Part shown: in pieces, positions 1-64,000 of the stretch
How the letters are laid out: each line of letters begins with the position of its first letter
How positions within the stretch are numbered: the stretch's first letter is position 1
Source: Peptoniphilus rachelemmaiella
Lineage (GTDB): Bacteria; Bacillota; Clostridia; Tissierellales; Peptoniphilaceae
Direction of reading: 5' to 3'
Length of the DNA: 64,000 bases
Assembly: GCF_943169845.1 (NCBI RefSeq)
Contig: NZ_CALPBW010000002.1
Location: 62,001-126,000 of the forward strand
Notes under the pieces: generated by a model
Told to the model about the DNA's origin: nothing
What the model saw: the letters and a program-made list of their open reading frames with translations, nothing else
Database searches by the model: none
Translations under genes and position numbers: made by a program

Positions 1-1061
1 TTGTGGCCCATGACGAAGACCCGATTGGACTTGTCGATGAGCTGCCTGAGGGCAATGCCCAGCACACGGGCTTTGACTTTATTTCGCTTTTCAACGGCTT
101 TGGATTTGCCACCGAAATAGGTGTAAGTTTCTTCGCTTCTTAAAACCACTTGGTCCCCGCCGCGACCCAAGGCCACGTCCAGGCAAGTGTCCGCCTCTCT
201 GTAAGCCTCGATAAAGGACAGACCCGGGCGACTGACACCGGCGGAAATGGTGACGCTTACTGTATTGCCCGCGTCGATTTCGCGGATCCTGTCTAAAATG
301 TCGAATTTCTGCTCCAAAATCGGCAGGATGTCCATTTTTCGCATGACCACCAGATACATATCCTCTTGATACTTGCGCACCAAGGCATGTTGCGAACGGA
401 AGTATTCGTTGATCCGATGATCGATTTCTGCGATTAAAAGCGGCTTTTTCGACGTAGGCGCCGCGTCCACCACTTCGTCGAAGTTGTCCACTTCCACGAC
501 CAGTACCACGCCGCCCTCGTCTTCATAAAGGGTTTCCATGTGTTGGTACTGACTGTGATCCACGAAATAGTAGAGGCAAAGCACATCTTCCTTGCCGTTT
601 ATCTGGAAATTCACCACCGAGTTGTAAACCTTGTAGGGCGCCTCTTTGATTTCCACTTCGGCGCCGCTTTCAACGGCCTTTAAACCCTTGTTTTCATCGG
701 CCAAATCCTCGATGTAAGCGGGCAGGGATTTGTCCTTTAATATTCCCTCGCCGAAGAGCTCGCCGAAAAGGCTGTTGTGCCAGACAATGGTTCCCTCCCG
801 GTCGGTGACCACCAGAGGAAAAGGCATGGAGAATATGCTGCGCTCCGTGATCTTTTCAAAATCCTCGTGGAGGCCGGTGAAGTAGTCATTAAAGGCGCTG
901 TTGTATTTTTTTACGCTGCGATAGGCATAAGATGCCGTCAGCACCCAGGCGATGACCCCGATTGTCCCCAAGACCGGATTATAGGAAAAGACCGCCACCG
1001 TGAGAAAGGCGATGACAATTAAATAGAAGTAGAAGTTTTTCAATGAAAATGATTGGTTCAT
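1..1061 (-). CDS. gdpP: Cyclic-di-AMP phosphodiesterase GdpP, N-terminal part (cut by window edge)
   Basis: The gene starts at ATG 1061 and runs off the window at base 1, so about 353 codons are visible. Two membrane helices lie at about residues 10-50, followed by a PAS-like region (about 80-115) and a degenerate GGDEF domain. The last visible residues read VFVMGH, the start of a DHH phosphoesterase domain. This is the layout of GdpP/YybT, a membrane enzyme that hydrolyses c-di-AMP to pApA. It lies 3 bases downstream of the yybS stop, as in other Bacillota, so the two are very probably co-transcribed. The DHH and DHHA1 catalytic residues are outside the window and cannot be checked. Confidence 0.93.
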   Translation of the reverse strand, partial: MNQSFSLKNFYFYLIVIAFLTVAVFSYNPVLGTIGVIAWVLTASYAYRSVKKYNSAFNDYFTGLHEDFEKITERSIFSMPFPLVVTDREGTIVWHNSLFGELFGEGILKDKSLPAYIEDLADENKGLKAVESGAEVEIKEAPYKVYNSVVNFQINGKEDVLCLYYFVDHSQYQHMETLYEDEGGVVLVVEVDNFDEVVDAAPTSKKPLLIAEIDHRINEYFRSQHALVRKYQEDMYLVVMRKMDILPILEQKFDILDRIREIDAGNTVSVTISAGVSRPGLSFIEAYREADTCLDVALGRGGDQVVLRSEETYTYFGGKSKAVEKRNKVKARVLGIALRQLIDKSNRVFVMGH

Positions 1062-1064
1062 GAG

Positions 1065-1985
1065 CTACGCTCCCTCTAAACTCCGCACGTCGATAAATTG
1101 ATCGATTAGCCCCAGTGCCGCCAGGCCCATTTGTCCCACGGGCACCACCAAAATAAAGAGCATAATCATCCCTCGCAAAAGGGGCGAAGGCACGAAGCGG
1201 AGCAGGTAAAAATTGACAATGCTCATGCCCTGAAAAGCCAAGAGACTGACCGCCACCACCAAGCCGTTTAAAACATAAGGCTCGATGCCCAAGGTCATGA
1301 AGTAATTCATGGCAAGGGCCGCCCCTAAAAGACCCAAAGAAATCAAGATCGGCACCCGAGGAAGGTGCATGAGAAAGAAGGGGCCCGGGCAAATCACCTT
1401 TTCGCCGCCGATGCGCATGTTGCGCCCGCTAATGCGATAAGATAAATACACCACAGCCAAACCCGACAGAAGAAAAAACGCGGGAAAAAGGGCGATGGCG
1501 CGGTTCATGGTGGTTTTAAACGTCATGGCGAGGCGCGCCTGTTCCACATCCGTCAGGGAAGCCTTTTGCATTAATTCTCCCTGCACGGCGTTGAAACTTT
1601 TCATAAGCTCGCCGGATTCGATGGCCTGAATCGTTCCCGTGCGGTAGAGGATAAAGCCAAGGCTCAGGAGAAAAAGCATGGTCCCCAGCGCCATGGTCGT
1701 ATCCACGGAACGATCCGTGCGCATACAGTAATCTAAAATCAAAATCAACGGCCCCATGACCGTGAGAATCGTAAGACCCATTAAAGGATCCGTCAACAGC
1801 CCGATTAAAACGCAGGCGCCGACGAAGACCCCGGAAATAGGAAGCACGCCTTGAAAGCGCATCTCCGATAAAAACATGGCCGGTATAAAGGCAAATAGAA
1901 TGGGCACAAACAGCCCGCCCATGACCAGCAAAACAGAATATAAAAGAAGCTTGAGCACGCGCAAGCCCTGAATTTTTCGATACAA
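1065..1985 (-). CDS. yybS: YybS/DUF2232 family membrane protein
   Basis: A 306-residue, very hydrophobic protein with about eight predicted membrane segments and no catalytic motif I can identify. Length, composition and position directly before gdpP match the YybS (DUF2232) family, whose function is not established. The start is a TTG at 1985, preceded at a good distance by GAGGTGAT. In Bacilli this gene follows rpsR; here a 6.5-kb surface-protein gene lies between them, and yybS seems to have its own extended -10 promoter at about 2007-2015. Confidence 0.85.
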   Translation of the reverse strand: MYRKIQGLRVLKLLLYSVLLVMGGLFVPILFAFIPAMFLSEMRFQGVLPISGVFVGACVLIGLLTDPLMGLTILTVMGPLILILDYCMRTDRSVDTTMALGTMLFLLSLGFILYRTGTIQAIESGELMKSFNAVQGELMQKASLTDVEQARLAMTFKTTMNRAIALFPAFFLLSGLAVVYLSYRISGRNMRIGGEKVICPGPFFLMHLPRVPILISLGLLGAALAMNYFMTLGIEPYVLNGLVVAVSLLAFQGMSIVNFYLLRFVPSPLLRGMIMLFILVVPVGQMGLAALGLIDQFIDVRSLEGA

Positions 1986-2006
1986 TCTATCACCTCATAT
2001 CAGGCT

Positions 2007-2015
2007 ATTTTACCA
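2007..2015 (-). promoter_or_regulatory. Extended -10 promoter for yybS-gdpP
   Basis: On the minus strand the sequence reads TGGTAAAAT, an extended -10 element about 22 bases before the TTG start of yybS. No good -35 is present, as is usual for extended -10 promoters. It would supply transcription that the rpsR terminator and the inserted surface-protein gene otherwise cut off. Assigned by pattern only. Confidence 0.45.
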
Positions 2016-2063
2016 TATATTCCCCTATTGCGCCATTCGGGGCCATTCTGCTCTTTCGGACAC

Positions 2064-2107
2064 AAAAATAGGCCTCAAGGCGCTCGAGCACTTGAAACCT
2101 ATTTTTT
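2064..2107 (-). terminator. Intrinsic terminator of the giant surface-protein gene
   Basis: Arms of the form AAATAGG..TCAAG and CTTGA..CCTATTT form a long hairpin around a GCTCGAGC centre, with A/T runs on both sides. It lies 20 bases past the stop of the SLH gene and is probably bidirectional. Confidence 0.75.
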
Positions 2108-2126
2108 CGATCGGAGGTCTTCGAGT

Positions 2127-5100
2127 TTATTTATTGTGATCCAGATTGTAGAGAACTTGTGCTACCTGCGCACGAGTAAAGCCGGATTTCGGTCTAAACG
2201 AACCGTCTTCCATCCCTTTAACAATGCCCTTTTTCTCCATGGCACGAACAGCTTCCTTAGCCCAAGGAGCAATGGTTCCGTCATCAGTAAAGGCCTTGCT
2301 TTCTTTTTCAGAAAGCTTTTTGTCTGTTACTTGTAAGAACTTATTCATCATGACGGCCATTTCCTCACGGGTGATGGGACGCTTAGGATCAAATTTTCCA
2401 TGGCCGATTCCTCGCACAATGCCATTTTCACTTGCCCAGTTGACGTAAGCGGCGTAGTAGCCTCCGTTAACGTCTTTAAATACATTCTTCGTAAACTTGC
2501 TTTGGTCGATGCCCGCCATGCGTCCCAAAACGGTGACGAAATCTGCACGGGTAATGGACCTCTCGGGAGCAAAGCGATTGTCGCCTACACCTTTAAAGTA
2601 TCCCTTGCTGACGACATAATTAATCGACTCTTTTGCCCAGTGGTTTACAGTATCGCTGAATTTTGCTTCGGGGGCTTTCGGTGATTCCACATGTTTTTTG
2701 TTTTTCTCGGGTTCTGTTTGTTTTCCTTCAGGTTTCGAGGGGACCCGAGGGAAGGTCCGAGTGCCTCCGGAGTTGCCCGGCTTTACTTCCGGCTTTTTAG
2801 GATTCGGCTTGACATCAGGCTTCGGCGTATCCGGTGTTACATCGGGTTTCGGCGCTTTCTTCAGTACTAAAGCCCCTTTTGCCTGTTGCAGCTTTGTCAG
2901 TGCCAGTTCCACATCCTCTTTGGTTGCGGTGCTCTTTTCAGAAACAGCCTTCGCATCTTTCAGTGCCGCTACAAATTCGCTCTTACCCTTTTCTTCATAG
3001 CGACTTAGATCCAGAGCATCACATTCGGCGATTAATTGATTCAGCGCCTTCTTGTCCACTTGAGGCGCAGGTTGTGCCGGCGTTTTTCCGCCGCCATCGA
3101 CGACAAAGTCTGCCGATGCCTTTGCCGGCATTCCTTTTGCGCCAACGGTTACTGTCAATCTAAAGGTCTTATTCACATCATTCATATCCACGGGAATATC
3201 AAATGCCGCAGGCTTCGTTTGGGTAACACCGCCGACAGTGACTTCTGTCGTCTTCGACGGCACGAGGGTTTCACCTTTATAGGCCATGTCGGTAACGTAG
3301 GTCCCTTCGCCTGCATCTTGCAGTTCCACTCTGAAGACAGCCTTATCGCCTTTGACGATCAATTGTGCAGGATGTTTAAAGACCGTGCCCATCATCGCGT
3401 CGTCATCGCTATTCATCTTCTTCCAAGAAAATTCTACATTGTAAATAGCCTCTTGATCGGCAGGCACTTCCACTTTTTCCCAACGAGCGGTTAACGTTTT
3501 GTTGCTGTTAACAGGTTTTGTGAAATCAAATTTTTCATTGCCATCGTACCAGCCCTTGAAAACATAGGTCACATCGTCTACCTTAACTTTTGAAGCATTT
3601 TCTTCAAAGCCTGCGGGGGCGGAAATCACCATGCCTTTATCGACGGTAACGGCAGCTGGCGTCGTTCCCTTGTCGCTCACAAAGGTGACTGTCACCTTTT
3701 CCTTAGGTGCTTGTTTAACCACAAGGCCCTCTTTTGCCGCCTTCAAATCATTGAAGGCGTCGGTTACACTTTGCTCAACCGCTCCTTCGTCATTGGCTAC
3801 GGTTTTCGCTTCGTTTAATTTCTTCTCAAATTCCGTTTTGCTTTCATCGGTATACTTACTGAGATCCATAGCGTCACATTCGCGAATAAGCTCTAGAAGC
3901 TTCGTCTTATCCACTTTTTTCGGTGCTTCGCCTTCCGCTACCATGCCCTTCATGGCGGCATCTAAAGCCTTGGTCAGATCAGGCGCCTTATAGCCGGCTT
4001 TAATGCCTTTTACTTTTGCTTCCTCAATCCACTTCTTCGCATCCTTGATTTTGACGTCTAAATTATCTTTGCTGTCTTGCGTGTACTTGCCGTCCATCAT
4101 GGCGGAAGCTTCTTTGACTTTTGCCTCTAAGGCCGAGGTGTCGTAACGTAGATTATCGTCGATGAATTTAATGGCGTCGTAAGCCGCTTTAATAGCATCG
4201 TAGGTTTTTGCATCTTTTAATGCCTTCTCACCTTGGGTAATAACATTTTCGTATTTTTTCAAGGACTCTGCCGTGTACTTACCTGTTTCGCCCTTAAATT
4301 CGTTGAGATTGGCCTTTAATTGTGTTAAGTGCACGCGGTAAATTTCATCGGCAAATTTGACGGCGCTGCCCGCTTTATCCAAGTCGCTGTAAACGTCTTT
4401 GACCTCTTGAATGGTCGCGTCGCCATTTTTGATCACTGCTTTTGCCTTTTCAAGATTTGTCTTTAAGCCGTTAATTAAATCTTGATTGACGCCTTGTGCG
4501 GCATTCGCCAGCATCTCATAAACTTTGACGGCATCGATTAATTGCCCTTTGTCTACCTTGTACGTGTTTTCGTTAAAGCCGTCCGTCGCCGATTGCCAGT
4601 CGATGGCGATGCGCGCTGCCGGAGAGTGTTCTTGAGGTCCGAGGGATGTCTTGTAGGATACCTTAACGGGAACAAATTGTTGATTTTCCGTCACTTCGAT
4701 TTTGACACGAGTCGGTGACTCATACTTGTTGGAGCCCACTGTTACATCACGTTTTGCTAAGACTTGGGCTTTTTTCATTTCACCATTTACAGCATAGGAA
4801 AGATCCGTAATGGCGCCGGTGACTTTATTGTCCTCATCTGCAGTCATGTCGACCCACTGCATTTCCAAATACCATTTGCCGTTCTCTTTGGTGAGTTTCC
4901 CTTGATTCCAAAGGGCACTGTTAGCCATAGACGGCTCATCTTTATTCTCTTTATACAGCTGAATGTTGACGGTTTTCGTCGCTTCAATATGAACATTCGG
5001 ATCCTCTCTGTCGGGGGATGCTTGGAATTTTCCCACGGCAGCTTGTAAGGCCTTTAAGGCAGCATCGACTTTTTCTTGGCTGTCCGCCTTCAAGCCCTTT

Positions 5101-8100
5101 TTCGCTTCTTGAATGGCAATGGCAAGCCTTTCATTAACCTCTTCTTCTTTCTTCGTTGCATTTAAGAGCTTCTCCGCCTTGTCAATTTCAGCTTGTAAGG
5201 CTTCGGTTTTAAAGACATCTTTCGAATCTTCATAAGTTTTCACAGCGGCATTTAATTTTTCAACCGCTTCATCGATTTTACCTTGTTCCGTAAAGTTCAT
5301 TGCCTTTTTCGCTTCGGCAATGGCCGCACGCAACTTATCCTTCGCCTCGTTCGACTTATTCTTTTCCAGCGCCTTTTCAGCCTTTTGAATGGCATCTTCT
5401 AAGGCCGTCTTGGTAACATCGCCGGCTTCTTTCAGTTTTAGTGCCTTGATTCCGGCGTCCACACGGTAGACCCAGCTGTCGTAAACCGATGTATCCAAAT
5501 TGGTGCCGTTTTGCGTCGTGTCACTCGGATCTTTTTTATAGGTCTTCTTCGGTGCCTTAATATCGGCAAGGTACGCTTTCGCTCCTTTGGAGTTGGAGTT
5601 GCCCTTATAGTCAATTTTTGGACCGCCAGGATAAGGTTGGTAGCCGATGTTCGGTTCTTTGTAGCCGTCGATTGTTTCTTTAAGCGCCTTGACGCCGGCA
5701 TCTTGATATTTGCCCGATTGAATCTTTTCTTCTCCATCTTTTACCAGCTTTTCCAACGGTTCCGGATCTAAGCGCAAGCCGTCATAGAGAGAAGTAAGGG
5801 TTTGGGAATAGGTGCGAATATCCTCGCGGGTAATGGTCGCCGTGGTTTTTTCTTTAATCTCTTTCCATTTGTTTTCCGCTTCAGTCACTGTCGATTGAAT
5901 GAAATGGGTGTCCGCCTTATACTTCGCAAGGTTTTGCGATTCGCCGTCCACTGCATTGATAAAGCTGACCCAGGGCAAAATCGAAAGGGAGAGATCATCT
6001 AATTCCTTTATGCACGCTTTGATCTTTTCGGGATCTTTTGTATCCACTACTTCGGCGCGGCCGAGTGCCTCTTTTATGGCGTCGTTAATTTTAACTTTCT
6101 TCGTAACGACTTTTTCTACGACATTTTTTTCGGAGCCGCTGCGTTCTACGTGGTCGAAGACGTCGATTTCTTCGGGAAGAATTTTAGAAACCATGCCGTG
6201 ATTGGTTTTTAAATCACTGATGCGATTTTGCAGTGCCGTTTGCAATTCTTTCAATTCTTCTTTCGTCGTCTTCACTTTTCCGCCTTTTACGTGGAGGTAA
6301 ATGGTGTCACCTGTTTTTTGCGTTTGCTTGTCGCTATGACCAATGACCACATCCGTATTGACGACAATTTTTTCTTTCGAGTCGATGTCGTAGTTTAAGA
6401 CAAATGCCATGGGAACATCTGCTTTTTCAGCAGCTACTCCTGCCACATCCGGTTTTTCGGATACTAAACCATATTCTACTTTCTTCGTAATATCCGCCGG
6501 TATATACGTTCCCTTCGGAGCGTAATTAATATTTTCAAGGTAAGACTTTACTTTTTTGCCGTCCATTTCAGGATTCGCGTAGAAAGTAAGGGTCTTTTGT
6601 ACCGGATCATACGTCACTTTTTCCGATACCAAGCTTTCCATATGGGTCTTGCCAGCACCGTTTTGATTTTGATACTCGATGGTGACATCATAGGGTTCGG
6701 TTGACGGCTTATCCTCCTCGCCACCGATCAATTGTTGCTTGGTCGTATCTAAGGTGAATTTGACACTCTTTTCATCGATGCCCATCATATTTCCATCATA
6801 GTATTCTACATTCGTATATATGGCGCCAAGGCTGGTATCCGGATCGACAAACTCAATGGTCTTGGCTATTTTATGTCCGCTATCTTCTCCTAGAGTTTCG
6901 ATTACCTGACCTGTCTTCTTCGTGAAATCTGATGTATTAGACGTCGCTTTATTGACAAAATTATCCCCATCTTTCTTAAAGGAGAAAATGTATTTCTTTT
7001 CCGAGGGAATGTATTTAACAGGGCCTGCCAAACACCTTTGGATTGCAGGATTATTGCAAGTGACGGGAATCGCATACATCACTTTCCCTTGTTTGCCCCG
7101 CTCATCTTCTTTAATTTCAGGCGGCGTCACGCCGGGCTTCGCTTTCAGCGCGTTGATCGCCTGCTCCAATGCCCTTATATGATCCGATGTTTCATCTAAA
7201 CTCGGTGAATAATCTGCATTATCTTTAATCCACTTTTTCGCTTGAATCTTTACTAAGTTAAACTTGGCAAAGGATTCTGCTTCATAGTATTTTTCTTCAT
7301 ACTTGTCTGCCTTGTTTACAAGCTTTTGCAAGGCTTCCGTATTGTATTTTAGGATATTATTTTGGCTTGCCGTTTGCACCTCGCTGATCTTGGACACCAG
7401 TTCCGGCACATCCATATCGCCTGCCTTTTGTTCCGTTTGTTCAAGGTATTTTCTAAAAGCTTCCAAACTTTCCTTGGTATACTTTTTGTCATTGTAGATC
7501 GTACCGGAATCTAAATCGTCCATGGCTTCATGAATACGCTCATTTAAAATTTCAAGCAAGGTAAAGGTGTTTTCGATTTCGTAAATCGGCTGAGCGATGT
7601 TTAAAGCTTCCGTCATCGACGGCGTCTTGGAATTGCGCAATTGGTTTAGCTTTTCAATGCTTTCCCGCACCGTTTTAATCCGTTCTTTATCCTTCGCCAC
7701 ATCGGCATCCAAATACTTACCGATTAAAATTTCACCGCGCTTAATCCAATATTTAATTCTCGCCTTGGTCTTTTTCTCGTAACGACTGTAATTGTCCGCT
7801 GATTTAGCCATGGTATTGTAGTCAATTTTAATACCGAAGGTACCCGTTTGTTTCGTGGTACCTTGATTGTCCACATAACTCATGCTTTCAACAACGAGTT
7901 GCGATCCGTCTAATTCAGCAGGAATGGGGATGGCGACTAAGTTTGTCTTCGTCGGATCTTGCGGGTCGCTGGAGCCGAGGGAAACGCGAATTTCTTTTCC
8001 CGCTACGCTCTTCATTACCATACTGTTGATTTTAGATACTTTGTTTTTATTAGCGACAAAAAGTACTTCCAACTCATTGCCCCATTTGGTCACTTCCATT

Positions 8101-8672
8101 TCTTGGAAGAGATCCTTTGCATCCGCTTTTTCCGTACCTAAATCTTTGTAAATATTCGTTTGCCCGTCGCTGTCCACTAATTGAACATCGACTAGTTTGT
8201 AATTGCCTTTATAGTCGCCATCTTCTTTTAGCTTCGTATCGCTGTTTAGGGCATAGATTTGTAAAATCGTGTCCAATTCGCCCAGTAAACGTTGTGCTTT
8301 CGCTTCATCTAAGCTATTCACGCTTTTTTTCGCGCGAGCCACTAAATTATATATTTCGTACCAAGGTGTTTCGATGATTTGATCCGGCGTTAAAATATAG
8401 GAATCCTTGCCGTAAAGCTTTCCCTTGCCTTCCACATCTTCGTAGTCGCCAAGGTCGATGCCCGGCGTATAAGTAGAGTTATGTTTCGGCGCTAAGTAAT
8501 TGGTGCCTAACAAATGCTTTTGAATGGCGGTATTGGCTAATATGGCATCCGCCTTTGATACAATCGCCTTCTTTGTTTCTTCTTTCGCCGGCGTAAAAGC
8601 GAAAATCGGTTGAGCTGAACCCATGACCGTTAACAAAGCCATGGCTAAGCTTATTTTTTGTCTTCCTTTCAT
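2127..8672 (-). CDS. Giant secreted S-layer-anchored protein with NEAT-like and FIVAR-like modules
   Basis: 2181 residues with an N-terminal signal peptide (about 1-26). Three SLH domains occupy about 2003-2181 and would bind secondary cell-wall polymer. In between are several beta-rich segments resembling NEAT domains (best at about 1230-1357 and 1741-1857; weaker at about 160-280, 530-645 and 660-775). Many helical repeats rich in Lys/Ala/Glu resemble FIVAR/GA modules (about 1100-1225, 1360-1650, 1865-1930). One InlB-B/Listeria-Bacteroides repeat (about 1658-1730) contains the FKGWYDG motif, and a Pro/Lys-rich linker precedes the SLH part. NEAT domains in other Gram-positives bind haem or host haemoproteins; I do not see the usual YxxxY haem ligand pair in the 1230-1357 module, so haem binding is only a possibility and adhesion is equally likely. 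The start has a clean GGAGG site. The gene separates rpsR from yybS-gdpP and has its own promoter and terminator. Confidence 0.88.
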   Translation of the reverse strand: MKGRQKISLAMALLTVMGSAQPIFAFTPAKEETKKAIVSKADAILANTAIQKHLLGTNYLAPKHNSTYTPGIDLGDYEDVEGKGKLYGKDSYILTPDQIIETPWYEIYNLVARAKKSVNSLDEAKAQRLLGELDTILQIYALNSDTKLKEDGDYKGNYKLVDVQLVDSDGQTNIYKDLGTEKADAKDLFQEMEVTKWGNELEVLFVANKNKVSKINSMVMKSVAGKEIRVSLGSSDPQDPTKTNLVAIPIPAELDGSQLVVESMSYVDNQGTTKQTGTFGIKIDYNTMAKSADNYSRYEKKTKARIKYWIKRGEILIGKYLDADVAKDKERIKTVRESIEKLNQLRNSKTPSMTEALNIAQPIYEIENTFTLLEILNERIHEAMDDLDSGTIYNDKKYTKESLEAFRKYLEQTEQKAGDMDVPELVSKISEVQTASQNNILKYNTEALQKLVNKADKYEEKYYEAESFAKFNLVKIQAKKWIKDNADYSPSLDETSDHIRALEQAINALKAKPGVTPPEIKEDERGKQGKVMYAIPVTCNNPAIQRCLAGPVKYIPSEKKYIFSFKKDGDNFVNKATSNTSDFTKKTGQVIETLGEDSGHKIAKTIEFVDPDTSLGAIYTNVEYYDGNMMGIDEKSVKFTLDTTKQQLIGGEEDKPSTEPYDVTIEYQNQNGAGKTHMESLVSEKVTYDPVQKTLTFYANPEMDGKKVKSYLENINYAPKGTYIPADITKKVEYGLVSEKPDVAGVAAEKADVPMAFVLNYDIDSKEKIVVNTDVVIGHSDKQTQKTGDTIYLHVKGGKVKTTKEELKELQTALQNRISDLKTNHGMVSKILPEEIDVFDHVERSGSEKNVVEKVVTKKVKINDAIKEALGRAEVVDTKDPEKIKACIKELDDLSLSILPWVSFINAVDGESQNLAKYKADTHFIQSTVTEAENKWKEIKEKTTATITREDIRTYSQTLTSLYDGLRLDPEPLEKLVKDGEEKIQSGKYQDAGVKALKETIDGYKEPNIGYQPYPGGPKIDYKGNSNSKGAKAYLADIKAPKKTYKKDPSDTTQNGTNLDTSVYDSWVYRVDAGIKALKLKEAGDVTKTALEDAIQKAEKALEKNKSNEAKDKLRAAIAEAKKAMNFTEQGKIDEAVEKLNAAVKTYEDSKDVFKTEALQAEIDKAEKLLNATKKEEEVNERLAIAIQEAKKGLKADSQEKVDAALKALQAAVGKFQASPDREDPNVHIEATKTVNIQLYKENKDEPSMANSALWNQGKLTKENGKWYLEMQWVDMTADEDNKVTGAITDLSYAVNGEMKKAQVLAKRDVTVGSNKYESPTRVKIEVTENQQFVPVKVSYKTSLGPQEHSPAARIAIDWQSATDGFNENTYKVDKGQLIDAVKVYEMLANAAQGVNQDLINGLKTNLEKAKAVIKNGDATIQEVKDVYSDLDKAGSAVKFADEIYRVHLTQLKANLNEFKGETGKYTAESLKKYENVITQGEKALKDAKTYDAIKAAYDAIKFIDDNLRYDTSALEAKVKEASAMMDGKYTQDSKDNLDVKIKDAKKWIEEAKVKGIKAGYKAPDLTKALDAAMKGMVAEGEAPKKVDKTKLLELIRECDAMDLSKYTDESKTEFEKKLNEAKTVANDEGAVEQSVTDAFNDLKAAKEGLVVKQAPKEKVTVTFVSDKGTTPAAVTVDKGMVISAPAGFEENASKVKVDDVTYVFKGWYDGNEKFDFTKPVNSNKTLTARWEKVEVPADQEAIYNVEFSWKKMNSDDDAMMGTVFKHPAQLIVKGDKAVFRVELQDAGEGTYVTDMAYKGETLVPSKTTEVTVGGVTQTKPAAFDIPVDMNDVNKTFRLTVTVGAKGMPAKASADFVVDGGGKTPAQPAPQVDKKALNQLIAECDALDLSRYEEKGKSEFVAALKDAKAVSEKSTATKEDVELALTKLQQAKGALVLKKAPKPDVTPDTPKPDVKPNPKKPEVKPGNSGGTRTFPRVPSKPEGKQTEPEKNKKHVESPKAPEAKFSDTVNHWAKESINYVVSKGYFKGVGDNRFAPERSITRADFVTVLGRMAGIDQSKFTKNVFKDVNGGYYAAYVNWASENGIVRGIGHGKFDPKRPITREEMAVMMNKFLQVTDKKLSEKESKAFTDDGTIAPWAKEAVRAMEKKGIVKGMEDGSFRPKSGFTRAQVAQVLYNLDHNK

Positions 8673-8727
8673 TTTATCCTCCTACTGCTTGTAACGATGC
8701 GTTCGGCATCAAACAAGCTTAGATTTT

Positions 8728-8743
8728 TACATGATATCATTTA
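8728..8743. promoter_or_regulatory. Palindrome just downstream of the surface-protein promoter (possible operator)
   Basis: The core ATGATATCAT is a perfect 10-bp palindrome, extended imperfectly to TACATGATATCATTTA. It begins a few bases after the -10 box, where a repressor would block initiation. It is loosely similar to a metal-regulator box but does not align well with the Fur consensus. Regulator unknown. Confidence 0.35.
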
Positions 8744-8751
8744 TCATTTAT

Positions 8752-8780
8752 AGAATATTCGATGGCTTTTTCTCGGTCAA
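8752..8780 (-). promoter_or_regulatory. SigA-type promoter for the giant surface protein
   Basis: On the minus strand TTGACC is followed after 17 bases by TATTCT, about 80 bases upstream of the ATG. The 320-bp gap between this gene and rpsR otherwise holds only the palindrome at 8728-8743 and the rpsR terminator. Confidence 0.55.
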
Positions 8781-8944
8781 GCTTTTTTAAAAAAAAATTC
8801 CGTAACCCGGGGGTTCTTTTTAAATCCATGCTTTCCGTAAAAACAGCTGATTTTCAACTTTTAATCCAGAAATAACTCCGGTTAACAATTGGAGGTTATT
8901 TTCTTTTAATCAAATGAAGATGCCTTGACGACTGAATTTTTTTC

Positions 8945-8971
8945 AATAAAAAACTCCCGCCGAAGCGGGAG
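8945..8971 (-). terminator. Intrinsic terminator after rpsR
   Basis: A perfect 7-bp stem CTCCCGC/GCGGGAG with a TTCG tetraloop is followed by TTTTTTATT. It ends the rpsF-ssb-rpsR transcript before the surface-protein gene. Confidence 0.93.
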
Positions 8972-8992
8972 CTGTGTGTATTTAAAAAATCA

Positions 8993-9217
8993 TTAGTCGG
9001 CGCTGTAGGGCAAAAGTGCCACTTGTCTGGCGCGCTTAATGGCCGTGGTAATCTTCCGTTGGTGCTTAGCGCAAGCGCCGGTCACGCGACGGGGAAGGAT
9101 CTTCCCGCGGTCGGAAATAAAACGCTTTAAAGTTTGCGTATCTTTATAATCGATTTGTTTTTCCTTGTCTGCACAATAAATGCAAACTTTTTTTCTGGAA
9201 CGATATCTTCTTTGCAT
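8993..9217 (-). CDS. rpsR: 30S ribosomal protein S18
   Basis: 74 residues, normal length for bS18. The N-terminal CIYC and a later CAKH indicate a zinc-binding C+ form; the basic segment around [14 protein letters not shown] is characteristic. It partners S6 in the platform of the 30S subunit. Third gene of rpsF-ssb-rpsR, ended by the terminator at 8945. Confidence 0.97.
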
Positions 9218-9238
9218 GTTCTCACCCCTTAACCTTGG

Positions 9239-9733
9239 TTAAAATGGGATATCATTGTTGTCGATCGGGTAATAGCCTTCGTCGTCGGATTTGGGACCGA
9301 AGCCGGAAGGATTGCTCGGTTGAGCTTGATTATTCGATTGATAAGCCATGTTCGTCGGCGGTGCCATGTTCGGCGCACCTTGCGCATTGCCCGCTTCTCT
9401 CGCACTTTCGATAAAGTGGACGCGGTTTACGACGACGTCGGTGGTGTAGACGCGTTCGCCGTTTTTTTCGTAGCTGCCCGTGGAAATTCGACCTTCCACG
9501 GCGATGCGATTGCCCTTGTGGAAGTAATTGCCTAAAAGTTCGGCTGTGGTTCCAAAGGCTTTAATGCCGATAAAATCGGCGGTGGGCCGGCCGGCCGCTT
9601 CCGCTTCTTGGCGCTTTTCGCGACTCATGCCGCGATCCACGGCGATGGTGGCAAAGGTATTTGCCATGCCGTTTTGGCTGTAGCGAAGCTCCGGATCTCT
9701 CGTCAGTCTCCCGTAAAGTACAACTAAATTCAC
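9239..9733 (-). CDS. ssb: Single-stranded DNA-binding protein
   Basis: 164 residues: an OB fold in the first ~105 residues (opening MNLVVLYGRLTRDPELRY), a Gln/Asn/Pro-rich flexible linker, and the conserved acidic tip DNDIPF that recruits replication and repair proteins. It sits between rpsF and rpsR in the usual operon and coats single-stranded DNA during replication and repair. Confidence 0.97.
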   Translation of the reverse strand: MNLVVLYGRLTRDPELRYSQNGMANTFATIAVDRGMSREKRQEAEAAGRPTADFIGIKAFGTTAELLGNYFHKGNRIAVEGRISTGSYEKNGERVYTTDVVVNRVHFIESAREAGNAQGAPNMAPPTNMAYQSNNQAQPSNPSGFGPKSDDEGYYPIDNNDIPF

Positions 9734-9753
9734 GATATCACCAATCCCGTTTC

Positions 9754-10038
9754 TTATTCATCTACGCGGACGACCATATGACGCATGACCGTATCGGAAA
9801 TGCTTGCAATACGGCTGAATTCTTTGATTACGCCGGGTTCTGCATCGAATTCGACGAGCACATAGAATGCTTCTTTGTAATCTTCGATTTCATAGGCCAG
9901 CTTACGCGTGCCCCATTCGTCTTCCGATTTAATGACGCCTGCATCAGCGATGATGCCTTTTAAACGTTCGTATTGTTTTACACGTCTTTCAGATTCGGCG
10001 TCGGGATAGAACATAAGGATTACTTCATAATTGTTCAA
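9754..10038 (-). CDS. rpsF: 30S ribosomal protein S6
   Basis: 94 residues starting at TTG 10038 (protein begins MNNYEVILMFYPDA), with AAGGAGGTGAC placed correctly upstream. A longer reading to 10101 would add residues with no S6 homology and would absorb the ribosome binding site, so it was not used. S6 pairs with S18 on the 30S platform. First gene of the operon, read from the strong promoter at 10100-10129. Confidence 0.95.
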   Translation of the reverse strand: MNNYEVILMFYPDAESERRVKQYERLKGIIADAGVIKSEDEWGTRKLAYEIEDYKEAFYVLVEFDAEPGVIKEFSRIASISDTVMRHMVVRVDE

Positions 10039-10069
10039 GTCTGTCACCTCCTTGTGGACTGACGGCTCG

Positions 10070-10085
10070 ATTGATCGAGCAAGGA
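10070..10085 (-). promoter_or_regulatory. Hairpin in the rpsF leader, possible S6:S18 autoregulatory site
   Basis: The leader contains the inverted repeat GCTCGAT/ATCGAGC followed by CCG, just upstream of the rpsF ribosome binding site. Many bacteria carry an S6:S18-binding hairpin with a conserved CCG in this leader. Location and the CCG fit, but I cannot fold or align it here. Confidence 0.35.
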
Positions 10086-10099
10086 TAACTATCTGATCC

Positions 10100-10129
10100 A
10101 TTATAAGTGAGAAAGGGGCTAAGTGTCAA
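10100..10129 (-). promoter_or_regulatory. Consensus SigA promoter of rpsF-ssb-rpsR
   Basis: TTGACA and TATAAT, both perfect matches, are separated by 18 bases. The -35 box lies over the 3' end of the upstream phosphoesterase gene. Confidence 0.85.
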
Positions 10130-10922
10130 GGCCTTCTTCCACAATTCGACTTTCAACGCCTGCATCCGTAAGTTCGATGAGTCGCGCGCCCCGGGGCAAG
10201 CTGCCATAGGCGTTGTAGCCGGTGATGCGGCCGTAGTAAAGGTGCATCCCCCGCCAATTGGCGGTGAAGTCGTTGTCGTGATCGTGGCCCACAAAAATAT
10301 GGCGGACGGTGCTTTCGTTTAACAAAGTATCCACCAGCCCCGTGTTTTTCACCGGAGCGCAGACAGTTTCGTCTTTGTGGCCCACGGCCAAGCCCGCCTT
10401 TTTCGCGTCGTCGAATTCCACCACGGGAATGTGCATAAATAAAAGGCCTTCTTTTCCTTCCCCGCCGTCCAGGGCGATGAGGTCTCGAATCTGCTCTTCA
10501 TAGACGTAGGCGTAGTTGTTGTCCTCGTCGTAGTCACCGCTGTCTAAAAAGTACAGGCGATAGTTCCCTGCGTCGAAATAATAGAGCTCCCGCCCCTCCA
10601 CGGAGGCGAGGCCCCGTTTTTCCACATGGTGTTTCATATGATACACCAGCTCCTTCAGCACCCGGCGATCGTAGGCGCTTTCGCTGTCGTGATTGCCCCA
10701 GGTAATAGCTACAGGGACGCGCAGGCTGTCGAAAAAATCCAGAACGCCGGATAAAATCGTGAGGCTTCCCGATTCCAAAGACCAGTGAATGTCGCCGGTG
10801 AGGACGATGAGATCCGGCGCCAGGGCCGAAACCATGTTCCGCACCAAATCCTCCGTGCGCTTGTCGTCACCCTTAAATGGAAAGGAGCCGAAGTGAAGAT
10901 CGGTGAGTTGAAGTAGTTTCAT
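10119..10922 (-). CDS. Calcineurin-like metallophosphoesterase
   Basis: 267 residues with the full metal-ligand set of the family: TDLH near the N-terminus, GDIHW, GNHD, a HIPVVEF segment and GHDHDND. No signal peptide is visible, so it is probably cytosolic. It follows the ABC ATPase gene by only a few bases, so it is likely the last gene of the ABC importer operon. This suggests the imported compound may be a phosphorylated or phosphodiester-containing molecule that the enzyme then cleaves, but the substrate cannot be read from sequence. Confidence 0.88.
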   Translation of the reverse strand: MKLLQLTDLHFGSFPFKGDDKRTEDLVRNMVSALAPDLIVLTGDIHWSLESGSLTILSGVLDFFDSLRVPVAITWGNHDSESAYDRRVLKELVYHMKHHVEKRGLASVEGRELYYFDAGNYRLYFLDSGDYDEDNNYAYVYEEQIRDLIALDGGEGKEGLLFMHIPVVEFDDAKKAGLAVGHKDETVCAPVKNTGLVDTLLNESTVRHIFVGHDHDNDFTANWRGMHLYYGRITGYNAYGSLPRGARLIELTDAGVESRIVEEGLDT

Positions 10923-10926
10923 GAGC

Positions 10927-11931
10927 CTACTCCATTCCGATAATTTCCGATTTCGGCATATACACCGTCACCTTGTCGCCGACGCGCCGCATATTGGCGC
11001 TTCGGTTCAGTTGATCCATCTTCAGCATCTTTTTCCCGTTCACTTCGATGTACAGGCGATAGATGGAGCCACGCATGGAGGTGCGAATGACTTTGCCTTC
11101 GTAAGCGTAGGCGTCGCTTATGGCTTCTAAGGAGAGCACTTCCGGGCGAATGGCCACGTAGCTGTAATCCGCATGATCGACGGCGCCCATGGCGGCCGCT
11201 TCTTCTCTCGTAAAGAGATTGTAGTCGCCGATAAAGCGGGTGGCGAATTCCGATTGGGGATGGCGGTAAATGTAGGTGGGCGAGCCTTCCTGCACGATAT
11301 GGCCCTGATTCATGACAAAAATATAATCGCTCATGCTCATGGCCTCTTCCTGATCGTGGGTGACGAGGATCACCGTAATCTTAAGTTCCGCCTGAAGGGA
11401 TTTAATGAGCCCGCGAAGCTGCACGCGGATCTGTGCGTCCAATGCGCTTAAGGGCTCATCCAAGAGAAGGACGTCAGGCTTGGTGACCAAGCTCCGCGCC
11501 AGAGCCACCCGCTGTTGCTGCCCGCCGGAAAGATTCGCCGGGTAAGCCTCTTCTTTTCCCGTGAGGCCCACCAGGTCGATCATCTTTTTCGCTTCCGCGT
11601 CCCGGGTCTTTTTGTCTACGCCTTTCATTTCCAGGCCGAATTTTACATTGTCCAGCACGTTCATATTAGGAAAGAGGGCGTAGTTCTGAAAAACCATGCC
11701 CAGGCCGCGATCGTTCGGGGCGAGGCCGTCGACGCGTCTGCCGTCGATGATGATTTCGCCTTCGTCGATGGTATTTAAGCCGGCGATGGCCCTGAGCAAT
11801 GTGGATTTACCGCAGCCCGATGGGCCCAGAAGGGTGGCCAATTGACCGCGGGCAATTTTTAAATTCAATCCGTGAAGCACTTCCGTTTCGCCGAAGGATT
11901 TTCTTAAATTGTTGATTTCGATAAAGCTCAT
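10927..11931 (-). CDS. ABC importer ATP-binding protein (PotA/FbpC-like)
   Basis: 334 residues. Walker A GPSGCGKST, signature LSGGQQQRVALAR, Walker B LLLDEP and a switch His in VTHDQEEAM are all present. The C-terminal ~100 residues form the TOBE-type domain found in importers of polyamines, ferric iron and phosphonates. It ends 4 bases before the phosphoesterase gene and begins 2 bases after the second permease, so it powers the permease pair encoded upstream. Confidence 0.9.
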   Translation of the reverse strand: MSFIEINNLRKSFGETEVLHGLNLKIARGQLATLLGPSGCGKSTLLRAIAGLNTIDEGEIIIDGRRVDGLAPNDRGLGMVFQNYALFPNMNVLDNVKFGLEMKGVDKKTRDAEAKKMIDLVGLTGKEEAYPANLSGGQQQRVALARSLVTKPDVLLLDEPLSALDAQIRVQLRGLIKSLQAELKITVILVTHDQEEAMSMSDYIFVMNQGHIVQEGSPTYIYRHPQSEFATRFIGDYNLFTREEAAAMGAVDHADYSYVAIRPEVLSLEAISDAYAYEGKVIRTSMRGSIYRLYIEVNGKKMLKMDQLNRSANMRRVGDKVTVYMPKSEIIGME

Positions 11932-11932
11932 A

Positions 11933-12712
11933 TTACGCCTCGTATCCTTTCTGTTTTCTCGTAAGGCCTATGGCGCCGAAGGTAATGACGCTGATGACGA
12001 TAAAGTAGAGTATGACAATGGCCGAGGCCATGTGTCCGTTGACGGAGAGGGATTTTCTCAAAAAGATTTGCACTGTTTCATATTTCGATCCCACCACCAA
12101 ATTGATGATGACGAATTCGCCGAAGAGGGTGGAAAAACTGAAGAGGCAGGCGGAAAACACGCCGGGCATAATCGTCGGCAGGATAACTTTTCTGAACGTC
12201 GTCCAGGGGCTCGCCCCGAGGATTTCCGCCGACTCCATCAGGGTCTGTGCGCCGATGGCCCGGAGGCTGTTTAGGGTGCCCTGGCGAATCATGGGATAGA
12301 TGAATAGAACGTAGGATCCCACCACCACGGTGATCATGGGGATGCCCAACGCGGCGTAGGTGTTCATCAAAGCGAATGCCAGAATGACGCCGGGAAAGGC
12401 GTAGCATGCGATGACCATGCCCTCCGCCACCTTCTCGAGGCGCGGGTAGTAGACGTAAATGGCAAAGATGCTCGGCACGATGATCGCGGCGCCCAAGCTG
12501 ACGGCGATAAGAGACAGAACGCAGGTACGCACCAAGGCATGGAGGAAGGTTTTATTCATAAGGAGCTTCCCGAACCAGGCGAGGGTGGCGCCTCTGGGGA
12601 GCATGGTGGAAGACCAGTCCATGGATGTGGCATAGAGCAATGTCGCCAGCAGGGGCGCGAAGAGATACAGAAGCATGAGGACGATGGCGGCGTTTTTTGC
12701 AAATTTTTTCAT
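11933..12712 (-). CDS. ABC importer permease subunit
   Basis: 259 residues with about six membrane helices and the cytoplasmic EAA loop (ESAEILGASPWTTFRKV) that docks on the ATPase. Its start overlaps the stop of the preceding permease gene by 4 bases. Similar to the PotC/FbpB class of permeases; substrate unknown. Confidence 0.88.
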   Translation of the reverse strand: MKKFAKNAAIVLMLLYLFAPLLATLLYATSMDWSSTMLPRGATLAWFGKLLMNKTFLHALVRTCVLSLIAVSLGAAIIVPSIFAIYVYYPRLEKVAEGMVIACYAFPGVILAFALMNTYAALGIPMITVVVGSYVLFIYPMIRQGTLNSLRAIGAQTLMESAEILGASPWTTFRKVILPTIMPGVFSACLFSFSTLFGEFVIINLVVGSKYETVQIFLRKSLSVNGHMASAIVILYFIVISVITFGAIGLTRKQKGYEA

Positions 12713-13554
12713 CCTTTACTCACTTTCTCGGCCCGCTTGGCCAGTTTGTCGCCCAGAATCATATTGATGAGAAGAATCATCGCCAGCAATACGGAGAGGG
12801 CCGCGCCGATTTCCGGCCGGGCAAAAATATCCCCGGTCACCGTGTTGGCGATGCGTATGGAGAGGAGGTTTACCCCGGTGCCCGTCAAGGCCTCGGCGGA
12901 AGCGTAGGCGCCCATGGCGTTGGCAAACATCATGGCGAAAACGCCGACGATGGAGGGCATAAGCACGGGCAGGCCGATGCGCCGCCAGTATTGAAAGCTG
13001 CTCGCCCCTAAAAGCTCCGCCGATTCCCGCCACCCTTTTTCCAGGGCGTCGTAAATAGGCAAAAGAAGAATAATGCCCATGGGCAGTTGAAAATAAAGGT
13101 ACACGATGCACAGGCCCAAGGAAGAATAGAGATTGTAATTCGCCAGCCAATGGATGCCGGCGCGGCGGCCGAAGATAAGGAGCACGCCGGAGGAGCCTAA
13201 GAGAATAATGTAGGCGAAGGCCAGGGGAATGCCGGCGAAGTTCGAGGTCATATTCGCGATGACCACAAAGATCTCTCTAAGCCGTTTCGAATGACTCACG
13301 ATGGCGTAGGTGGTCACCGTGGTAAAGACAATGGCCACGACGCTTGAAAAAAGGGAAATTCCCACGGAATTTTTTATGGCCGCGGTGTACATTGACCCGG
13401 TGAGGATCTCCCGGTAATTGGACAGAGTCCATCCCCCGCCTCCCGTGGGCTTAAAGCTCATAAGGACCATGTTCGCCGACGGATAGATCAATACGGCTAC
13501 GGCGATAAAGGCGAAGAGAATCATGGCCAGGTGAAAGGGCAACCGTCGTTTCAT
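12709..13554 (-). CDS. ABC importer permease subunit
   Basis: 281 residues, about six membrane helices, EAA loop ESAELLGASSFQYWRRI. Together with the next permease it would form the heterodimeric channel of a type I importer. The gap to the binding-protein gene contains a hairpin with a T-run that probably lowers permease expression relative to the binding protein. Confidence 0.88.
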   Translation of the reverse strand: MKRRLPFHLAMILFAFIAVAVLIYPSANMVLMSFKPTGGGGWTLSNYREILTGSMYTAAIKNSVGISLFSSVVAIVFTTVTTYAIVSHSKRLREIFVVIANMTSNFAGIPLAFAYIILLGSSGVLLIFGRRAGIHWLANYNLYSSLGLCIVYLYFQLPMGIILLLPIYDALEKGWRESAELLGASSFQYWRRIGLPVLMPSIVGVFAMMFANAMGAYASAEALTGTGVNLLSIRIANTVTGDIFARPEIGAALSVLLAMILLINMILGDKLAKRAEKVSKG

Positions 13555-13572
13555 GCAAGTCTCCTTTCGAAA

Positions 13573-13597
13573 TAAAAAGGGGCCCGAAGGCCCGAAG
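13573..13597 (-). terminator. Partial terminator between binding protein and permeases
   Basis: GGGCC-TTCG-GGCCC followed by CTTTTT on the minus strand. Its position after the first gene of the operon suggests read-through attenuation, giving more binding protein than permease. Confidence 0.75.
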
Positions 13598-13609
13598 TTG
13601 TGACGTCTC

Positions 13610-14701
13610 TTACTTCATATAAGCCATGACGTTTTCTTGCCACAGCTGAGCCAGTTGCTTGGTGCTGTCTTCCCATGCCTTGCTGTCTTTGACCTTGTAA
13701 ATGTCCTTGTAGGCCGAAGGGGGCAGGAGTTTTTTCTTGGCTTCGTCGGAAATCTTGGCATTTTCGCGAATGGGCCGCGCGTAGCCCTTAGCCAGATTGT
13801 CCTGACCTTCGTCGGAGAGAATAAATTCCCGAGCCAAAGCGGCGGCGTAGGGATTGGCGGCGTAGCGATTGATGATGGTGGTGTAGCCGGTCATAACCGT
13901 CATCGGCGGTACGGTAATCACGAAGCGATCCCGATCCACGGCATCGGCGTAGTTCAGAGCGTTAAAGTCCCACAACATACCCACTTGCACTTCCCCGGTT
14001 TCCAAATTGGCGAGAGAGGCGTCGGTGGTCTTCAGGCGGCCTTGTTCGGCGAGCTTTTTGAAAAAGTCCAGTCCGGGCTTGAGATTTTTTTCGTCCCCGC
14101 CATAGGTGACGGCGGCATTTAAGAGGGCGAATTGACTTTGATTGGCCGTTTCCATGTCGCCAATGGTCAACACATAGTTACCGTTTAAAATATCGTCGAA
14201 AGTTTTCGGCGGCTCGACCCCTTCCGGCAGATTTTGTTTGTCCGTAATAAAACACATTTGTCCCGTGTAGGCCAAGAGCCAGTCGCCGTCGTCGTCCTTT
14301 GCCCAGTCGGGAACATCGTCCCAGTAAGAGGTCTTGTACTTTAAGGACAAGCCCTGTTCCTCGGCTACGGGACCAAAGGCGATTCCCACATCCCCGATAT
14401 CTGCCGAAGCATTGGTCTTTTCCGCGGCAAACTTCGCCAGCTCTTCCGCCGAAGACATGTCCGTGTCCGTGTGACTGATGCCGTATTTCTTTTCAATGTC
14501 TGCCCAGGTTTCCTTCCAGTTGGCCCAGGCATCGGGCATGCCTACAGAGTGGACGTTCCCTTCTTCCTTCGCCTTCTTTTCCAACTCTTCCACTGTGATC
14601 TTGCTTAAATCTAAAGTGTCTGTGGCCGTGGATTCCTTTGTGCAGGCCACGAGCAGCATCATGCCCAAAGCCACAACCAACCATTTCATTCGTCGAATCA
14701 T
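13610..14701 (-). CDS. ABC importer substrate-binding lipoprotein
   Basis: The ATG at 14701 was chosen because AAGGAGG precedes it at the right distance and it gives a compact lipoprotein signal with the lipobox LLVAC (acylated Cys20). The resulting protein has 363 residues. The rest resembles periplasmic-binding-protein-like II solute binders of the iron(III)/polyamine/aminoethylphosphonate group. First gene of the binding protein-permease-permease-ATPase-phosphoesterase operon. The acidic, Trp/Asp-rich N-terminal lobe does not tell me the ligand. Confidence 0.88.
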   Translation of the reverse strand: MIRRMKWLVVALGMMLLVACTKESTATDTLDLSKITVEELEKKAKEEGNVHSVGMPDAWANWKETWADIEKKYGISHTDTDMSSAEELAKFAAEKTNASADIGDVGIAFGPVAEEQGLSLKYKTSYWDDVPDWAKDDDGDWLLAYTGQMCFITDKQNLPEGVEPPKTFDDILNGNYVLTIGDMETANQSQFALLNAAVTYGGDEKNLKPGLDFFKKLAEQGRLKTTDASLANLETGEVQVGMLWDFNALNYADAVDRDRFVITVPPMTVMTGYTTIINRYAANPYAAALAREFILSDEGQDNLAKGYARPIRENAKISDEAKKKLLPPSAYKDIYKVKDSKAWEDSTKQLAQLWQENVMAYMK

Positions 14702-14852
14702 TGCATCCTCCTTGTGTTTTTGTAAATTTTTCATCCCTCACAGAATAAACTATGTAAATTAGAGGAAATGCAAATCTTTATTAAATCCCCGTTAGTTCTT
14801 GTAAAATTTCCTCTTCCTTTTCGTCCCCGTAAAATTCTCTCTTCCCTTCGCC

Positions 14853-14882
14853 TTGACTTTCCTCAAAGGCGGCCCCCATAAT
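14853..14882 (+). promoter_or_regulatory. Promoter of the EamA transporter gene
   Basis: TTGACT is followed after 18 bases by CATAAT, about 75 bases before the ATG at 14958. The divergent 255-bp gap must also hold the promoter of the ABC operon, for which I see only weak candidates. Confidence 0.5.
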
Positions 14883-14957
14883 AGACATAGTATACAAGTG
14901 TTTTCGGCGGGCTTTGCCCATTGGATTTTGAACCGGCGCAGGGAGAAAGGGGTCGTC

Positions 14958-15848
14958 ATGCTCAAGGGTATTCTTTTAATCTTTTTATGCACCATGATGT
15001 GGGCACTTAACGGCAATGTGGGCGCATACATTTTCCAAAACAAAGCCTTCACCCCCGATGTTCTCGTGGCCATTCGGCTGACGGCGGTGGGGCTCATCCT
15101 CCTCGTCCACGACTTGCGCCGCAGCGGCCGCTACGCTTTTCGCGTGGTGCGGAAGCGGGAAAATATCCCCGCCTTTCTCCTTTATTCCATCGGCGGGATT
15201 TTATGTATGCAATACGGCTATTTCACCGCCATTGCTTATTCCAATGCGCCGACGACGACGCTGATTCAGTACACGGGGATGTTTTTCGTCATCTTCGTCT
15301 CTTCCATTATGAATCGCACCTGGCCCAAGCCCATCGTCTACCCCACCCTGGCTTTATGCAGCCTCGGGCTCTTTCTCATGGTTACCGGCGGCGATCCTTC
15401 CAATCTCAAGGTAAGCAGCAAGGCGCTTTTTTGGGGACTGGTCTCCGCCGTGGGCTTTATGAATTTTAATCTGGCACCCACCGGTCTGTCCAAAACCTAT
15501 CGCTCCATGGAAATCATGGGCCCCTCCATGCTCTTAGGCGGCGTGCTGCTCATCCTTCTGACGCGTCCGGATTTCACCGCCCCCACGTGGGATATGACCT
15601 CCACTCTCTGCGTTCTTTTTACGATTATCGGCGGCACCCTAATTCCCTTCTGGGCCTTTTTGGAAGGGGCTCGCCACACCGGCGCGCAGAAATCCAGCAT
15701 CTTCGCCCTATCCGAAGCGGTGTTTTCCGCCATCGTCGCCATGGTTCTCTACCATCTGACCTTTAAACTCACCGACCTCGTCGGCATGCTGATGATTTTC
15801 GGCTCCGTGCTTCTGCTCTCTCTGTCGGAAAAATCCCCTCTACCTTAG
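14958..15848 (+). CDS. EamA/DMT-family transporter
   Basis: 296 residues from the ATG preceded by GGGAGAAAGGGG. About ten membrane helices in two EamA repeats, as in the drug/metabolite transporter superfamily (opening LIFLCTMMWALNGNVGAYIF). It probably exports or imports a small metabolite; substrate unknown. Stands alone, divergent from the ABC importer. Its stop marks the left edge of the AT-rich island. Confidence 0.88.
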   Translation: MLKGILLIFLCTMMWALNGNVGAYIFQNKAFTPDVLVAIRLTAVGLILLVHDLRRSGRYAFRVVRKRENIPAFLLYSIGGILCMQYGYFTAIAYSNAPTTTLIQYTGMFFVIFVSSIMNRTWPKPIVYPTLALCSLGLFLMVTGGDPSNLKVSSKALFWGLVSAVGFMNFNLAPTGLSKTYRSMEIMGPSMLLGGVLLILLTRPDFTAPTWDMTSTLCVLFTIIGGTLIPFWAFLEGARHTGAQKSSIFALSEAVFSAIVAMVLYHLTFKLTDLVGMLMIFGSVLLLSLSEKSPLP

Positions 15849-15894
15849 ATAATTGTCTAAATCTCTATAAAAGTCTATTTTTTGGTACTTCTCC

Positions 15895-15976
15895 ATTTAC
15901 GACAATTTGCTAACCCTCTATAAGTGCCCATAGATTTCTAGCAAATTGTCGTAAATTTGTCGTAAGCTGTCGTAAA
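15895..15976. repeat. Inverted and phased repeats next to the integrase remnant (candidate recombinase arm sites)
   Basis: Two 18-bp arms at 15895-15912 and 15939-15956 are perfect inverted copies, with 26 bases between them. The right arm also begins a series of three TGTCGTAA repeats (15947, 15958, 15968) spaced 11 and 10 bases apart, about one helical turn. They sit between eamA and the 3' end of a tyrosine recombinase gene, as expected for arm-type integrase sites near the end of an integrative element. Confidence 0.6.
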
Positions 15977-15978
15977 TT

Positions 15979-16812
15979 CTAAAATATAAATTTCATCGCT
16001 TTTTCAAATTCCCCCATCTGTTCTATTTTAAAATCTTCTGTTGCATCTACATATATATCCATTGTTGTACTAATATCAGAATGACCTAGAATAGACTGCA
16101 TTGCTTTTGTATTTATATTTTGTTCATTAAGCCTTGTAGTAAAGGTGTATCTGAAAATGTGATTGCTTAAATGTGGAACTAATAGAATATCATTAGAGTT
16201 CGATTTATTTTTATCCATTATACTTAAATTGCAATCTCTAACAATTCTTCTTAAAGCTTTATTAAGTGTTCCATTATTGTGAACCTTTCCGAATCTATTT
16301 AAAAATACAAAGTCTTTAAATCCATCGATTGAATCACAACATTCGATTCCAAAAGTCTTTTGTAACTCTCTTTCCATAAGAAAAGCATCTTTTACTTTTT
16401 GAACCATAGGAATACTTCGCTTACCTGATGCTGTCTTCGGTGTATTAATAGCATATCTATCGTTTAATCCTTTACCTTTACTATAATATACCAAAGTCCT
16501 ATTTACACTTATAAGACCATTATCAAAATCTAGATCGTCCCATTGCAATCCTGTAACTTCTCCAACTCTCATACCTGTCCAAAGCATAACAATGAATATT
16601 GGATACCATTTTTTATATTCATCACTATTAGATAAATATTCTTCAAATAGTACCTGTTCTTCTATTGTCATGGCTTTTTTCTTCGGAGATTCATTTCGAT
16701 AAGCTACTTTCAATTCCTTCATAGCATTATCAGACGGATTAAACCTTATATATTCGTCATCCACTGCTAATTCTAACACCTGATGTAACACAGTATGGAC
16801 ACAATCTAGCGT
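15979..16812 (-). pseudogene. 5'-truncated tyrosine recombinase (Tn916-type integrase) remnant
   Basis: The catalytic half is intact: TGMRVGEVTGL (first Arg), HIFRYTF (box II, a His-x-x-Arg-Tyr variant), LGHSDISTTMDIYV with the nucleophile Tyr. Homology to Tn916-like integrases can be followed upstream through in-frame codons (HTVLHQVLELAV) to about 16809 and then stops at a TAA; the N-terminal arm-binding and SAM-like regions (roughly 120 residues) are missing. GTG 16791 could start a 270-residue protein, but no ribosome binding site is apparent. I regard it as a relic left by recombination. Confidence 0.8.
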
Positions 16813-16833
16813 TTAAGTATTGATTTTTAATTG

Positions 16834-16861
16834 AAAAGAGAGACTCGAGTTAACAAGTCTC
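16834..16861 (-). terminator. Weak terminator at the end of the iron operon
   Basis: A GAGACT/AGTCTC stem with a 10-base loop is followed on the minus strand by TCTCTTTTC. It lies just after the last permease gene. The stem is short, so termination may be inefficient. Confidence 0.4.
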
Positions 16862-16886
16862 CCCAAAATTTGACAAATAGCCTATT

Positions 16887-18089
16887 TTAATCATTATCTC
16901 TTTGCATCAATAATAATTCTTCTTTATTTATTTTATTAATAGCAATAATTGAAGATATTGGACCTAACAAGGTTCCCAAAATTATTACTATTATTAACAT
17001 TAAAATCATAAGGAATATATTCGGTCTTAAAAAAGGCATATTCAAAAGTGATGAAAATATATTATTGAAAGTTATACTTAAAACAAAGGAAAGCACAGAA
17101 CCTATGACTGCACCTGTTCCGTTAATTAGCATAGATTCAATAAGAACTACTTCACTGAGTTTTTTCTTTGTTGCTCCTAATATCCTTATGGTTGCAAATT
17201 CTCTTTTCCTTTCCTTAACTGATAAGGTATTTACAAGACTTAAAATAAAGAAAGCTAGTATCCAAATCAAAGCTATCAATATATACACATATACAAGCAT
17301 GTTTTTTGCTGAATCTGAAACTTCTGTCATTATTTTTCTTGGCAATAAAGGATACACTTTTTCTTTTTTAAATTCTTCTTTAATAAGTTTTTGAATTGTT
17401 TTTGGATCTTTGTTTTTTTCAACTTTTACTAAAATAGAAGATATATCATCTTTTTTTGCCACCGGATGATTAATTATCTTTTCATATTCCTTGGCTAATC
17501 TATGAGTTTCTTCTATTGTCATAAAAACTGAATTATCAAAACCCATGCCAGTTTTTGCAAGCCTACCTCTTATCTCGAATTCTTGATTAAAAAATTTAAC
17601 CTTATGATTAATAGTCCCCACAATGTTAGCACCTACAACAACTTGCCCAGCTTTAATTGGAGTTTTAATCTGTTTTTCAAGCCAAGGTTTAACGCTAAAG
17701 TCATCAGAAAAGTCAATTCCTATAACTTGAATGGGAAAAGAACAGCATCCAGCAGAAAGTGTAGCTAGATAAACTTGACCACAGGCTTTTTCAACTCCTG
17801 GTATTTTTTTTACTCTGTTTAATATATCCTTGTCAAAAAAGAATGTATTAGGTTCTCCCCTTAATATTGCACCTGTAATTTTGGAATCATAACCTTCTGG
17901 GACTACTATAATGTCTGCTCCCATCCTATCTGATAAAGATTTCATGCCATTTTTAAGAGAAAAAATTGTAAATGATGACATGAATAAAATAAAAGTTAAA
18001 ATTCCTACAAGTAAAATCAGGGTAATTGACCTTGCCTTTTTATTTTCTATATTCTTTTTTGCTAAATTAATTGTGTATAAATCTTTCAT
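16887..18089 (-). CDS. FtsX/MacB-like ABC permease (third permease of the iron cluster)
   Basis: 400 residues: an N-terminal helix (about 20-45), a large extracytoplasmic MacB-like domain (about 50-240), and three C-terminal helices with the ERKREFATIRILGATKKKL motif typical of FtsX permeases. It overlaps the FMN-binding lipoprotein gene by one base at its start. Its likely ATPase is either the neighbouring 18511-19230 product or the more distant 25112-25816 product. Low-GC codon use like the rest of the island. Confidence 0.85.
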   Translation of the reverse strand: MKDLYTINLAKKNIENKKARSITLILLVGILTFILFMSSFTIFSLKNGMKSLSDRMGADIIVVPEGYDSKITGAILRGEPNTFFFDKDILNRVKKIPGVEKACGQVYLATLSAGCCSFPIQVIGIDFSDDFSVKPWLEKQIKTPIKAGQVVVGANIVGTINHKVKFFNQEFEIRGRLAKTGMGFDNSVFMTIEETHRLAKEYEKIINHPVAKKDDISSILVKVEKNKDPKTIQKLIKEEFKKEKVYPLLPRKIMTEVSDSAKNMLVYVYILIALIWILAFFILSLVNTLSVKERKREFATIRILGATKKKLSEVVLIESMLINGTGAVIGSVLSFVLSITFNNIFSSLLNMPFLRPNIFLMILMLIIVIILGTLLGPISSIIAINKINKEELLLMQRDND

Positions 18090-18514
18090 TATTTTGCACC
18101 ATCAAGAGCATTATTGCAAGCTTCTATAAATTGCTTGTAAGTTTGTGTTGCCCCCGAAATAACGTCCACTCCTTCAGGATTTCCTTTTTCCACTAATCTA
18201 TCTGGGTATGACTTTGCAAGATTTATAGCTTGTTGGGCTATCTTATATAGTCCTTCATTTTGGCTTTGACCATAAGATTCATCCTTTTCTTTTCCATCTC
18301 CATCAATGTTTTGCATTGTGCAAGATTCAATCTTATTGTCTTTAACGGTTATATCCACCTTTACAAGTCCGCCTCTTTCATCTTTGGCAGATTCTCCTTG
18401 ATATGTGCCGTCTTTATAGCTTACGCTTGGAACTTCTTCTTTTTTATCTCCTCCACAAGCAACTAGGACAAGCCCCAAAGAAAAAATTATTAATACATTT
18501 AAAAATTTTCTCAT
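18089..18514 (-). CDS. FMN-binding domain lipoprotein
   Basis: 141 residues. Lipoprotein signal with lipobox LVAC (Cys20), then an FMN-binding domain of the NqrC/RnfG type, ending in the SGATQT motif whose Thr can be covalently flavinylated. Exported flavoproteins of this kind pass electrons outside the membrane. Within an FTR1-P19 cluster a role in reducing ferric iron for the permease is an inference. It overlaps the ATPase gene by 4 bases. In Campylobacter this position is held by thioredoxin-like genes instead. Confidence 0.85.
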   Translation of the reverse strand: MRKFLNVLIIFSLGLVLVACGGDKKEEVPSVSYKDGTYQGESAKDERGGLVKVDITVKDNKIESCTMQNIDGDGKEKDESYGQSQNEGLYKIAQQAINLAKSYPDRLVEKGNPEGVDVISGATQTYKQFIEACNNALDGAK

Positions 18515-19230
18515 ATAAACTCCTTAAGTTTTTCATCTTTTTTTACAGAATCAAGAACTGGTCTTTTTCTTTTCATTTTTTCTTCTTTTGAAATTTTACC
18601 ATGTTCAAGAGTTATCATTCTTTCAGATTCTTCACCGACTTCAGGGTCGTGAGTTACAACAATAATTGTTGATCCTGCATTGTGAAGTTTTTCAAATATG
18701 TCAAGAACTATATATTCATTCTTTTCATCCAAATTTCCTGTGGGTTCATCGGCTAAAAGTATTGAAGGATGATTAATAAGAGCTCTAGCAATGCATACTC
18801 TTTGTTGTTCCCCACCTGATAATTGGTTGGGTAAGTGGTTGGCTCTATCAGCAAGACCTACTGCAGCCAAAGCTTCCATTGCTTCTTGTGCATCTGGCAT
18901 AGAATGATAATATTGTGACATCATTACATTTTCCAAAGCACTTAAATAATTAACTAAATGAAATTGTTGGAAAATAAGTCCTATCTTATCCCTTCTAATA
19001 ACTGTTAGTTCCTTAGGTGATTTTTTTGCTATATCTTCACCATCCAAAATAACTTCGCCAAGTGAAGGTTTATCCATGGCACCAATAATATTCATCATTG
19101 TTGTTTTACCAGAACCTGATGGACCCATTATAGAAATCCATTCGCCCTTTTCTACACTTAAATTGATTTTGTCAAGGGCTTTAAGTTCACCATAAATTTT
19201 TGAAACATCTACGAGTTTTAATATATCCAT
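18511..19230 (-). CDS. LolD/MacB-like ABC ATPase
   Basis: 239 residues. Walker A GPSGSGKTT, signature LSGGEQQRVCIARA, Walker B ILLADEPTGNLDEKN and a switch His in VVTHDPEVGEES. The C-terminus is a Lys-rich extension. Placed directly after the two permease genes, it corresponds to the ATPase of the FTR1-P19 operon (Cj1663-like). Confidence 0.9.
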   Translation of the reverse strand: MDILKLVDVSKIYGELKALDKINLSVEKGEWISIMGPSGSGKTTMMNIIGAMDKPSLGEVILDGEDIAKKSPKELTVIRRDKIGLIFQQFHLVNYLSALENVMMSQYYHSMPDAQEAMEALAAVGLADRANHLPNQLSGGEQQRVCIARALINHPSILLADEPTGNLDEKNEYIVLDIFEKLHNAGSTIIVVTHDPEVGEESERMITLEHGKISKEEKMKRKRPVLDSVKKDEKLKEFI

Positions 19231-19241
19231 AAAATTCCTTT

Positions 19242-20390
19242 CTATTCTCCACGAAGCACTAAAGCTGGATCAATATCAACAGTTTTAGATACTGGTATTA
19301 AAGATGCAACTATAGTTATTACTATACAGACAATAATTGTCATAGGTACTAAAAGAGGCAAGAAACTTACCTTTCTAGCAAATACCGAAATACTTACTCT
19401 ATTGGCAAATATATATCCTAATGCAACACCTAAAAGTCCACCAAAAACCCCCAAAAATGCTCCTTCACCTAAAAAGTCAACGATTACTGACGAATTTGTG
19501 GCGCCCAAAGCTTTCTTAAGACCTATTTCTTTACGCCTTTCAGTTACAACTGCCATCATTGTTGTGGATACACATATCATCATTATGAATAATACTATTA
19601 TCGTTACAATGAAGACAAGAGCTTGTAATTTATTCAAAACTATATCTTGTGAGGCGGTAACTCTTTTTACCATTTGTGGAGTTAGAGATCCATCCTTTTG
19701 TGAAATATTTGATACTATTTTTGAAAGTTCATTTTGTTCAGCTTCTATTGAATATTCTACGACATCAAAATCTTTGTCTTTAACAAGCTGTGAAATATCA
19801 TCAATACTCATAAAAATAAGTTCTTCTTCTTTACCACCTGTTGTTACAACTCCTGAAACAACAAAATTAGTATCTATAGAACCTTCTCCATTAACTTTGG
19901 GAGTATTTATAATAATTTTATCTCCCTCTTTTAATTCCAAAGCCTTTGAAACTTCATTACCTATTAAAACTTCTCTCGATTTTTCAGGCCATGAACCGTC
20001 AATAAGCCAGTATGGAGAATTTTCTTTCGCTCCCTTTAAATCTGTACCTGCAAGCATATAAGGTTGTTCATTAATTTTTGCATTTGTATAAATATAGGGT
20101 GCCTGACCGACAAGCTTTCCTGAAGGAATTAACGATTTAACTTCATCTAACTGTTCATTGGTAATTTTTTTATCAGGGTTGGTGGGAATTACCAACATAT
20201 TTGCACCATAAGACCTAAACTCCTTACCCATTTGTCTAGGAATATCATAGTAAATAGTAACAAGTCCTGAAATAATTGTTGCTCCCATAGCTATAGCAAG
20301 TAGTGCTGTTAACATTCTTGCACGTCTCCTTGCCAAGGAAGTCATTATCATTTTTAAGTAAAATTTATTTTTACTTTGTTTATCTGCCAT
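19242..20390 (-). CDS. FtsX-like ABC permease (second permease)
   Basis: 382 residues: N-terminal helix, extracytoplasmic domain (about 50-250), then three helices with ERRKEIGLKKALGATNSSV at the cytoplasmic loop and a C-terminal DPALVLRGE, both typical of MacB/FtsX permeases. Its start overlaps the end of the previous permease gene by 11 bases, implying translational coupling. Confidence 0.88.
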   Translation of the reverse strand: MADKQSKNKFYLKMIMTSLARRRARMLTALLAIAMGATIISGLVTIYYDIPRQMGKEFRSYGANMLVIPTNPDKKITNEQLDEVKSLIPSGKLVGQAPYIYTNAKINEQPYMLAGTDLKGAKENSPYWLIDGSWPEKSREVLIGNEVSKALELKEGDKIIINTPKVNGEGSIDTNFVVSGVVTTGGKEEELIFMSIDDISQLVKDKDFDVVEYSIEAEQNELSKIVSNISQKDGSLTPQMVKRVTASQDIVLNKLQALVFIVTIIVLFIMMICVSTTMMAVVTERRKEIGLKKALGATNSSVIVDFLGEGAFLGVFGGLLGVALGYIFANRVSISVFARKVSFLPLLVPMTIIVCIVITIVASLIPVSKTVDIDPALVLRGE

Positions 20391-21663
20391 GTAGTACCTC
20401 CGTTGGATTTAAATTCAAAAGGTATCTTATAGCTGGTATTGACCCCAATATTGTAACAAGAATAATAAGTATTGCTACAATGGGAACTACCATAGCTGTT
20501 GGAGCTATTGCTGAGCCAAAAACTGTTAGACCAATAATCTGAGTAAGTAGCAGACCAACACCGTAACCTATAACTGTTCCAAATATCGCTGTCAAAATTA
20601 TTTCCACAAGAATTATGCAAATTATCCTTCCATTTGACGCCCCTATAGCTTTTTGAAGTCCAATTTCATTAGATCTTTCCATTACAGATGCTGTAATAAG
20701 ATTAGAAATACCAAAGCCTGAACCAATCAAAGTTAATACGGTAATTAAAACCATAAGAAGAGTAGTCTTATTTAAAATATCTCCTTCACTTTCTGCAACT
20801 TGGCGAATTGGCTTAGCTACAGAATCAGTCATTACTTCTGTTATTTGATAACAAATAGCAGAAACATAAGCTGTACAATACCATACTTCCCGTTCCTTAA
20901 TAGTTAAAGATAGTGGGTTTTTGGCAGCCTTTCTTGCTAAGTCATTGTCTGGTGTAGTAAGAGCTGATACTTCAACTTTATTTACAACTCCAGTAACTCC
21001 AGCAAATTCTTGTGCTGTTTTTAAAGTAGAATATATAAATGCATCTTCATCAGAACCTGATGAGAAAATACCCTTAACTTTAAATTTTTTGTCTAAATTA
21101 TTGCTTTTTAGTTGGATTTCATCACCAACTTTAAATCCATTTCTGTCTGCAAAAATCTTTCCAAGCATAACTGAATCGCTATCATTTTCTGATAACCACT
21201 CGCCTTGAACTTCCCACCAGTTTTTAAGTCTAATCATACCAGTATCAACTGATTCTCCAGTAGGCAAATTCATATGATTATTAAACCATGTTCCTACCAT
21301 CTTAGTATGTTTAGAATCATTATTACAAGAAACCCAAGTGTTAAGATATGGCGTATAGTCTACAATATTGTAAGCCCAAAAAATAGTTTTAATGTTAGGA
21401 AGTTCTGATTCCTTTAAATATTTTTGAACCTGCCCCTCTTTTTCTTGCATGCCATACAAATCATCAAGAAGGGAAGCTTCCTTAGGTAATACATTAATAT
21501 TTGCTCCATAGGTCTTTAATTCTTGATTAACTTTATCCCCAACACCGAGCATGGTATTTAACATTGAAGTGGCAAGAGAAGCTCCGAGGGCAACTGTAAA
21601 TGCAATAAGAGCCATCTTTCCCTTTTGTCTAAAAAGCGCTCCTTTAACTATTCTCCAAAACAT
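20380..21663 (-). CDS. FtsX-like ABC permease (first permease)
   Basis: 427 residues with the same MacB/FtsX plan: N-terminal helix, extracytoplasmic domain (about 45-285), three C-terminal helices, loop ERSNEIGLQKAIGASNGRI and tail NPTEVLHGR. It follows the DUF2318 gene by 8 bases. With the 19242-20390 product it probably forms the heterodimeric permease of the FTR1-P19 system. Confidence 0.88.
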   Translation of the reverse strand: MFWRIVKGALFRQKGKMALIAFTVALGASLATSMLNTMLGVGDKVNQELKTYGANINVLPKEASLLDDLYGMQEKEGQVQKYLKESELPNIKTIFWAYNIVDYTPYLNTWVSCNNDSKHTKMVGTWFNNHMNLPTGESVDTGMIRLKNWWEVQGEWLSENDSDSVMLGKIFADRNGFKVGDEIQLKSNNLDKKFKVKGIFSSGSDEDAFIYSTLKTAQEFAGVTGVVNKVEVSALTTPDNDLARKAAKNPLSLTIKEREVWYCTAYVSAICYQITEVMTDSVAKPIRQVAESEGDILNKTTLLMVLITVLTLIGSGFGISNLITASVMERSNEIGLQKAIGASNGRIICIILVEIILTAIFGTVIGYGVGLLLTQIIGLTVFGSAIAPTAMVVPIVAILIILVTILGSIPAIRYLLNLNPTEVLHGR

Positions 21664-21671
21664 AAGCCCTC

Positions 21672-22919
21672 CTACTTAAATACATAAGACAATGCGTCAA
21701 GATCTTTTGGCGCAATCTTTATCTTTTTATCATGGACAATGTATGGGAAAGGTATCGGGTTACATCCACCCTTAAAACCTATTGTACCCCTATTCATTAC
21801 AACGTCGCACAACTTACAAATAACATCATCGCCTCTTTCAAAATATCCAGATGGACCACATATCTCGCAGGCATCAAGTACAACTCCATAGGAACCTTCT
21901 GATTTTTTAATGCAGAAAAATCTCATTTGTACGCCATCCTCTGCCTTATACAAATATCTGTGCAAATGCATATCCTCTAAGCTACTTAAAGGAATAACAA
22001 TCATTCCATTTTCAGTTTGATAATCTTCAGGTGGTGAAAGGGCCTGTTCCTTATTAGCATATGCCTTTCCAAACGTTAATGAAAAAGTATTAATAAATAG
22101 AACGACAAGGAAAAAAATTGCCCAATGTCTTTTATTCTTCATTCTATACTTTATTTTTCTTAACTGAGCCCTATTGCTATAATCTTCATTAACTTTAATA
22201 TTTTGCTTATATAAAATTACTGGAATAGCTATCATAATTAACATTGTTGCATATAAAAACACATTTTCGTGATTAGCTATAAATGCAATAACTCTAAAAA
22301 AGTTAACATTTCTAGGAATAATCCCTTTAGAATAAAACCTTTGAATTATGATATTAAATTGGCTGATACCCGAGCATATCAAGCTAAAAAAAACTACAAT
22401 CTTTAAGTTTTTACCTTCAAGTTTAACTGAGGACTTGTATATGGCAAGCCCTGATAAAATCATCATGATTATCCCAAAAACAAAGCCTAAAATCCTAAAA
22501 AGTACAATAGTTGAAACAGCACTTTCGCCATAATATACAAATTTGTTTGATTGGTTAAATACATACGGTAAATAATAAAAACAAATTCCTACAAGATAGA
22601 CAACAACCGATGATGAAATGAAATTATCATAAATTTTAGCATTTATCTTATCTTCAAATATCATAAAAATTAATATTAAAAATACTGAGATAACTATGGG
22701 TACCATAGACCAGAAATTCAATTCTGTTCTATTAATAAAATTAGGTATATTTCTTATAATTATTGAAACAATTGCTGCAATTACCCCTAAAACTAAAGAA
22801 ATTATAATAACATACTTTTTATATTTGCTCTCTTTAGTTGTATAATAGGCAAGTATTAAAGAAATCATTAGAGAAAAGGCTATTCCCGCCTCCATAACTG
22901 TAATAAAAATTTTTAACAT
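21672..22919 (-). CDS. DUF2318 membrane protein with C-terminal Cys-rich domain
   Basis: 415 residues from the ATG preceded by GGGGGGTGAAA; an ATG five codons upstream lies within the ribosome binding site. About eight membrane helices occupy residues 1-290, followed by an extracytoplasmic DUF2318 domain. That domain has the pattern CEICGPSGY, then CKLC and GGCNPIPF, a likely metal or Fe-S site. Homologues (Cj1660 in Campylobacter) always accompany P19 and FTR1. Mechanism unknown; a redox or iron-relay role is suggested by context. Confidence 0.85.
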   Translation of the reverse strand: MLKIFITVMEAGIAFSLMISLILAYYTTKESKYKKYVIIISLVLGVIAAIVSIIIRNIPNFINRTELNFWSMVPIVISVFLILIFMIFEDKINAKIYDNFISSSVVVYLVGICFYYLPYVFNQSNKFVYYGESAVSTIVLFRILGFVFGIIMMILSGLAIYKSSVKLEGKNLKIVVFFSLICSGISQFNIIIQRFYSKGIIPRNVNFFRVIAFIANHENVFLYATMLIMIAIPVILYKQNIKVNEDYSNRAQLRKIKYRMKNKRHWAIFFLVVLFINTFSLTFGKAYANKEQALSPPEDYQTENGMIVIPLSSLEDMHLHRYLYKAEDGVQMRFFCIKKSEGSYGVVLDACEICGPSGYFERGDDVICKLCDVVMNRGTIGFKGGCNPIPFPYIVHDKKIKIAPKDLDALSYVFK

Positions 22920-22942
22920 AATTTCACCCCCCATATATGTAT

Positions 22943-22968
22943 ATAAGGGGAATATAAATTCCCCTTAT
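22943..22968 (-). promoter_or_regulatory. Strong hairpin between P19 and DUF2318 genes
   Basis: A perfect 11-bp inverted repeat, ATAAGGGGAAT and its complement around ATAA. There is no T-run after it on the transcribed strand, so it is more likely an mRNA-processing or 3'-stabilising structure that keeps the upstream P19 message abundant than a terminator. Confidence 0.5.
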
Positions 22969-22991
22969 AAATATTATAAATTTTTAAAACT

Positions 22992-23657
22992 TTACCATTG
23001 TGGTCCGTTCCATTCGAAGTCAGTCCATTCTGCAACAAGTGGTTCTGTCCAGAATCTACCTGTTACACCAGTTTCTTTATCTACGTGTAGTAAGTAGTCA
23101 TTGCCTGGTGCAGAAACTTCAAATTTTACATCATAAACGCCAACACCTTCGTCAAATTTAACATTTGCACCATAGTGTGGACCATCAGATGCGTTCATTG
23201 GCATGAAAGAAACTTCTTGAACATGGTCTGAACCTTTCTTTTGTAAATAAGCTTTTACTTTTAACCATGGAACAAAATCACCAACACCATAACCTAACGT
23301 TGAACCTTCTTGTGATGCTGTAATGTCGGCTTCAATATGGCAGTCAGCTTCTTCTTTAGGAATTGAGTTTCCTGCTGGTTCCATATCAACTGGTTGGAAA
23401 TATACACCAGAGATTACTAAAGGTCCTTTAGTTTGGTCATCGCCAATTGGAAATTCTTCAAATCCTGCATCTTCTCCTGGAGCTGCAGCTTTTGCATCTC
23501 CTGCTTCTTTCTTGTTTCCTTCAGCTGGTGTTTTTTCTTCTGTAGAAGTTTTAGCTGTATTATTAGCTTTTGTATCTTCTTTTTTACCACAAGCTGTAAA
23601 CATTAATGCGCACACAAGCGTCATAACAACAAGAAATAAACTTTTCTTTTTTAACAT
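22992..23657 (-). CDS. P19/Tp34-family iron-binding lipoprotein
   Basis: 221 residues. Lipobox LMFTAC (Cys23), a low-complexity Lys/Ala/Glu linker to about residue 65, then the P19 domain. Visible family marks are the acidic HIEAD segment and SFMPMNASDGPHYGAN, which carry the Met/His/Glu ligands for the copper and iron sites known from Campylobacter P19 and Treponema Tp34. It is thought to hand iron to FTR1. The start has GGAGGATATT just upstream, supplied by the first copy of the tandem duplication at 23661. Confidence 0.9.
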   Translation of the reverse strand: MLKKKSLFLVVMTLVCALMFTACGKKEDTKANNTAKTSTEEKTPAEGNKKEAGDAKAAAPGEDAGFEEFPIGDDQTKGPLVISGVYFQPVDMEPAGNSIPKEEADCHIEADITASQEGSTLGYGVGDFVPWLKVKAYLQKKGSDHVQEVSFMPMNASDGPHYGANVKFDEGVGVYDVKFEVSAPGNDYLLHVDKETGVTGRFWTEPLVAEWTDFEWNGPQW

Positions 23658-23660
23658 AAT

Positions 23661-23926
23661 ATCCTCCTATTCTTTTTCTTGGCTGGCTTCAAGCTCAGCT
23701 CTAATTTTTTTGTTTCTATTATTTTGATAAATAACAGAAGCAATGGTTACTACTCATAGAATAATTTGTGGAATGAGATTTTCATACCTATATATCCTCC
23801 TATTCTTTTTCTTGGCTGGCTTCAAGCTCAGCTCTAATTTTTTTGTTTCTATTATTTTGATAAATAACAGAAGCAATGGTTACTACCAATAGAATAATTT
23901 GTGGGATGAGATTTTCATACCTATCG
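23661..23926. repeat. 133-bp tandem duplication of the FTR1 gene 3' end
   Basis: Bases 23661-23793 repeat 23794-23926 with only a few mismatches (for example ctcatag against ccaatag, and ggaatgag against gggatgag). The unit includes the last ~42 codons and stop of FTR1 and the AGGAGG used by the next gene. The copy next to P19 is non-coding but retains the ribosome binding site, so P19 translation is preserved. The high identity suggests a recent slip or unequal crossover. Confidence 0.93.
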
Positions 23927-25137
23927 TATATACCTATAACTTCAGCAGACCATCCATTCATCCAAGGAACTATAGTTCTGCCAATTACATCTGCTTCTTG
24001 TAATTCTCCTATGCCCTTTCCTAAGAAAGACAAGCAAAGTATAAACATTAGCCAAGAAGTAAATGTAAAGAATGGTTTTAATGGTAGCCTTACAGAAACT
24101 TTAGCAATTAAATAATATACAATTGCAAGTATTATGGCGGCAACTAAAAGTCCAATCCACATATGCATTGGATTATCAGAAATGCCTGTTCTCATACCTT
24201 GGAAAAACAAAATAAGTTCTGCACCCTCTCTTGCTACTGCTAAGAATGCAGTGAAAGATAAGGCAAAATAATTACCCTTGGAAACAGATTGTTCAACTTT
24301 GTTTTTAATGTATCTATTCCAAACTTCAACTTCAGATTTAGAAAGCATCCAATTGGATACATAAAATAGTACGATAACGGCAAGAAACATCGCAATTCCT
24401 TCGAATATTTCTTGTCCCATTCCAGACTCAACTTCTCCCACTGTATTGGCGATGATATTAAATCCTCCAGCTAGGACTGCTGAAAAAACAATGCCTAGCA
24501 AGGCTCCAATATATACACCTTTTAAATAAATTCTATTATTAGTCTTTGATAAATATGCAGCAATGGCAGCTACAACTAAAATGGCTTCGAGTCCTTCACG
24601 AAGTGTAAGTCCAAGAACTGCAAAAAATGTACCAAATCTTTTTAGCAGCTCTCCAAACAATTGACCTGTTGAAAGGCTATTTGCATCTTCTTGACTTTGA
24701 CCACTGGACTTAGAATCTCCAGAGGTTCCATCAAGAGTATGGGCATCTTCATGAAGATAAGTTATAAGTGCATCAATTTCATCTTTAACTTCTTTTGGGT
24801 CTGCATCTGCTTTGATAGAATTTTTTGCTCTGTAAAATTGATGTTCAACCATTGAACCTCTTTGGCCTGAAATTGCAGTCATAGTTGTTTTTTCAAATCC
24901 AATTTTTTCATAGAATTTAAAGTAAGCTACATTAACTGCATCTGTGGCTGCTTTTTTAGCATCCTTATCTCCAGGCTTGTAAACTTCCACAGCTTTTTCT
25001 AAATGTTCTGACATAGCATCAGCGACTTCAACCCAGTTACCATAATTTGTTTCTGCTGCAAAAGCAGACATGGAAGTGAGGCTAATCATGATTACCATAA
25101 TTGCAAAAATGCTAGTCATTTTCTTTAATAAATTCAT
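23800..25137 (-). CDS. FTR1-family high-affinity iron permease
   Basis: 445 residues. Signal peptide (about 1-28), an extracytoplasmic helical domain (about 29-160) comparable to the EfeO/FTR1 N-terminal domain of Gram-positives, then seven membrane helices. The two iron-binding motifs of the family are present as LREGLEAIL (about 180) and AREGAELIL (about 300). It transports ferric iron, usually fed by P19. The gene overlaps the preceding ATPase gene by 26 bases, and its start is backed by AAGGAGG. Its 3' end is duplicated in tandem. Confidence 0.93.
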   Translation of the reverse strand: MNLLKKMTSIFAIMVIMISLTSMSAFAAETNYGNWVEVADAMSEHLEKAVEVYKPGDKDAKKAATDAVNVAYFKFYEKIGFEKTTMTAISGQRGSMVEHQFYRAKNSIKADADPKEVKDEIDALITYLHEDAHTLDGTSGDSKSSGQSQEDANSLSTGQLFGELLKRFGTFFAVLGLTLREGLEAILVVAAIAAYLSKTNNRIYLKGVYIGALLGIVFSAVLAGGFNIIANTVGEVESGMGQEIFEGIAMFLAVIVLFYVSNWMLSKSEVEVWNRYIKNKVEQSVSKGNYFALSFTAFLAVAREGAELILFFQGMRTGISDNPMHMWIGLLVAAIILAIVYYLIAKVSVRLPLKPFFTFTSWLMFILCLSFLGKGIGELQEADVIGRTIVPWMNGWSAEVIGIYDRYENLIPQIILLVVTIASVIYQNNRNKKIRAELEASQEKE

Positions 25138-25816
25138 CTCTATCCTCCTTCTTTATTAAACTTCCATCTTCCATTTGGTAAAGTGTATTGCCATATTTTA
25201 AAATATCAAGCTCATGAGTAACTATAATAAGTGCAGTACCTTTAGAATTTATTTTTTTTAATAAATCCATTATCTCCATAGTAGTGTTTTTATCCAAATC
25301 ACTTGTTGGCTCATCTAAAATCAAAAGTTTCGGCGAATTAATCATAGATCTGGCTATCAGCACTCTTTTTAGCTCTCCTCCAGATAAATTTTTAGCAAAA
25401 TCATCCTTCAGATGCAAAATTCCCATCAAATCAAGGAGCATAGCTGCTTTTTCATAAGCAGATTCATCTCTTTTAAATAGATAATAAGGAAGAGACACAT
25501 TCTCTAAAACATTTAAATTTGGAAGTGTTCCTAGACTTTGTGGCACAAAACCTATGATTTCATTCCTATATTTGCTAATTTCTCTATCAGAAAAATCACT
25601 TATATTTTTGCCCTTAGCAAAAATTTTACCTTCAGTCGGTTTTAATAAACCAGACAAAAGATTTAAAAAAGTTGACTTCCCGGAACCACTTCTGCCAATT
25701 ATATTGACAAAATCTCCCTCCTTCAAGGTAAAGTTTACATTTTTAACAGCAAAAAGTGTATTGGAACCTCTTTTGAAACTCTTGCTTAAATTTTCAGTTT
25801 CAATTATTGATTCCAT
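25112..25816 (-). CDS. LolD-like ABC ATPase upstream of FTR1
   Basis: 234 residues from the ATG that overlaps the DUF4418 stop (TAATG). Walker A GRSGSGKST, signature LSGGELKRVLIARS, Walker B LLILDEPTSDLD, switch VTHELDIL. A longer reading from 25840 would start inside the DUF4418 gene and was not used. No permease is adjacent; it may serve the permease at the far end of the operon (16887-18089). Confidence 0.87.
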   Translation of the reverse strand: MESIIETENLSKSFKRGSNTLFAVKNVNFTLKEGDFVNIIGRSGSGKSTFLNLLSGLLKPTEGKIFAKGKNISDFSDREISKYRNEIIGFVPQSLGTLPNLNVLENVSLPYYLFKRDESAYEKAAMLLDLMGILHLKDDFAKNLSGGELKRVLIARSMINSPKLLILDEPTSDLDKNTTMEIMDLLKKINSKGTALIIVTHELDILKYGNTLYQMEDGSLIKKEDRDEFIKEND

Positions 25817-26211
25817 TATGAATGTCTTTCTTTCATACAATAATAAATATTAACTAAAACCAATATACATGACAACAATGTGCATAACGGAATGGTTTTT
25901 GCTCTGCAAGCCATATCGGCTTTCATGCATCCACCAATAAGTATATGAGCGTTTAGTATCTCTAAAATACCAATTGCTATATTTGAAATAGATAATCCTA
26001 AAGATATTTTTGAATCTTTAACTACAATAAGAATAATTGCTAATACTAAAATGACTGCGCCAATACCTATAGTCATATTTCCCATCCAATGGCATTTCAT
26101 GAACATCCCATTTTCCATAGGAGGACAAACGGGTGTTATAAATTTTGGTGCAAGCACTAACAAAAAACCTATAATAGCTGAAATATATCCTAAAATCTTC
26201 TTTCTACTCAT
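25816..26211 (-). CDS. DUF4418 small membrane protein
   Basis: 131 residues from the ATG eight bases after AAAGGA. Four membrane helices. Two Cys-rich extracytoplasmic turns are visible, CPPMENGMFMKCHWM near residue 30 and GGCMKADMAC near residue 95, with His and Met nearby, which could bind a metal. DUF4418 proteins often sit next to an ATPase and FtsX permease; function is not known. Translationally coupled to the ATPase gene through a TAATG overlap. Confidence 0.8.
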   Translation of the reverse strand: MSRKKILGYISAIIGFLLVLAPKFITPVCPPMENGMFMKCHWMGNMTIGIGAVILVLAIILIVVKDSKISLGLSISNIAIGILEILNAHILIGGCMKADMACRAKTIPLCTLLSCILVLVNIYYCMKERHS

Positions 26212-26238
26212 TTTAATCATCCTTTCTACTTATCTTTA

Positions 26239-26409
26239 TCAATAACATTGTAATATAAAAACGTGTTTATTTTTTTTATACTTACCAGTCTTTTTTTCAA
26301 CAGTTACCCCTGGCCAGTTACCAACATATTGGTTGGAACCAGTGAGGCCGTTAAAAAGTGTTGACTTGCCACTATTGGGGTTGCCGGCAAGTGCAATAGC
26401 AATAGCCAT
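26239..26409 (-). pseudogene. feoB: feoB 5' stump (56 codons)
   Basis: Starts at ATG 26409 behind GGAGGAC and encodes an unmistakable FeoB G-domain opening: the G1 motif GNPNSGKST, then [19 protein letters not shown] of switch I. After about 45 residues homology ends and a TGA follows at 26239. The rest of the GTPase and the ferrous iron channel are absent, so it cannot function. The break point marks the junction where the DUF4418/FTR1 cluster was joined. Confidence 0.9.
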
Positions 26410-26410
26410 C

Positions 26411-26751
26411 TTAGTCCTCCTTCTTTTCTATTTCTTCAATTGCAATTAATTAAGCATCTGCTATTCTAATGTTAAGTTCATAATGTCTATATTAATTTGC
26501 ACAGGGTCTCCAAGTGGCGCCACCTTCCTTATGTGAATTTCTGAATTTTTTGTAATTCCCATGTCCATTATCCTTCTTTTCAAAGGACCAGAACCATTGA
26601 TTTTTTTAACGATGTAGTATTTTCCTACAACTGCATCTTTGACAAAACCAAGATTCGCCAGGTGGGACTCAGTTACATTACTATCTCCTAAAGACTTAAT
26701 CCTTAAAATCTTATAATTAACATTTAAGGGTGCCATTACTAAGCTAAGCAT
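26411..26751 (-). pseudogene. feoA: Chimeric, frameshifted feoA relic
   Basis: The 96-codon open frame joins the front part of one FeoA domain (up to HLANLGFVKDA) directly to a second FeoA domain (VVGKYYIVKK..LKRRIMDMGITKNSEIHIRKVAPLGDPVQINI). Adjacent feoA genes are common in related bacteria, so a deletion between two copies explains it. After INI the frame is lost; shifting it recovers the expected end (ELNIRIADA, stop, [12 protein letters not shown], then TAA at 26411). So there is a frameshift plus a nonsense codon. FeoA is a small SH3-like helper of FeoB, which is also broken here. Confidence 0.85.
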
Positions 26752-26799
26752 CTAACCACTCGTTTCTAGTTTTAATTTTATTAAAATAAACTAATCTTT

Positions 26800-26818
26800 G
26801 AATTTGATTATCATTTTC
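26800..26818. promoter_or_regulatory. Fur box upstream of the feoA relic and iron operon
   Basis: Read on the minus strand, GAAAATGATAATCAAATTC matches the 19-bp Fur consensus GATAATGATAATCATTATC at 15 positions. It begins 6 bases after the -10 box, ideal for repression when iron is plentiful. All genes from 26751 down to 16887 point the same way without a strong terminator, so this site may govern the whole FTR1-P19 cluster. Confidence 0.8.
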
Positions 26819-26824
26819 GTAACT

Positions 26825-26853
26825 ATTGTAACATAGGAAATTGAAAATTTCAA
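26825..26853 (-). promoter_or_regulatory. SigA promoter of the former feo operon
   Basis: TTGAAA, 17 bases, TACAAT, each one mismatch from consensus, about 75 bases upstream of the feoA relic start. The rest of the gap from 26752 to 27061 shows only A/T-rich sequence. Confidence 0.75.
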
Positions 26854-27061
26854 ATCAATTTTTCAGTCTTTTTTTAAAAAAGGGCATATTTTTAAGATTG
26901 AGAATATTTTTAATTTATCTTTCTTATGATGCCTTGTATATTATATATTTTCTTTTTTATTGGCCTATATAATAGAAGGACTTTAATAAAAAAGCTCGTT
27001 TATTTTTTGTTAGATAGTAATTTTTAGTAATTTTATAAGTAAAACTTATTCTCAAAATAAT

Positions 27062-27169
27062 TTATTTAATAGAAATGCTCTCAAAAATCCCATCTTCCAG
27101 CAATACCATAGGTAACCTAATGAAGTTATACATTTCAGATTGCCTATTATAAAAATAATCAAAATTCAT
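27062..27169 (-). pseudogene. RepA_N replication initiator fragment (35 codons)
   Basis: ATG 27169 follows AAAGGAGGTAGGG and encodes a peptide opening MNFDYFYNRQSEMYNFIRL and continuing LPMVLLEDGIFESISIK, then TAA. This is the conserved N-terminus of RepA_N replication initiators carried by Tn1549-like conjugative elements and plasmids (pattern YxYGxxAEqfxFyRIPkxLf). The remaining DNA-binding region is missing. It marks this end of the island as conjugative-element backbone. Confidence 0.75.
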
Positions 27170-27191
27170 CCCTACCTCCTTTCTTTGAAAT

Positions 27192-27225
27192 AAAAAGACG
27201 ACAGAATTATTGATTTCTATCGTCT
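27192..27225 (-). terminator. Terminator after the CD1845-like gene
   Basis: Stem AGACGA.AGAA/TTCT.TCGTCT with one mismatch, followed by TTTTTATTTC on the minus strand, immediately downstream of the 27251-27532 gene. Confidence 0.7.
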
Positions 27226-27250
27226 ACGATTGTCTAATATTTATTTTTCT

Positions 27251-27532
27251 TTAAATAGCTTTTATTGTATAGTTTAATAATTCTAATAATCCAATAACAT
27301 ATATACCTAATTTAGGTAATCCAAATGGGCTAAATAAAAATGCTAAGATTAGTGCTTCAATTACAATTTGATTATCTCCTTGAAATATGCTAGCTAATCC
27401 AATTATAAAAATTAAAGTAGAAACTACGCTTAACAGAGCAGTACTCAAACTTAATATGAAGGTTAAAAAAGCTATGAGCAAACTCAACACTAATCTTATC
27501 GGTAATAAAATTATTCTAATTATCCATCTCAT
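27251..27532 (-). CDS. Small CD1845-like membrane protein of conjugative elements
   Basis: 93 residues with two to three membrane helices, beginning MRWIIRIILLPIRLVLSLL and containing FLFSPFGLPKLGIYVIGLLELLN. I recognise this as the family of about 90-residue membrane proteins (CD1845-like) found near repA in Tn1549-type elements of clostridia. Function unknown. Together with the RepA_N fragment next to it, it indicates a relic of an ICE. Confidence 0.65.
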   Translation of the reverse strand: MRWIIRIILLPIRLVLSLLIAFLTFILSLSTALLSVVSTLIFIIGLASIFQGDNQIVIEALILAFLFSPFGLPKLGIYVIGLLELLNYTIKAI

Positions 27533-27549
27533 ACATACCCCTAAAAATT

Positions 27550-27577
27550 TAACTGGGATTCATAACAAACCCCAGTT
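27550..27577 (-). terminator. Possible terminator after the metG fragment
   Basis: AACTGGG and CCCAGTT arms with a 13-base loop, followed on the minus strand by AAATTTTTAG. Weak T-run. Confidence 0.4.
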
Positions 27578-27595
27578 TCATAATTAGCGTGTTCT

Positions 27596-27990
27596 TTAAT
27601 ATAATTGTGATCCTGCTGGAATATTATCATCCAACATTATTAAGTTAAGTTTTTCTTCTCCGTCGTACTCGCAAATTGCAGATATAATCATACCTTCTGA
27701 GTCGATTCCCATCATCTTACGTGGAGGAAGATTACAAATCGCAAGCAGTGTCTTTCCAATTAAAGACTCTGCGCTGTAATATTCCTTAATACCAGATAAA
27801 ATAACTCTTTCTTTTTCAGAACCATCATCTGATGTAAATTTCAAAAGTTTTTTTGATTTTGGAACTTCTTCGCAGTTTAAAACTTTTACAACTCTAAAAT
27901 CAGATTTTGAGAATGTATCAAAATCAACCATATCTTCAAATAATGGCTCTACTTTTACTTTTGAAAAGTCGATTTTTTCTGTCGTAAGTT
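27596..27990 (-). pseudogene. metG: metG 3' fragment: C-terminal tRNA-binding domain of methionyl-tRNA synthetase
   Basis: The open frame encodes EKIDFSKVKVEPLFEDM leading into a complete EMAP/Trbp111-type domain (DFRVVKVL..PKSKKLLKF, LSGIKEYYSAESLIGK, NLPPRKMMGIDSEGMII, ending PAGSQLY). The linker before the domain resembles the end of MetG rather than free CsaA, and the frame closes at a TAG at 28031, so the catalytic part is missing. ATG 27931 could make a 111-residue stand-alone tRNA-binding protein, but no good ribosome binding site is visible. AT-rich like the island, it ends the foreign DNA on this side. Confidence 0.7.
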
Positions 27991-28067
27991 TCGTAAGTTT
28001 CTTTTGACGAATCCTTATTTTCTGCCTTTTCTAAGCCTATTGGCTTCATCGTGGGGAAAAACAAAAG

Positions 28068-28298
28068 CCTGAAAAAAAAGAAACCCCTTCGGGAACGCGT
28101 CCACGAAGAGGATTAAGGAAGACAGCCGTCTTCTTATTTTATTTGTCTATCAACCTTTGTGACATCAGACGAATCGTGTTAACTCATTATAAAAAAGGAT
28201 CCATTGAGGATTGACTATCAATGGATCCTTTAAAGTCTTTCGTGGAATGCGACGCCGAAGCAATGTTCCGCACAAGGCTAATGACGCCTTTAGACAAC
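28068..28298. other. Non-coding stretch at the right island boundary
   Basis: No gene seen between about 28030 and 28298. It contains three hairpins: an imperfect CCTCTTCG..CGAAGGGG stem followed by TTTCTTTTTTTT on the minus strand (28072-28112), a plus-strand GAAGAC/GTCTTC stem with TTATTTTATTT (28118-28143), and the strong terminator at 28194. Several stacked terminators at a junction fit DNA pieced together by recombination. Confidence 0.5.
28194..28231 (-). terminator. Intrinsic terminator downstream of the AraC/small-protein genes
   Basis: Perfect 14-bp arms AAAGGATCCATTGA and TCAATGGATCCTTT around a 10-base loop, followed on the minus strand by TTTTTATAAT. Confidence 0.85.
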
Positions 28299-28484
28299 TT
28301 ATTCTTTTTTCTCACCCAACAGGCATGAGACTAAGCCCAATCCGACGGGCACAAGGGGCAGTGCTAAATAAGAAGGAATGCCCCCCATTGAAGCACTGAA
28401 AGACTCGAGCCATAGCCTTACCAATTGCAAGAGAATGTAGGACAAGGCGATGGTATAAAGACAAATTCGACTTCTCTGGTTCAT
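28299..28484 (-). CDS. Small two-helix membrane protein, unknown function
   Basis: 61 residues from the ATG that follows AAGGAAG (an upstream ATG at 28505 lies before the ribosome binding site). Two hydrophobic segments (about 8-30 and 38-55) and a charged tail GEKKE. No family recognised. It is transcribed with or after the AraC gene and ends before the strong terminator at 28194. Confidence 0.6.
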   Translation of the reverse strand: MNQRSRICLYTIALSYILLQLVRLWLESFSASMGGIPSYLALPLVPVGLGLVSCLLGEKKE

Positions 28485-28617
28485 AATTCTTCCTTTATTG
28501 AACAATTGTGTTTTTTATTTTATATATTTATTGCAGATTCGTCAATGGGAAATTCGCACTCGAATGTGGAATACTTTATGGGGTCACTCTATCATTCTAT
28601 ACGTTGGCTTTGCTTTT

Positions 28618-29574
28618 TTATTTATCATTTTTCGATTGGCCGAAGCATTTTCTGTAGGCCGACGGAGACAAGCCCGTAAACTGCTTAAAGGCCCGGGAGA
28701 AATTCGACGGGTTGTCGTAGCCCACGGACTCGGCGATGTAGGTCATGGAAGCATTGGTGTCGATTAATTGCCGCTCCGCTTCCATCATGCGCAAATTGGC
28801 CAAGTATTTCATGGGGGTGTATTGGCAGGTGTGGATGAATTTATTAATGATCGTGGATTTGGAGCAACCGAAGGTTTCTTCCATCTGTTCTAAAGTTATG
28901 GGCTCCTTTAAATTTTCCCGTAAATACTGCTCCATTTCCGCCACGAATTCATCTTCCGTCTCTTGGAAATAGCGCTTGCGATTGGCGCTCACCTGCTCCT
29001 TGGAAATGGTGGCGAGCAGCCTGAAGGCCATCAGGCCGATGCCTGCGCGATCGGCTTTTGCCAAGGCTTCGATTAAGCCGCGGGCTTCGTCCAGGGCATC
29101 TTTTCGCTTCACCGTAAAGCCTATGTCTTTGATCTCTTTTACCGCATCGACAAACTCTCGGGACAGATCCGCCAAAAACGTGCGTCCCTCGATTTCATCG
29201 GGAGCCACCATCATGTTAAAGGCGACGATGCCCTCTTGGGTTCCGTAGGAGGCCTTCGATTCGGGGATGGCTTTGCCGACAAAAACTTCGCTCGATGTGA
29301 TTAAGACCTTGCTGTCGTTAATGTGGGTGTAGTAATTGCCGTTGAGGCAATAGGCTATGCGATAGCCCCGCCTGCCGCTGTGGACGGCATTTTCCGAGTG
29401 GTAGCAGCTTTTTATATTGATGTAGGCGACGAAGACGCCCGGCGCGATGCGATAGGTGACCATGGTGTCCTCGTCCCTTTCAATGCCTTCAAAATACATG
29501 GTGTCCTCGTCGTAATCGACGACGCGAAAGCCCCAAGACTCAACGCCGTCAACCCAATCTTCTAAATTTGTCAT
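28618..29574 (-). CDS. AraC-family transcriptional regulator
   Basis: 318 residues. The C-terminal ~100 residues hold two helix-turn-helix units of the AraC class (ITLEQMEETFGCSKSTIINKF and IAESVGYDNPSNFSRAFKQFTGLSPSAYRK). The N-terminal domain is a likely ligand-sensing region without a known signature. It lies 9 bases after the ABC pair, a pairing seen with siderophore-type exporters and importers (YbtA with YbtPQ). It probably controls its own operon in response to the transported compound; inferred from context. Confidence 0.9.
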   Translation of the reverse strand: MTNLEDWVDGVESWGFRVVDYDEDTMYFEGIERDEDTMVTYRIAPGVFVAYINIKSCYHSENAVHSGRRGYRIAYCLNGNYYTHINDSKVLITSSEVFVGKAIPESKASYGTQEGIVAFNMMVAPDEIEGRTFLADLSREFVDAVKEIKDIGFTVKRKDALDEARGLIEALAKADRAGIGLMAFRLLATISKEQVSANRKRYFQETEDEFVAEMEQYLRENLKEPITLEQMEETFGCSKSTIINKFIHTCQYTPMKYLANLRMMEAERQLIDTNASMTYIAESVGYDNPSNFSRAFKQFTGLSPSAYRKCFGQSKNDK

Positions 29575-29583
29575 GGCTTTCTC

Positions 29584-31305
29584 CTAATAGACATAGGCAT
29601 CGGAGCGCTCGAAGCTTTCGATCATGGTGCGGTAGGTGGGGCTTTCTTTCAAAAGGGCCTCGTGGCCTCCGCAGGCTTCGATTTTTCCCTCTTTCATCAC
29701 GATGATCTGATCAACCCCTTCGATGGATTTCATGCGGTGGGAAATAATCATCACCGTTTTGTTTTTTATCAGCCGATTCAAAGATTCCTGAATGTACTTT
29801 TCGTTTTCCACATCCAAGGACGCGGCGATTTCATCTAAAAGAATGATCTGTGCATCTTTCAAAAAGGCGCGGGCGATGGAAATCCGCTGCCGCTGGCCGC
29901 CGGAAAGGCGGGAGCCGTTTTCGCCGATGATTGTGTCGTAACCTTGGGGCAATTGCTTCACGAAATCGTCGCAGCCCGCCTGCTTCGCCGCTTCGTAGAC
30001 CTCTTCTTCCGTGGCGTCGTATTTTCCGATGCGAATGTTATCGAAGACGGAGCCGTTAAAGAGGAGTACGTCTTGAAAAACCATGGACACGTGCTTAAAC
30101 AGATCCTCCGTTTCAATGGATGAAAGCTCTTTACCGTCCACGGTCATATGACCGGCGTCGTAATCGTAGAGGCGGCTCACCAGGCGAAGCAAGGTGGATT
30201 TGCCGCAGCCCGAAGGGCCCACCAATGCCGTTACCGTGTTTTGCTTCGCTTCAAAGGAGATGGCGTCGATGACTTTCTTTTTCTTGTCGTAGGAGAAGTC
30301 CACATGATCTCCGGCGATGTCGAAATGCTCAAGGGCCGTCGGGCTTCCGGTTTGCTTCGGTGCGTCCACCAAGCTTTTGATTTTATCGACGCTGCTCGAA
30401 ATGTAGGCGATTTCTGCGTGGGCCATCGTGAAGGCGGTGGTGGCGTCAATGAGGCGGGCCGCCGCAAAGACATAGCCGGCAAAGTAGAGCACGTTGATGG
30501 TGCCGCTTTGCAGCAGGCGGGTGCCCACCACCATGGCAAAGCCCAGAGACAAGAAGCTGACTGCGCCGGAAAAGGTGACGGGCAGGGCCTGGCCCAGTTC
30601 CGTTCGAATATGCACGGCTTCGTTTCGCCGCGCCAGTCGCTTCGCCTCGCTTTTTTTCGTCTCGCTTAAATGGTAGGACTGAATTTCCTCGTGCATATCG
30701 ATGAGCTCTTGAAAGGCTTTCGCCATTTTCCGCTGCCTGAGAAAATACTTCTTCGAGACCTTTGCCTGCATTTGCTGGGACAAATGGGCGAGAAAAATGC
30801 TGAGCACAATGGGCACCAAAACGGCGAGCCCCAGAAGGGGTTGGCCGATAAGAAGCATGATGCCGATGACGATCACCGTGGCGAGAAAGGCGTAGTAGGT
30901 GGGCACGGAGTGGGACAGGGCGTGCTCGATGGTCTCCACGTCTTTCATCATGGTTTGGGACACATCCGTTAAGTCCTTTTTGTTAAAGGACGACAGGGGC
31001 AATTGCCGGATTCCCTCGACGATCTCCATGCGCAGATTCGCCGATTCCTTGTAGGTTTCGTTAAAAGTGGTGTGGTACTCCTTGTTTATGACCAAAAACA
31101 TGACCACGCCGATAAGCGCAAAGCCGAGGGCGCCGTAAGCCATGTTGAAGCTTCCGAAGCCCAAGAGGCCGTTGGTGGCATACATTAAGAGAAACATGGG
31201 GAGCATGTAGGTGATGTTTTTTAAAAAGCCGTAAACCGTCGCTCGCCACAGGCCGTCGGCTCCCCGTTCCGTGAGGGCGTAGGTTTTTCGTAAATACTCT
31301 TTCAT
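29584..31305 (-). CDS. ABC half-transporter (fused membrane and ATPase domains), second of pair
   Basis: 573 residues from the ATG that overlaps the stop of the preceding gene (ATGA) and has GGAGG eight bases upstream. Type IV exporter fold: six helices (about 15-310), then an ATPase with GPSGCGKST, LSGGQRQRISIARA, IILLDEIAASLD and ISHRM. In the Walker B/D-loop area Ile replaces the usual Pro or Ala after the catalytic Glu. Forms a heterodimer with the 31302-33050 product. IrtAB/YbtPQ-like systems of this shape import metal-loaded siderophores. Confidence 0.88.
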   Translation of the reverse strand: MKEYLRKTYALTERGADGLWRATVYGFLKNITYMLPMFLLMYATNGLLGFGSFNMAYGALGFALIGVVMFLVINKEYHTTFNETYKESANLRMEIVEGIRQLPLSSFNKKDLTDVSQTMMKDVETIEHALSHSVPTYYAFLATVIVIGIMLLIGQPLLGLAVLVPIVLSIFLAHLSQQMQAKVSKKYFLRQRKMAKAFQELIDMHEEIQSYHLSETKKSEAKRLARRNEAVHIRTELGQALPVTFSGAVSFLSLGFAMVVGTRLLQSGTINVLYFAGYVFAAARLIDATTAFTMAHAEIAYISSSVDKIKSLVDAPKQTGSPTALEHFDIAGDHVDFSYDKKKKVIDAISFEAKQNTVTALVGPSGCGKSTLLRLVSRLYDYDAGHMTVDGKELSSIETEDLFKHVSMVFQDVLLFNGSVFDNIRIGKYDATEEEVYEAAKQAGCDDFVKQLPQGYDTIIGENGSRLSGGQRQRISIARAFLKDAQIILLDEIAASLDVENEKYIQESLNRLIKNKTVMIISHRMKSIEGVDQIIVMKEGKIEACGGHEALLKESPTYRTMIESFERSDAYVY

Positions 31306-33050
31306 CCGTCGATCCTCCATTCATTGGCCTCGTGATACAAGCTGACGAAGCGGGCGTAGCGTCCGTCCTCTTTCATGAGGGCGTCGTGATTGCCTCGTTC
31401 GATGATCTTTCCTCCTTCGATAAAGAGAATCTCGTCCACGCCGCGAATGCTGCTCATGCGATGGGCGATCATGATGGTGGTGCGGCCCTTCATTAGGTTC
31501 GAAAAGGCCTTTTGAATCTCGTATTCGTTTTCAGGATCCGCCGCCGCAGAGGCTTCATCCAAAATGAGGATTTTCGGATCTTTTAAAAACAATCGGGCGA
31601 TGGCGACCCGTTGGCACTCGCCGCCTGAAAGCTTCACGCCCTCGGCGCCGATTACGGTGTCGTAGCCTGCGGGAAATTTCTCCTTAAACTCTTCGCAGCG
31701 AGCCAGAGCCAGTGCGCGATGCACTTCCTCTTGGTTTGCCTCGGAATCCGCCAGCTGGACATTGTCGTAAATAGTGAGGCCCTCAAAAAGTTTCGCCTGT
31801 TGAAACACCATGCCCACCGTTTCCATGATCCCATCTTTGTCGTAGGCGGGCATGGGCTTCTCGCCGATCATCACGTCGCCTTTATTTACCGGATAGAGCC
31901 CGGAGACGAGCTTGGCGATGGTGGACTTGCCGCCGCCGGATGGGCCGACGAAGGCGTAGATTTTTCCCGCATCCAAGTGGAGGGAAAAGTCGGAGAGAAT
32001 TTTTTCGTCCTCGTCGTAAGAAAAGTCCACATGGCTGAAGGTAATGGAGCTATCGCCGAAGTCCTTTTCCTTTCCGAAGACCATTTTCTTTTCGTCCATC
32101 TCTTTAAACAGGGCTTCCACAGTATCCACGGCGCGATTGGCCTGCACGTGATACATGGACACGTACATAATTTTCATAATGTTGGCAAAGAACATGCCCA
32201 TAAACAGCGCGAAGAACAAGGTCTTTGCCGCCCACAGGCCGCCGTCGTCTCCTGCGCCTACGCGGTAGACGGCGTAGAAAACGGGTGCGACGATAAATAA
32301 ATTTAACAGCCACTGAAAGGTGACATATGGAATGCGACAGGACATGGAGTAGTTGTAAGCCATGTCGGCGTAATCGTTGATGGTGCTGTATAGGCGCTTA
32401 AAGCTCACAATGGGCGCGGCAAAAAGCTTCACCACCTGCATGCCCCGCACGTATTCCACGGCTTCGGCATTTAACAGATCCAGCTGCTCCATGTAGGCGC
32501 TCATAAATTCTTTTTCCCCCATCATTTTGAAGCAGAGGAAGCCCGACAAGAGGACGATGACGCCGAAAAAGGCCGCTAGCCGCAAATCCACCAGGCCGAT
32601 GACGACAAACATCAGGATCGGCGTTAAAATGGCCACGGTTTGATCGGGAATCAAGTGGGCCACGGCCATGTGGGTCTGCTCCACATTGTCGTCGATGATT
32701 TTGCGCACGCGACCCGATTGGTTTTTGTCGTAAAAAGTATTGGACGCCGTCAAGAGATGATCGATGCCCTTTTCCCTCAGGCGGGTTTCCAAGCGAAAGG
32801 CCGCCAAGTGGCTCATCCATGTGCCGAGGAAATAAAGAATTCCGTAGGCGATAAATGCCGCCACCACGCGGAGGGCATAGTCGCTGCCCGCACCAAAATC
32901 CTGTTCAATAAAAATGGCCTTTAGGGCGAGCCACAAACAATAATAGCCGAACAAATGACAGCAGACGGCGGCTATAGAAAAAAATGCCGACAAAAAGCCG
33001 TTGCTTCGCTTCTCCGGTATGTAAGAAAATAATTTTCGATAGGTGTTCAA
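31302..33050 (-). CDS. ABC half-transporter (fused membrane and ATPase domains), first of pair
   Basis: 582 residues from TTG 33050 with AAAGGAG eight bases before it. Six helices (about 20-310), then ATPase motifs GPSGGGKST, LSGGECQRVAIARL, ILILDEASAAADPEN and IAHRM. Its gene overlaps the next half-transporter by 4 bases, so both are made together. The operon promoter carries a Fur-box-like sequence, which supports iron, haem or siderophore transport over peptide or drug export, but this is inference. Confidence 0.88.
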   Translation of the reverse strand: MNTYRKLFSYIPEKRSNGFLSAFFSIAAVCCHLFGYYCLWLALKAIFIEQDFGAGSDYALRVVAAFIAYGILYFLGTWMSHLAAFRLETRLREKGIDHLLTASNTFYDKNQSGRVRKIIDDNVEQTHMAVAHLIPDQTVAILTPILMFVVIGLVDLRLAAFFGVIVLLSGFLCFKMMGEKEFMSAYMEQLDLLNAEAVEYVRGMQVVKLFAAPIVSFKRLYSTINDYADMAYNYSMSCRIPYVTFQWLLNLFIVAPVFYAVYRVGAGDDGGLWAAKTLFFALFMGMFFANIMKIMYVSMYHVQANRAVDTVEALFKEMDEKKMVFGKEKDFGDSSITFSHVDFSYDEDEKILSDFSLHLDAGKIYAFVGPSGGGKSTIAKLVSGLYPVNKGDVMIGEKPMPAYDKDGIMETVGMVFQQAKLFEGLTIYDNVQLADSEANQEEVHRALALARCEEFKEKFPAGYDTVIGAEGVKLSGGECQRVAIARLFLKDPKILILDEASAAADPENEYEIQKAFSNLMKGRTTIMIAHRMSSIRGVDEILFIEGGKIIERGNHDALMKEDGRYARFVSLYHEANEWRIDG

Positions 33051-33064
33051 ATAGATCTCCTTTC

Positions 33065-33083
33065 GTTAATGATAGTATTTATC
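33065..33083. promoter_or_regulatory. Fur-box-like sequence before the ABC-ABC-AraC operon
   Basis: On the minus strand GATAAATACTATCATTAAC agrees with the 19-bp Fur consensus at 14 positions. It lies between the -10 box and the ribosome binding site. Confidence 0.55.
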
Positions 33084-33100
33084 TTTTATCTTTTAAACAC

Positions 33101-33129
33101 AGTGTAACGATTTTCCCTTTCCTTGTCTA
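33101..33129 (-). promoter_or_regulatory. Promoter of the ABC-ABC-AraC operon
   Basis: TAGACA, 17 bases, TACACT on the minus strand, about 55 bases upstream of the TTG start. Confidence 0.6.
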
Positions 33130-33242
33130 TTCATAAAAGCGAAATTATTCATTTCGTTTGACGAAATCCCGATCCAATAGGCATGCCGACAATACCGACC
33201 TTCCATTTGTTACGAAAATTAAAAACATGCACCGATTTTTCT

Positions 33243-33251
33243 TGATATAAT
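33243..33251 (+). promoter_or_regulatory. Extended -10 promoter of the two-component operon
   Basis: TGATATAAT: a perfect TATAAT with the TG extension, 62 bases before the ATG at 33313. The -35 position is poor. It fires divergently from the ABC operon promoter. Confidence 0.65.
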
Positions 33252-33312
33252 AATCAATAATAGATGGATTAACGGGATGACGGCACGAACGACCGGTGTG
33301 AAGGAGGTCATT

Positions 33313-34974
33313 ATGTATCGAAAAGAGATTACCACCTACATCTTCTCGATTCTTTTTATTGCCATGGCCGCCGCCATTCAGATCATGGAAGCCCGAGGCA
33401 CCTTGCCTTTTACGGGAAAGACTTTGGTGTTTTTTCTCTACGCCCTGGTCTTTCTTCTCTGGGCGAAAAACATGGAAAACCGCGTGCTCCGCGCCGATGT
33501 AGCCCGGCGATTTAAATTCATCGCCCTTTTGCTTGTCGGCTACTTGGCCACCCGTACGGTAAAATACGAAATCCTCATCGCTTCCGCCACCGCCGTTCGT
33601 TGGATTCGCTACATATATTATTTTTTCATTCTCACCACGGTCCACTTGGTCTTTTTTACGTCCCTCTACGTAGGCAAATCGGAGCGCGAGCCCATCGACA
33701 AGCGTTGGAATCTTTTTTGGATTCCCACCGCCACCTTGATTCTCTTGATTTTAACCAACGACTTCCACGGCCTCGTTTTCGTGCCCTACGCCCACGCCTC
33801 GGGCTTTAAGCAGTACGGCCCCGTCTACCTTATGACCAACGGCTACATCCTTCTTCTCGCCGCCTTGACCCTGATTATTACATCGAAGCGGTCCTTGGCA
33901 CAAAAGCGGCTGAAATCCATCGCCGCCCCGGTAGGGGTTTTGGCCCTGTGCTTTGTCTACACCGTGCTCTACATCGTAGACTGGCCGCCTTTTCACTATG
34001 TAAAAATCGCCTTTCAAAGCGCAGAGTTTAACAGCCTTACGGTCATTCTCTTTATCGAGTCTTTGGTTTTTACGCGGCTCATCGCCTCCAATCGAGGCTA
34101 CGACACTTTTTTAAGCTTGTCTTCCTTGAATATGGGCATGATGGATTTAAAGGGACAAATCGTCGTGAAACCCAACAAGGGGCCGGAGGTCAGCACCGAT
34201 GCAGTAAGAGAAGCGGAAAACCGCGCCATTGCCGTGGACGAAAACACCCTTCTCGAAAGCTCGCCCATTGGCGGCGGCAGCTGTTTTTGGTTCGTGGACC
34301 TTACGGATTTTAATCGCCTGAAAGCGCAACTTCTCTCCGTCAACGAGGAAATGCTCAACGAAAATGAATTGCTTCTGGCCAACAATAAACTGAAGGAAGA
34401 AATGGCCATGGTTAAAGAGCAGCGGGACATTCGCGACGCCATTCAGGAAAAGCTCAAGCCCCAATTCGCTCAGTTGAAAGTCATTATGGCCCATCTGCCC
34501 GAGGCGGAAGATGCTTACGAAGACGACCTCAAGGACGCCTGCCTCTTAAATGTGTACATTAAGCGCTTCTCCAATTTATTTTTGCTTGCCAGAAACAGAG
34601 CGGATCTTTCCCTGGCGGAAATGCGTTTGGCCTTCGACGAATCCTTAGACTACCTGCGATTAAAAGGCGTGGTCACCTCCAATACCTGGGACGTGACCGG
34701 CGCTGTGGATGCCGCAGCGGGCCTGAGCCTTTACGCCGCGTTTCAAATGATCTTAGAGGCTTATCTCCATTGTCTTAAGGCGATTTTCATTCATTTTCAG
34801 GAAAAGGATGAATCGCTTTTGCTCTCGATCTACGTGGAAAGCGAAAAACAAATCTCCCCGGAAAGAAAAATCCGAGCGGTGCTCCCCTCCGAAGGTGTCT
34901 CCTTTGCGGAGGAATTTAAGGAAGGGCTCTCTCTCCTGCGCTTTTCCGTAAAAAAAGGCGGTGACCCACGATGA
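33313..34974 (+). CDS. 7TM sensor with degenerate histidine kinase domain (pseudokinase)
   Basis: 553 residues from the ATG behind AAGGAGG. About seven membrane helices (1-255) resemble the HisKA_7TM sensory module (TNDFHGLVF). Then comes a PAS-like segment (about 265-345), a coiled coil, and a region that lines up with the DHp and ATPase parts of the next gene. Where that kinase has IHDRLGQ, this protein has IRDAIQE, so the phosphoacceptor His is Arg374. The N-box Asn residues and the Gly-rich boxes are also absent from the LYAAFQMILEAYLHCLKAIFIHF stretch. It is probably a signal-sensing, non-catalytic partner. Overlaps the kinase gene by 4 bases. Confidence 0.75.
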   Translation: MYRKEITTYIFSILFIAMAAAIQIMEARGTLPFTGKTLVFFLYALVFLLWAKNMENRVLRADVARRFKFIALLLVGYLATRTVKYEILIASATAVRWIRYIYYFFILTTVHLVFFTSLYVGKSEREPIDKRWNLFWIPTATLILLILTNDFHGLVFVPYAHASGFKQYGPVYLMTNGYILLLAALTLIITSKRSLAQKRLKSIAAPVGVLALCFVYTVLYIVDWPPFHYVKIAFQSAEFNSLTVILFIESLVFTRLIASNRGYDTFLSLSSLNMGMMDLKGQIVVKPNKGPEVSTDAVREAENRAIAVDENTLLESSPIGGGSCFWFVDLTDFNRLKAQLLSVNEEMLNENELLLANNKLKEEMAMVKEQRDIRDAIQEKLKPQFAQLKVIMAHLPEAEDAYEDDLKDACLLNVYIKRFSNLFLLARNRADLSLAEMRLAFDESLDYLRLKGVVTSNTWDVTGAVDAAAGLSLYAAFQMILEAYLHCLKAIFIHFQEKDESLLLSIYVESEKQISPERKIRAVLPSEGVSFAEEFKEGLSLLRFSVKKGGDPR

Positions 34975-36233
34975 TGAATCTATCTACAGCGGCGCTCGCT
35001 ATTTTATTTATTGCAAGCCTCGCCATCCTTATCATGGCACTGGATCTATCCGTGGATGCGGCCCTTGCCTTGCGACTATCGCCTCTCTTTTTCACAAGCG
35101 CCCTCTTGGTCTTGGCGGCACTTCTTCCCGCCCAAGTGGTGGCGGAGCTAGGCACCGGGCATTACCACTTAGCCGATTATTTTTTACACACGCCCCTTCT
35201 CGCCTTCATCGCCTATCTCCTGGTTTTGCTCTTCTTAGAAGGCGTCCTGGCCCGCAAGCTTTCCAAACTGAAAAAGGAACAGCTGGGAGAAAACTCCGTG
35301 AAAGAAAGCGTGGACAATCTCCCCGACGGCATTTGTTTTTCAAAGCTCGACGGCACGCCCCTTTTAGTGAATCGCCAAATGCAGGAAATCAGCTACCAAG
35401 TCTTCGGCAAAAAGCTCGTCAACGACTTGCTCTGCGCGCGGGACATCGAAGCCAATCGCATTCGTCCGCGGACAAAAATTTTGCAGCGGGAGCCTTTAAT
35501 TATCGCAAGCAATTCCAAGGTGTGGCAGATTAAAATCATCCACCACGGCTTGGTGAAGGAAACCCTGGCCTACGACATAACCCTGGAATGGGCGCTCTAT
35601 GAGGAAATCGAGAAAATGACCCGGGCCAATCAGCGGATGAATGCCGAATTAAAGGCGTATCAAGAAAAAATCGGCGAATACACGCGGCAGAAGGAAATTT
35701 TACAGGCCAAGATAAAAATCCACGACCGCTTAGGTCAGGCCCTGGTTTATTTCAGACGCTATTTGGAAAAGTCGGAGAAGACGCCTGAGGATCGCCGCCG
35801 ACTGGAGACCCTGTGGCGGGAATGTTTGATTCTTTTCGACGAAGAAGATGAGGCGCCGAAAGCGGCCTCGGCTTGGGACAAGTTTATTTCGACGGCGAAG
35901 GCCATCGGCGTGGATGTCATGGTCGAAGGCGACGTGCCCGCGTCGGAGGAAGATCAGGCCCTCTTGGTGGACTTGGTCCACGAGGCGTTGAACAACGCCG
36001 TTCGCCACGGCCACGCCAAAAAGATTTGGATCACCTTAAAAGATCGCGGCCCCACATTTTCCTGCACCATTAAAAACGACGGCAACTTGCCCACGGGCCC
36101 GGTGGAGGAAAAAGGCGGATTGAAAAATATGCGCCAACGCTTGGCTTATTACGACGGCACCCTGGCCGTACGCAGAGAGTCGCTCTTTCAATTGGATTTA
36201 TCCTGGAGCAAAGGAGGTTTTCGTGACTTATAA
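34971..36233 (+). CDS. NarL-type sensor histidine kinase
   Basis: 420 residues. Three hydrophobic segments at the N-terminus (about 5-95), a PAS-like domain (about 115-210), coiled coil (about 215-245), DHp motif KIHDRLGQAL with phosphoacceptor His251, and a HATPase_c domain with N-box HEALNNAVRH and G-box KGGLKNMRQRL. This is the compact HPK7/NarX-LytS-like form that pairs with LuxR-type regulators, such as the one encoded next. It has little extracellular sequence of its own, so input may come from the 7TM pseudokinase encoded just before it. Confidence 0.88.
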   Translation: MMNLSTAALAILFIASLAILIMALDLSVDAALALRLSPLFFTSALLVLAALLPAQVVAELGTGHYHLADYFLHTPLLAFIAYLLVLLFLEGVLARKLSKLKKEQLGENSVKESVDNLPDGICFSKLDGTPLLVNRQMQEISYQVFGKKLVNDLLCARDIEANRIRPRTKILQREPLIIASNSKVWQIKIIHHGLVKETLAYDITLEWALYEEIEKMTRANQRMNAELKAYQEKIGEYTRQKEILQAKIKIHDRLGQALVYFRRYLEKSEKTPEDRRRLETLWRECLILFDEEDEAPKAASAWDKFISTAKAIGVDVMVEGDVPASEEDQALLVDLVHEALNNAVRHGHAKKIWITLKDRGPTFSCTIKNDGNLPTGPVEEKGGLKNMRQRLAYYDGTLAVRRESLFQLDLSWSKGGFRDL

Positions 36234-36855
36234 ATTTATGATCGTCGACGATCAATTTGTCTCCCGTGAACTGTTCCGCCTTATTCTGGACAACCACCCC
36301 GGTTACGAGGTGGTTTATTCCGTAGACACGGCCATGTTTGCCGACACCTATGTCCTGAATCGGAATTTGGATTTGGTGATTATGGACATTCTCATGCAAG
36401 ACGGCTCCAACGGATTGGATGCGGCGGAAAAGATAAAAAGGTTGAGGCCGGACATAAAAATCGTCGCCGTCACCAGTATGCCGGAAGTCTCCTGGATGGA
36501 GCGGGCGAAGGCCATCGGCATCGACAGTTTTTGGTACAAAGAAGCATCGGAGGCAAGTATTCTCGAGGTCATCGACCTCACCTTGGCCGGGGAATCCATT
36601 TATCCCGAAGCCACACCGGTAATTCAGCTGGGCCTCGCCCAATCCACGGAATTTACGCCTCGAGAAATTCAGGTGCTGCGCCTCTTGACCACCGGTGCCG
36701 GCAACGAGGAGATCGCGACGAAATTAGAAATCTCCCTGAACACGGTGAAGACCCACGTTCAACATTTAATGGACAAGACCGGCTTTAACAGCCGCACCCA
36801 GCTGGCCATTCAGGCGAGAATCACAGGTTTTGTCATCGAAGAAAGTGAACAATGA
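36223..36855 (+). CDS. NarL/LuxR-family response regulator
   Basis: 210 residues from GTG 36223, with AAAGGAGG upstream and an 11-base overlap with the kinase gene. Receiver domain (about 1-125) with acidic pocket VDD, phosphoacceptor Asp in LVIMDILMQD, Thr in AVTSM and Lys in FWYKEAS. C-terminal LuxR helix-turn-helix (TPREIQVLRLLTTGAGNEEIATKLEISLNTVKTHV). Targets are not evident. Last gene of the operon, followed by a strong terminator. Confidence 0.93.
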   Translation: MTYKFMIVDDQFVSRELFRLILDNHPGYEVVYSVDTAMFADTYVLNRNLDLVIMDILMQDGSNGLDAAEKIKRLRPDIKIVAVTSMPEVSWMERAKAIGIDSFWYKEASEASILEVIDLTLAGESIYPEATPVIQLGLAQSTEFTPREIQVLRLLTTGAGNEEIATKLEISLNTVKTHVQHLMDKTGFNSRTQLAIQARITGFVIEESEQ

Positions 36856-36857
36856 CG

Positions 36858-36882
36858 CCGCGGAAATCCTCCGCGGTTTTTT
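36858..36882 (+). terminator. Terminator of the two-component operon
   Basis: CCGCGGA/TCCGCGG stem with a five-base loop, followed by TTTTTT. Confidence 0.92.
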
Positions 36883-36900
36883 ATTGGCGGAATTTGAGCA

Positions 36901-36928
36901 AAAAAAAGAGCCCGCCTCGGCGGACTCT
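36901..36928 (-). terminator. Terminator of the copper-amine-oxidase-like gene
   Basis: AGAGTCCGCC/GGCGGGCTCT stem followed by TTTTTT on the minus strand, facing the plus-strand terminator at 36858. Confidence 0.88.
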
Positions 36929-36937
36929 TCGCAAGGA

Positions 36938-37669
36938 TCAATTCACTCCGAGAAGGGGCTTAAATCCGTTGCTCAGCGGATCGTATTCTAAAATCGCGGT
37001 ACCTGTTTTGTTAATAAAAATGTGGCGGACGTGGTCGGTGAGGTTGTCATCTACGGGATTATCTTTTCGCAGGGTGACGAGAAAGCCATCCATCTCCTGT
37101 TGATTGTATTCCGCAAGCTCCGGCCGGGTGTCCGTGGCGTAGTAGCTTTTATCTAAGCGTCCCATGGCTGTCAGTCGGCTGATTACTTCATCCGCTGCAT
37201 TGGCGTCGTTGACATAGGCTTTTAAATACTGATCGGCGGCGGTGATCCGCACCGCCCGCGCCGCGCCGTCCCATTCCACGTTCATATCGAAGATTTCGGC
37301 AATGGCTCTGAGAGGAAGCATGGTGCGATTGTTTTTTATAAAGGCCGCCGAATCTAAGGGTACGGGCCCCGCCATCTCTGCCGTACTGATCCATATCTCT
37401 TTCTTTCCGATGGGAATATAGATCTGCTTGTCGCCTTTTTCGATGGAGACGGCTTTTTCATTTTTCAGATAAAAAACCTGCGCCCCTAAATTTTCGGCGA
37501 TGACCCGTACAGGCACGAAGGTTCTGGAATTTTTAATTACCGGCGGTTGATCCGGGGAGATGATTTCGCCGTTAATAAAAATCGTCACATCCTTCGGCGC
37601 CTTAAAGGCCAGGCTGAAGAGGAGCAAGGGCAAGAGCCACAGCCATTTTCTGCGATCCGTCTTTTTCAT
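36938..37669 (-). CDS. Secreted protein with copper amine oxidase N-terminal (stalk) domain
   Basis: 243 residues. Signal sequence (about 8-23), then two stalk-type repeats with the marks FVPVRVIAENLGAQV and MLPLRAIAEIFDMNVEWDGAARAVRI. This domain is common on exported proteins of Gram-positive anaerobes and is not itself an enzyme. The C-terminal ~90 residues are not recognised. Probably lies at the cell surface. Confidence 0.8.
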   Translation of the reverse strand: MKKTDRRKWLWLLPLLLFSLAFKAPKDVTIFINGEIISPDQPPVIKNSRTFVPVRVIAENLGAQVFYLKNEKAVSIEKGDKQIYIPIGKKEIWISTAEMAGPVPLDSAAFIKNNRTMLPLRAIAEIFDMNVEWDGAARAVRITAADQYLKAYVNDANAADEVISRLTAMGRLDKSYYATDTRPELAEYNQQEMDGFLVTLRKDNPVDDNLTDHVRHIFINKTGTAILEYDPLSNGFKPLLGVN

Positions 37670-37721
37670 GATTTTCTCCTTTCGGCCCGGGCGGTTTTTC
37701 TTTCCATAACGTCCGGTGGAT

Positions 37722-39176
37722 TTACTTCTTTTTCTTCTCCCCTTTCATGATCTTCTTCACGTTGTCGCCTTTTAAGTCCATGTAGTTTTCCTTCGAAATG
37801 CGGCTCGTGGTCACGCCGTGTTCCGAGTGCAGGTACTCATCCACACAGTCCAAATTGGAGACTTCGCTCCTCGTCTCGAATTCGTAGGTATGGCGGGCAT
37901 CTTGATTTCTGTATTTTTTTACCATGCTGAAGAAGTAGATAAAACCGCCCACAAGCAGGAGCCAGAAAATATCTCGGCCCTCTTGAATCTTCGTGCCGTC
38001 GAATAAATCCAGTGCCAAAATAATTCGCAGGACGACGGCGGCGAAGAAGCTCGCGATCTCCACGAGAAGAGATACGAGGAAAAGCTTGTTGTAGTTAATG
38101 GGGACGCTCCCCATGGTCTCTTTGGTTCTGGCATTCACCGCCACGTAGTGGAGCAGCTGCTTCTTGCCCTTTACCTGCATGTAGCTGTAAAGCCACACGG
38201 GCAAGTAGGCCGCTTTCCACGCGTCGCCTACGACGGTAAAGTCTTCCTGCTTCCAGCACACGCCGCGATCGTAATCCTTGAGCGTGTCTAAAATCGCCAG
38301 CCGCGCCACATCGGCACTTTGCACGTCGGTGACCTCTTTCAGCCCGCCCCTATTGGTGTCCCGTTTTTCCGAGGTATAGCCTTTCAGGTAATTGGCATTG
38401 TAGGCCACGCAATTTTCCGTGTCGAAGGGCAAAATGGAATTAATAATATTGGTGGTCTTGGTCTTGGATTGGTAATCCAACTTGTCGCTGCTGGATTCGA
38501 TGACCAAGTCGTCGATGGCGATGTCGAAGTCTCGTTCCACATGGTAGGTGTCCACGTCGTATTCCCTGTGCTCCCCGTCGTCGTCTTTTACCATATAGCT
38601 GTTGGTTTCAATTTCCCCTTCCCCAGACAGCTTCATGTGGCCGTTTACATCCACCAGCATATAGGGCAAATAGACGCCGCAAATATTTTCTGTGGTAAAT
38701 TCCCTTGCGAATGTGGGATGGGCGAATTTTCTTCGCTCGCCGACGAAGGTTTCGATTTCTTTTTGGGCCTCTTCTTTGGAAATGCTGAAGGGCAATAGCA
38801 CATCGGGTACGGCGCCGTTTGGAATGACGCTGTTAATGGAAAGGGTGTTGCGGCACCAGTGGCAGCGGGCTTGGGTAGAGGCGGCCGTATCGACGACGAC
38901 CTCCGCACCGCAGCTCTCGCATTTTAAGGTGATGACATCCTCGGCATCGACGTCGATGTCCTCGGCGCCGCTTTGAACGGTGCTTCCCTTTAATGTCTCG
39001 ATGGCCGCATCGTCGGCCGCTCGAATCAGTTCAAATTCGTGGCGACAGAAATTGCAGCGCAGCTTTCCCGTCTTCGTGTTGGTCTGAATGTCTGTGGCGC
39101 CGCACTTGGGGCATTTGATTTGGCCGTTGGCTTTGTCTTGTTCTGTGACGGCGGTATTCATCTTTTCATCAGCCAT
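37722..39176 (-). CDS. YdjG-like protein with two N-terminal zinc ribbons
   Basis: 484 residues. Two zinc ribbons at the N-terminus (CPKCG..CNFC at about 22-44 and CESCG..CHWC at about 86-107), a long soluble middle, and two membrane helices at about 360-385 and 400-420, then a cytoplasmic tail. B. subtilis YdjG has the same plan and sits with YdjI, PspA and YdjH in an envelope-stress operon; here the YdjI-like gene is 9 bases upstream. No PspA or YdjH gene is present beside it. Confidence 0.78.
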   Translation of the reverse strand: MADEKMNTAVTEQDKANGQIKCPKCGATDIQTNTKTGKLRCNFCRHEFELIRAADDAAIETLKGSTVQSGAEDIDVDAEDVITLKCESCGAEVVVDTAASTQARCHWCRNTLSINSVIPNGAVPDVLLPFSISKEEAQKEIETFVGERRKFAHPTFAREFTTENICGVYLPYMLVDVNGHMKLSGEGEIETNSYMVKDDDGEHREYDVDTYHVERDFDIAIDDLVIESSSDKLDYQSKTKTTNIINSILPFDTENCVAYNANYLKGYTSEKRDTNRGGLKEVTDVQSADVARLAILDTLKDYDRGVCWKQEDFTVVGDAWKAAYLPVWLYSYMQVKGKKQLLHYVAVNARTKETMGSVPINYNKLFLVSLLVEIASFFAAVVLRIILALDLFDGTKIQEGRDIFWLLLVGGFIYFFSMVKKYRNQDARHTYEFETRSEVSNLDCVDEYLHSEHGVTTSRISKENYMDLKGDNVKKIMKGEKKKK

Positions 39177-39185
39177 AATCCACCT

Positions 39186-40367
39186 CTAAAGTCCCAAAAG
39201 CTCAGATTTTATTTTGTTAAACTCGTCTTCGGTAATAACGCCGGCGTCCAGTAATTTTTTCATTTGAATGAGTTTTTCCGTCGGGTCCGCTTCCTGTGAT
39301 GCAGGCGCCTGTTGTTGATTGTTCATCCCTTGATTCACCGGCTGCTGTGTCGCGCCCATGACATTCCCTGCCGCGCCCATGCCCATGCCCATAAAGGCCA
39401 TGTTGGCGCCGCCGCCGTTTTCTCCCGCCGCCTGCATGCCGCGGGCCACAGATTGTTGCATAAAGGAATTGCCTCGGGCGCCGGAAAGGGCATCGGCACG
39501 CTTTACATCTTTCATCATTTCCTTCGTATCCTCGTCGTATTCCATGGCGAGAATGGCGGTCTTCACGATGGTAAGCCCGCGCTCCGTCTTCCACTGATAG
39601 CCTTCCTCCACGGCCTCGGTGAGGCTCTTGGCAAAGCCCAGTTGATCCCCTTGAATGCGGCTCATGCGATTGCCTTTGGAGGGATCGTTGGTGTAGTTGG
39701 AGAAGGCGGCAGAAAGGGAACCGACCACTTCGTTGAAAAGCTGTTCCGCCGCGTCGTTATCCAAATCGCCGAAGTCGAAAACCGGCGCGTTTTGGGTCAG
39801 GAATTTTTGCGGCACGAAGTTTTTCACGAAGAGCAAGGGATCCACAATCTTCAAGGTATAAGTACCTCGGGTCACGGCGCCGACTTGGGTGCCGAAAAAG
39901 GCATCGTCCCAGTAGATTTCGCTTTGGGTGCCGAAGCGATTGTTGGGGATTTCCTTTAGATTGACGTAAAAGGCCAATTGTTGGGCGCCGGCTTGTCCGC
40001 CGAATTGAATCTTCTCCCAAGTCGACTGAATCAAGCTGCCCACGGGATCTTCTGTGGTGAAGATGCTTTGGGCGTTGGCCTCGTCGCTTTGATAGATGAA
40101 TCCGCCGGGCTCTGCCACAATGCCGGTGATGGCGCCGTCTTCCATGGTAATGAGGGCCGTCCCTTCAGGTACGATGATCTTGCTGCCCGAAGTAATAATA
40201 TTGTCGTTGCCCTTGGTGTTTTCACCGCGACCGTTGTTGCTGCCCTTGGGCTTGGCTGCAAAAATAGCTGCCGTGGCGGGAATGCCTTCCGGCACCATGT
40301 AAAAATCCTTCCACTGATCAGCCAGGCTTCCGCCTAAAGCGCCGGTAAATGCTTTAACAAATCCCAT
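39186..40367 (-). CDS. YdjI-like SPFH protein with C-terminal SHOCT domain
   Basis: 393 residues. Opens MGFVKAFTGALGGSLADQWKDFY, as in YdjI-type SPFH proteins (sometimes labelled virion core protein). SPFH core at about 20-270, a Gly/Met/Gln-rich linker (about 300-350), and a SHOCT segment at the end (KLIQMKKLLDAGVITEDEFNKIKSELL). YdjI in B. subtilis recruits the envelope-stress protein PspA to the membrane. Co-transcribed with the YdjG-like gene. Confidence 0.8.
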   Translation of the reverse strand: MGFVKAFTGALGGSLADQWKDFYMVPEGIPATAAIFAAKPKGSNNGRGENTKGNDNIITSGSKIIVPEGTALITMEDGAITGIVAEPGGFIYQSDEANAQSIFTTEDPVGSLIQSTWEKIQFGGQAGAQQLAFYVNLKEIPNNRFGTQSEIYWDDAFFGTQVGAVTRGTYTLKIVDPLLFVKNFVPQKFLTQNAPVFDFGDLDNDAAEQLFNEVVGSLSAAFSNYTNDPSKGNRMSRIQGDQLGFAKSLTEAVEEGYQWKTERGLTIVKTAILAMEYDEDTKEMMKDVKRADALSGARGNSFMQQSVARGMQAAGENGGGANMAFMGMGMGAAGNVMGATQQPVNQGMNNQQQAPASQEADPTEKLIQMKKLLDAGVITEDEFNKIKSELLGL

Positions 40368-40416
40368 CTTGTCCTCCTTTTTCTTTCATATCTTTTCTTG
40401 CTTTCAGGTGATCTTC

Positions 40417-41121
40417 TTATCCTTTCGGTAATTCCACTCTCGCTTCGTCATACAAGAGGCGTGCGGCAAATGCCACCGCTTCATTGCGTTGAATCTTTCC
40501 GTCGGGGTTAAAGCGCATCCACTCGTCGCCTACGGCAACCCCCATGCGGTACATCTTCAAAATTTCTTGATGGTGGGGCGTGCTTCTGTCCACATCGGGA
40601 ATGTCCGTTAAGGGCACGTCGGGATTTAAAAACGCCCGTCCCGGCCGCTGGTCCACGTGGGCAAACATGCCCGCCACGTCCCTTCGCTTCGCCGGTGCGT
40701 TCCAATTTTCGCAGGCATAGAGTTTGACTTGTCCTTGTGCAACTTTTGGATTTCTGTAAATTCCATTTTCGTAACAGTAGCGCAGGTATTGACCGTACCA
40801 CGGCGCGGTGCGGTTCGCCTCAAAGTCGGTGTATCGTTGCATTAATCTATCGTGCAGTTTCGCCGCCATGGTGGCCACTTCCCCCATGGTCACGTAGCCC
40901 TCGGGGTCGAAGGTGGTTTCGGTGCGTCCGTTTATAATGCCCTCGTTATAAGCGCATTGAAGGTAGAAGCCGTACCAGCTGTCCTTGTCCACGTCGATAA
41001 AGGGCAGATATTCTTCCCCGTCGGGCATAATACCATTTCCTCCGGCATATGCGGTCGTTGAAACGAACGGGATGCAGACGAAAGCCGCCAGGATGAAAAG
41101 GGCTATGGATTTCTTGTTCAT
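40417..41121 (-). CDS. Small secreted SLH-domain protein
   Basis: 234 residues: signal peptide cut after about residue 26 (TTAYA), then three SLH-type repeats, e.g. FIDVDKDSWYGFYLQCAYNE..FDPEGYVTMGEVATM and a last one ending FNPDGKIQRNEAVAFAARLL. Almost nothing but SLH, so it may act as a cell-wall-bound structural piece or S-layer accessory. Four Cys residues could form disulfides. Confidence 0.82.
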   Translation of the reverse strand: MNKKSIALFILAAFVCIPFVSTTAYAGGNGIMPDGEEYLPFIDVDKDSWYGFYLQCAYNEGIINGRTETTFDPEGYVTMGEVATMAAKLHDRLMQRYTDFEANRTAPWYGQYLRYCYENGIYRNPKVAQGQVKLYACENWNAPAKRRDVAGMFAHVDQRPGRAFLNPDVPLTDIPDVDRSTPHHQEILKMYRMGVAVGDEWMRFNPDGKIQRNEAVAFAARLLYDEARVELPKG

Positions 41122-41271
41122 AGAGGACTCCTTTCTTTTTTCATCAACCGTCTGATGACAGGTTCTCCGGATAGCTTTAGTCTAATCTATATTTGTAAAG
41201 CATCCATCACCTGGAAGTATGAGATCGGGGTTTTTTGAAAAATTTTTCCACGACATTTGAAAGGAGGGCAC

Positions 41272-41300
41272 AAAAAAAGACACCGCCCGTAAGCAGTGCC
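41272..41300 (-). terminator. Terminator of the ribosomal superoperon
   Basis: GGCACTGC/GGCGGTGTC-type stem with G-U pairs, followed by TTTTTTT, 25 bases past the rplQ stop; a second hairpin AGCCGG/CCGGCT lies just before it. Confidence 0.8.
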
Positions 41301-41325
41301 TCTATGTAGCCGGACATGCCGGCTA

Positions 41326-41667
41326 TTAAACTAATTCGATGATGGCCATTTCTGCGCCGTCGCCACGACGGGGACCTTTTTTCAGAATGCGCGTATAACC
41401 GCCTTGACGGTCGGCGTATTCCGGTGCAATTTCTTCGAACACTTTCGTTACAACGGATTCGTCGAAGATGTAAGCCAGTGCTTGACGTCTTGCGTGAAGA
41501 TCGCCTCGTTTGCCGAGGGTAATCATCTTTTCAGCCATGCGTCTGGTTTCTTTTGCACGGGTCACTGTGGTTTCAATGCGGCCTTCGCGCAATAGATCGG
41601 TTGTTAAGTTTCTTAACATGGCCCGTCTATGGGGCGTCGTGCGGCCTAATTTTCTGAGCTGTGCCAC
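41326..41667 (-). CDS. rplQ: 50S ribosomal protein L17
   Basis: 113 residues, usual length. Begins [21 protein letters not shown], the bL17 signature. Last gene of the superoperon, 13 bases after rpoA. Confidence 0.98.
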
Positions 41668-41680
41668 AATGGTTCCTCCT

Positions 41681-42628
41681 TTATTCTTCGTTTTCTCTGA
41701 GAGAGAGTCCGAGTTCGTCCAGTTTTTCTTGCACTTCTTCCAGGCTCTTCTTTCCGAGATTTCTAACTTTCATCATTTCGTCTTCGGTTTTGTCCGTGAG
41801 CTCGCTCACGGTGTTGATGCCGGCGCGTTTCAGACAATTGAAGCTGCGAACGGACAGATCCAACTCTTCCACGGTCATTTCAAGGACTTTTTCCTTTTGT
41901 CCTTCCGGTTTTTCAACCATAATGTCCATGTCGTTGACTTCTTCTGTCATGGAGACGAACAGATCCAAGTGTTCCATGAGAATCTTGGCTGCCAGAGACG
42001 TGGCTTCGTCGGCGGTCATGGAACCGTCGGTTTCCACATCCAGGATCAAACGATCGTAATCGGTACGCAAACCGACACGGGTGTTTTCTACATTCCAATT
42101 CACCATACGAATAGGCGTGTAGTTGGAATCCACGGCGATAACGCCGATCTCGGTGATTTCGTCTTTTTTCAGTTCGCTCGGCTCGTAGCCCCGGCCTCGT
42201 TCGATGACGAGTTCCATATAAAAGTTCGCATCGTCGTTTAAAGTGGCGATGTGGTGTTCGGGATTGACGATTTCCACACCGGCCGGCAAGGTAATGTCTC
42301 CGGCGACCAGTTCCCCGGCGCCCACTTTCTCAACGGAAAGGCGCACAGGTTCGTCTTGATCGCTTTTAAACACGATGCCTTTAATGTTCAGGATAATCTC
42401 CGGAACGTCTTCTAATACGCCGTCGATGACGCTGAATTCGTGTTCGACGCCGCGAATGTTGACGAAGGAAACAGCACAACCCGGAAGCGAGGAGAACAGC
42501 ACTCTGCGAAGGGAGTTGCCTAATGTGATGCCGTAGCCGTTTTCCAACGGCTCGACGATAAATCTTCCCTTATTGCCGTCGCTTGATACTTGTTCAACTA
42601 CAATACTAGGCTTTTCAATTTCAATCAT
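41681..42628 (-). CDS. rpoA: RNA polymerase alpha subunit
   Basis: 315 residues. The N-terminal dimerisation domain ([15 protein letters not shown]) assembles the core enzyme. The C-terminal domain ([33 protein letters not shown]) contacts UP elements and activators. In most clostridia rpsD lies just upstream; here rpsK is the neighbour. Confidence 0.98.
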
Positions 42629-42692
42629 ATTTTCGCCCTCCTGGGAATGGATCTGTAGAGACTTTCTCGTGAGATGGTATGCTGTTTAACTA

Positions 42693-43088
42693 TCAGACTC
42701 TACGACGTTTCGGCGGACGGCAACCGTTGTGAGGAATGGGGGTTACGTCTTTAATCATGGTAACTTCCAAACCGGATGCTTGTAAGGAACGGATGGCCGC
42801 TTCACGACCGCTGCCGGGTCCCTTGACGAAGACTTCAACGCTCTTTAAGCCGTGTTCCTTTGCCTTGGTGGCCGCTTCTTGAGCAGCTTCTTGTGCAGCA
42901 AAGGGCGTGGATTTTCTGGAACCTTTGAAGCCGAGTTGACCGGCACTGGACCAGGAGATGACATTGCCGCTCATGTCGGTCAAGGTCACCATGGTGTTGT
43001 TAAAGGAAGAAGCAATATGCGCTTGTCCTTTTTCAATATTCTTGCGCACTCTCTTTTTGGAGCGCGTAGCTCTACCTTGTTTAGCCAT
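42693..43088 (-). CDS. rpsK: 30S ribosomal protein S11
   Basis: 131 residues. Contains [16 protein letters not shown] and the C-terminal [14 protein letters not shown], both diagnostic. Forms the 30S platform near the mRNA exit. Confidence 0.98.
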
Positions 43089-43097
43089 TTAGCCCTC

Positions 43098-43460
43098 CTA
43101 CTTCTTCTTCGATACAATCTTCTTCGGACCTTTGCGCGTTCTCGCATTGGTCTTGGTTTTTTGACCGCGAACGGGCAGGCCTCTCTTGTGGCGAATGCCA
43201 CGGTAGCAGTTGATTTCGCGCAGACGCTTAATGTTCATTGCGATTTCGCGTCGTAAATCCCCTTCTACATGGTATTCGTCGATGACTTTACGAATCGAGG
43301 CGATTTCCGCTTCGGTTAAGTCTTTAATATACGTGTTGAAGTCGACGCCGGCTTTCGTCAGGATTTCTTGGGCGCGGGAACGTCCGATGCCGTAAATATA
43401 GGTGAGCCCGATTTCAGCTCGTTTTTCTCTAGGTAAGTCAATACCAGCAATTCTTGCCAT
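43098..43460 (-). CDS. rpsM: 30S ribosomal protein S13
   Basis: 120 residues. [26 protein letters not shown] and the basic tail [20 protein letters not shown] identify uS13, which contacts the P-site tRNA and the 50S bridge. Confidence 0.98.
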
Positions 43461-43471
43461 GCCAACACCCC

Positions 43472-43585
43472 CTATCCTTGTCTTTGTTTATGCTTCGGGT
43501 TTTCGCAAATCACCATGACGCGTCCTTTGCGCTTGATGACTTTGCATTTATCACACATCTTCTTAACTGAAGGTCTTACTTTCAT
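43472..43585 (-). CDS. rpmJ: 50S ribosomal protein L36
   Basis: 37 residues starting [20 protein letters not shown], with the zinc set C-x2-C, a later C and H. It has the expected size and place between infA and rpsM. The zinc-binding form implies no need for a Cys-free paralogue here. Confidence 0.97.
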
Positions 43586-43601
43586 TTCGTCCCCTCCTAA
43601 A

Positions 43602-43820
43602 CTATTTCTTTCTCCAGGTAATACGTCCGCGGGTTAAGTCATAAGGACTCAGCTCGACGGTCACCCGATCGCCGGGCAATATACGAATGTAGTGCATGCG
43701 CAATTTACCGGAGATATGAGCTAGAATTTCGTGTCCGTTTTCTAACTTAACCTTAAAGTTTGTATTGGGCAGGGCATCAGTTACGACGCCTTCCACTTCA
43801 ATGACATCTTCTTTTGCCAT
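43602..43820 (-). CDS. infA: Translation initiation factor IF-1
   Basis: 72 residues, single OB fold ([38 protein letters not shown]). Occupies the ribosomal A site during initiation. Confidence 0.98.
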
Positions 43821-43833
43821 GGTTGCATCCTCC

Positions 43834-44100
43834 TTATGCCTCTTGGAAGCGAGACAGTTGTTTACGAATATAGCTATCGTTTAACGGTCTATCCTCAGGT
43901 TTCAGATCCACAAGAGAATGGGTTTTTTGCAAATGCATGGCCTTTTTCCGCTTGGGATTATCCAACGTTCTTCTCTTGCCGTCTGCCAGAAGAAGATATC
44001 TGTCGTCAATCACTTCCAAGACCACAAAGAAACCTTCTTTGTCTCTGCCCGCCTTGGATATGACTACCTGACCGACCTTAATATCTGCGGTGGTGTTCAT
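43834..44100 (-). CDS. KOW/L14e-like RNA-binding protein
   Basis: 88 residues with a KOW-type start ([26 protein letters not shown]) and a basic stretch near [17 protein letters not shown]. This family occurs in clostridia between adk/map and infA and resembles archaeal/eukaryotic L14e; its role in the ribosome is not settled. It starts 6 bases after adk; the map gene usually found nearby is absent. Confidence 0.85.
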
Positions 44101-44106
44101 CGACGA

Positions 44107-44757
44107 TTAGGCCTCGTTGTCGAGCCCACGCCGTATTTGCGTAAATACATCGTCGATGGCTTTGGAACCGTCGATATCCAGTAACAGTCCTTGCGCTTTA
44201 TAATAGTCGATTAACGGGGAAGTTTGTCTTTCGTAGACGTCGATGCGCTTCTTCACCGTTTCTTCCGTATCGTCATCACGTTGAATGAGCTTTGTGTTGT
44301 CGTCGTCGCAGATGCCTTCCACCTTCGGTTGTTGATTCTTCACGTGGTAGGTTCTGCCGCAGGTGGGGCAAACCCGTCTGCCGACGGCGCGATCAATAAG
44401 CAGTTCGCTGGGAACATGGATATTAACGACACAATCCAATTTGATGCCCATGGCTTCTAACGCTGCGTCTAAAGAGACGGCTTGGTTTACCGTGCGAGGG
44501 AAGCCGTCTAATAAAAAGCCTGCTTCCACATCGGGTTTTTTCAAGCGGTCCACGACAATCTCGTTGACAACTTCGTCGGGAACCAACTCGCCGCGATCCA
44601 TGAAGCTTTTGGCTTTCTTGCCGAGTTCCGTGGCATTTTTAATGTTTTCGCGGAAAATATCGCCTGTGGAAATGTGAACCACATTGTACGTTTCGACGAT
44701 GGATGCCGCTTGGGTGCCTTTGCCGGCGCCCGGCGGGCCTAAAATGACTAGTCTCAT
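44107..44757 (-). CDS. adk: Adenylate kinase
   Basis: 216 residues, long-lid form. P-loop GPPGAGKGTQA, LVPDEVV, DGFPRTVNQA, and a lid with a zinc site of three Cys plus Asp (CPTCGRTYH..CDDD). Interconverts ATP+AMP and 2 ADP. Confidence 0.97.
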   Translation of the reverse strand: MRLVILGPPGAGKGTQAASIVETYNVVHISTGDIFRENIKNATELGKKAKSFMDRGELVPDEVVNEIVVDRLKKPDVEAGFLLDGFPRTVNQAVSLDAALEAMGIKLDCVVNIHVPSELLIDRAVGRRVCPTCGRTYHVKNQQPKVEGICDDDNTKLIQRDDDTEETVKKRIDVYERQTSPLIDYYKAQGLLLDIDGSKAIDDVFTQIRRGLDNEA

Positions 44758-44767
44758 GTGATCCTCC

Positions 44768-46048
44768 TTATTTTAGGAATCCCTTATAGTGTCGCATCAT
44801 TAATTGTTGTTCCAAAATTCGTGCCGTTTCCATAATAACGCCGACGACGATGATTAAACTGGTGCCGCCGAAGCTAAAGTGCATGCCCGTGATTTTTTCT
44901 AAAATCGTAGGCAAAACAGACAACAGGGCCAGGGCCAATGCGCCGGGGAAAACCAGACGGTTTACCATTTGTTGCAGGTATTCCGATGTTTTCTTGCCGG
45001 GGCGAATGCCGGGAATAAAGCCGCCGTTTTGTTGTAGGTTTTTGGAATATTCCACCGTGTTAAATTGGATGGCCGTATAGAAGAAGGTAAAGAAGACGAT
45101 CAACAGGACCATGAAGATGCTGTAAATAAAGATCCCAATATTACCTGCCGGCGTAAACCATTTGGTCATGAATTTGGCCGCTTGAGAATTCGGGCCTTGG
45201 AACATGACGATAATCGATGGAATACTCATAATGGTTTGAGCGAAAATGATCGGCATGACGCCGCTCATGAGAACTTTAATGGGAATATGGGTGCTTTGAC
45301 CGCCGTACATTTTCCGTCCCACGACGCGCTTGGCGTATTGAACGGGTACTTTGCGTTGCCCTTCGTTAAGCAGGACGACGAAGAAGACGATGGCAATCGC
45401 CAGGGCGATGAAAACAACGACCCAAGCCCAAGATACCATGCCTGCTGCCGCCATGCGGAAGGAAGCCCATATATCAGCGGGGAATCTGGCTACGATCCCT
45501 GCAAAGATGAGTAGAGAGATCCCGTTTCCGATCCCTTTTTCCGTAATCATTTCACCAATCCAAATCAGGAAGGTACTCCCAGCCACAACAGAGAGAATAA
45601 TGACCACGTCTTGGAACGGGTTGGCGGTGTTCACTGCTTGTCTGTAGAAGCCGTAGGTGTAACCGATGGCTTGTACGGCAGCCAGTGCAACCGCTAAATA
45701 CCTTGTATACTTTGCGATCTTTTTCCGTCCGGTTTCGCCTTCTTTGCTGAGCGCTTCCAAGCTTGGAATCGCAATGGTCAACAATTGAAGCACGATGGAT
45801 GCCGTGATGTAGGGATAAATGCTCGTCGCAAAGACGGAGAAATGTCCGAAGTTACCGCCGCTCATTAAATCCAAGAACGAGAGTATACCACCTTGTTGTT
45901 GGTTAAAAATCTTCGCTATCGCCGACCGATCCATAAAGGGAACGGGAATGTGGCTGCCGAAGCGAAAGACCACGAGCATCAACACGGTGAAGAGAAGCTT
46001 TTTTCGAATTTCCGGGATCTTCCAAGCATCTCTAAAGGTTTGGATCAT
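44768..46048 (-). CDS. secY: Protein translocase subunit SecY
   Basis: 426 residues with ten membrane helices. Family marks include RFGSHIPVPFMD near helix 1, the LNEGQRKVPVQYAKR loop and GIRPGKKTSEYL. Forms the Sec channel that exports, among others, the SLH proteins of this window. Directly abuts rplO. Confidence 0.98.
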   Translation of the reverse strand: MIQTFRDAWKIPEIRKKLLFTVLMLVVFRFGSHIPVPFMDRSAIAKIFNQQQGGILSFLDLMSGGNFGHFSVFATSIYPYITASIVLQLLTIAIPSLEALSKEGETGRKKIAKYTRYLAVALAAVQAIGYTYGFYRQAVNTANPFQDVVIILSVVAGSTFLIWIGEMITEKGIGNGISLLIFAGIVARFPADIWASFRMAAAGMVSWAWVVVFIALAIAIVFFVVLLNEGQRKVPVQYAKRVVGRKMYGGQSTHIPIKVLMSGVMPIIFAQTIMSIPSIIVMFQGPNSQAAKFMTKWFTPAGNIGIFIYSIFMVLLIVFFTFFYTAIQFNTVEYSKNLQQNGGFIPGIRPGKKTSEYLQQMVNRLVFPGALALALLSVLPTILEKITGMHFSFGGTSLIIVVGVIMETARILEQQLMMRHYKGFLK

Positions 46049-46498
46049 CTAGATCACCTCAGCCTTTCCCCCTGCCGCTTCGATTTTTTCAGCTGCGGAT
46101 TTGGAGAAGTGGTTGGCCTTGACGTTAACAGAGACGTTAATGTCGCCGTTACCTAAAATGCGTAAGCCGTTTTTGGCGTCGGCACGCTTAACCATACCGC
46201 TTTCAATCAAGGAATCCAAGGTAACGGTCGATCCGTTTTCAAATTGGTTTAATGCGTCTACGTTTACAATGGCATATTGTTTTTTGAAAATATTGGTAAA
46301 GCCACGTTTCGGAAGACGACGGAAAAGGGGCATTTGGCCACCTTCAAAGCCGGGGCGAACGCCGCCGCCACTGCGGGCCTTTTGACCCTTGTGGCCGCGT
46401 CCGGCGGTCTTACCGGTACCGGAACCGATACCGCGGCCGAGACGTTTCTTTGCCTTGACTCCTCCACCTTCTTGAGGTCTTAAATCATGCAATTTCAT
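46049..46498 (-). CDS. rplO: 50S ribosomal protein L15
   Basis: 149 residues from the ATG after GGAGGTGGACGT (a GTG- or ATG-extended reading to 46528 would overlap rpmD). [12 protein letters not shown] and the Gly/Lys/Arg-rich loop are typical of uL15. Confidence 0.97.
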
Positions 46499-46511
46499 TA
46501 CGTCCACCTCC

Positions 46512-46688
46512 TTAGTCGACAATTTCAACCATAAAGTCTACTTTGTTGATCATGCCGCGGATTTGAGGTGTATCCTGTTTTTCAACGACTTGACCGACTT
46601 TTCTGAGACCTAAGGCTTTAATCGTGCGTTTGTGTTTTTCAATTCTTCCGATGGGGCTTCTTTTGAGTTTAATTTTAATGGTACTCAT
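46512..46688 (-). CDS. rpmD: 50S ribosomal protein L30
   Basis: 58 residues: [41 protein letters not shown], ending VEIVD. Correct size and place between rpsE and rplO. Confidence 0.97.
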
Positions 46689-46698
46689 CACATCCCCC

Positions 46699-47211
46699 TT
46701 ATCCTAAAATTTCGTCGACGCTTTTGCCGCGAAGTTTAGCTACATTTTCAACGGTCTTTAAAGACGTTAACCCTTCCATCGTGGCGTTCACGGTGTTTCT
46801 CGGATTGGACGATCCGATGCTGTGGGTGTAGATATCTTTAATCCCCGCAAGCTCGCATACGGCACGGACGCTTCCGCCGGCGATAACACCGGTACCGGGA
46901 CGAGCCGGTTTCAAGAACACGCGGCCTGCGCCGAAGACGCCGGTTACTTTGTGGGGGATGGTGTTTCCGACCAAATTAATCTTCACCATGTTTTTCTTCG
47001 CCGCTTGGCTACCCTTGCGAATCGCTTCGGGAACTTCCAGGGCCTTGCCGGTACCGATACCGACGCGACCGTTTCTGTCGCCGACGACGACGAGGGCAGA
47101 AAAACGCATATTACGACCGCCCTTAACGGTCTTTGCAACACGGTTGATAGCAACGACTCTTTCGTCGAGTTCCGTGTCTCTATCTCTGGTATTGTTTTTC
47201 GTACGGTTCAA
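46699..47211 (-). CDS. rpsE: 30S ribosomal protein S5
   Basis: 170 residues. [20 protein letters not shown] and [20 protein letters not shown] define uS5, which acts in decoding accuracy and mRNA entry. Confidence 0.98.
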
Positions 47212-47222
47212 TCTTTCCCTCC

Positions 47223-47585
47223 TTAGAACTTCAGTCCTGCTTCGCGAGCAGCTTCGGCTAAAGCGGCGATGCGACCGTGATAAATGTAACCGGAGCGATC
47301 GAAGACGGCTTCTTCAATGCCGTTTTCTTTTGCTTTCTTTCCGATTGCTTCACCGACGGCTTTGGCCGCTTCTACGTTCTTCGTGCTTTCCAGATTCAAG
47401 GACTTGTCCAAGGTGGAAGCACTGGCCAATGTCTTTCCGTTTACATCGTCAATCAGTTGAGCGTACAGGTGGTGCGCACTGCGGTAAATGGCAAGACGAG
47501 GTTTGGATTCCGTTCCGTTAATTTTCTGTCTGACGCGAATATGTCTCGCTTTTCGATTGCCTTGGCGATCAACTTTTTTAAACAA
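47223..47585 (-). CDS. rplR: 50S ribosomal protein L18
   Basis: 120 residues. [20 protein letters not shown] and a C-terminal [22 protein letters not shown] are typical of uL18, which binds 5S rRNA. Confidence 0.98.
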
Positions 47586-47602
47586 AACACTCCACTCCTT
47601 TC

Positions 47603-48139
47603 TTACTTACCGGTCTTACCGACTTTTCTGCGTACGTATTCGCCAACGTAGCGAATGCCCTTGCCCTTGTAGGGTTCCGGCGAACGGAAGCTGCGAATGT
47701 AGGCAGCGTAGGCGCCTACTTTTTGCTTATCGATTCCGCGCACGATGATTTGCGTGTTGGACGGAACTTCGACTTCGATTCCTTCGGGATCTTCAAGTTC
47801 GATCGGGTGGGAGTGACCGAGGTTTAAGTTCAGCTTTTTGCCTTGCTTTTGCGCACGGTAACCGGTACCGATGATTTCCATTTGCTTTTCGTAACCGTTG
47901 ACGACGCCTTCGATGTTGTTGGCGATGAGGGTACGATAAAGGCCGTGGAGCGCGCGAATGTCTTTATTGTCATTGGGACGCGTAACGACGACTTGATTGT
48001 CTTCGACGGCGACGGTAATGGCCGGATCGATTTCAGTTTGAAGGACGCCCTTGGGCCCTTTTACTTCGACGATGTGGCCGTTGATCTTCACTTCTACGCC
48101 GGAAGGGATATCGATAGGATTTTTTCCGATTCTGGACAT
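47603..48139 (-). CDS. rplF: 50S ribosomal protein L6
   Basis: 178 residues. [19 protein letters not shown] and the C-terminal [25 protein letters not shown] identify uL6. Confidence 0.98.
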
Positions 48140-48154
48140 CTTTTTCTCCTTCCT

Positions 48155-48550
48155 TTACCAAACGTAGCAGAGAACTTCTCCGCCAACTTGTTCCTTGCGT
48201 GCATCGCGGTCCGTCATAATGCCCTTGGAAGTAGAGATGACGGCAATGCCTAAGCCACCTAATACCTTGGGGATTTCCGTGTTCTTTGCGTAAACGCGAA
48301 GACCGGGTTTGGAAATGCGCTTAATGCCGCTGATTACTTTTTCGTCGTTTCTTCCGTATTTTAATTCTACATTAATTTTGCCTTGCGGGCCTTCTTCAAG
48401 CACGTCGTAGCCTTTAATATAGCCTTCCTCGAGAAGGATACGGGCGATTTCCGCCTTTATTTTCGAAGCGGGAATCTCAACAGATTTATGTTTTGCATCG
48501 TTGCCATTACGGATTCTCGTAAGCATATCTGCAATAGGGTCTGTCATCAT
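48155..48550 (-). CDS. rpsH: 30S ribosomal protein S8
   Basis: 131 residues from the ATG at 48550, eight bases after [22 protein letters not shown] and the C-terminal GGEVLCYVW are diagnostic. S8 binds 16S rRNA and often also the spc mRNA as a feedback repressor. Confidence 0.97.
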
Positions 48551-48575
48551 AGTCAATTCCTCCTTTCGGTTAGCC

Positions 48576-48761
48576 TTACCAGCTTGCCTTTCTTACGCCG
48601 GGGATTTGCCCTGCGTAAGCCAGTTTACGGAAACAAATTCTGCAAATACCGTATTTTCTCAGTACTGCGTGAGGGCGACCGCAAATTTTGCATCGGGTAT
48701 AGTTTCTGGCGCTGTACTTGCTTTTACGTTTTTGCTTCGCTACCATGGATTTCTTTGCCAC
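48576..48761 (-). CDS. rpsZ: 30S ribosomal protein S14, zinc-binding type
   Basis: 61 residues with CKIC and CRIC zinc pairs, the short C+ type of uS14. Confidence 0.97.
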
Positions 48762-48764
48762 AGT

Positions 48765-49316
48765 TTAACCCTCCTTCTTTGCAAAAGGCATGCCCATCTT
48801 TTCAAGGAAAGACTTTGCCTCTTCGTCTGTTTCGGCGGTTGTCACGATGGTAATATCCATGCCGCGCAACGTGTCGATTTTATCGTATTCGATTTCCGGG
48901 AAAATCAATTGTTCTTTGAGTCCCAGAGCGTAGTTTCCTCTGCCGTCGAATGCCGTGGGTTTAATGCCGCGGAAGTCGCGAACGCGCGGCAGGGCGACGT
49001 TCATGAGCTTGTCGAGGAAATCATACATTCTGTCACCGCGAAGGGTAACTTTGCAACCGATGGCGCTGCCTTCACGCAATTTGAAGTTTGCGATGGACTT
49101 GCGCGCTTTGGTGATAATCGGTTTTTGGCCTGCGATTAAGGTCAAGTCGTTAATGGCACTTTCCAGCGCTTTCGGATTGTCCTTCGCTTCGCCCAGACCA
49201 ATGTTAATCACGACCTTTTCAAGGCGAGGAATTTGCATGGTGTTGGCATACTTAAACTCGTCCATTAAAGCAGGTGCGACTTCGTTTTGGATTTTATCTT
49301 TTAATCTCGATGTCAT
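48765..49316 (-). CDS. rplE: 50S ribosomal protein L5
   Basis: 183 residues from ATG 49316 (GGAGG six bases before). Contains [18 protein letters not shown] and [20 protein letters not shown] of uL5, a 5S rRNA binder. Confidence 0.97.
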
Positions 49317-49327
49317 CACAGGCCTCC

Positions 49328-49642
49328 TTACTTATCAGAAATCGTAGCGCCGGAGGACTTCAGGACACGTACCTTTTTGCCGTCTTTAAACTCGTAGCCG
49401 ATGCGGCTTTTGGTGTTGGTCTTTGTATCGTAATACATGACATTGGATACGTGGATCGGGGCTTCAACTTTGTTGATGCCGCCGGGGTTTTGCGGTCCTC
49501 TCGGTTTTTCGTGTTTCGTCACGATGTTGACACCTTCGACGACAACGCGGTCAAGTTTCGGAATGGTACGAACGACCTTTCCTTTTTTGCCTTTGTCCTT
49601 GCCGGAAATGACTTCGACGGTATCTCCTTTTTTGATGCGCAT
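49328..49642 (-). CDS. rplX: 50S ribosomal protein L24
   Basis: 104 residues with an N-terminal KOW motif ([21 protein letters not shown]), a primary assembly protein of the 50S subunit. Confidence 0.98.
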
Positions 49643-49656
49643 TCTATGCCACCTCC

Positions 49657-50025
49657 TTAAAGAACTTCCGGAGCCAAGGAGATAATACGCATAAAGCTTT
49701 CTCCTCTGAGCTCGCGGGTTACCGGCCCGAAAATACGGGTACCTTGGGGATTTTTATCGTCCTTAATGATGACGGCTGCGTTGTCGTCGAACTTAATGTA
49801 GGTTCCGTCGGGGCGACGAATGCCTTTTTTCGAACGAACGATGACCGCCTTGACGACGGCACCTTTTTTAACAACGCCACCGGGTGTTGCGTGTTTGACG
49901 GAGCAAACAACGATGTCGCCAATGTTGGCATAGCGACGGTTCGTGCCGCCTAATACCTTGATGACGCCCAGTTCTCTTGCGCCGGAGTTGTCAGCAACTC
50001 TTAATCTGGTTTCTTGTTGAATCAT
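49657..50025 (-). CDS. rplN: 50S ribosomal protein L14
   Basis: 122 residues. [20 protein letters not shown] and the tail [12 protein letters not shown] are uL14 signatures. Confidence 0.98.
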
Positions 50026-50038
50026 CCCGAGAACCTCC

Positions 50039-50293
50039 TTATTTCGCTTTTTCTACGATTTGGACGAGGCGGAATCTCTTATCCTTCGAAAGGGGACGTG
50101 TCTCCATTGCGCGTACGGTATCGCCGACACTTGCTTCGTTGTTCTCGTCGTGCACCTTGTATTTCTTCGTGTTTTTGAATCGTTTATTGTAAATCGGGTG
50201 ACTCTTGAAGGTCTCGACGGCTACGACAATCGTCTTGTCCATGGCATCGCTTACGACCTTACCGGAGATCACTTTTCGTTGATTTCTTTCCAT
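50039..50293 (-). CDS. rpsQ: 30S ribosomal protein S17
   Basis: 84 residues, OB fold ([43 protein letters not shown]). Confidence 0.98.
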
Positions 50294-50296
50294 AAG

Positions 50297-50503
50297 TTAC
50301 GCCTCCTTTTCCATGTTGAGCTCGCGCTCTCTTTGGATGGTCTTCACCCGCGCGATGTCTCTTTTCACGCTTTTGATGGTGGACGGATTGTCTAATTGGC
50401 CTGTTGCAAGTTGAAAGCGAAGGTTAAAGAGCTCGTTCTTCAACTCGGACACCTTTTTATTCAGCTCGTCACCGGATAAATTGCGGATGTCTTTAATTTT
50501 CAT
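50297..50503 (-). CDS. rpmC: 50S ribosomal protein L29
   Basis: 68 residues from the ATG at 50503, inside the last codons of rplP (11-base overlap). [20 protein letters not shown] is typical uL29, at the exit tunnel. Confidence 0.96.
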
Positions 50504-50933
50504 TGCTATCGCCCTCACTTTCTTCCTTATTCTTGGCGATAAAACGCGTCTTGATGGGAAGCTTCATGGCCGCGAGACGCATGGCTTCGCGGGCAACTTC
50601 TTCTTCGACGCCGCCCAGTTCAAACAGAACGCGGCCCGGTTTAACAACGGCAACCCAGTACTCGGGTGCCCCTTTACCGGAACCCATACGGGTTTCAGCC
50701 GGCTTTTCCGTAACCGGTTTGTCGGGGAATACTTTGATCCAGATGTTACCGCCACGACGAATGTAGCGGGTCATGGCACGACGTGCGGCCTCGATTTGAT
50801 TGGAAGTGATCCAGGTCGGTTCCAATGCTTGGATGCCAAAGTCACCGTAGGTGAGCGTATTGCCTCTGTGTGCAACACCCTTCATTCTCCCGCGATGTTG
50901 TCTCCGATATTTTACTCTTTTCGGCATTAACAT
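50493..50933 (-). CDS. rplP: 50S ribosomal protein L16
   Basis: 146 residues. [19 protein letters not shown] and [20 protein letters not shown] define uL16, near the peptidyl transferase centre. Confidence 0.98.
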
Positions 50934-50950
50934 AGTGCTTTCCTCCTCAC

Positions 50951-51688
50951 TTACCGTCTATCTTGGCCTTGGCCTTGATTTCTGCGGCTTCCTCCGCGGC
51001 GTTTGTCGTTGTTGCCGCGACGTCTGTTGTCTCGACGATTTCTGCGTCCTTGAGGCGCTTCGGGAAGAACTTCTCCCTTATAGAGCCATACTTTGACGCC
51101 GATCTTGCCGTAGGTCGTGTCGGCTTCGGCAAAACCGTAATCGATGTCTGCACGTAAGGTTTGAAGGGGGATGGTACCTTCGCTGTAGCCTTCGCGACGG
51201 GCCATGTCGGCGCCGCCTAAACGGCCGGAGCATTGGGTACGGATTCCCTTGACGCCTAAGCGCATAACCCGTTGGATGGTTTGTTTCATGGCACGACGGA
51301 AGGCGATACGGCGTTCCAATTGTGCTGCGATGTTTTCGGCGATTAAGGTTGCATCCAAGTCGGGATTTTTGATTTCATCCACGTTGATGACGACACTTCT
51401 TCCGGTTAATTTTTCAAGTTCTTGGCGAAGCTCTTCTACGCCGGTACCGCCGCGGCCGATGACCATGCCCGGTTTTGCCGTGGAGATGGAAATCTTAACC
51501 TTGTTGGCAGCCCGTTCGATTTCGATGCGGGAAACGCCGGCTTGGAATAAGTTTTTCTTAATGTATTTACGAATTTGATTGTCTTCGACGAGGAGATCTC
51601 CAAAGTCTTTTTTGTCGGCATACCATTTGGAATCCCAATCTTTAATGATCCCTACACGAAGACCGTGCGGATTTACTTTTTGACCCAT
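50951..51688 (-). CDS. rpsC: 30S ribosomal protein S3
   Basis: 245 residues: [23 protein letters not shown], a KH domain ([15 protein letters not shown]) and a long Arg/Asn/Gln-rich basic tail after residue 210, somewhat longer than in many bacteria. Confidence 0.98.
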
Positions 51689-51702
51689 TCTTCTCCCCCT
51701 TA

Positions 51703-52038
51703 TTATTCTCTTTCGGAAACGACAACGCCGATGTGGCTGGAGCGCTTCAGAATCGGATACGCCATGCCCTTTGCTTTGGGGCGATAACGTTTCATCGTCG
51801 GACCGTCGTTTGCGTAAGCTTCCTTGACAATGAGATCTTCGCGATCCAGGTTCAAGTTGTTTTCCGCATTGGCGACGGCGGAGTGAAGAACTTTATAAAG
51901 TTCACGGGCGCCGCGCTTCGGTGTAAATTTCAAAAGCGCCAGGGCTTCATCCACTTGTTTGCCGCGAATTTCCGCGCAAATGAAGTTGACCTTCAAAGGA
52001 GAAATGCGCACGTATTTTGCAATTGCTCTTGCTTCCAT
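51703..52038 (-). CDS. rplV: 50S ribosomal protein L22
   Basis: 111 residues. [23 protein letters not shown] and the beta-hairpin loop [15 protein letters not shown] that lines the exit tunnel and touches the macrolide site. Confidence 0.98.
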
Positions 52039-52051
52039 TCGTTACTCCTCC

Positions 52052-52330
52052 TTACATTCTCGTGGTTTTTTCGCCGCCGCCGTGACCGCGGAAGGTGCGA
52101 GTCATGACGAATTCGCCGAGCTTGTGGCCGACCATATCTTCGGTGATGTAGATCGGTACGTGTTTTCTACCGTCGTGAACGGCGATGGTGTGGGACACCA
52201 TTTCCGGGAAGATCGTCGAACGACGAGACCAAGTTTTTACCACTTCTTTTTTGTTTGCTTCGTTGAGGGCGTCAATCTTCTTTAACAGATGTTCATCTGC
52301 GAAAGGGCCCTTTTTAATGGATCTGGACAT
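52052..52330 (-). CDS. rpsS: 30S ribosomal protein S19
   Basis: 92 residues. [19 protein letters not shown] and [23 protein letters not shown] are uS19 marks. Confidence 0.98.
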
Positions 52331-52344
52331 TGCTTCCTCCTCCC

Positions 52345-53175
52345 TTATTTCGTTCTACGACGAACGATGTAACGATCGCTCTTCTTGTTCTTCTTACGCG
52401 TCTTAAGACCCAGTGCTTTCTTACCCCAGGGCGTCATCGGGGACGGACGTCCGATAGGCGAACGGCCTTCACCACCACCGTGGGGGTGATCGACGGGGTT
52501 CATTGCGGAACCGCGAACGTGGGGACGAATGCCTAAGTGGCGTTTCTTCCCGGCCTTACCTAAGTTAATCAACTCGTGGGCAATGTTTCCGACCGTACCG
52601 ACGGTGGCGCGGCAGTCGACGCTGACGCGGCGGTATTCGCCGGAGGGAAGACGGAGTTGAGCCATCTTGCCTTCTTTAGCGGAAAGTTGTGCCGAGGTGC
52701 CGGCTGCACGAGCGATTTGGCCGCCCTTGCCGGGGGTCATTTCGATGTTGTGCACCGTGGTACCGACGGGAATGGCGTGTAAGGGAAGGGCGTTACCGAC
52801 TTTAATATCGGCATCTTCGCCGGATTCCACTTTGTCGCCGACCTTTAAGCCCTTGGGGGCTAAGATGTAGCGCTTTTCGCCGTCTGCGTAGTTTAACAGG
52901 GCGATGTAGGACGTACGGTTCGGATCGTATTCGATTTCTGCGACCTTTGCGGGTACGCCGTCTTTGGCGCGCTTAAAGTCGATGATTCTGTATTTTTTCG
53001 CTGCGCCGCCGCCTCTGTGACGACTGGTGATGCGACCGTGTGCGTTACGGCCGGCCGATTTGTTGAGGCTGACGACCAAGCTTTTTTCAGGTTTGCTTCT
53101 GGTAATTTCTTCGAAACTGGCGACGGTCATGCCTCTGCGGCCGTTCGTCGTCGGTTTATATCTTTTGATCTCCAT
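52345..53175 (-). CDS. rplB: 50S ribosomal protein L2
   Basis: 276 residues. [25 protein letters not shown]-like N-terminal part, and the C-terminal [22 protein letters not shown] with the conserved His needed for peptidyl transfer. Confidence 0.98.
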
Positions 53176-53193
53176 GAATGTCCCTCCTTAGGC

Positions 53194-53484
53194 TTATTGC
53201 ATGTTGTCGAAGAATTCAATCGGTTGGGAATCATCCGTTAAGGTGACGATGGCTTTCTTCCAGTTGGGACGCTTGCCTACATTCATGCCTTGACGTTTGA
53301 CTTTGCCTCTCATGTTCATCGTGTTGACCTTGGCTACCTTAACGGAGAAGATCGCTTCGATGGCTTTTTTGATTTCCGATTTGTTGCTCGTCTTCGCTAC
53401 TTCAAAGGTGTACTTGTTTTCTTCCATCTCTAACATGGATTGTTCAGTAATGATAGGACGAATGATGATATCAAAGTTTTTCAT
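53194..53484 (-). CDS. rplW: 50S ribosomal protein L23
   Basis: 96 residues. IIRPIITEQSMLEMEENKYTF and the basic loop; docks SRP and trigger factor at the exit site. Start overlaps the rplD stop (TAATG). Confidence 0.97.
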   Translation of the reverse strand: MKNFDIIIRPIITEQSMLEMEENKYTFEVAKTSNKSEIKKAIEAIFSVKVAKVNTMNMRGKVKRQGMNVGKRPNWKKAIVTLTDDSQPIEFFDNMQ

Positions 53485-54107
53485 TAGTTATACACCTCCA
53501 CGATTTTGTCCAGCGCATCCTTGGTGAGGATCAGGGAGTCGTATTTTAAGATGTCGTAAACATTCATGGTGCCGACCGTAGAAACTTCAGCATTGGGAAG
53601 GTTTCTTGCGCTTAATACGACGTTCTTGTCGTTTTCTGCCGTAACGATCAATGCCTTTTTAGCGGCGCCCATCTTAGCTAATGCTTCGCTTAACGCCTTG
53701 GTCTTCGGTGCATCGAAGGTGATTTGATCGACGATGATGAGTTCTTTTTCTTGAACTTTCGAGGTTAAAACGGATTTCATGGCTAAACGACGAACCTTTT
53801 TCGGCGTCGTGTAGCGGTAGCTTCTCGGCTTCGGTGCAAAGACGATGCCGCCGCCGCGCCATTGAGGCGAACGGATGGAGCCTTGTCTTGCACGGCCCGT
53901 GCCCTTTTGTCTCCAAGGCTTCTTGCCGCCGCCGCGAACCTCTGCGCGAGTTTTGGCGGACTGTGTACCTTGACGTCTGTTGGCCAGAATGTTCTTTACG
54001 ACCAAATAGACGACGTGTTCGTTAATTTCTACATTAAAGATATCGTCGGAAAGTTCGATTTCTTCTAAGGACTTACCGGCCATATCTATCATTTGGAACT
54101 TAGTCAT
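53484..54107 (-). CDS. rplD: 50S ribosomal protein L4
   Basis: 207 residues. The loop RRQGTQSAKTRAEVRGGGKK and PWRQKGTGRARQGSIRSPQW lines the exit tunnel. In some bacteria L4 represses its own S10 operon, which is of interest given the terminator in the rpsJ leader. Confidence 0.98.
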   Translation of the reverse strand: MTKFQMIDMAGKSLEEIELSDDIFNVEINEHVVYLVVKNILANRRQGTQSAKTRAEVRGGGKKPWRQKGTGRARQGSIRSPQWRGGGIVFAPKPRSYRYTTPKKVRRLAMKSVLTSKVQEKELIIVDQITFDAPKTKALSEALAKMGAAKKALIVTAENDKNVVLSARNLPNAEVSTVGTMNVYDILKYDSLILTKDALDKIVEVYN

Positions 54108-54127
54108 TATTCGTGTCCTCCTCTCGC

Positions 54128-54760
54128 TTATTTACCGCTTTTAACCGTGGCACGAACGCGAACGAGTCCGTTTTTCGGTCCGGGAACGGCACCTTTGATT
54201 AAAAGGAAGTTGTTGTCGGCATCGACGCGTACAACTTCGAGGTTTTGAACGGTCACACGTTCATTCCCCATGCGTCCCATCATGCGGTGGCCCTTCCATA
54301 CGCGACCCGGGTAGGATGCAGCACCCATACCACCGGGCATTCTGTGGAATTTCGAGCCGTGGGTTTCGCGGCCACGACCGAAGTTGTGACGCTTAATAAG
54401 ACCTGCGGTTCCCTTACCCTTGCTGGTACCGGTCACATCGACCTTGTCACCTGCTTCAAAGACGGTTACGTCTAAGGTGTCGCCGACGTTGAAGTCTTCG
54501 CCTTCAGCCAAGGGGAATTCGCGGAGTACCCGTTTGTATTCCACGCCGGCTTTGTCGAAGTGGCCCTTTAAGGGTTTGTTGACGTGTTTTTCTTTTACGG
54601 CGCCGGTTGCGACTTGAATGGCTTCGTAACCGTCGATGTCCATGGTCTTTCTTTGAACGACCACTTGGGGTTCAACCGCCACGACGGTGACGGGCACTTG
54701 TACGCCTTCTTCGGTAAAGATTTGGGTCATGCCAATCTTTTTACCCAATGCATATTTCAT
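54128..54760 (-). CDS. rplC: 50S ribosomal protein L3
   Basis: 210 residues. MKYALGKKIGMTQIFTEEG and GRGRETHGSKFHRMPGGMGA; the latter includes the loop reaching the peptidyl transferase centre. Confidence 0.98.
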   Translation of the reverse strand: MKYALGKKIGMTQIFTEEGVQVPVTVVAVEPQVVVQRKTMDIDGYEAIQVATGAVKEKHVNKPLKGHFDKAGVEYKRVLREFPLAEGEDFNVGDTLDVTVFEAGDKVDVTGTSKGKGTAGLIKRHNFGRGRETHGSKFHRMPGGMGAASYPGRVWKGHRMMGRMGNERVTVQNLEVVRVDADNNFLLIKGAVPGPKNGLVRVRATVKSGK

Positions 54761-54810
54761 AAAATACCTCCATTACAGCGGATTGCCTGGCAATCATATA
54801 GTCCGACAGC

Positions 54811-55128
54811 TTACAGTTTTATCTCGATATCTACACCTGCGGGCAGATTGAGTTTCATTAAAGAATCCACGGTTTTTTGATTCGGGTTCATGATGTCGAT
54901 TAAACGCTTGTGCGTTCTTTGTTCGAATTGTTCACGGGAATCCTTGTGTTTGTGTACGGAACGAAGAATGGTGATGATTTCTTTTTCCGTGGGCAAGGGT
55001 ACCGGACCCGATACGTCGGCGCCGCTGGCTTTTGTCGCTTCGACAATTCTTTGTGCGGAGCTGTCTAATAACTCGTGGTCATAAGCTTTCAAACGAATTC
55101 TGATTTTTTGTTTTACATTTGCAGACAT
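54811..55128 (-). CDS. rpsJ: 30S ribosomal protein S10
   Basis: 105 residues, [20 protein letters not shown] and [19 protein letters not shown]. First gene of the superoperon; strong AGGAGGG site upstream. S10 (NusE) also works in antitermination. Confidence 0.98.
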
Positions 55129-55207
55129 TTAGTCCCTCCTAGTGCATTTTCCTCAACGATAAGGGAAGAGCGCCGATCAACCTAGCCGGGTGTTTTCTGT
55201 GCCCCGT

Positions 55208-55233
55208 AAAAAAAGTCGGGCGCTCCGTCGCCC
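55208..55233 (-). terminator. Terminator-like attenuator in the rpsJ leader
   Basis: GGGCG/CGCCC stem (6-base loop) followed by ACTTTTTTT, 80 bases upstream of rpsJ and about 120 bases downstream of the operon promoter. No minus-strand gene lies upstream for it to terminate. The downstream leader holds GGCGCTC (55172-55178 area), complementary to GAGCGCC of the terminator stem, so an alternative fold is possible. Confidence 0.65.
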
Positions 55234-55355
55234 AATTCACGATTGGACATTCTCGACAATAATTCCCTTTTCCGCAAGCCTCCGATGCGAACACATCTTT
55301 GCGCCTGTTTCAAAGCCACCTATTGTGTCAACGCATGTCTCACGCATACCTTAGT

Positions 55356-55384
55356 ATTATACATAAAAAACAACCTAAAATCAA
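55356..55384 (-). promoter_or_regulatory. SigA promoter of the S10 superoperon
   Basis: TTGATT, 17 bases, TATAAT. It gives a leader of roughly 220 bases. The 445-bp gap between rpsJ and the flavodoxin-like gene holds this promoter, the attenuator and the divergent promoter area; no small gene is seen. Confidence 0.75.
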
Positions 55385-55573
55385 GGGATTCAGGCATTTT
55401 CTGCGGATTTTTCGGGCTCGTGCCTCGATCCGCGGGTATTTACTTTGGCAACTTAGCTATAATAACCGAAACAATCGCCAATTGCAAGGCTTTTTCTGAA
55501 ACTTTACAAAATAGCCATTCTGCCTGTTTTGATTTAACCCTATGATAAAATAGAAAGATAAAGGATGGTGTCT

Positions 55574-56161
55574 ATGAAACTCTTAATTTTATTTGCAAGT
55601 CCTCGGCCCAAGGGAAACACGGCACAGCTTTTGGATAAAATCACCAAACGCTTCGACGATTCCGTGGAGGTCGCCCGCTTCGATCTCTATAAAATGAATC
55701 TGAAAAGTTGCATCGCCTGCCTGCGCTGCCAAAAGGTCTCGGATGGATTCAACTGCGTTCACGACGACGATATGCAGAAAATTTTCGACGCGGCCCTTCA
55801 AAGCGATCTGATTCTATTCGCCACGCCGATTTATTCCTTCTATTGTACGCCGCCGATGAAGATGGTTCTGGATCGGTTGGTCTACGGCATGTGCAAGTAC
55901 TACGGCGAAACCATGGGGCCCTCGCTGTGGGCGGGTAAATCCATCGCCCTCGTCTCCACCTTCGGCTATCCGGAGGAAAAGGCCTCGGATCTGTTGACGG
56001 AAGGGCTCGTGCGCTACGCGAAGCACAACAAATTATCGTTTCTCGGCGCCTACGGCGAGCGCCAGCGCTCCTATAAGGAGCCTTTTATGAATGAAGCGGT
56101 CGACAAAAGAGCCGAGGCATTTGCCGACAAGCTGATGGCCTTTGGCGAAAGCTTAAATTAA
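55574..56161 (+). CDS. Flavodoxin-like NAD(P)H-dependent reductase with Cys cluster
   Basis: 195 residues from the ATG after AAAGGATGGTG. FMN-binding opening ILFASPRPKGNTAQLLDK and FATPIYSFYCTPPMKMVLDR; a CIACLRCQ...C pattern (about 52-66) typical of the iron-sulfur flavoprotein/multimeric flavodoxin group. Probably a cytosolic flavin-dependent reductase; substrate unknown. An extended -10 (TGATAAAAT) lies about 25 bases upstream. Confidence 0.85.
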   Translation: MKLLILFASPRPKGNTAQLLDKITKRFDDSVEVARFDLYKMNLKSCIACLRCQKVSDGFNCVHDDDMQKIFDAALQSDLILFATPIYSFYCTPPMKMVLDRLVYGMCKYYGETMGPSLWAGKSIALVSTFGYPEEKASDLLTEGLVRYAKHNKLSFLGAYGERQRSYKEPFMNEAVDKRAEAFADKLMAFGESLN

Positions 56162-56192
56162 ACGGAAGCCATGGCTTTTGCTTCATCCATAG

Positions 56193-56228
56193 AAAAATCC
56201 CCTTTTCCTCGCAGGAAAGGGGATTTTT
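56193..56228. terminator. Bidirectional terminator between convergent genes
   Basis: Near-perfect hairpin AAAAATCCCCTTTTCCT / AGGAAAGGGGATTTTT around CGC; A and T runs serve both strands. Confidence 0.93.
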
Positions 56229-56238
56229 GTTCGATGGT

Positions 56239-56637
56239 TTACAGTTCGATGCCGTCTAATTGTTTGCCCGCCATATTTGCGTAGGACAGGCTGACATTTT
56301 CCAAAGTGTAGATTTCGAAGACGTCGTCTTCCACGCTGTAGCCGGCTTTTGCCAACATGGGCATGGCTTCCAGTGCGGCCTTTTTCGATTCCGGGGAGGT
56401 GATGAATTTCGCTTCGCCGGTGATGCGCAAGGTATTCATCTTGCCGTCCAGGGCGCAGAATTCCGTTTTCGGATTGGCCTTCAATTGTTTGCACATTTTT
56501 TTGCGGTTGTCCGTGTAGAATGCCAATTGGCCTTCAAATTCCATGACGAAACCAATAGGGCGAACGTGGGGTTGGTCCCCGTCTGTGGTGGCTGCGTAAA
56601 ATACTTTAGCGTTCTTTAAATACTCGATTACTTTCAT
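56239..56637 (-). CDS. Pyridoxamine 5'-phosphate oxidase-family protein
   Basis: 132 residues from the ATG placed after AAAGGAGAATGGCA. Split-barrel flavin fold: FYAATTDGDQPHVRPIGFVMEF, LAFYTDNRKKMCKQL, LRITGEAKFI. Likely a small FMN-binding reductase; true PNPOx activity is unlikely because of its short length. Confidence 0.85.
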   Translation of the reverse strand: MKVIEYLKNAKVFYAATTDGDQPHVRPIGFVMEFEGQLAFYTDNRKKMCKQLKANPKTEFCALDGKMNTLRITGEAKFITSPESKKAALEAMPMLAKAGYSVEDDVFEIYTLENVSLSYANMAGKQLDGIEL

Positions 56638-56711
56638 TGCCATTCTCCTTTTGTCTTTCAATTGCATTACGATGACTTCTATCTATATACCCCGCCCGGC
56701 TTTTACCACGC

Positions 56712-56739
56712 AAAAAACGCCCGAGGATTCTCGAGCGTT
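56712..56739 (-). terminator. Terminator after clpB
   Basis: AACGCTCGAG/CTCGGGCGTT stem with one mismatch, followed by TTTT on the minus strand. Confidence 0.85.
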
Positions 56740-56748
56740 TTGTCTTGA

Positions 56749-59325
56749 TTATTTTCGGATGACGTAATCGTCGCCGTCGACGGCAATTTCCAAATGATCG
56801 CCGTCCATAATGTCTCCTGCAATAAGGGCGCGGGAGAGTTTGGTTTCGATGTGGTTTTGGATATAGCGTTTGACGGGACGCGCACCGTAGAGCACATTGT
56901 AAGCTTCCGACAGGATTTTTTCTTTGGCTTCGTCGGTGGCTGCGATGTGAATGTCTCTGTCTTCGAGGCGGCTTTCGATTTCTGCCAGATCCGTGTCGAT
57001 GATTCTGACGATTTCATCTTTCAACAGGGGCTTAAAGAGGACGATTTCATCCACCCGGTTTAAAAATTCCGGACGGAAGTGGTCTTTCATTTCCCTGTTG
57101 ACGGCCTCTTTCGCTTCATCGGAAATGGCGCCGTCTTCTGCGACCCCTTCGATTAAGTCTTGGGAGCCGATGTTGGAGGTCATGATGATGACCGTGTTTT
57201 TAAAGTCCACGGTACGGCCTTGATTGTCCGTTAATCGGCCGTCGTCCAACACTTGCAAAAGGATGTTAAACACATCTCTGTGGGCCTTTTCGATTTCATC
57301 GAAGAGGATGACGGAGTAGGGTTTTCTTCTGACGGCTTCGGTGAGTTGGCCGCCTTCGTCGTAGCCCACGTAGCCCGGAGGCGAGCCGACCAGGCGGGAG
57401 ACGCTGTGCTTTTCCATGTATTCGCTCATGTCGATGCGAATCATGTTCCGTTCGTCGTCGAAGAGGGCTTCAGTTAAGGCCTTGGCCGTTTCCGTTTTGC
57501 CCACACCCGTGGGCCCTAGGAAGATAAAGCTGCCGATGGGGCGGTTTTGCGCCTTGAGCCCTGCCCGTGCGCGGAGCACGGCGTCGCTTACGGCTTTGGT
57601 GGCATCGGCCTGCCCCACGACGCGCTTTTTCAGAATCTCGTCTAAGTGGAGGAGTTTTTCTCGCTCCGTTTCGGCAAGCTTGGCGACGGGAATGCCCGTC
57701 CACTTGCTCACTACTTCGGCGATTTCTTCTTCGGTAACTTCTTCTTTAATGAGCTTGCCATCGCCTTTTTCTTTGTTTTGCTCTTGCTTCAATTGCTCTT
57801 CCAATTTAGGCAATTCGCCGTATTTCAAGGCGGAGAGCTTTTCCAAATCGTAGTTGCGTTCCGCTTCTTCGATTTCGTGACGCACCTTGTCGATGGCTTC
57901 TTTTATATTCTTTTCGCCTTCCAGCTCTTTCTTTTCCGTTTCCCAACGGGCGATGAGGGCATCGTAATCGGCCTTTTCTTCGGCCAATTCTTCTTCCAAG
58001 GCGTCGAGGCGCTTTTTCGAAGCGTCGTCGGTTTCTTTCTTTAAGGCTTCCCGCTCAATTTCCAGTTGGAGAATGTGGCGGCGAATTTCGTCGATTTCCG
58101 TGGGCATGGACTCGATTTCCGTGCGCACCATGGCGCAGGCTTCGTCCATGAGGTCGATGGCCTTATCGGGCAGGAAGCGATCGGTAATGTAGCGATCGGA
58201 AAGGAGGGCCGATTGAATGACGGCGCCGTCGGAGATGCGAATGCCGTGATAGATTTCGTATTTTTCCTTCAGGCCGCGCAAAATGGAAATGGTGTCTTCC
58301 ACCGTAGGCTCTTGCACTTGCACTTTTTGGAAACGACGTTCCAATGCCGGATCCTTTTCGATGTACTTGCGGTACTCGTCCAAGGTGGTGGCGCCGATGG
58401 TGTGGAGTTCGCCTCTGGCGAGCATGGGCTTTAAGAGGTTGCCCGCATCCATGGCCCCTTCGCTCTTGCCGGCGCCGACGATGTTGTGAATTTCGTCGAT
58501 GAACATAATGATTTCGCCTTCGGAGCTCTTCACTTCGTTTAAGACGGCCTTCAAGCGTTCTTCAAATTCGCCGCGGTATTTGGCCCCGGCGATTAATGCC
58601 CCCATATCCAGGGAGAAGACGGTTTTGTTTTTCAAACCGTCGGGCACATCGCCAGCCACGATTCGTTGGGCCAAGCCTTCGACGATGGCGGTTTTCCCGA
58701 CGCCGGGCTCGCCGATTAAGACGGGGTTGTTTTTCGTGCGGCGAGAAAGAATACGAATCACGTGGCGCACTTCATCGTCGCGGCCGATGACCGGGTCCAT
58801 TTTTCCCTTGGCCGCTTCCGCCGTCATGTCCCTTCCGTATTTATTTAAGGCTTCGTAGGTATCTTCGGGATTGTCGCTGGTCACGTGTTGATTGCCGCGA
58901 ATTTCTTTTAAGGCGCCCATAAAGCGGTCTTCGTCGATGCCGAATTCCTTAAAAATCCGCTTGTTGTTTACCCCGTCCCCTTTGATCATGGCGAGGTAGA
59001 GGTGTTCCACGCTGACGTAGCTGTCGCTTAAGCGCTTCGCTTCTTTCAATGCGTCGGTTAAAACGCCGTTCATGGCATTTGAGAGGCGAGGGGTGGCGCC
59101 GGTTTGTTTCGAGAGGCGGCCGATTTCCCTATCCAAGGCGTTTTCCACTTCCTTGGCATCGACGCCCATATAGTCCAATACGCGGGGAATAAGGCCTTCT
59201 GCATCGGATACCAAGGCTTTATTTAAGTGGAGGACGTCCACCTCCGGGTTTCCGTATTCTTGTGCCAAGTTTTGCGCGCTTTCCAACGCAGCCATGCTTT
59301 TTTGTGTAAATTTATCGATTTTCAT
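56749..59325 (-). CDS. clpB: ATP-dependent chaperone ClpB
   Basis: 858 residues, full length. Clp_N repeats (about 1-145), AAA+ domain 1 with [18 protein letters not shown], the long coiled-coil middle domain (about 400-520) that separates ClpB from ClpA/C, and AAA+ domain 2 with [19 protein letters not shown]. No ClpP-binding loop is apparent. It dissolves protein aggregates together with DnaK/DnaJ. It lies 33 bases after a DnaJ-type gene and shares its CtsR-controlled promoter. Confidence 0.97.
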
Positions 59326-59358
59326 ATGGCACTCCTTTCATGCTGGTTATTTTTTCTT

Positions 59359-60285
59359 TTATTTTTTGTATTTTTCACTTAATTGTTTGTAAAGCGCTTC
59401 ATCTTCCGCGCTTAAATTGTCCGGGTTCACGAGGACAAAGCGAATGTACGCATCCCCTGTGCGGCCCTTTAAATCCTTCAGCCCTTTTTTGGCCAGGCGC
59501 AGCTTTTGGCCGCCCTTGGTCTTTTCGGGTACGGTAATGCGAAGCTTCCCGGCGGGAAGATCGCAGGTGATTTTGTCGCCGAAATAGGCTTGCCAAGGAT
59601 AGATGGCTTGATCCACGATTAGGTCCAGACCGTGAATTTCCACGCCCTTCGGCGATGTGACGTGAATTTTAAAGAGAATGTCGCCGTCGACGCCGAATTT
59701 CTCGCCGCGAACTTTCAATTTTTTGCCTTCGGTAATGCCTGCCGGCACCTTCACGGGAATGTCCACGGCCTTGCCGCCGATGGTGAGGCTCACTTGCCGC
59801 TCTACGCCGTGATAGGCATCGTCCATGGAAATGGAAAGCTCTGCGGAATACTGCGTGCGTTGCGGCTTGTGGGCCCTGCGAGAGCCTTTGAAGTCGCCGA
59901 AAATATCGCCCATGTTAAAGGTGGTACTTCTGCGCTTCGAGCCTGCGCCCCCGCCCCCGCCTCCAAAGAACATATCGAAGAAATCGCTGAAGTCGCCGCT
60001 TCCGCCGGTGGTGGTGTAGGTGTATCCGTATTGGGAGGGATCGAAATTCATGCCGCCGGAGAAATTGCCGGCGCTACCGAATTGATCGTAGGTTTGTTTC
60101 TTCTTCGGATCGGACAACACTTCGTAGGCTTCGTTGATTTCCTTAAACTTTTCATGTGCCTTTTTGTCGTCGGGATGAAGGTCCGGGTGATATTGCTTCG
60201 CCAGTTTGCGAAAGGCTTTTTTAATCGTTTTTTGATCGGCGCTTTTATCTACGCCCAATGTCTTGTAATAATCTTTATATTCCAT
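59359..60285 (-). CDS. DnaJ/CbpA-type co-chaperone
   Basis: 308 residues. J domain with HPD ([10 protein letters not shown], residues about 30-40), a Gly/Phe-rich linker with an eight-Gly run, and two DnaJ C-terminal beta domains. The Cys-rich zinc finger of true DnaJ is absent, so it is a CbpA-like protein. It stimulates DnaK; joint transcription with clpB suggests a dedicated disaggregation pair. Confidence 0.92.
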
Positions 60286-60296
60286 AAATCACCTCA

Positions 60297-60313
60297 GTTG
60301 ACTTTCTTTGACC
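60297..60313. promoter_or_regulatory. CtsR box 2 (proximal)
   Basis: Minus strand GGTCAAAGAAAGTCAAC fits the CtsR heptad repeat RGTCAAANANRGTCAAA with one mismatch. Lies between the -10 box and the ribosome binding site of the cbpA-like gene. Confidence 0.8.
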
Positions 60314-60321
60314 TTGATTTC

Positions 60322-60349
60322 ATTATAACACCTTCGCCGCGGAATGCAA
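60322..60349 (-). promoter_or_regulatory. Promoter of the cbpA-clpB operon
   Basis: TTGCAT, 16 bases, TATAAT; flanked on both sides by CtsR boxes. Confidence 0.75.
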
Positions 60350-60356
60350 TAGATTT

Positions 60357-60373
60357 TTTGACCTTGTTTGACT
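60357..60373. promoter_or_regulatory. CtsR box 1 (distal)
   Basis: Minus strand AGTCAAACAAGGTCAAA is a perfect match to the CtsR consensus, just upstream of the -35 box. Two boxes centred about 60 bp apart could allow cooperative repression. Confidence 0.85.
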
Positions 60374-60403
60374 TTTCTTTTCATTCCCGCCTAAAACAAG
60401 AAA

Positions 60404-60422
60404 AGCCCGCGTTTAGCAGGCT
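60404..60422 (-). terminator. Terminator after the NADPH-FMN reductase gene
   Basis: AGCCTGC/GCGGGCT stem, loop TAAAC, then TTTTCTTGTTTT on the minus strand. It separates the ddl-rnr-smpB-reductase unit from the heat-shock promoter. Confidence 0.8.
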
Positions 60423-60435
60423 TTTTCGCAATCGA

Positions 60436-60984
60436 TCAGAAGCGTTCCGCGTGGTTCACAAAGGCATCGACGAAGCCTTGCAAAAAGTCTTCCGTGTCTT
60501 TGATCAATTCGCCGTTTTTGTCGAACTTTTCGTGGACGGCGGACAGATAGACTTCCGGTTGTTGCAGAGGAATGAGATCGACGAAAATCAAATTTTGTCG
60601 CAAACTGAAATTCGCCGCCATGCCGCCGGATGAACCAACGCTGGCGCTTACGACGGCCGCGGGCTTGGTGCCCCATTTGCTCTTGCCATAGGGGCGGCTC
60701 GCCACGTCGATGGCGTTTTTAACGGCCGGTGCGCATAGGCGATTGTATTCCGGCGTAAAGAAAATATAGCCGTCTTTCTCTTCCACTTCTTTTCGGAAGC
60801 GGCTGTAGCTTTCCGGTTCGTTGTTTTCCCTTTCGTAGTCTTCGTTGTAAAGGGGCAGATCGCCGATTTCGATAAACTCAGCTTCGTAGCCTTCCGGGAA
60901 CATGTCTTTCACCTTTTCGGCGACTTTTCTGTTCCAGGATCCTTTTCTGAGCGAGCCGACAATTAAACCGATTTTTTTCGTCAT
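60436..60984 (-). CDS. NADPH-dependent FMN reductase
   Basis: 182 residues. FMN_red family: LIVGSLRKGSWNRKVAEKV at the N-terminus, then FFTPEYNRLCAPAVKNAIDV and SSGGMAANFSLRQNL. Flavin or quinone reductase in the cytosol. About 70 bases downstream of smpB and likely on the same transcript. Confidence 0.9.
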   Translation of the reverse strand: MTKKIGLIVGSLRKGSWNRKVAEKVKDMFPEGYEAEFIEIGDLPLYNEDYERENNEPESYSRFRKEVEEKDGYIFFTPEYNRLCAPAVKNAIDVASRPYGKSKWGTKPAAVVSASVGSSGGMAANFSLRQNLIFVDLIPLQQPEVYLSAVHEKFDKNGELIKDTEDFLQGFVDAFVNHAERF

Positions 60985-61052
60985 GGTATACTCCTTTTCT
61001 TTCTCTTAACTGTGCTATTTGAGTTATATCCGAAAGAAAGGAAATCTAAACA

Positions 61053-61517
61053 TTACCGGTCCACGTAGCGCTTTAAGTCGCGTTCGATGTCCCGCTTCTT
61101 TATGGCTTCTCTTTTGTCGTGAAGCTTCTTGCCCTTGGCCTCGGCGATGGAAAGCTTCACCCTGCCCCGCGTCAGGTGCACGTTTAAGGGCACGATGGTG
61201 TAGCCCTCCTGCTCCGTGGCCTTGGCCAGCTGGGCGATTTCTTTTTTATGCATGAGGAGCTTGCGCTTTCGCAGGGGATCCATATTAAAGCGATTCCCCT
61301 GTTCGTAAGGCGCCACGTGCATCCCTTCGATAAAGATTTCGCCCCCTTCGATGGAGCAGTAGGCTTCTTTAATGGCCACGCTGCCCTTGCGAATGCTCTT
61401 CACCTCCGTCCCCTTTAAGACGATGCCCGCCTCGTAGGTGGTTTCGATGTGGTATTCGTGAAAGGCTTTTTTGTTATTGGCCAAGTAATCCCCGTCGGGT
61501 TTCTTCTTTTTAGCCAC
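61053..61517 (-). CDS. smpB: SsrA-binding protein SmpB
   Basis: 154 residues from GTG 61517, six bases after GGAGG; an ATG two codons upstream touches the ribosome binding site and was not chosen. Marks: NKKAFHEYHIETTYEAGIVL, GTEVKSIRKGSVAIKEAY and the basic tail. It loads tmRNA onto stalled ribosomes. Overlaps rnr by 8 bases, a common pairing since RNase R degrades the freed mRNA. No ssrA gene is seen in the window. Confidence 0.96.
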   Translation of the reverse strand: MAKKKKPDGDYLANNKKAFHEYHIETTYEAGIVLKGTEVKSIRKGSVAIKEAYCSIEGGEIFIEGMHVAPYEQGNRFNMDPLRKRKLLMHKKEIAQLAKATEQEGYTIVPLNVHLTRGRVKLSIAEAKGKKLHDKREAIKKRDIERDLKRYVDR

Positions 61518-63621
61518 GGGCATCCTCCTCTAATTGAAAGTCGATGCGTCCCAGTATGGGATCGGCGCCGACCACGACGATGCGCATGGGATCGCCCATG
61601 TGAATGGTTTTTTTCGTGCGCTCGCCGACGGCCACATAATGGTCTTCGTCGAAGCGATAGAAGTCGTCCATGGAGGCATAGCCGATGAGGCCTTCCACTG
61701 TGTTGTCCAGTTCGCAGAAAATACCGAAGGACGTGATCCCCGACACTTTCGCATCGAAGCTTTCCCCGATGTGATCGGCCATGTATTGCGCCATCTTCAC
61801 ATCCACCACCTTGCGCTCCGCTTCCTGGGCGATTTTTTCCGTGGCGGAAATGTGATCGGCAATGTCCGGGAAGGTTCTCTTGTATAAATCGATGAGCTTC
61901 GTGTCCAGAACGTGGTTCAAATCCTGCTTAATGATCCGATGAATGGTTAAATCCGCATAACGGCGAATGGGCGAAGTAAAGTGGGAATAGTATTTAGCGG
62001 CGAGGCCGAAGTGGCCGGCGAGTTCTTCGCTGTAGCGGGCCTTTTGCATGCTCCGGAGGATCATGGTTTGAATCAAAGTCTCTTCGTCTTTTCCCTTGCA
62101 GGCCAAGGTCAGCTTTTGAATGTCCTTGGGGTGGATGTCCTTGGTGAGATCCAAATGGTAGCCGAAGGGGCGAATCACCGCATTTAAAAGGGTGAGCTTT
62201 TCAGCGTCCGGCTCCTCGTGAATGCGGTAGATGAAGGGCAGCTTCTTTTTGTGGTAGGTTTCGGACACGGTTTCGTTGGCGAGGAGCATAAATTCCTCGA
62301 TAAGGTCGTTGGCATCCCGGTGATCCACGAGGCCGATGTGGGTGGGGTGGCCGTCAGCATCCAGCTCAATGGCCGGCTCGTCGAAGGAAAAGTCGATGTT
62401 GCCCCGCTTATCCCGCATCTTGCGACGATTTTTCGCCATGGTGTTTAAAATCGTGAGCTCGTCTGTGAGATCTTTCAGCGATTCGTGGATCTTTCCGTCT
62501 TCCAAAAAGTCGCTGACATGGGTGTAGACCAGGCGGCGGTCGCTGTTAATCACCGTTTCGGCGATGTGGAAGTGATAGACTTTGCCCTTATCGTCCAGCT
62601 CGAAAATCACGCTCAAACAAAGGCGATCCACCCCTTCATTTAAAGAGCAGATGCCGTTGGAGAGGGCCTTGGGCAGCATGGGCAGGACCTCACTTAAAAG
62701 ATAGACACTGTTTCCCCGATGGAGGGCCTCTCTATCCAAGGGGCTTCCCATGCGCACGTATTCCGCCACATCGGCGATGTGTACGCCCACTTCCCAATGG
62801 CCGCCTTTTAATGGACGCACGCTCAAAGCGTCGTCGAAGTCTTTGGAATCGGCGCCGTCGATGGTGAAGGTGGGCACGTCTCGAAAATCTTCCCTGCCCG
62901 CCACGGCGGAAAGGCTCACTTTTTGAGGAATGGCCTCCGCTTCGTCCATGACGTCTCTCGGAAATTCCAAATCCAGCCCCATGGCATAGGCGATGGAGAG
63001 AATGTCCACGTTTTTGTCCTCGGGATAGCCAAGAACTTCCACAATTTTTCCCTCGGCCTTTTTGTTGGGTTCCGGATATTTTTCAATGTCCACCACGACT
63101 TTTTGGCCATCTTCGGCGCCGTTTTTCCACTTTTTCGGAATGAAAATGTCGTCGGGGATTCGCTTGTCGTCGGGGGTGACGAAACCGAAGCGCATGGCGT
63201 CGTCGTAAACGCCGACGATGCGATGATTGGCCCGCTCCAACACGGCGACGACGCGGCCCTCATCCCCTTTGTCCGGATCCTTGGAGGGGATTTTTTCCAC
63301 GAGCACCCGGTCTTTGTTCATGGCGGAGTTCACCTTGGTGCGGTGAATGTATAAATCCGCCATTCCCTCGTCGTCGGGGACGAAGAAGCCGAAGCCCTTG
63401 TCGTTGCCTTCGAAGGTGCCGGTCATGAGCCCGCGGCGAAGGCTGGCGTGGTAGTTTTTATCCTCGTCCCGGTAAAGGGTGCCGTCTTTTACCATATCCT
63501 TTAAAAGGCCCTTCATTTCCTTTTGCAGATTGTCGTTGACGTTTAGGGTGCGGAAAATTTCCCGCTTGCTCAGGCCGTCGTTTTTCTCCAAAGCCTCCAG
63601 TACCCGGTCTCGAATAGTCAT
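61510..63621 (-). CDS. rnr: Ribonuclease R
   Basis: 703 residues. N-terminal winged helix (about 1-65), two cold-shock domains, RNB catalytic core with TIDGADSKDFDDALSV (the metal-binding Asp cluster), and a C-terminal S1 domain (AKVSGITSFGIFCELDN). A 3'-5' exonuclease for structured RNA. Lies 15 bases after the ddl-like gene. Confidence 0.96.
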   Translation of the reverse strand: MTIRDRVLEALEKNDGLSKREIFRTLNVNDNLQKEMKGLLKDMVKDGTLYRDEDKNYHASLRRGLMTGTFEGNDKGFGFFVPDDEGMADLYIHRTKVNSAMNKDRVLVEKIPSKDPDKGDEGRVVAVLERANHRIVGVYDDAMRFGFVTPDDKRIPDDIFIPKKWKNGAEDGQKVVVDIEKYPEPNKKAEGKIVEVLGYPEDKNVDILSIAYAMGLDLEFPRDVMDEAEAIPQKVSLSAVAGREDFRDVPTFTIDGADSKDFDDALSVRPLKGGHWEVGVHIADVAEYVRMGSPLDREALHRGNSVYLLSEVLPMLPKALSNGICSLNEGVDRLCLSVIFELDDKGKVYHFHIAETVINSDRRLVYTHVSDFLEDGKIHESLKDLTDELTILNTMAKNRRKMRDKRGNIDFSFDEPAIELDADGHPTHIGLVDHRDANDLIEEFMLLANETVSETYHKKKLPFIYRIHEEPDAEKLTLLNAVIRPFGYHLDLTKDIHPKDIQKLTLACKGKDEETLIQTMILRSMQKARYSEELAGHFGLAAKYYSHFTSPIRRYADLTIHRIIKQDLNHVLDTKLIDLYKRTFPDIADHISATEKIAQEAERKVVDVKMAQYMADHIGESFDAKVSGITSFGIFCELDNTVEGLIGYASMDDFYRFDEDHYVAVGERTKKTIHMGDPMRIVVVGADPILGRIDFQLEEDARG

Positions 63622-63636
63622 AATGCCTCCTTTGGC

Positions 63637-64000
63637 TTACAGTTTGCTACCGTAGGTGGTTTTCGTAAATAAATTGGATTCGTAGCTGTAGGTGGTGTCC
63701 TTGCGTTCATTTGCGCGGATCTCGCCTAATTCGATGACTCTACTTAACAACTCGGCGAAGGGAATGCCCACAGGCTCCCACAAGTAAAAGCCCATGGAGC
63801 CGGGCAGGGTGTTGATTTCATTGACCACCGTCTCCCCTTCGGCGACGAGAAAATCGATTCGGGCCGCACCGCAGGCGTCGATGGCGGTGAAGGCATCCTT
63901 CGCCAAGTCTTCGATTTTTTTCTTTAAGGCCTCGTCTACATCAGCCGGACAGTTTCTCGCATTTTTCCCCTTGCTTGGGCCGGTTTTCTTGCCGCCGCCG
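63637..64000 (-). CDS. ddl: D-alanine--D-alanine ligase family protein, C-terminal part (cut by window edge)
   Basis: The frame is open to the window end; the N-terminal part is missing. The visible ATP-grasp end includes ACGAARIDFLV and VNEINTLPGSMGFYLWEPVGIPFAELL, with the metal-binding NEIN motif. It ends TTYSYESNLFTKTTYGSKL. Probably makes the D-Ala-D-Ala dipeptide for peptidoglycan; the LWEP variant near the end differs from canonical Ddl, so specificity is unproven. Confidence 0.85.
   Translation of the reverse strand, partial: GGGKKTGPSKGKNARNCPADVDEALKKKIEDLAKDAFTAIDACGAARIDFLVAEGETVVNEINTLPGSMGFYLWEPVGIPFAELLSRVIELGEIRANERKDTTYSYESNLFTKTTYGSKL

Follow-up and report, generated by a model that had tools for sequence, protein, structure and literature searches.

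Why should a bacterium encode two sensor-kinase-like membrane proteins ahead of a single response regulator? The locus that raises this question spans positions 33313-36855 of a 64,000-nucleotide stretch of Peptoniphilus rachelemmaiella DNA (the window), in which three plus-strand genes, P1, P2 and P3, follow one another with overlapping ends. A first-pass annotation had proposed that the first protein is a pseudokinase supplying the signal to the second in a heteromeric kinase. Our comparisons of sequences and predicted models lead us to put the probability that P1 and P2 together make up a single heteromeric sensor kinase at roughly two in three. The features concerned are these:

33313..34974, plus strand: P1, predicted 7TM pseudokinase, 553 residues
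33316-34071, plus strand: P1 TM bundle
about 34099-34305, plus strand: P1 PAS-like domain
34303-34491, plus strand: P1 signalling helix and DHp alpha1
34432..34434, plus strand: P1 R374
34507-34593, plus strand: P1 alpha2
34561..34566, plus strand: P1 K417-R418, in alpha2
about 34600-34962, plus strand: P1 degenerate CA domain
34971..34974, plus strand: ATGA stop-start overlap of P1 and P2
34971..36233, plus strand: P2, predicted histidine kinase, 420 residues
34986-35279, plus strand: P2 three TM helices
about 35289-35576, plus strand: P2 PAS-like domain
35580-35768, plus strand: P2 helix and DHp alpha1
35721..35723, plus strand: P2 H251, presumed phosphoacceptor, in the motif HDRLGQ
35784-35840, plus strand: P2 alpha2
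about 35868-36218, plus strand: P2 CA domain
36223..36855, plus strand: P3, NarL/FixJ-type response regulator, 210 residues, GTG start
37722..39176, minus strand: zinc-ribbon membrane protein, YdjG-like by description only, possible target module
39186..40367, minus strand: SPFH/Band_7 and SHOCT protein (Band_7_1 and SHOCT matches), YdjI-like by description only, possible target module

We place the P1 start at the ATG at 33313, which has AAGGAGG upstream, rather than at the in-frame ATG at 33277, and number residues from there. The four-base overlap of P1 and P2 that had been reported is present, and P2 and P3 overlap by 11 bases.

The sensory half of P1 is readily recognized. Scanned in the frame from 33277, P1 matches the Pfam family HisKA_7TM (PF16927; E=1.1e-8, 35.6 bits against a cut-off of 28.6), and its AlphaFold2 model (pLDDT 83) has a long-helix bundle in residues 2-253, followed by a PAS-like sheet and, beyond one further long helix, a CA-like domain. 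The models of both proteins show the PAS, helix and DHp order described earlier; Pfam finds no PAS match in P1 or P2, and the label PAS-like is our reading of the predicted sheets. GPCR structures are also among the fold matches of the 7TM part (Z near 13, level with the others), which we treat as a common helical arrangement.

The kinase descent of the P1 C-terminus is less conspicuous. In HMMER searches with 27 P1 C-terminal sequences, 25 of the 48 families matched were listed and none of these is a kinase family; a profile of these C-termini matched no kinase in the PDB, and searches of Pfam, NCBIfam and PDB sequences with P1 or its C-terminal alignment likewise gave no kinase match. The kinase-like region claimed for the first protein is thus invisible to HMMER, but it emerges from profile-profile comparison of P1 with P2 (hhalign), with E=1.4e-7 for the CA domain alone and E=1.2e-10 from PAS to CA, against a best value of 0.065 in 30 column shuffles of each. 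Because short segments give little on their own (PAS 0.0055 and DHp 0.018, values that mismatched segments reach as well; coiled coil plus DHp 3.9e-4), we argue homology from the CA domain and the longer collinear stretches. The modelled P1 CA domain superimposes on DesK and VraS (Z 13.2-13.3, rmsd 2.3-2.5 over 115-121 residues), and DivL is among the Foldseek matches. As judged from these profiles and models, P1 has a DHp-CA-like histidine-kinase fold, and its CA domain is homologous to that of P2.

What P1 lacks is the catalytic equipment. The N, G1 and G2 boxes are missing, as had been noted: A483 and V508-E509-S510 stand at the aligned positions, there is no lid, and the positions aligned with catalytic residues are variable across 157 relatives. 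The more specific proposal, that Arg374 stands where P2 has His251, survives in part. A deep profile alignment does set R374 opposite H251, with compensating 4-residue gaps, whereas the gapless helix register sets Q378 there; under either alignment the P1 of the window has no His opposite H251. In 157 non-redundant pairs this column holds Tyr 120 times, Arg 14, His 6 and other residues 17 times, and the Arg of the window is, on the sequences of its relatives, a derived exception within the family. A near-invariant feature of the P1 DHp region is a Lys-Arg pair in alpha2 (K417 in 155/157, R418 in 151/157; motif YIKRxSNL).

P2 is the complement. It has three TM helices in its AlphaFold2 model and by hydropathy, almost no external sensor, a PAS-like sheet, and H251, N342 and the NDG and GG boxes, in agreement with the earlier description of intact kinase motifs. 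Conservation across the 157 pairs is high: H251 in all, N342 in 155 (the other two being gaps), G371 in 150 and G383 in 153. The match to Pfam HATPase_c (1.5e-5) lies slightly under the cut-off, and HisKA_3 has no match in P2 or elsewhere in its own genome. Against the PDB, phmmer finds DesK (3e-4), and the top 14 fold matches listed are all DesK or VraS (Z 13.7-15.1, DesK at 15.1). By sequence and model, P2 is a DesK/VraS-like kinase. P3 combines a receiver (Response_reg, 2.9e-16) with a GerE helix-turn-helix domain (1.8e-17) and has D9, D10, D55, T84 and K106, the domains and conserved D, T and K of the NarL/FixJ type.

The two genes keep company almost without exception. Among 194 loci with room downstream, all of them found with P1 except the window itself and locus L043, P2 follows P1 in 193. 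Conversely, 24 of the 25 strong P2 matches (E<=2e-45) adjoin P1, and the exception sits at a contig start; the genes are not often found apart. P2 was called above 40 bits and within 600 bases of P1, a limit that L208 approaches. Requiring a P1 of at least 400 residues in one frame and a P2 of at least 300 reduced 201 loci to 174, and clustering at 95% identity left 157; the length rule admits a few P2 fragments (in L016 the P2 frame is broken after about residue 309), and L277, with an overcalled P2 start, is excluded from this set and still counted as paired. A stop-start overlap (ATGA, GTGA or TTGA) closes P1 in 127/157 pairs. The named loci are the best 80 of 334 confirmed P1 stretches, and one analysis dropped three of the 80 for a broken P1. 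The pair occurs across Bacillota, including Ruminococcus, Blautia, Allobaculum and Peptoniphilaceae. Pfam and NCBIfam give it no name, and no publication on it was among the matches listed from the open-licence PMC literature. The input of P1 varies (7TM, double 7TM, or 7TM with an added SBP_bac_6 solute-binding domain) and P2 is sensor-poor throughout, a modularity on which we base the proposal that the pseudokinase would supply the signal.

Physical association is suggested by covariation. Across the 157 pairs, a set of modest depth (effective number 109-138), the signalling helices of P1 and P2 covary in a parallel coiled-coil pattern with one register, P1 residue i with P2 residue i-127. 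This centre is the best of 190 by MI and by mean-field and pseudolikelihood DCA, for the top 40 and the top 80 pairs (hypergeometric enrichment 1e-5 to 8e-4); for the top 20 pairs, MI favours centre 124 over 127. Tree-simulated nulls reach the signal in 0/200 and 0/120 runs even when the maximum over centres is taken, and random shuffles in 0/500 and 0/78. Other controls are less clear-cut: unrelated segment pairs reach it by MI in 2/386, and an antiparallel centre scores 4.18 against 4.98. Partner shuffles within clades retain much of the signal, reaching it in 0/300 with the coarsest clusters and in 10/300, 49/300 and 12/300 with finer ones. Offset 123, which would lay R374 over H251, is not the covariation optimum, and we adopted 127 as the physical pairing. 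The modelled helices (P1 331-393, P2 204-266) are of equal length and in the same register. The covarying register is also the homologous gapless one, as expected if each helix replaces the other's dimer partner. Inside the DHp, P1-P2 covariation is weak or lost; a candidate contact of P1 alpha2 with P2 alpha1 beside H251 (4.07 against a shuffled mean of 1.88, mean-field DCA) is partly a conservation artefact and counts as a hint. The predicted heteromer is strengthened by these data, which fit a 1:1 dimer and a 2:2 assembly alike and do not bear on homodimers.

It is this last alternative that deserves most discussion. P2 may be a homodimeric kinase gated, in a 2:2 complex with no mixed DHp, by P1 acting as a homodimeric accessory sensor. 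Homodimers are the norm among histidine kinases, and covariation that is strong in the coiled coil and weak inside the DHp is what would favour such an arrangement; the coincidence of the covariation register with the homologous gapless register, and the retention of a DHp-CA-like fold in P1, nevertheless make it unlikely in our judgement.

Two further readings seem more remote. P1 might work like DivL, its DHp-CA region binding the regulator, free or phosphorylated, and reporting its state to P2, with information also flowing backward. The Tyr that replaces His in most relatives, as the DivL literature describes (PMC4211667), the conserved Lys-Arg patch and the Foldseek match to DivL speak for this possibility, yet covariation of the P1 DHp with the P3 receiver does not stand out in 108 triads (a set equally uninformative for P2), and the ATP boxes retained by DivL are gone from P1, so that we consider it improbable. 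It is more improbable still that P1 is a plain 7TM receptor beside a two-component system, its C-terminus not kinase-derived and the pairing mere linkage: the failure of HMMER to detect a kinase domain in P1 is outweighed by the profile, fold, pairing and covariation evidence.

In the heteromeric sensor kinase that we favour, a signal would enter through the 7TM bundle or the added solute-binding domain of P1 and pass by way of its PAS-like domain, and of the signalling helix that it shares with P2, to the DHp bundle, switching P2. The P2 CA domain would then phosphorylate H251 on its own chain; were the complex a 1:1 dimer, phosphorylation would have to be in cis, because P1 has neither an acceptor nor an ATP site. 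The phosphate may move from H251 to D55 of P3, which would bind DNA through its GerE domain, and K417-R418 on P1 alpha2 may shape a mixed DHp core. It is tempting to go further and picture an obligate heterodimer, nonfunctional as homodimers, in which a receptor-type pseudokinase joins a sole catalytic chain acting in cis, as a general Firmicute architecture with swappable dead-subunit inputs and a Lys-Arg pair beside the P2 His; we hold this fuller version tentatively, as somewhat less probable than its opposite.

The output may be a membrane or envelope stress programme that includes the SPFH/zinc-ribbon module, convergent to the triad in the window. A first clustering of neighbours gave no gene common to most loci, the largest cluster covering 15/77. 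Outside the family set, 137 non-redundant loci were compared; the module lies near 6 of them, where 0.15 would be expected, and was not seen at the other 131, many with short flanks. These neighbours offer a hint of membrane stress. By description they resemble the pspA-ydjGHI module of Bacillus subtilis, which likewise has an SPFH (band 7) protein and a membrane protein of the zinc-ribbon type (PMC8581546, PMC9239133).

Histidine kinases are taught as homodimers. Many Firmicutes, including gut species, seem to build a sensor from a dead sensing kinase and a live catalytic one, and the division of labour looks complete: the P1 chain senses and the P2 chain catalyses. With the sole His and active CA domain on one chain, the pair would form a naturally asymmetric dimer in which to ask whether autophosphorylation runs in cis, and in which to study how the signalling coiled coil acts on a single active half. 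P1 further illustrates that pseudokinases can escape standard domain annotation.

DesK and VraS are single-gene homodimeric sensors. P2 shares their DHp-CA fold, the HDxxxQ motif and the NarL-type regulator of these HisKA_3-type kinases; it differs in having a pseudokinase partner and in falling below Pfam cut-offs. DivL of Caulobacter is a pseudo-histidine kinase with a DHp-CA fold and Tyr at the His site, which its abstract calls unique; its N, G1, F and G2 boxes are retained, the signal that it senses is DivK~P, and its target is a hybrid kinase (PMC4211667). The fold and the Tyr recur in P1 (Tyr in 120/157 relatives, Arg in the window), but P1 is a 7TM receptor without ATP motifs, encoded next to a DesK-like kinase. 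The FasBCA system of group A Streptococcus likewise has two sensor-kinase-like genes and one regulator gene in tandem; two-hybrid results point to heterodimers rather than homodimers, and FasC, proposed as a sensing pseudokinase, holds the phosphoacceptor H246 while its kinase domain alone is dispensable (PMC12675982). Unlike FasBCA, the locus described here has acceptor and catalysis both on P2, a 7TM input on P1 and a GerE domain in P3, where FasA is ComE-like. Few histidine kinase heterodimers are documented (PMC9491836). RetS/GacS and ChrS/HrrS act as such heterodimers, but their partners also homodimerise and belong to separate systems; ChrS turned pseudokinase in an evolved strain, and this truncated ChrS pseudokinase gave no two-hybrid heterodimer signal (PMC12189002, PMC12675982, PMC9491836). 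P1 and P2, by contrast, are a nearly invariant gene pair, and we regard them as a so far unnamed, widespread form among pseudokinase and three-component systems.

The three genes of the triad lie on one strand and each overlaps its neighbor (P1/P2 and P2/P3); the four-base P1/P2 overlap recorded in the first-pass annotation is borne out by the end of P1 at 34974 and the start of P2 at 34971. The features considered here are as follows.

33313-34974, + strand: P1, putative 7TM pseudokinase (553 aa), Pfam HisKA_7TM match above cut-off (1.1e-8)
34971-36233, + strand: P2, DesK/VraS-like histidine kinase (420 aa), sub-threshold HATPase_c match (25.8 bits; cut-off 26.4)
36223-36855, + strand: P3, NarL-type response regulator (210 aa), receiver and GerE domains
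37722-40367, - strand: zinc-ribbon and SPFH/Band_7 genes, from domain matches

P1 and P2 each have a single match in the window's own genome. Pfam gave no HisKA_3 match in P2, and phmmer matched it to DesK in the PDB (3e-4). P3 has D9, D10, D55, T84 and K106, which we take to be the functional receiver positions.

The survey of related loci shows that P1 and P2 are not often apart. Loci were collected through P1, except for the window and L043, which came from the P2 search; the sample comprises 80 named loci (the best 80 of 334) and loci from further genome sets. Yields of the P1 search, in overlapping samples, were 14/61 relatives, 27/391 class genomes, 14/398 phylum genomes, and 31/115 and 33/197 in two families. 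P1 is present in 200 of the 201 loci examined, a set with some duplicates across collections. With P2 called at >40 bits within 600 bases of P1 and broken copies counted, P2 adjoins P1 in 193 of 194 loci with room, including L277, where its start is overcalled; L125 is the only locus without P2 despite room (1680 bases), and the six others without a visible P2 reach a contig end within 176 bases of P1. The P2 side agrees: 24 of 25 class hits at E<=2e-45 adjoin P1, the remaining one begins at base 1 of its contig, and the next hits drop to 1.4e-31 and are partial. An NTGA stop-start junction joins 127 of the 157 non-redundant pairs. The tie of P3 to the pair is looser than that between P1 and P2: in a subset of 114 loci, each with 2200 bases or more to spare, it lies downstream on the same strand in 103, elsewhere in the locus in nine, and was not found in two. 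No P1 match was found in four of eight own-genus genomes (G001, G003, G004, G007), and the system is therefore accessory.

Some copies are broken, through sequencing error or decay: the reading frame of P2 is interrupted beside an intact P1 in L016/L060, L064, L023/L074 and L083, and P1 is broken in L071, L073/L188, L116, L173, L239, L243 and L259. In Murdochiella massiliensis (L063:7281-9555) P2 is cut after ~246 aa, in a frame that includes upstream residues; the ORFs behind it resemble genes of mobile elements, and no P3 turned up in that locus. A contig labelled Candidatus Micrarchaeota archaeon (L137) carries a triad with the gene lengths of the Clostridiales L132 and near-equal scores, and is probably misbinned.

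The C-terminus of P1 had been called kinase-like, and profile and fold comparisons agree, though HMMER is blind to it: the Pfam listing for 27 C-terminal sequences, which covers 25 of 48 families, contains no kinase family, and their profile found no kinase in the PDB. Profile-profile comparison of P1 with P2 (up to 157 sequences each side) gave E=1.4e-7 for CA against CA (probability 94%, 103 columns), 3.1e-7 for DHp-CA and 1.2e-10 for PAS-to-CA; no column shuffle (30 for each) went below 0.065, reversed profiles gave at least 0.017 and mismatched segments at least 0.0021. The two CA domains are homologous. Taken singly, the PAS (0.0055) and DHp (0.018) segments fall within the range of the mismatched controls. 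The AlphaFold2 model of P1 (pLDDT 83) begins with a long-helix bundle (2-253) and a PAS-like sheet; a helix of 63 residues, another helix and an alpha/beta domain follow. Its listed Foldseek matches include histidine kinase cores, ChpT, DivL and RetS. In VIA-align, DesK matches residues 433-548 (115 residues at rmsd 2.3, Z 13.2) and VraS residues 415-550 (121 at rmsd 2.5, Z 13.3), scores that several other CA domains equal, just as GPCRs tie for the 7TM part. The ATP boxes of P1 are lost, as first proposed: A483 and V508-E509-S510, variable across relatives, align with N342 and N369-D370-G371 of P2, and no lid aligns. K417 (155/157) and R418 (151/157) are near-invariant. The PAS-coiled coil-DHp order proposed for both proteins holds in the predicted models, but Pfam lists no PAS match for either, and PAS-like domains are our reading of those models.

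Judged by its motifs, P2 is an active kinase, with almost no external sensor, as anticipated. H251 is conserved in 157/157 sequences, N342 in 155/157 (two gaps), G371 in 150/157 and G383 in 153/157; its predicted structure (pLDDT 84) shows three TM helices without an external domain, with DesK (Z 15.1) and VraS (14.2) as top structural matches. The DxxxQ pattern is tied to phosphatase activity in this type of kinase; P2 contains it within HDRLGQ, position 256 being Q in 47/157 and R in 55/157.

Covariation between P1 helix 331-393 and P2 helix 204-266, over the 157 pairs, supports the proposed heteromer. In a parallel coiled coil, coupled pairs are expected at a single offset c together with c+/-3 and c+/-4. 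Offset 127 (P1 residue i opposite P2 residue i-127) scores 4.98 by MI and 6.06 by mean-field DCA, and outranks every other of the 190 centres, parallel or antiparallel, with all three methods (MI, mean-field and pseudolikelihood DCA), whether the top 40 or the top 80 pairs are taken (P 1.1e-5 to 8.4e-4); at the top 20, MI favours 124. Sub-blocks 331-353 and 345-373 both favour 127 by all three methods, a preference that weakens or disappears on approaching the DHp and within it. The observed covariation was reached by no random partner shuffle (0/500 and 0/78) and by no columns simulated on the pair tree with matched parsimony (0/200 MI, 0/120 mean-field); the same holds when the maximum over centres is taken. 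Against this, shuffles within clades retain much of the signal (0/300, 10/300, 49/300 and 12/300, coarse to fine), one antiparallel centre scores 4.18 by MI, and 2 of 386 other segment pairs match the observed value. The 127 register had already been given by hhalign with 16 and 14 sequences, ahead of any covariation, and the predicted helices are equal in length and ends in that register, with alpha2 starting at 399 and 272. We read the signalling helix as a putative P1-P2 heteromer; a mixed DHp is likely, although less well supported. That P1 and P2 are subunits of one heteromeric sensor kinase we hold at about two chances in three, a figure brought down slightly on account of the PAS comparison, which by itself lacks significance.

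The placing of Arg374 of P1 at the site of His251 in P2 is borne out by deep profiles, which set I/L-[Y/R]-D over I-H-D with compensating four-residue gaps, but the 127 register would set P1 374 opposite P2 247 and P1 378 opposite H251; the H-box-like motifs nonetheless align at 374. Column 374 holds Tyr in 120/157, Arg in 14/157, His in 6/157 and others in 17/157. On a quick P1 tree (46/154 inner branches weak), Arg arises in two changes, with 13/14 Arg rows in a single clade that includes the window and nests among Tyr rows, so that its Arg is a derived state in a family where Tyr is commonest. His, in three changes, likewise lies among Tyr rows. The double-7TM-type P1s of L170, L171, L174 and L175 have His at the H-box position.

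A signal would enter at the 7TM (or solute-binding) part of P1 and pass through the PAS-like domain and the shared coiled coil, whereupon the DHp would rearrange; the P2 CA domain would phosphorylate H251, and phosphate would move to P3 D55, leading to transcription. The gene adjacency, the homology of the CA domains, the residues that P1 has lost and P2 retains, and the covariation are observed; the signalling direction, cis chemistry, stoichiometry and target genes we infer. An SBP_bac_6 domain precedes the 7TM region in distant P1s (L027, L028, L029, L202, L208 and L209 above cut-off, L203 below), and L170 and L175 have two HisKA_7TM matches each. Since inputs vary on P1 while the P2 partners of these distant P1s run ~420-510 aa (420 in the window; L208 a 272-aa frame), P1 probably supplies the signal. 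L171, L172 and L174 resemble L170/L175 in length and match position.

Convergent with the triad, downstream in the window, are the zinc-ribbon membrane protein and SPFH/Band_7 genes. SPFH relatives lie near the triad, on one side or the other, in 10/19 non-redundant loci within the family-and-clade set of the window, and outside it in 6/137 (L089, L090, L174, L186, L205 and L207, from distant lineages) against ~0.15 expected, given 66 matches across 196 genomes of an assumed 2.4 Mb (Poisson 1.2e-8). Zinc-ribbon relatives occur near 4/137 (L079, L099, L135, L175). In Bacillus subtilis the zinc ribbon belongs to YdjG, and recruitment of PspA to the membrane requires YdjI, an SPFH protein (PMC8581546, PMC9239133). 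From these neighbors and that role, control of membrane stress by the triad may be guessed, reasonably, though it is not a finding. Divergent from the triad, an MsbA-like ABC exporter pair and an AraC regulator (28618-33050, - strand) hold the same place in Aedoeadaptatus coli, A. pacaensis and A. urinae; they were not found in the few-kb flanks of other loci.

Among the matches listed in the open-licence PMC literature we found no published account of the pair. Kinase heterodimers have only a few reports, according to the ChrS paper, in which a truncated ChrS pseudokinase gave no heterodimer signal (PMC9491836). DivL shares Tyr with most P1 relatives but retains its ATP motifs (PMC4211667). 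FasBCA comes nearest in organisation: two-hybrid results there point to heterodimers of FasB with FasC, and FasC, a proposed pseudokinase, nevertheless bears the His that is likely phosphorylated (PMC12675982). We file the P1-P2 pair as a new variant on these already known pseudokinase and three-component kinds.
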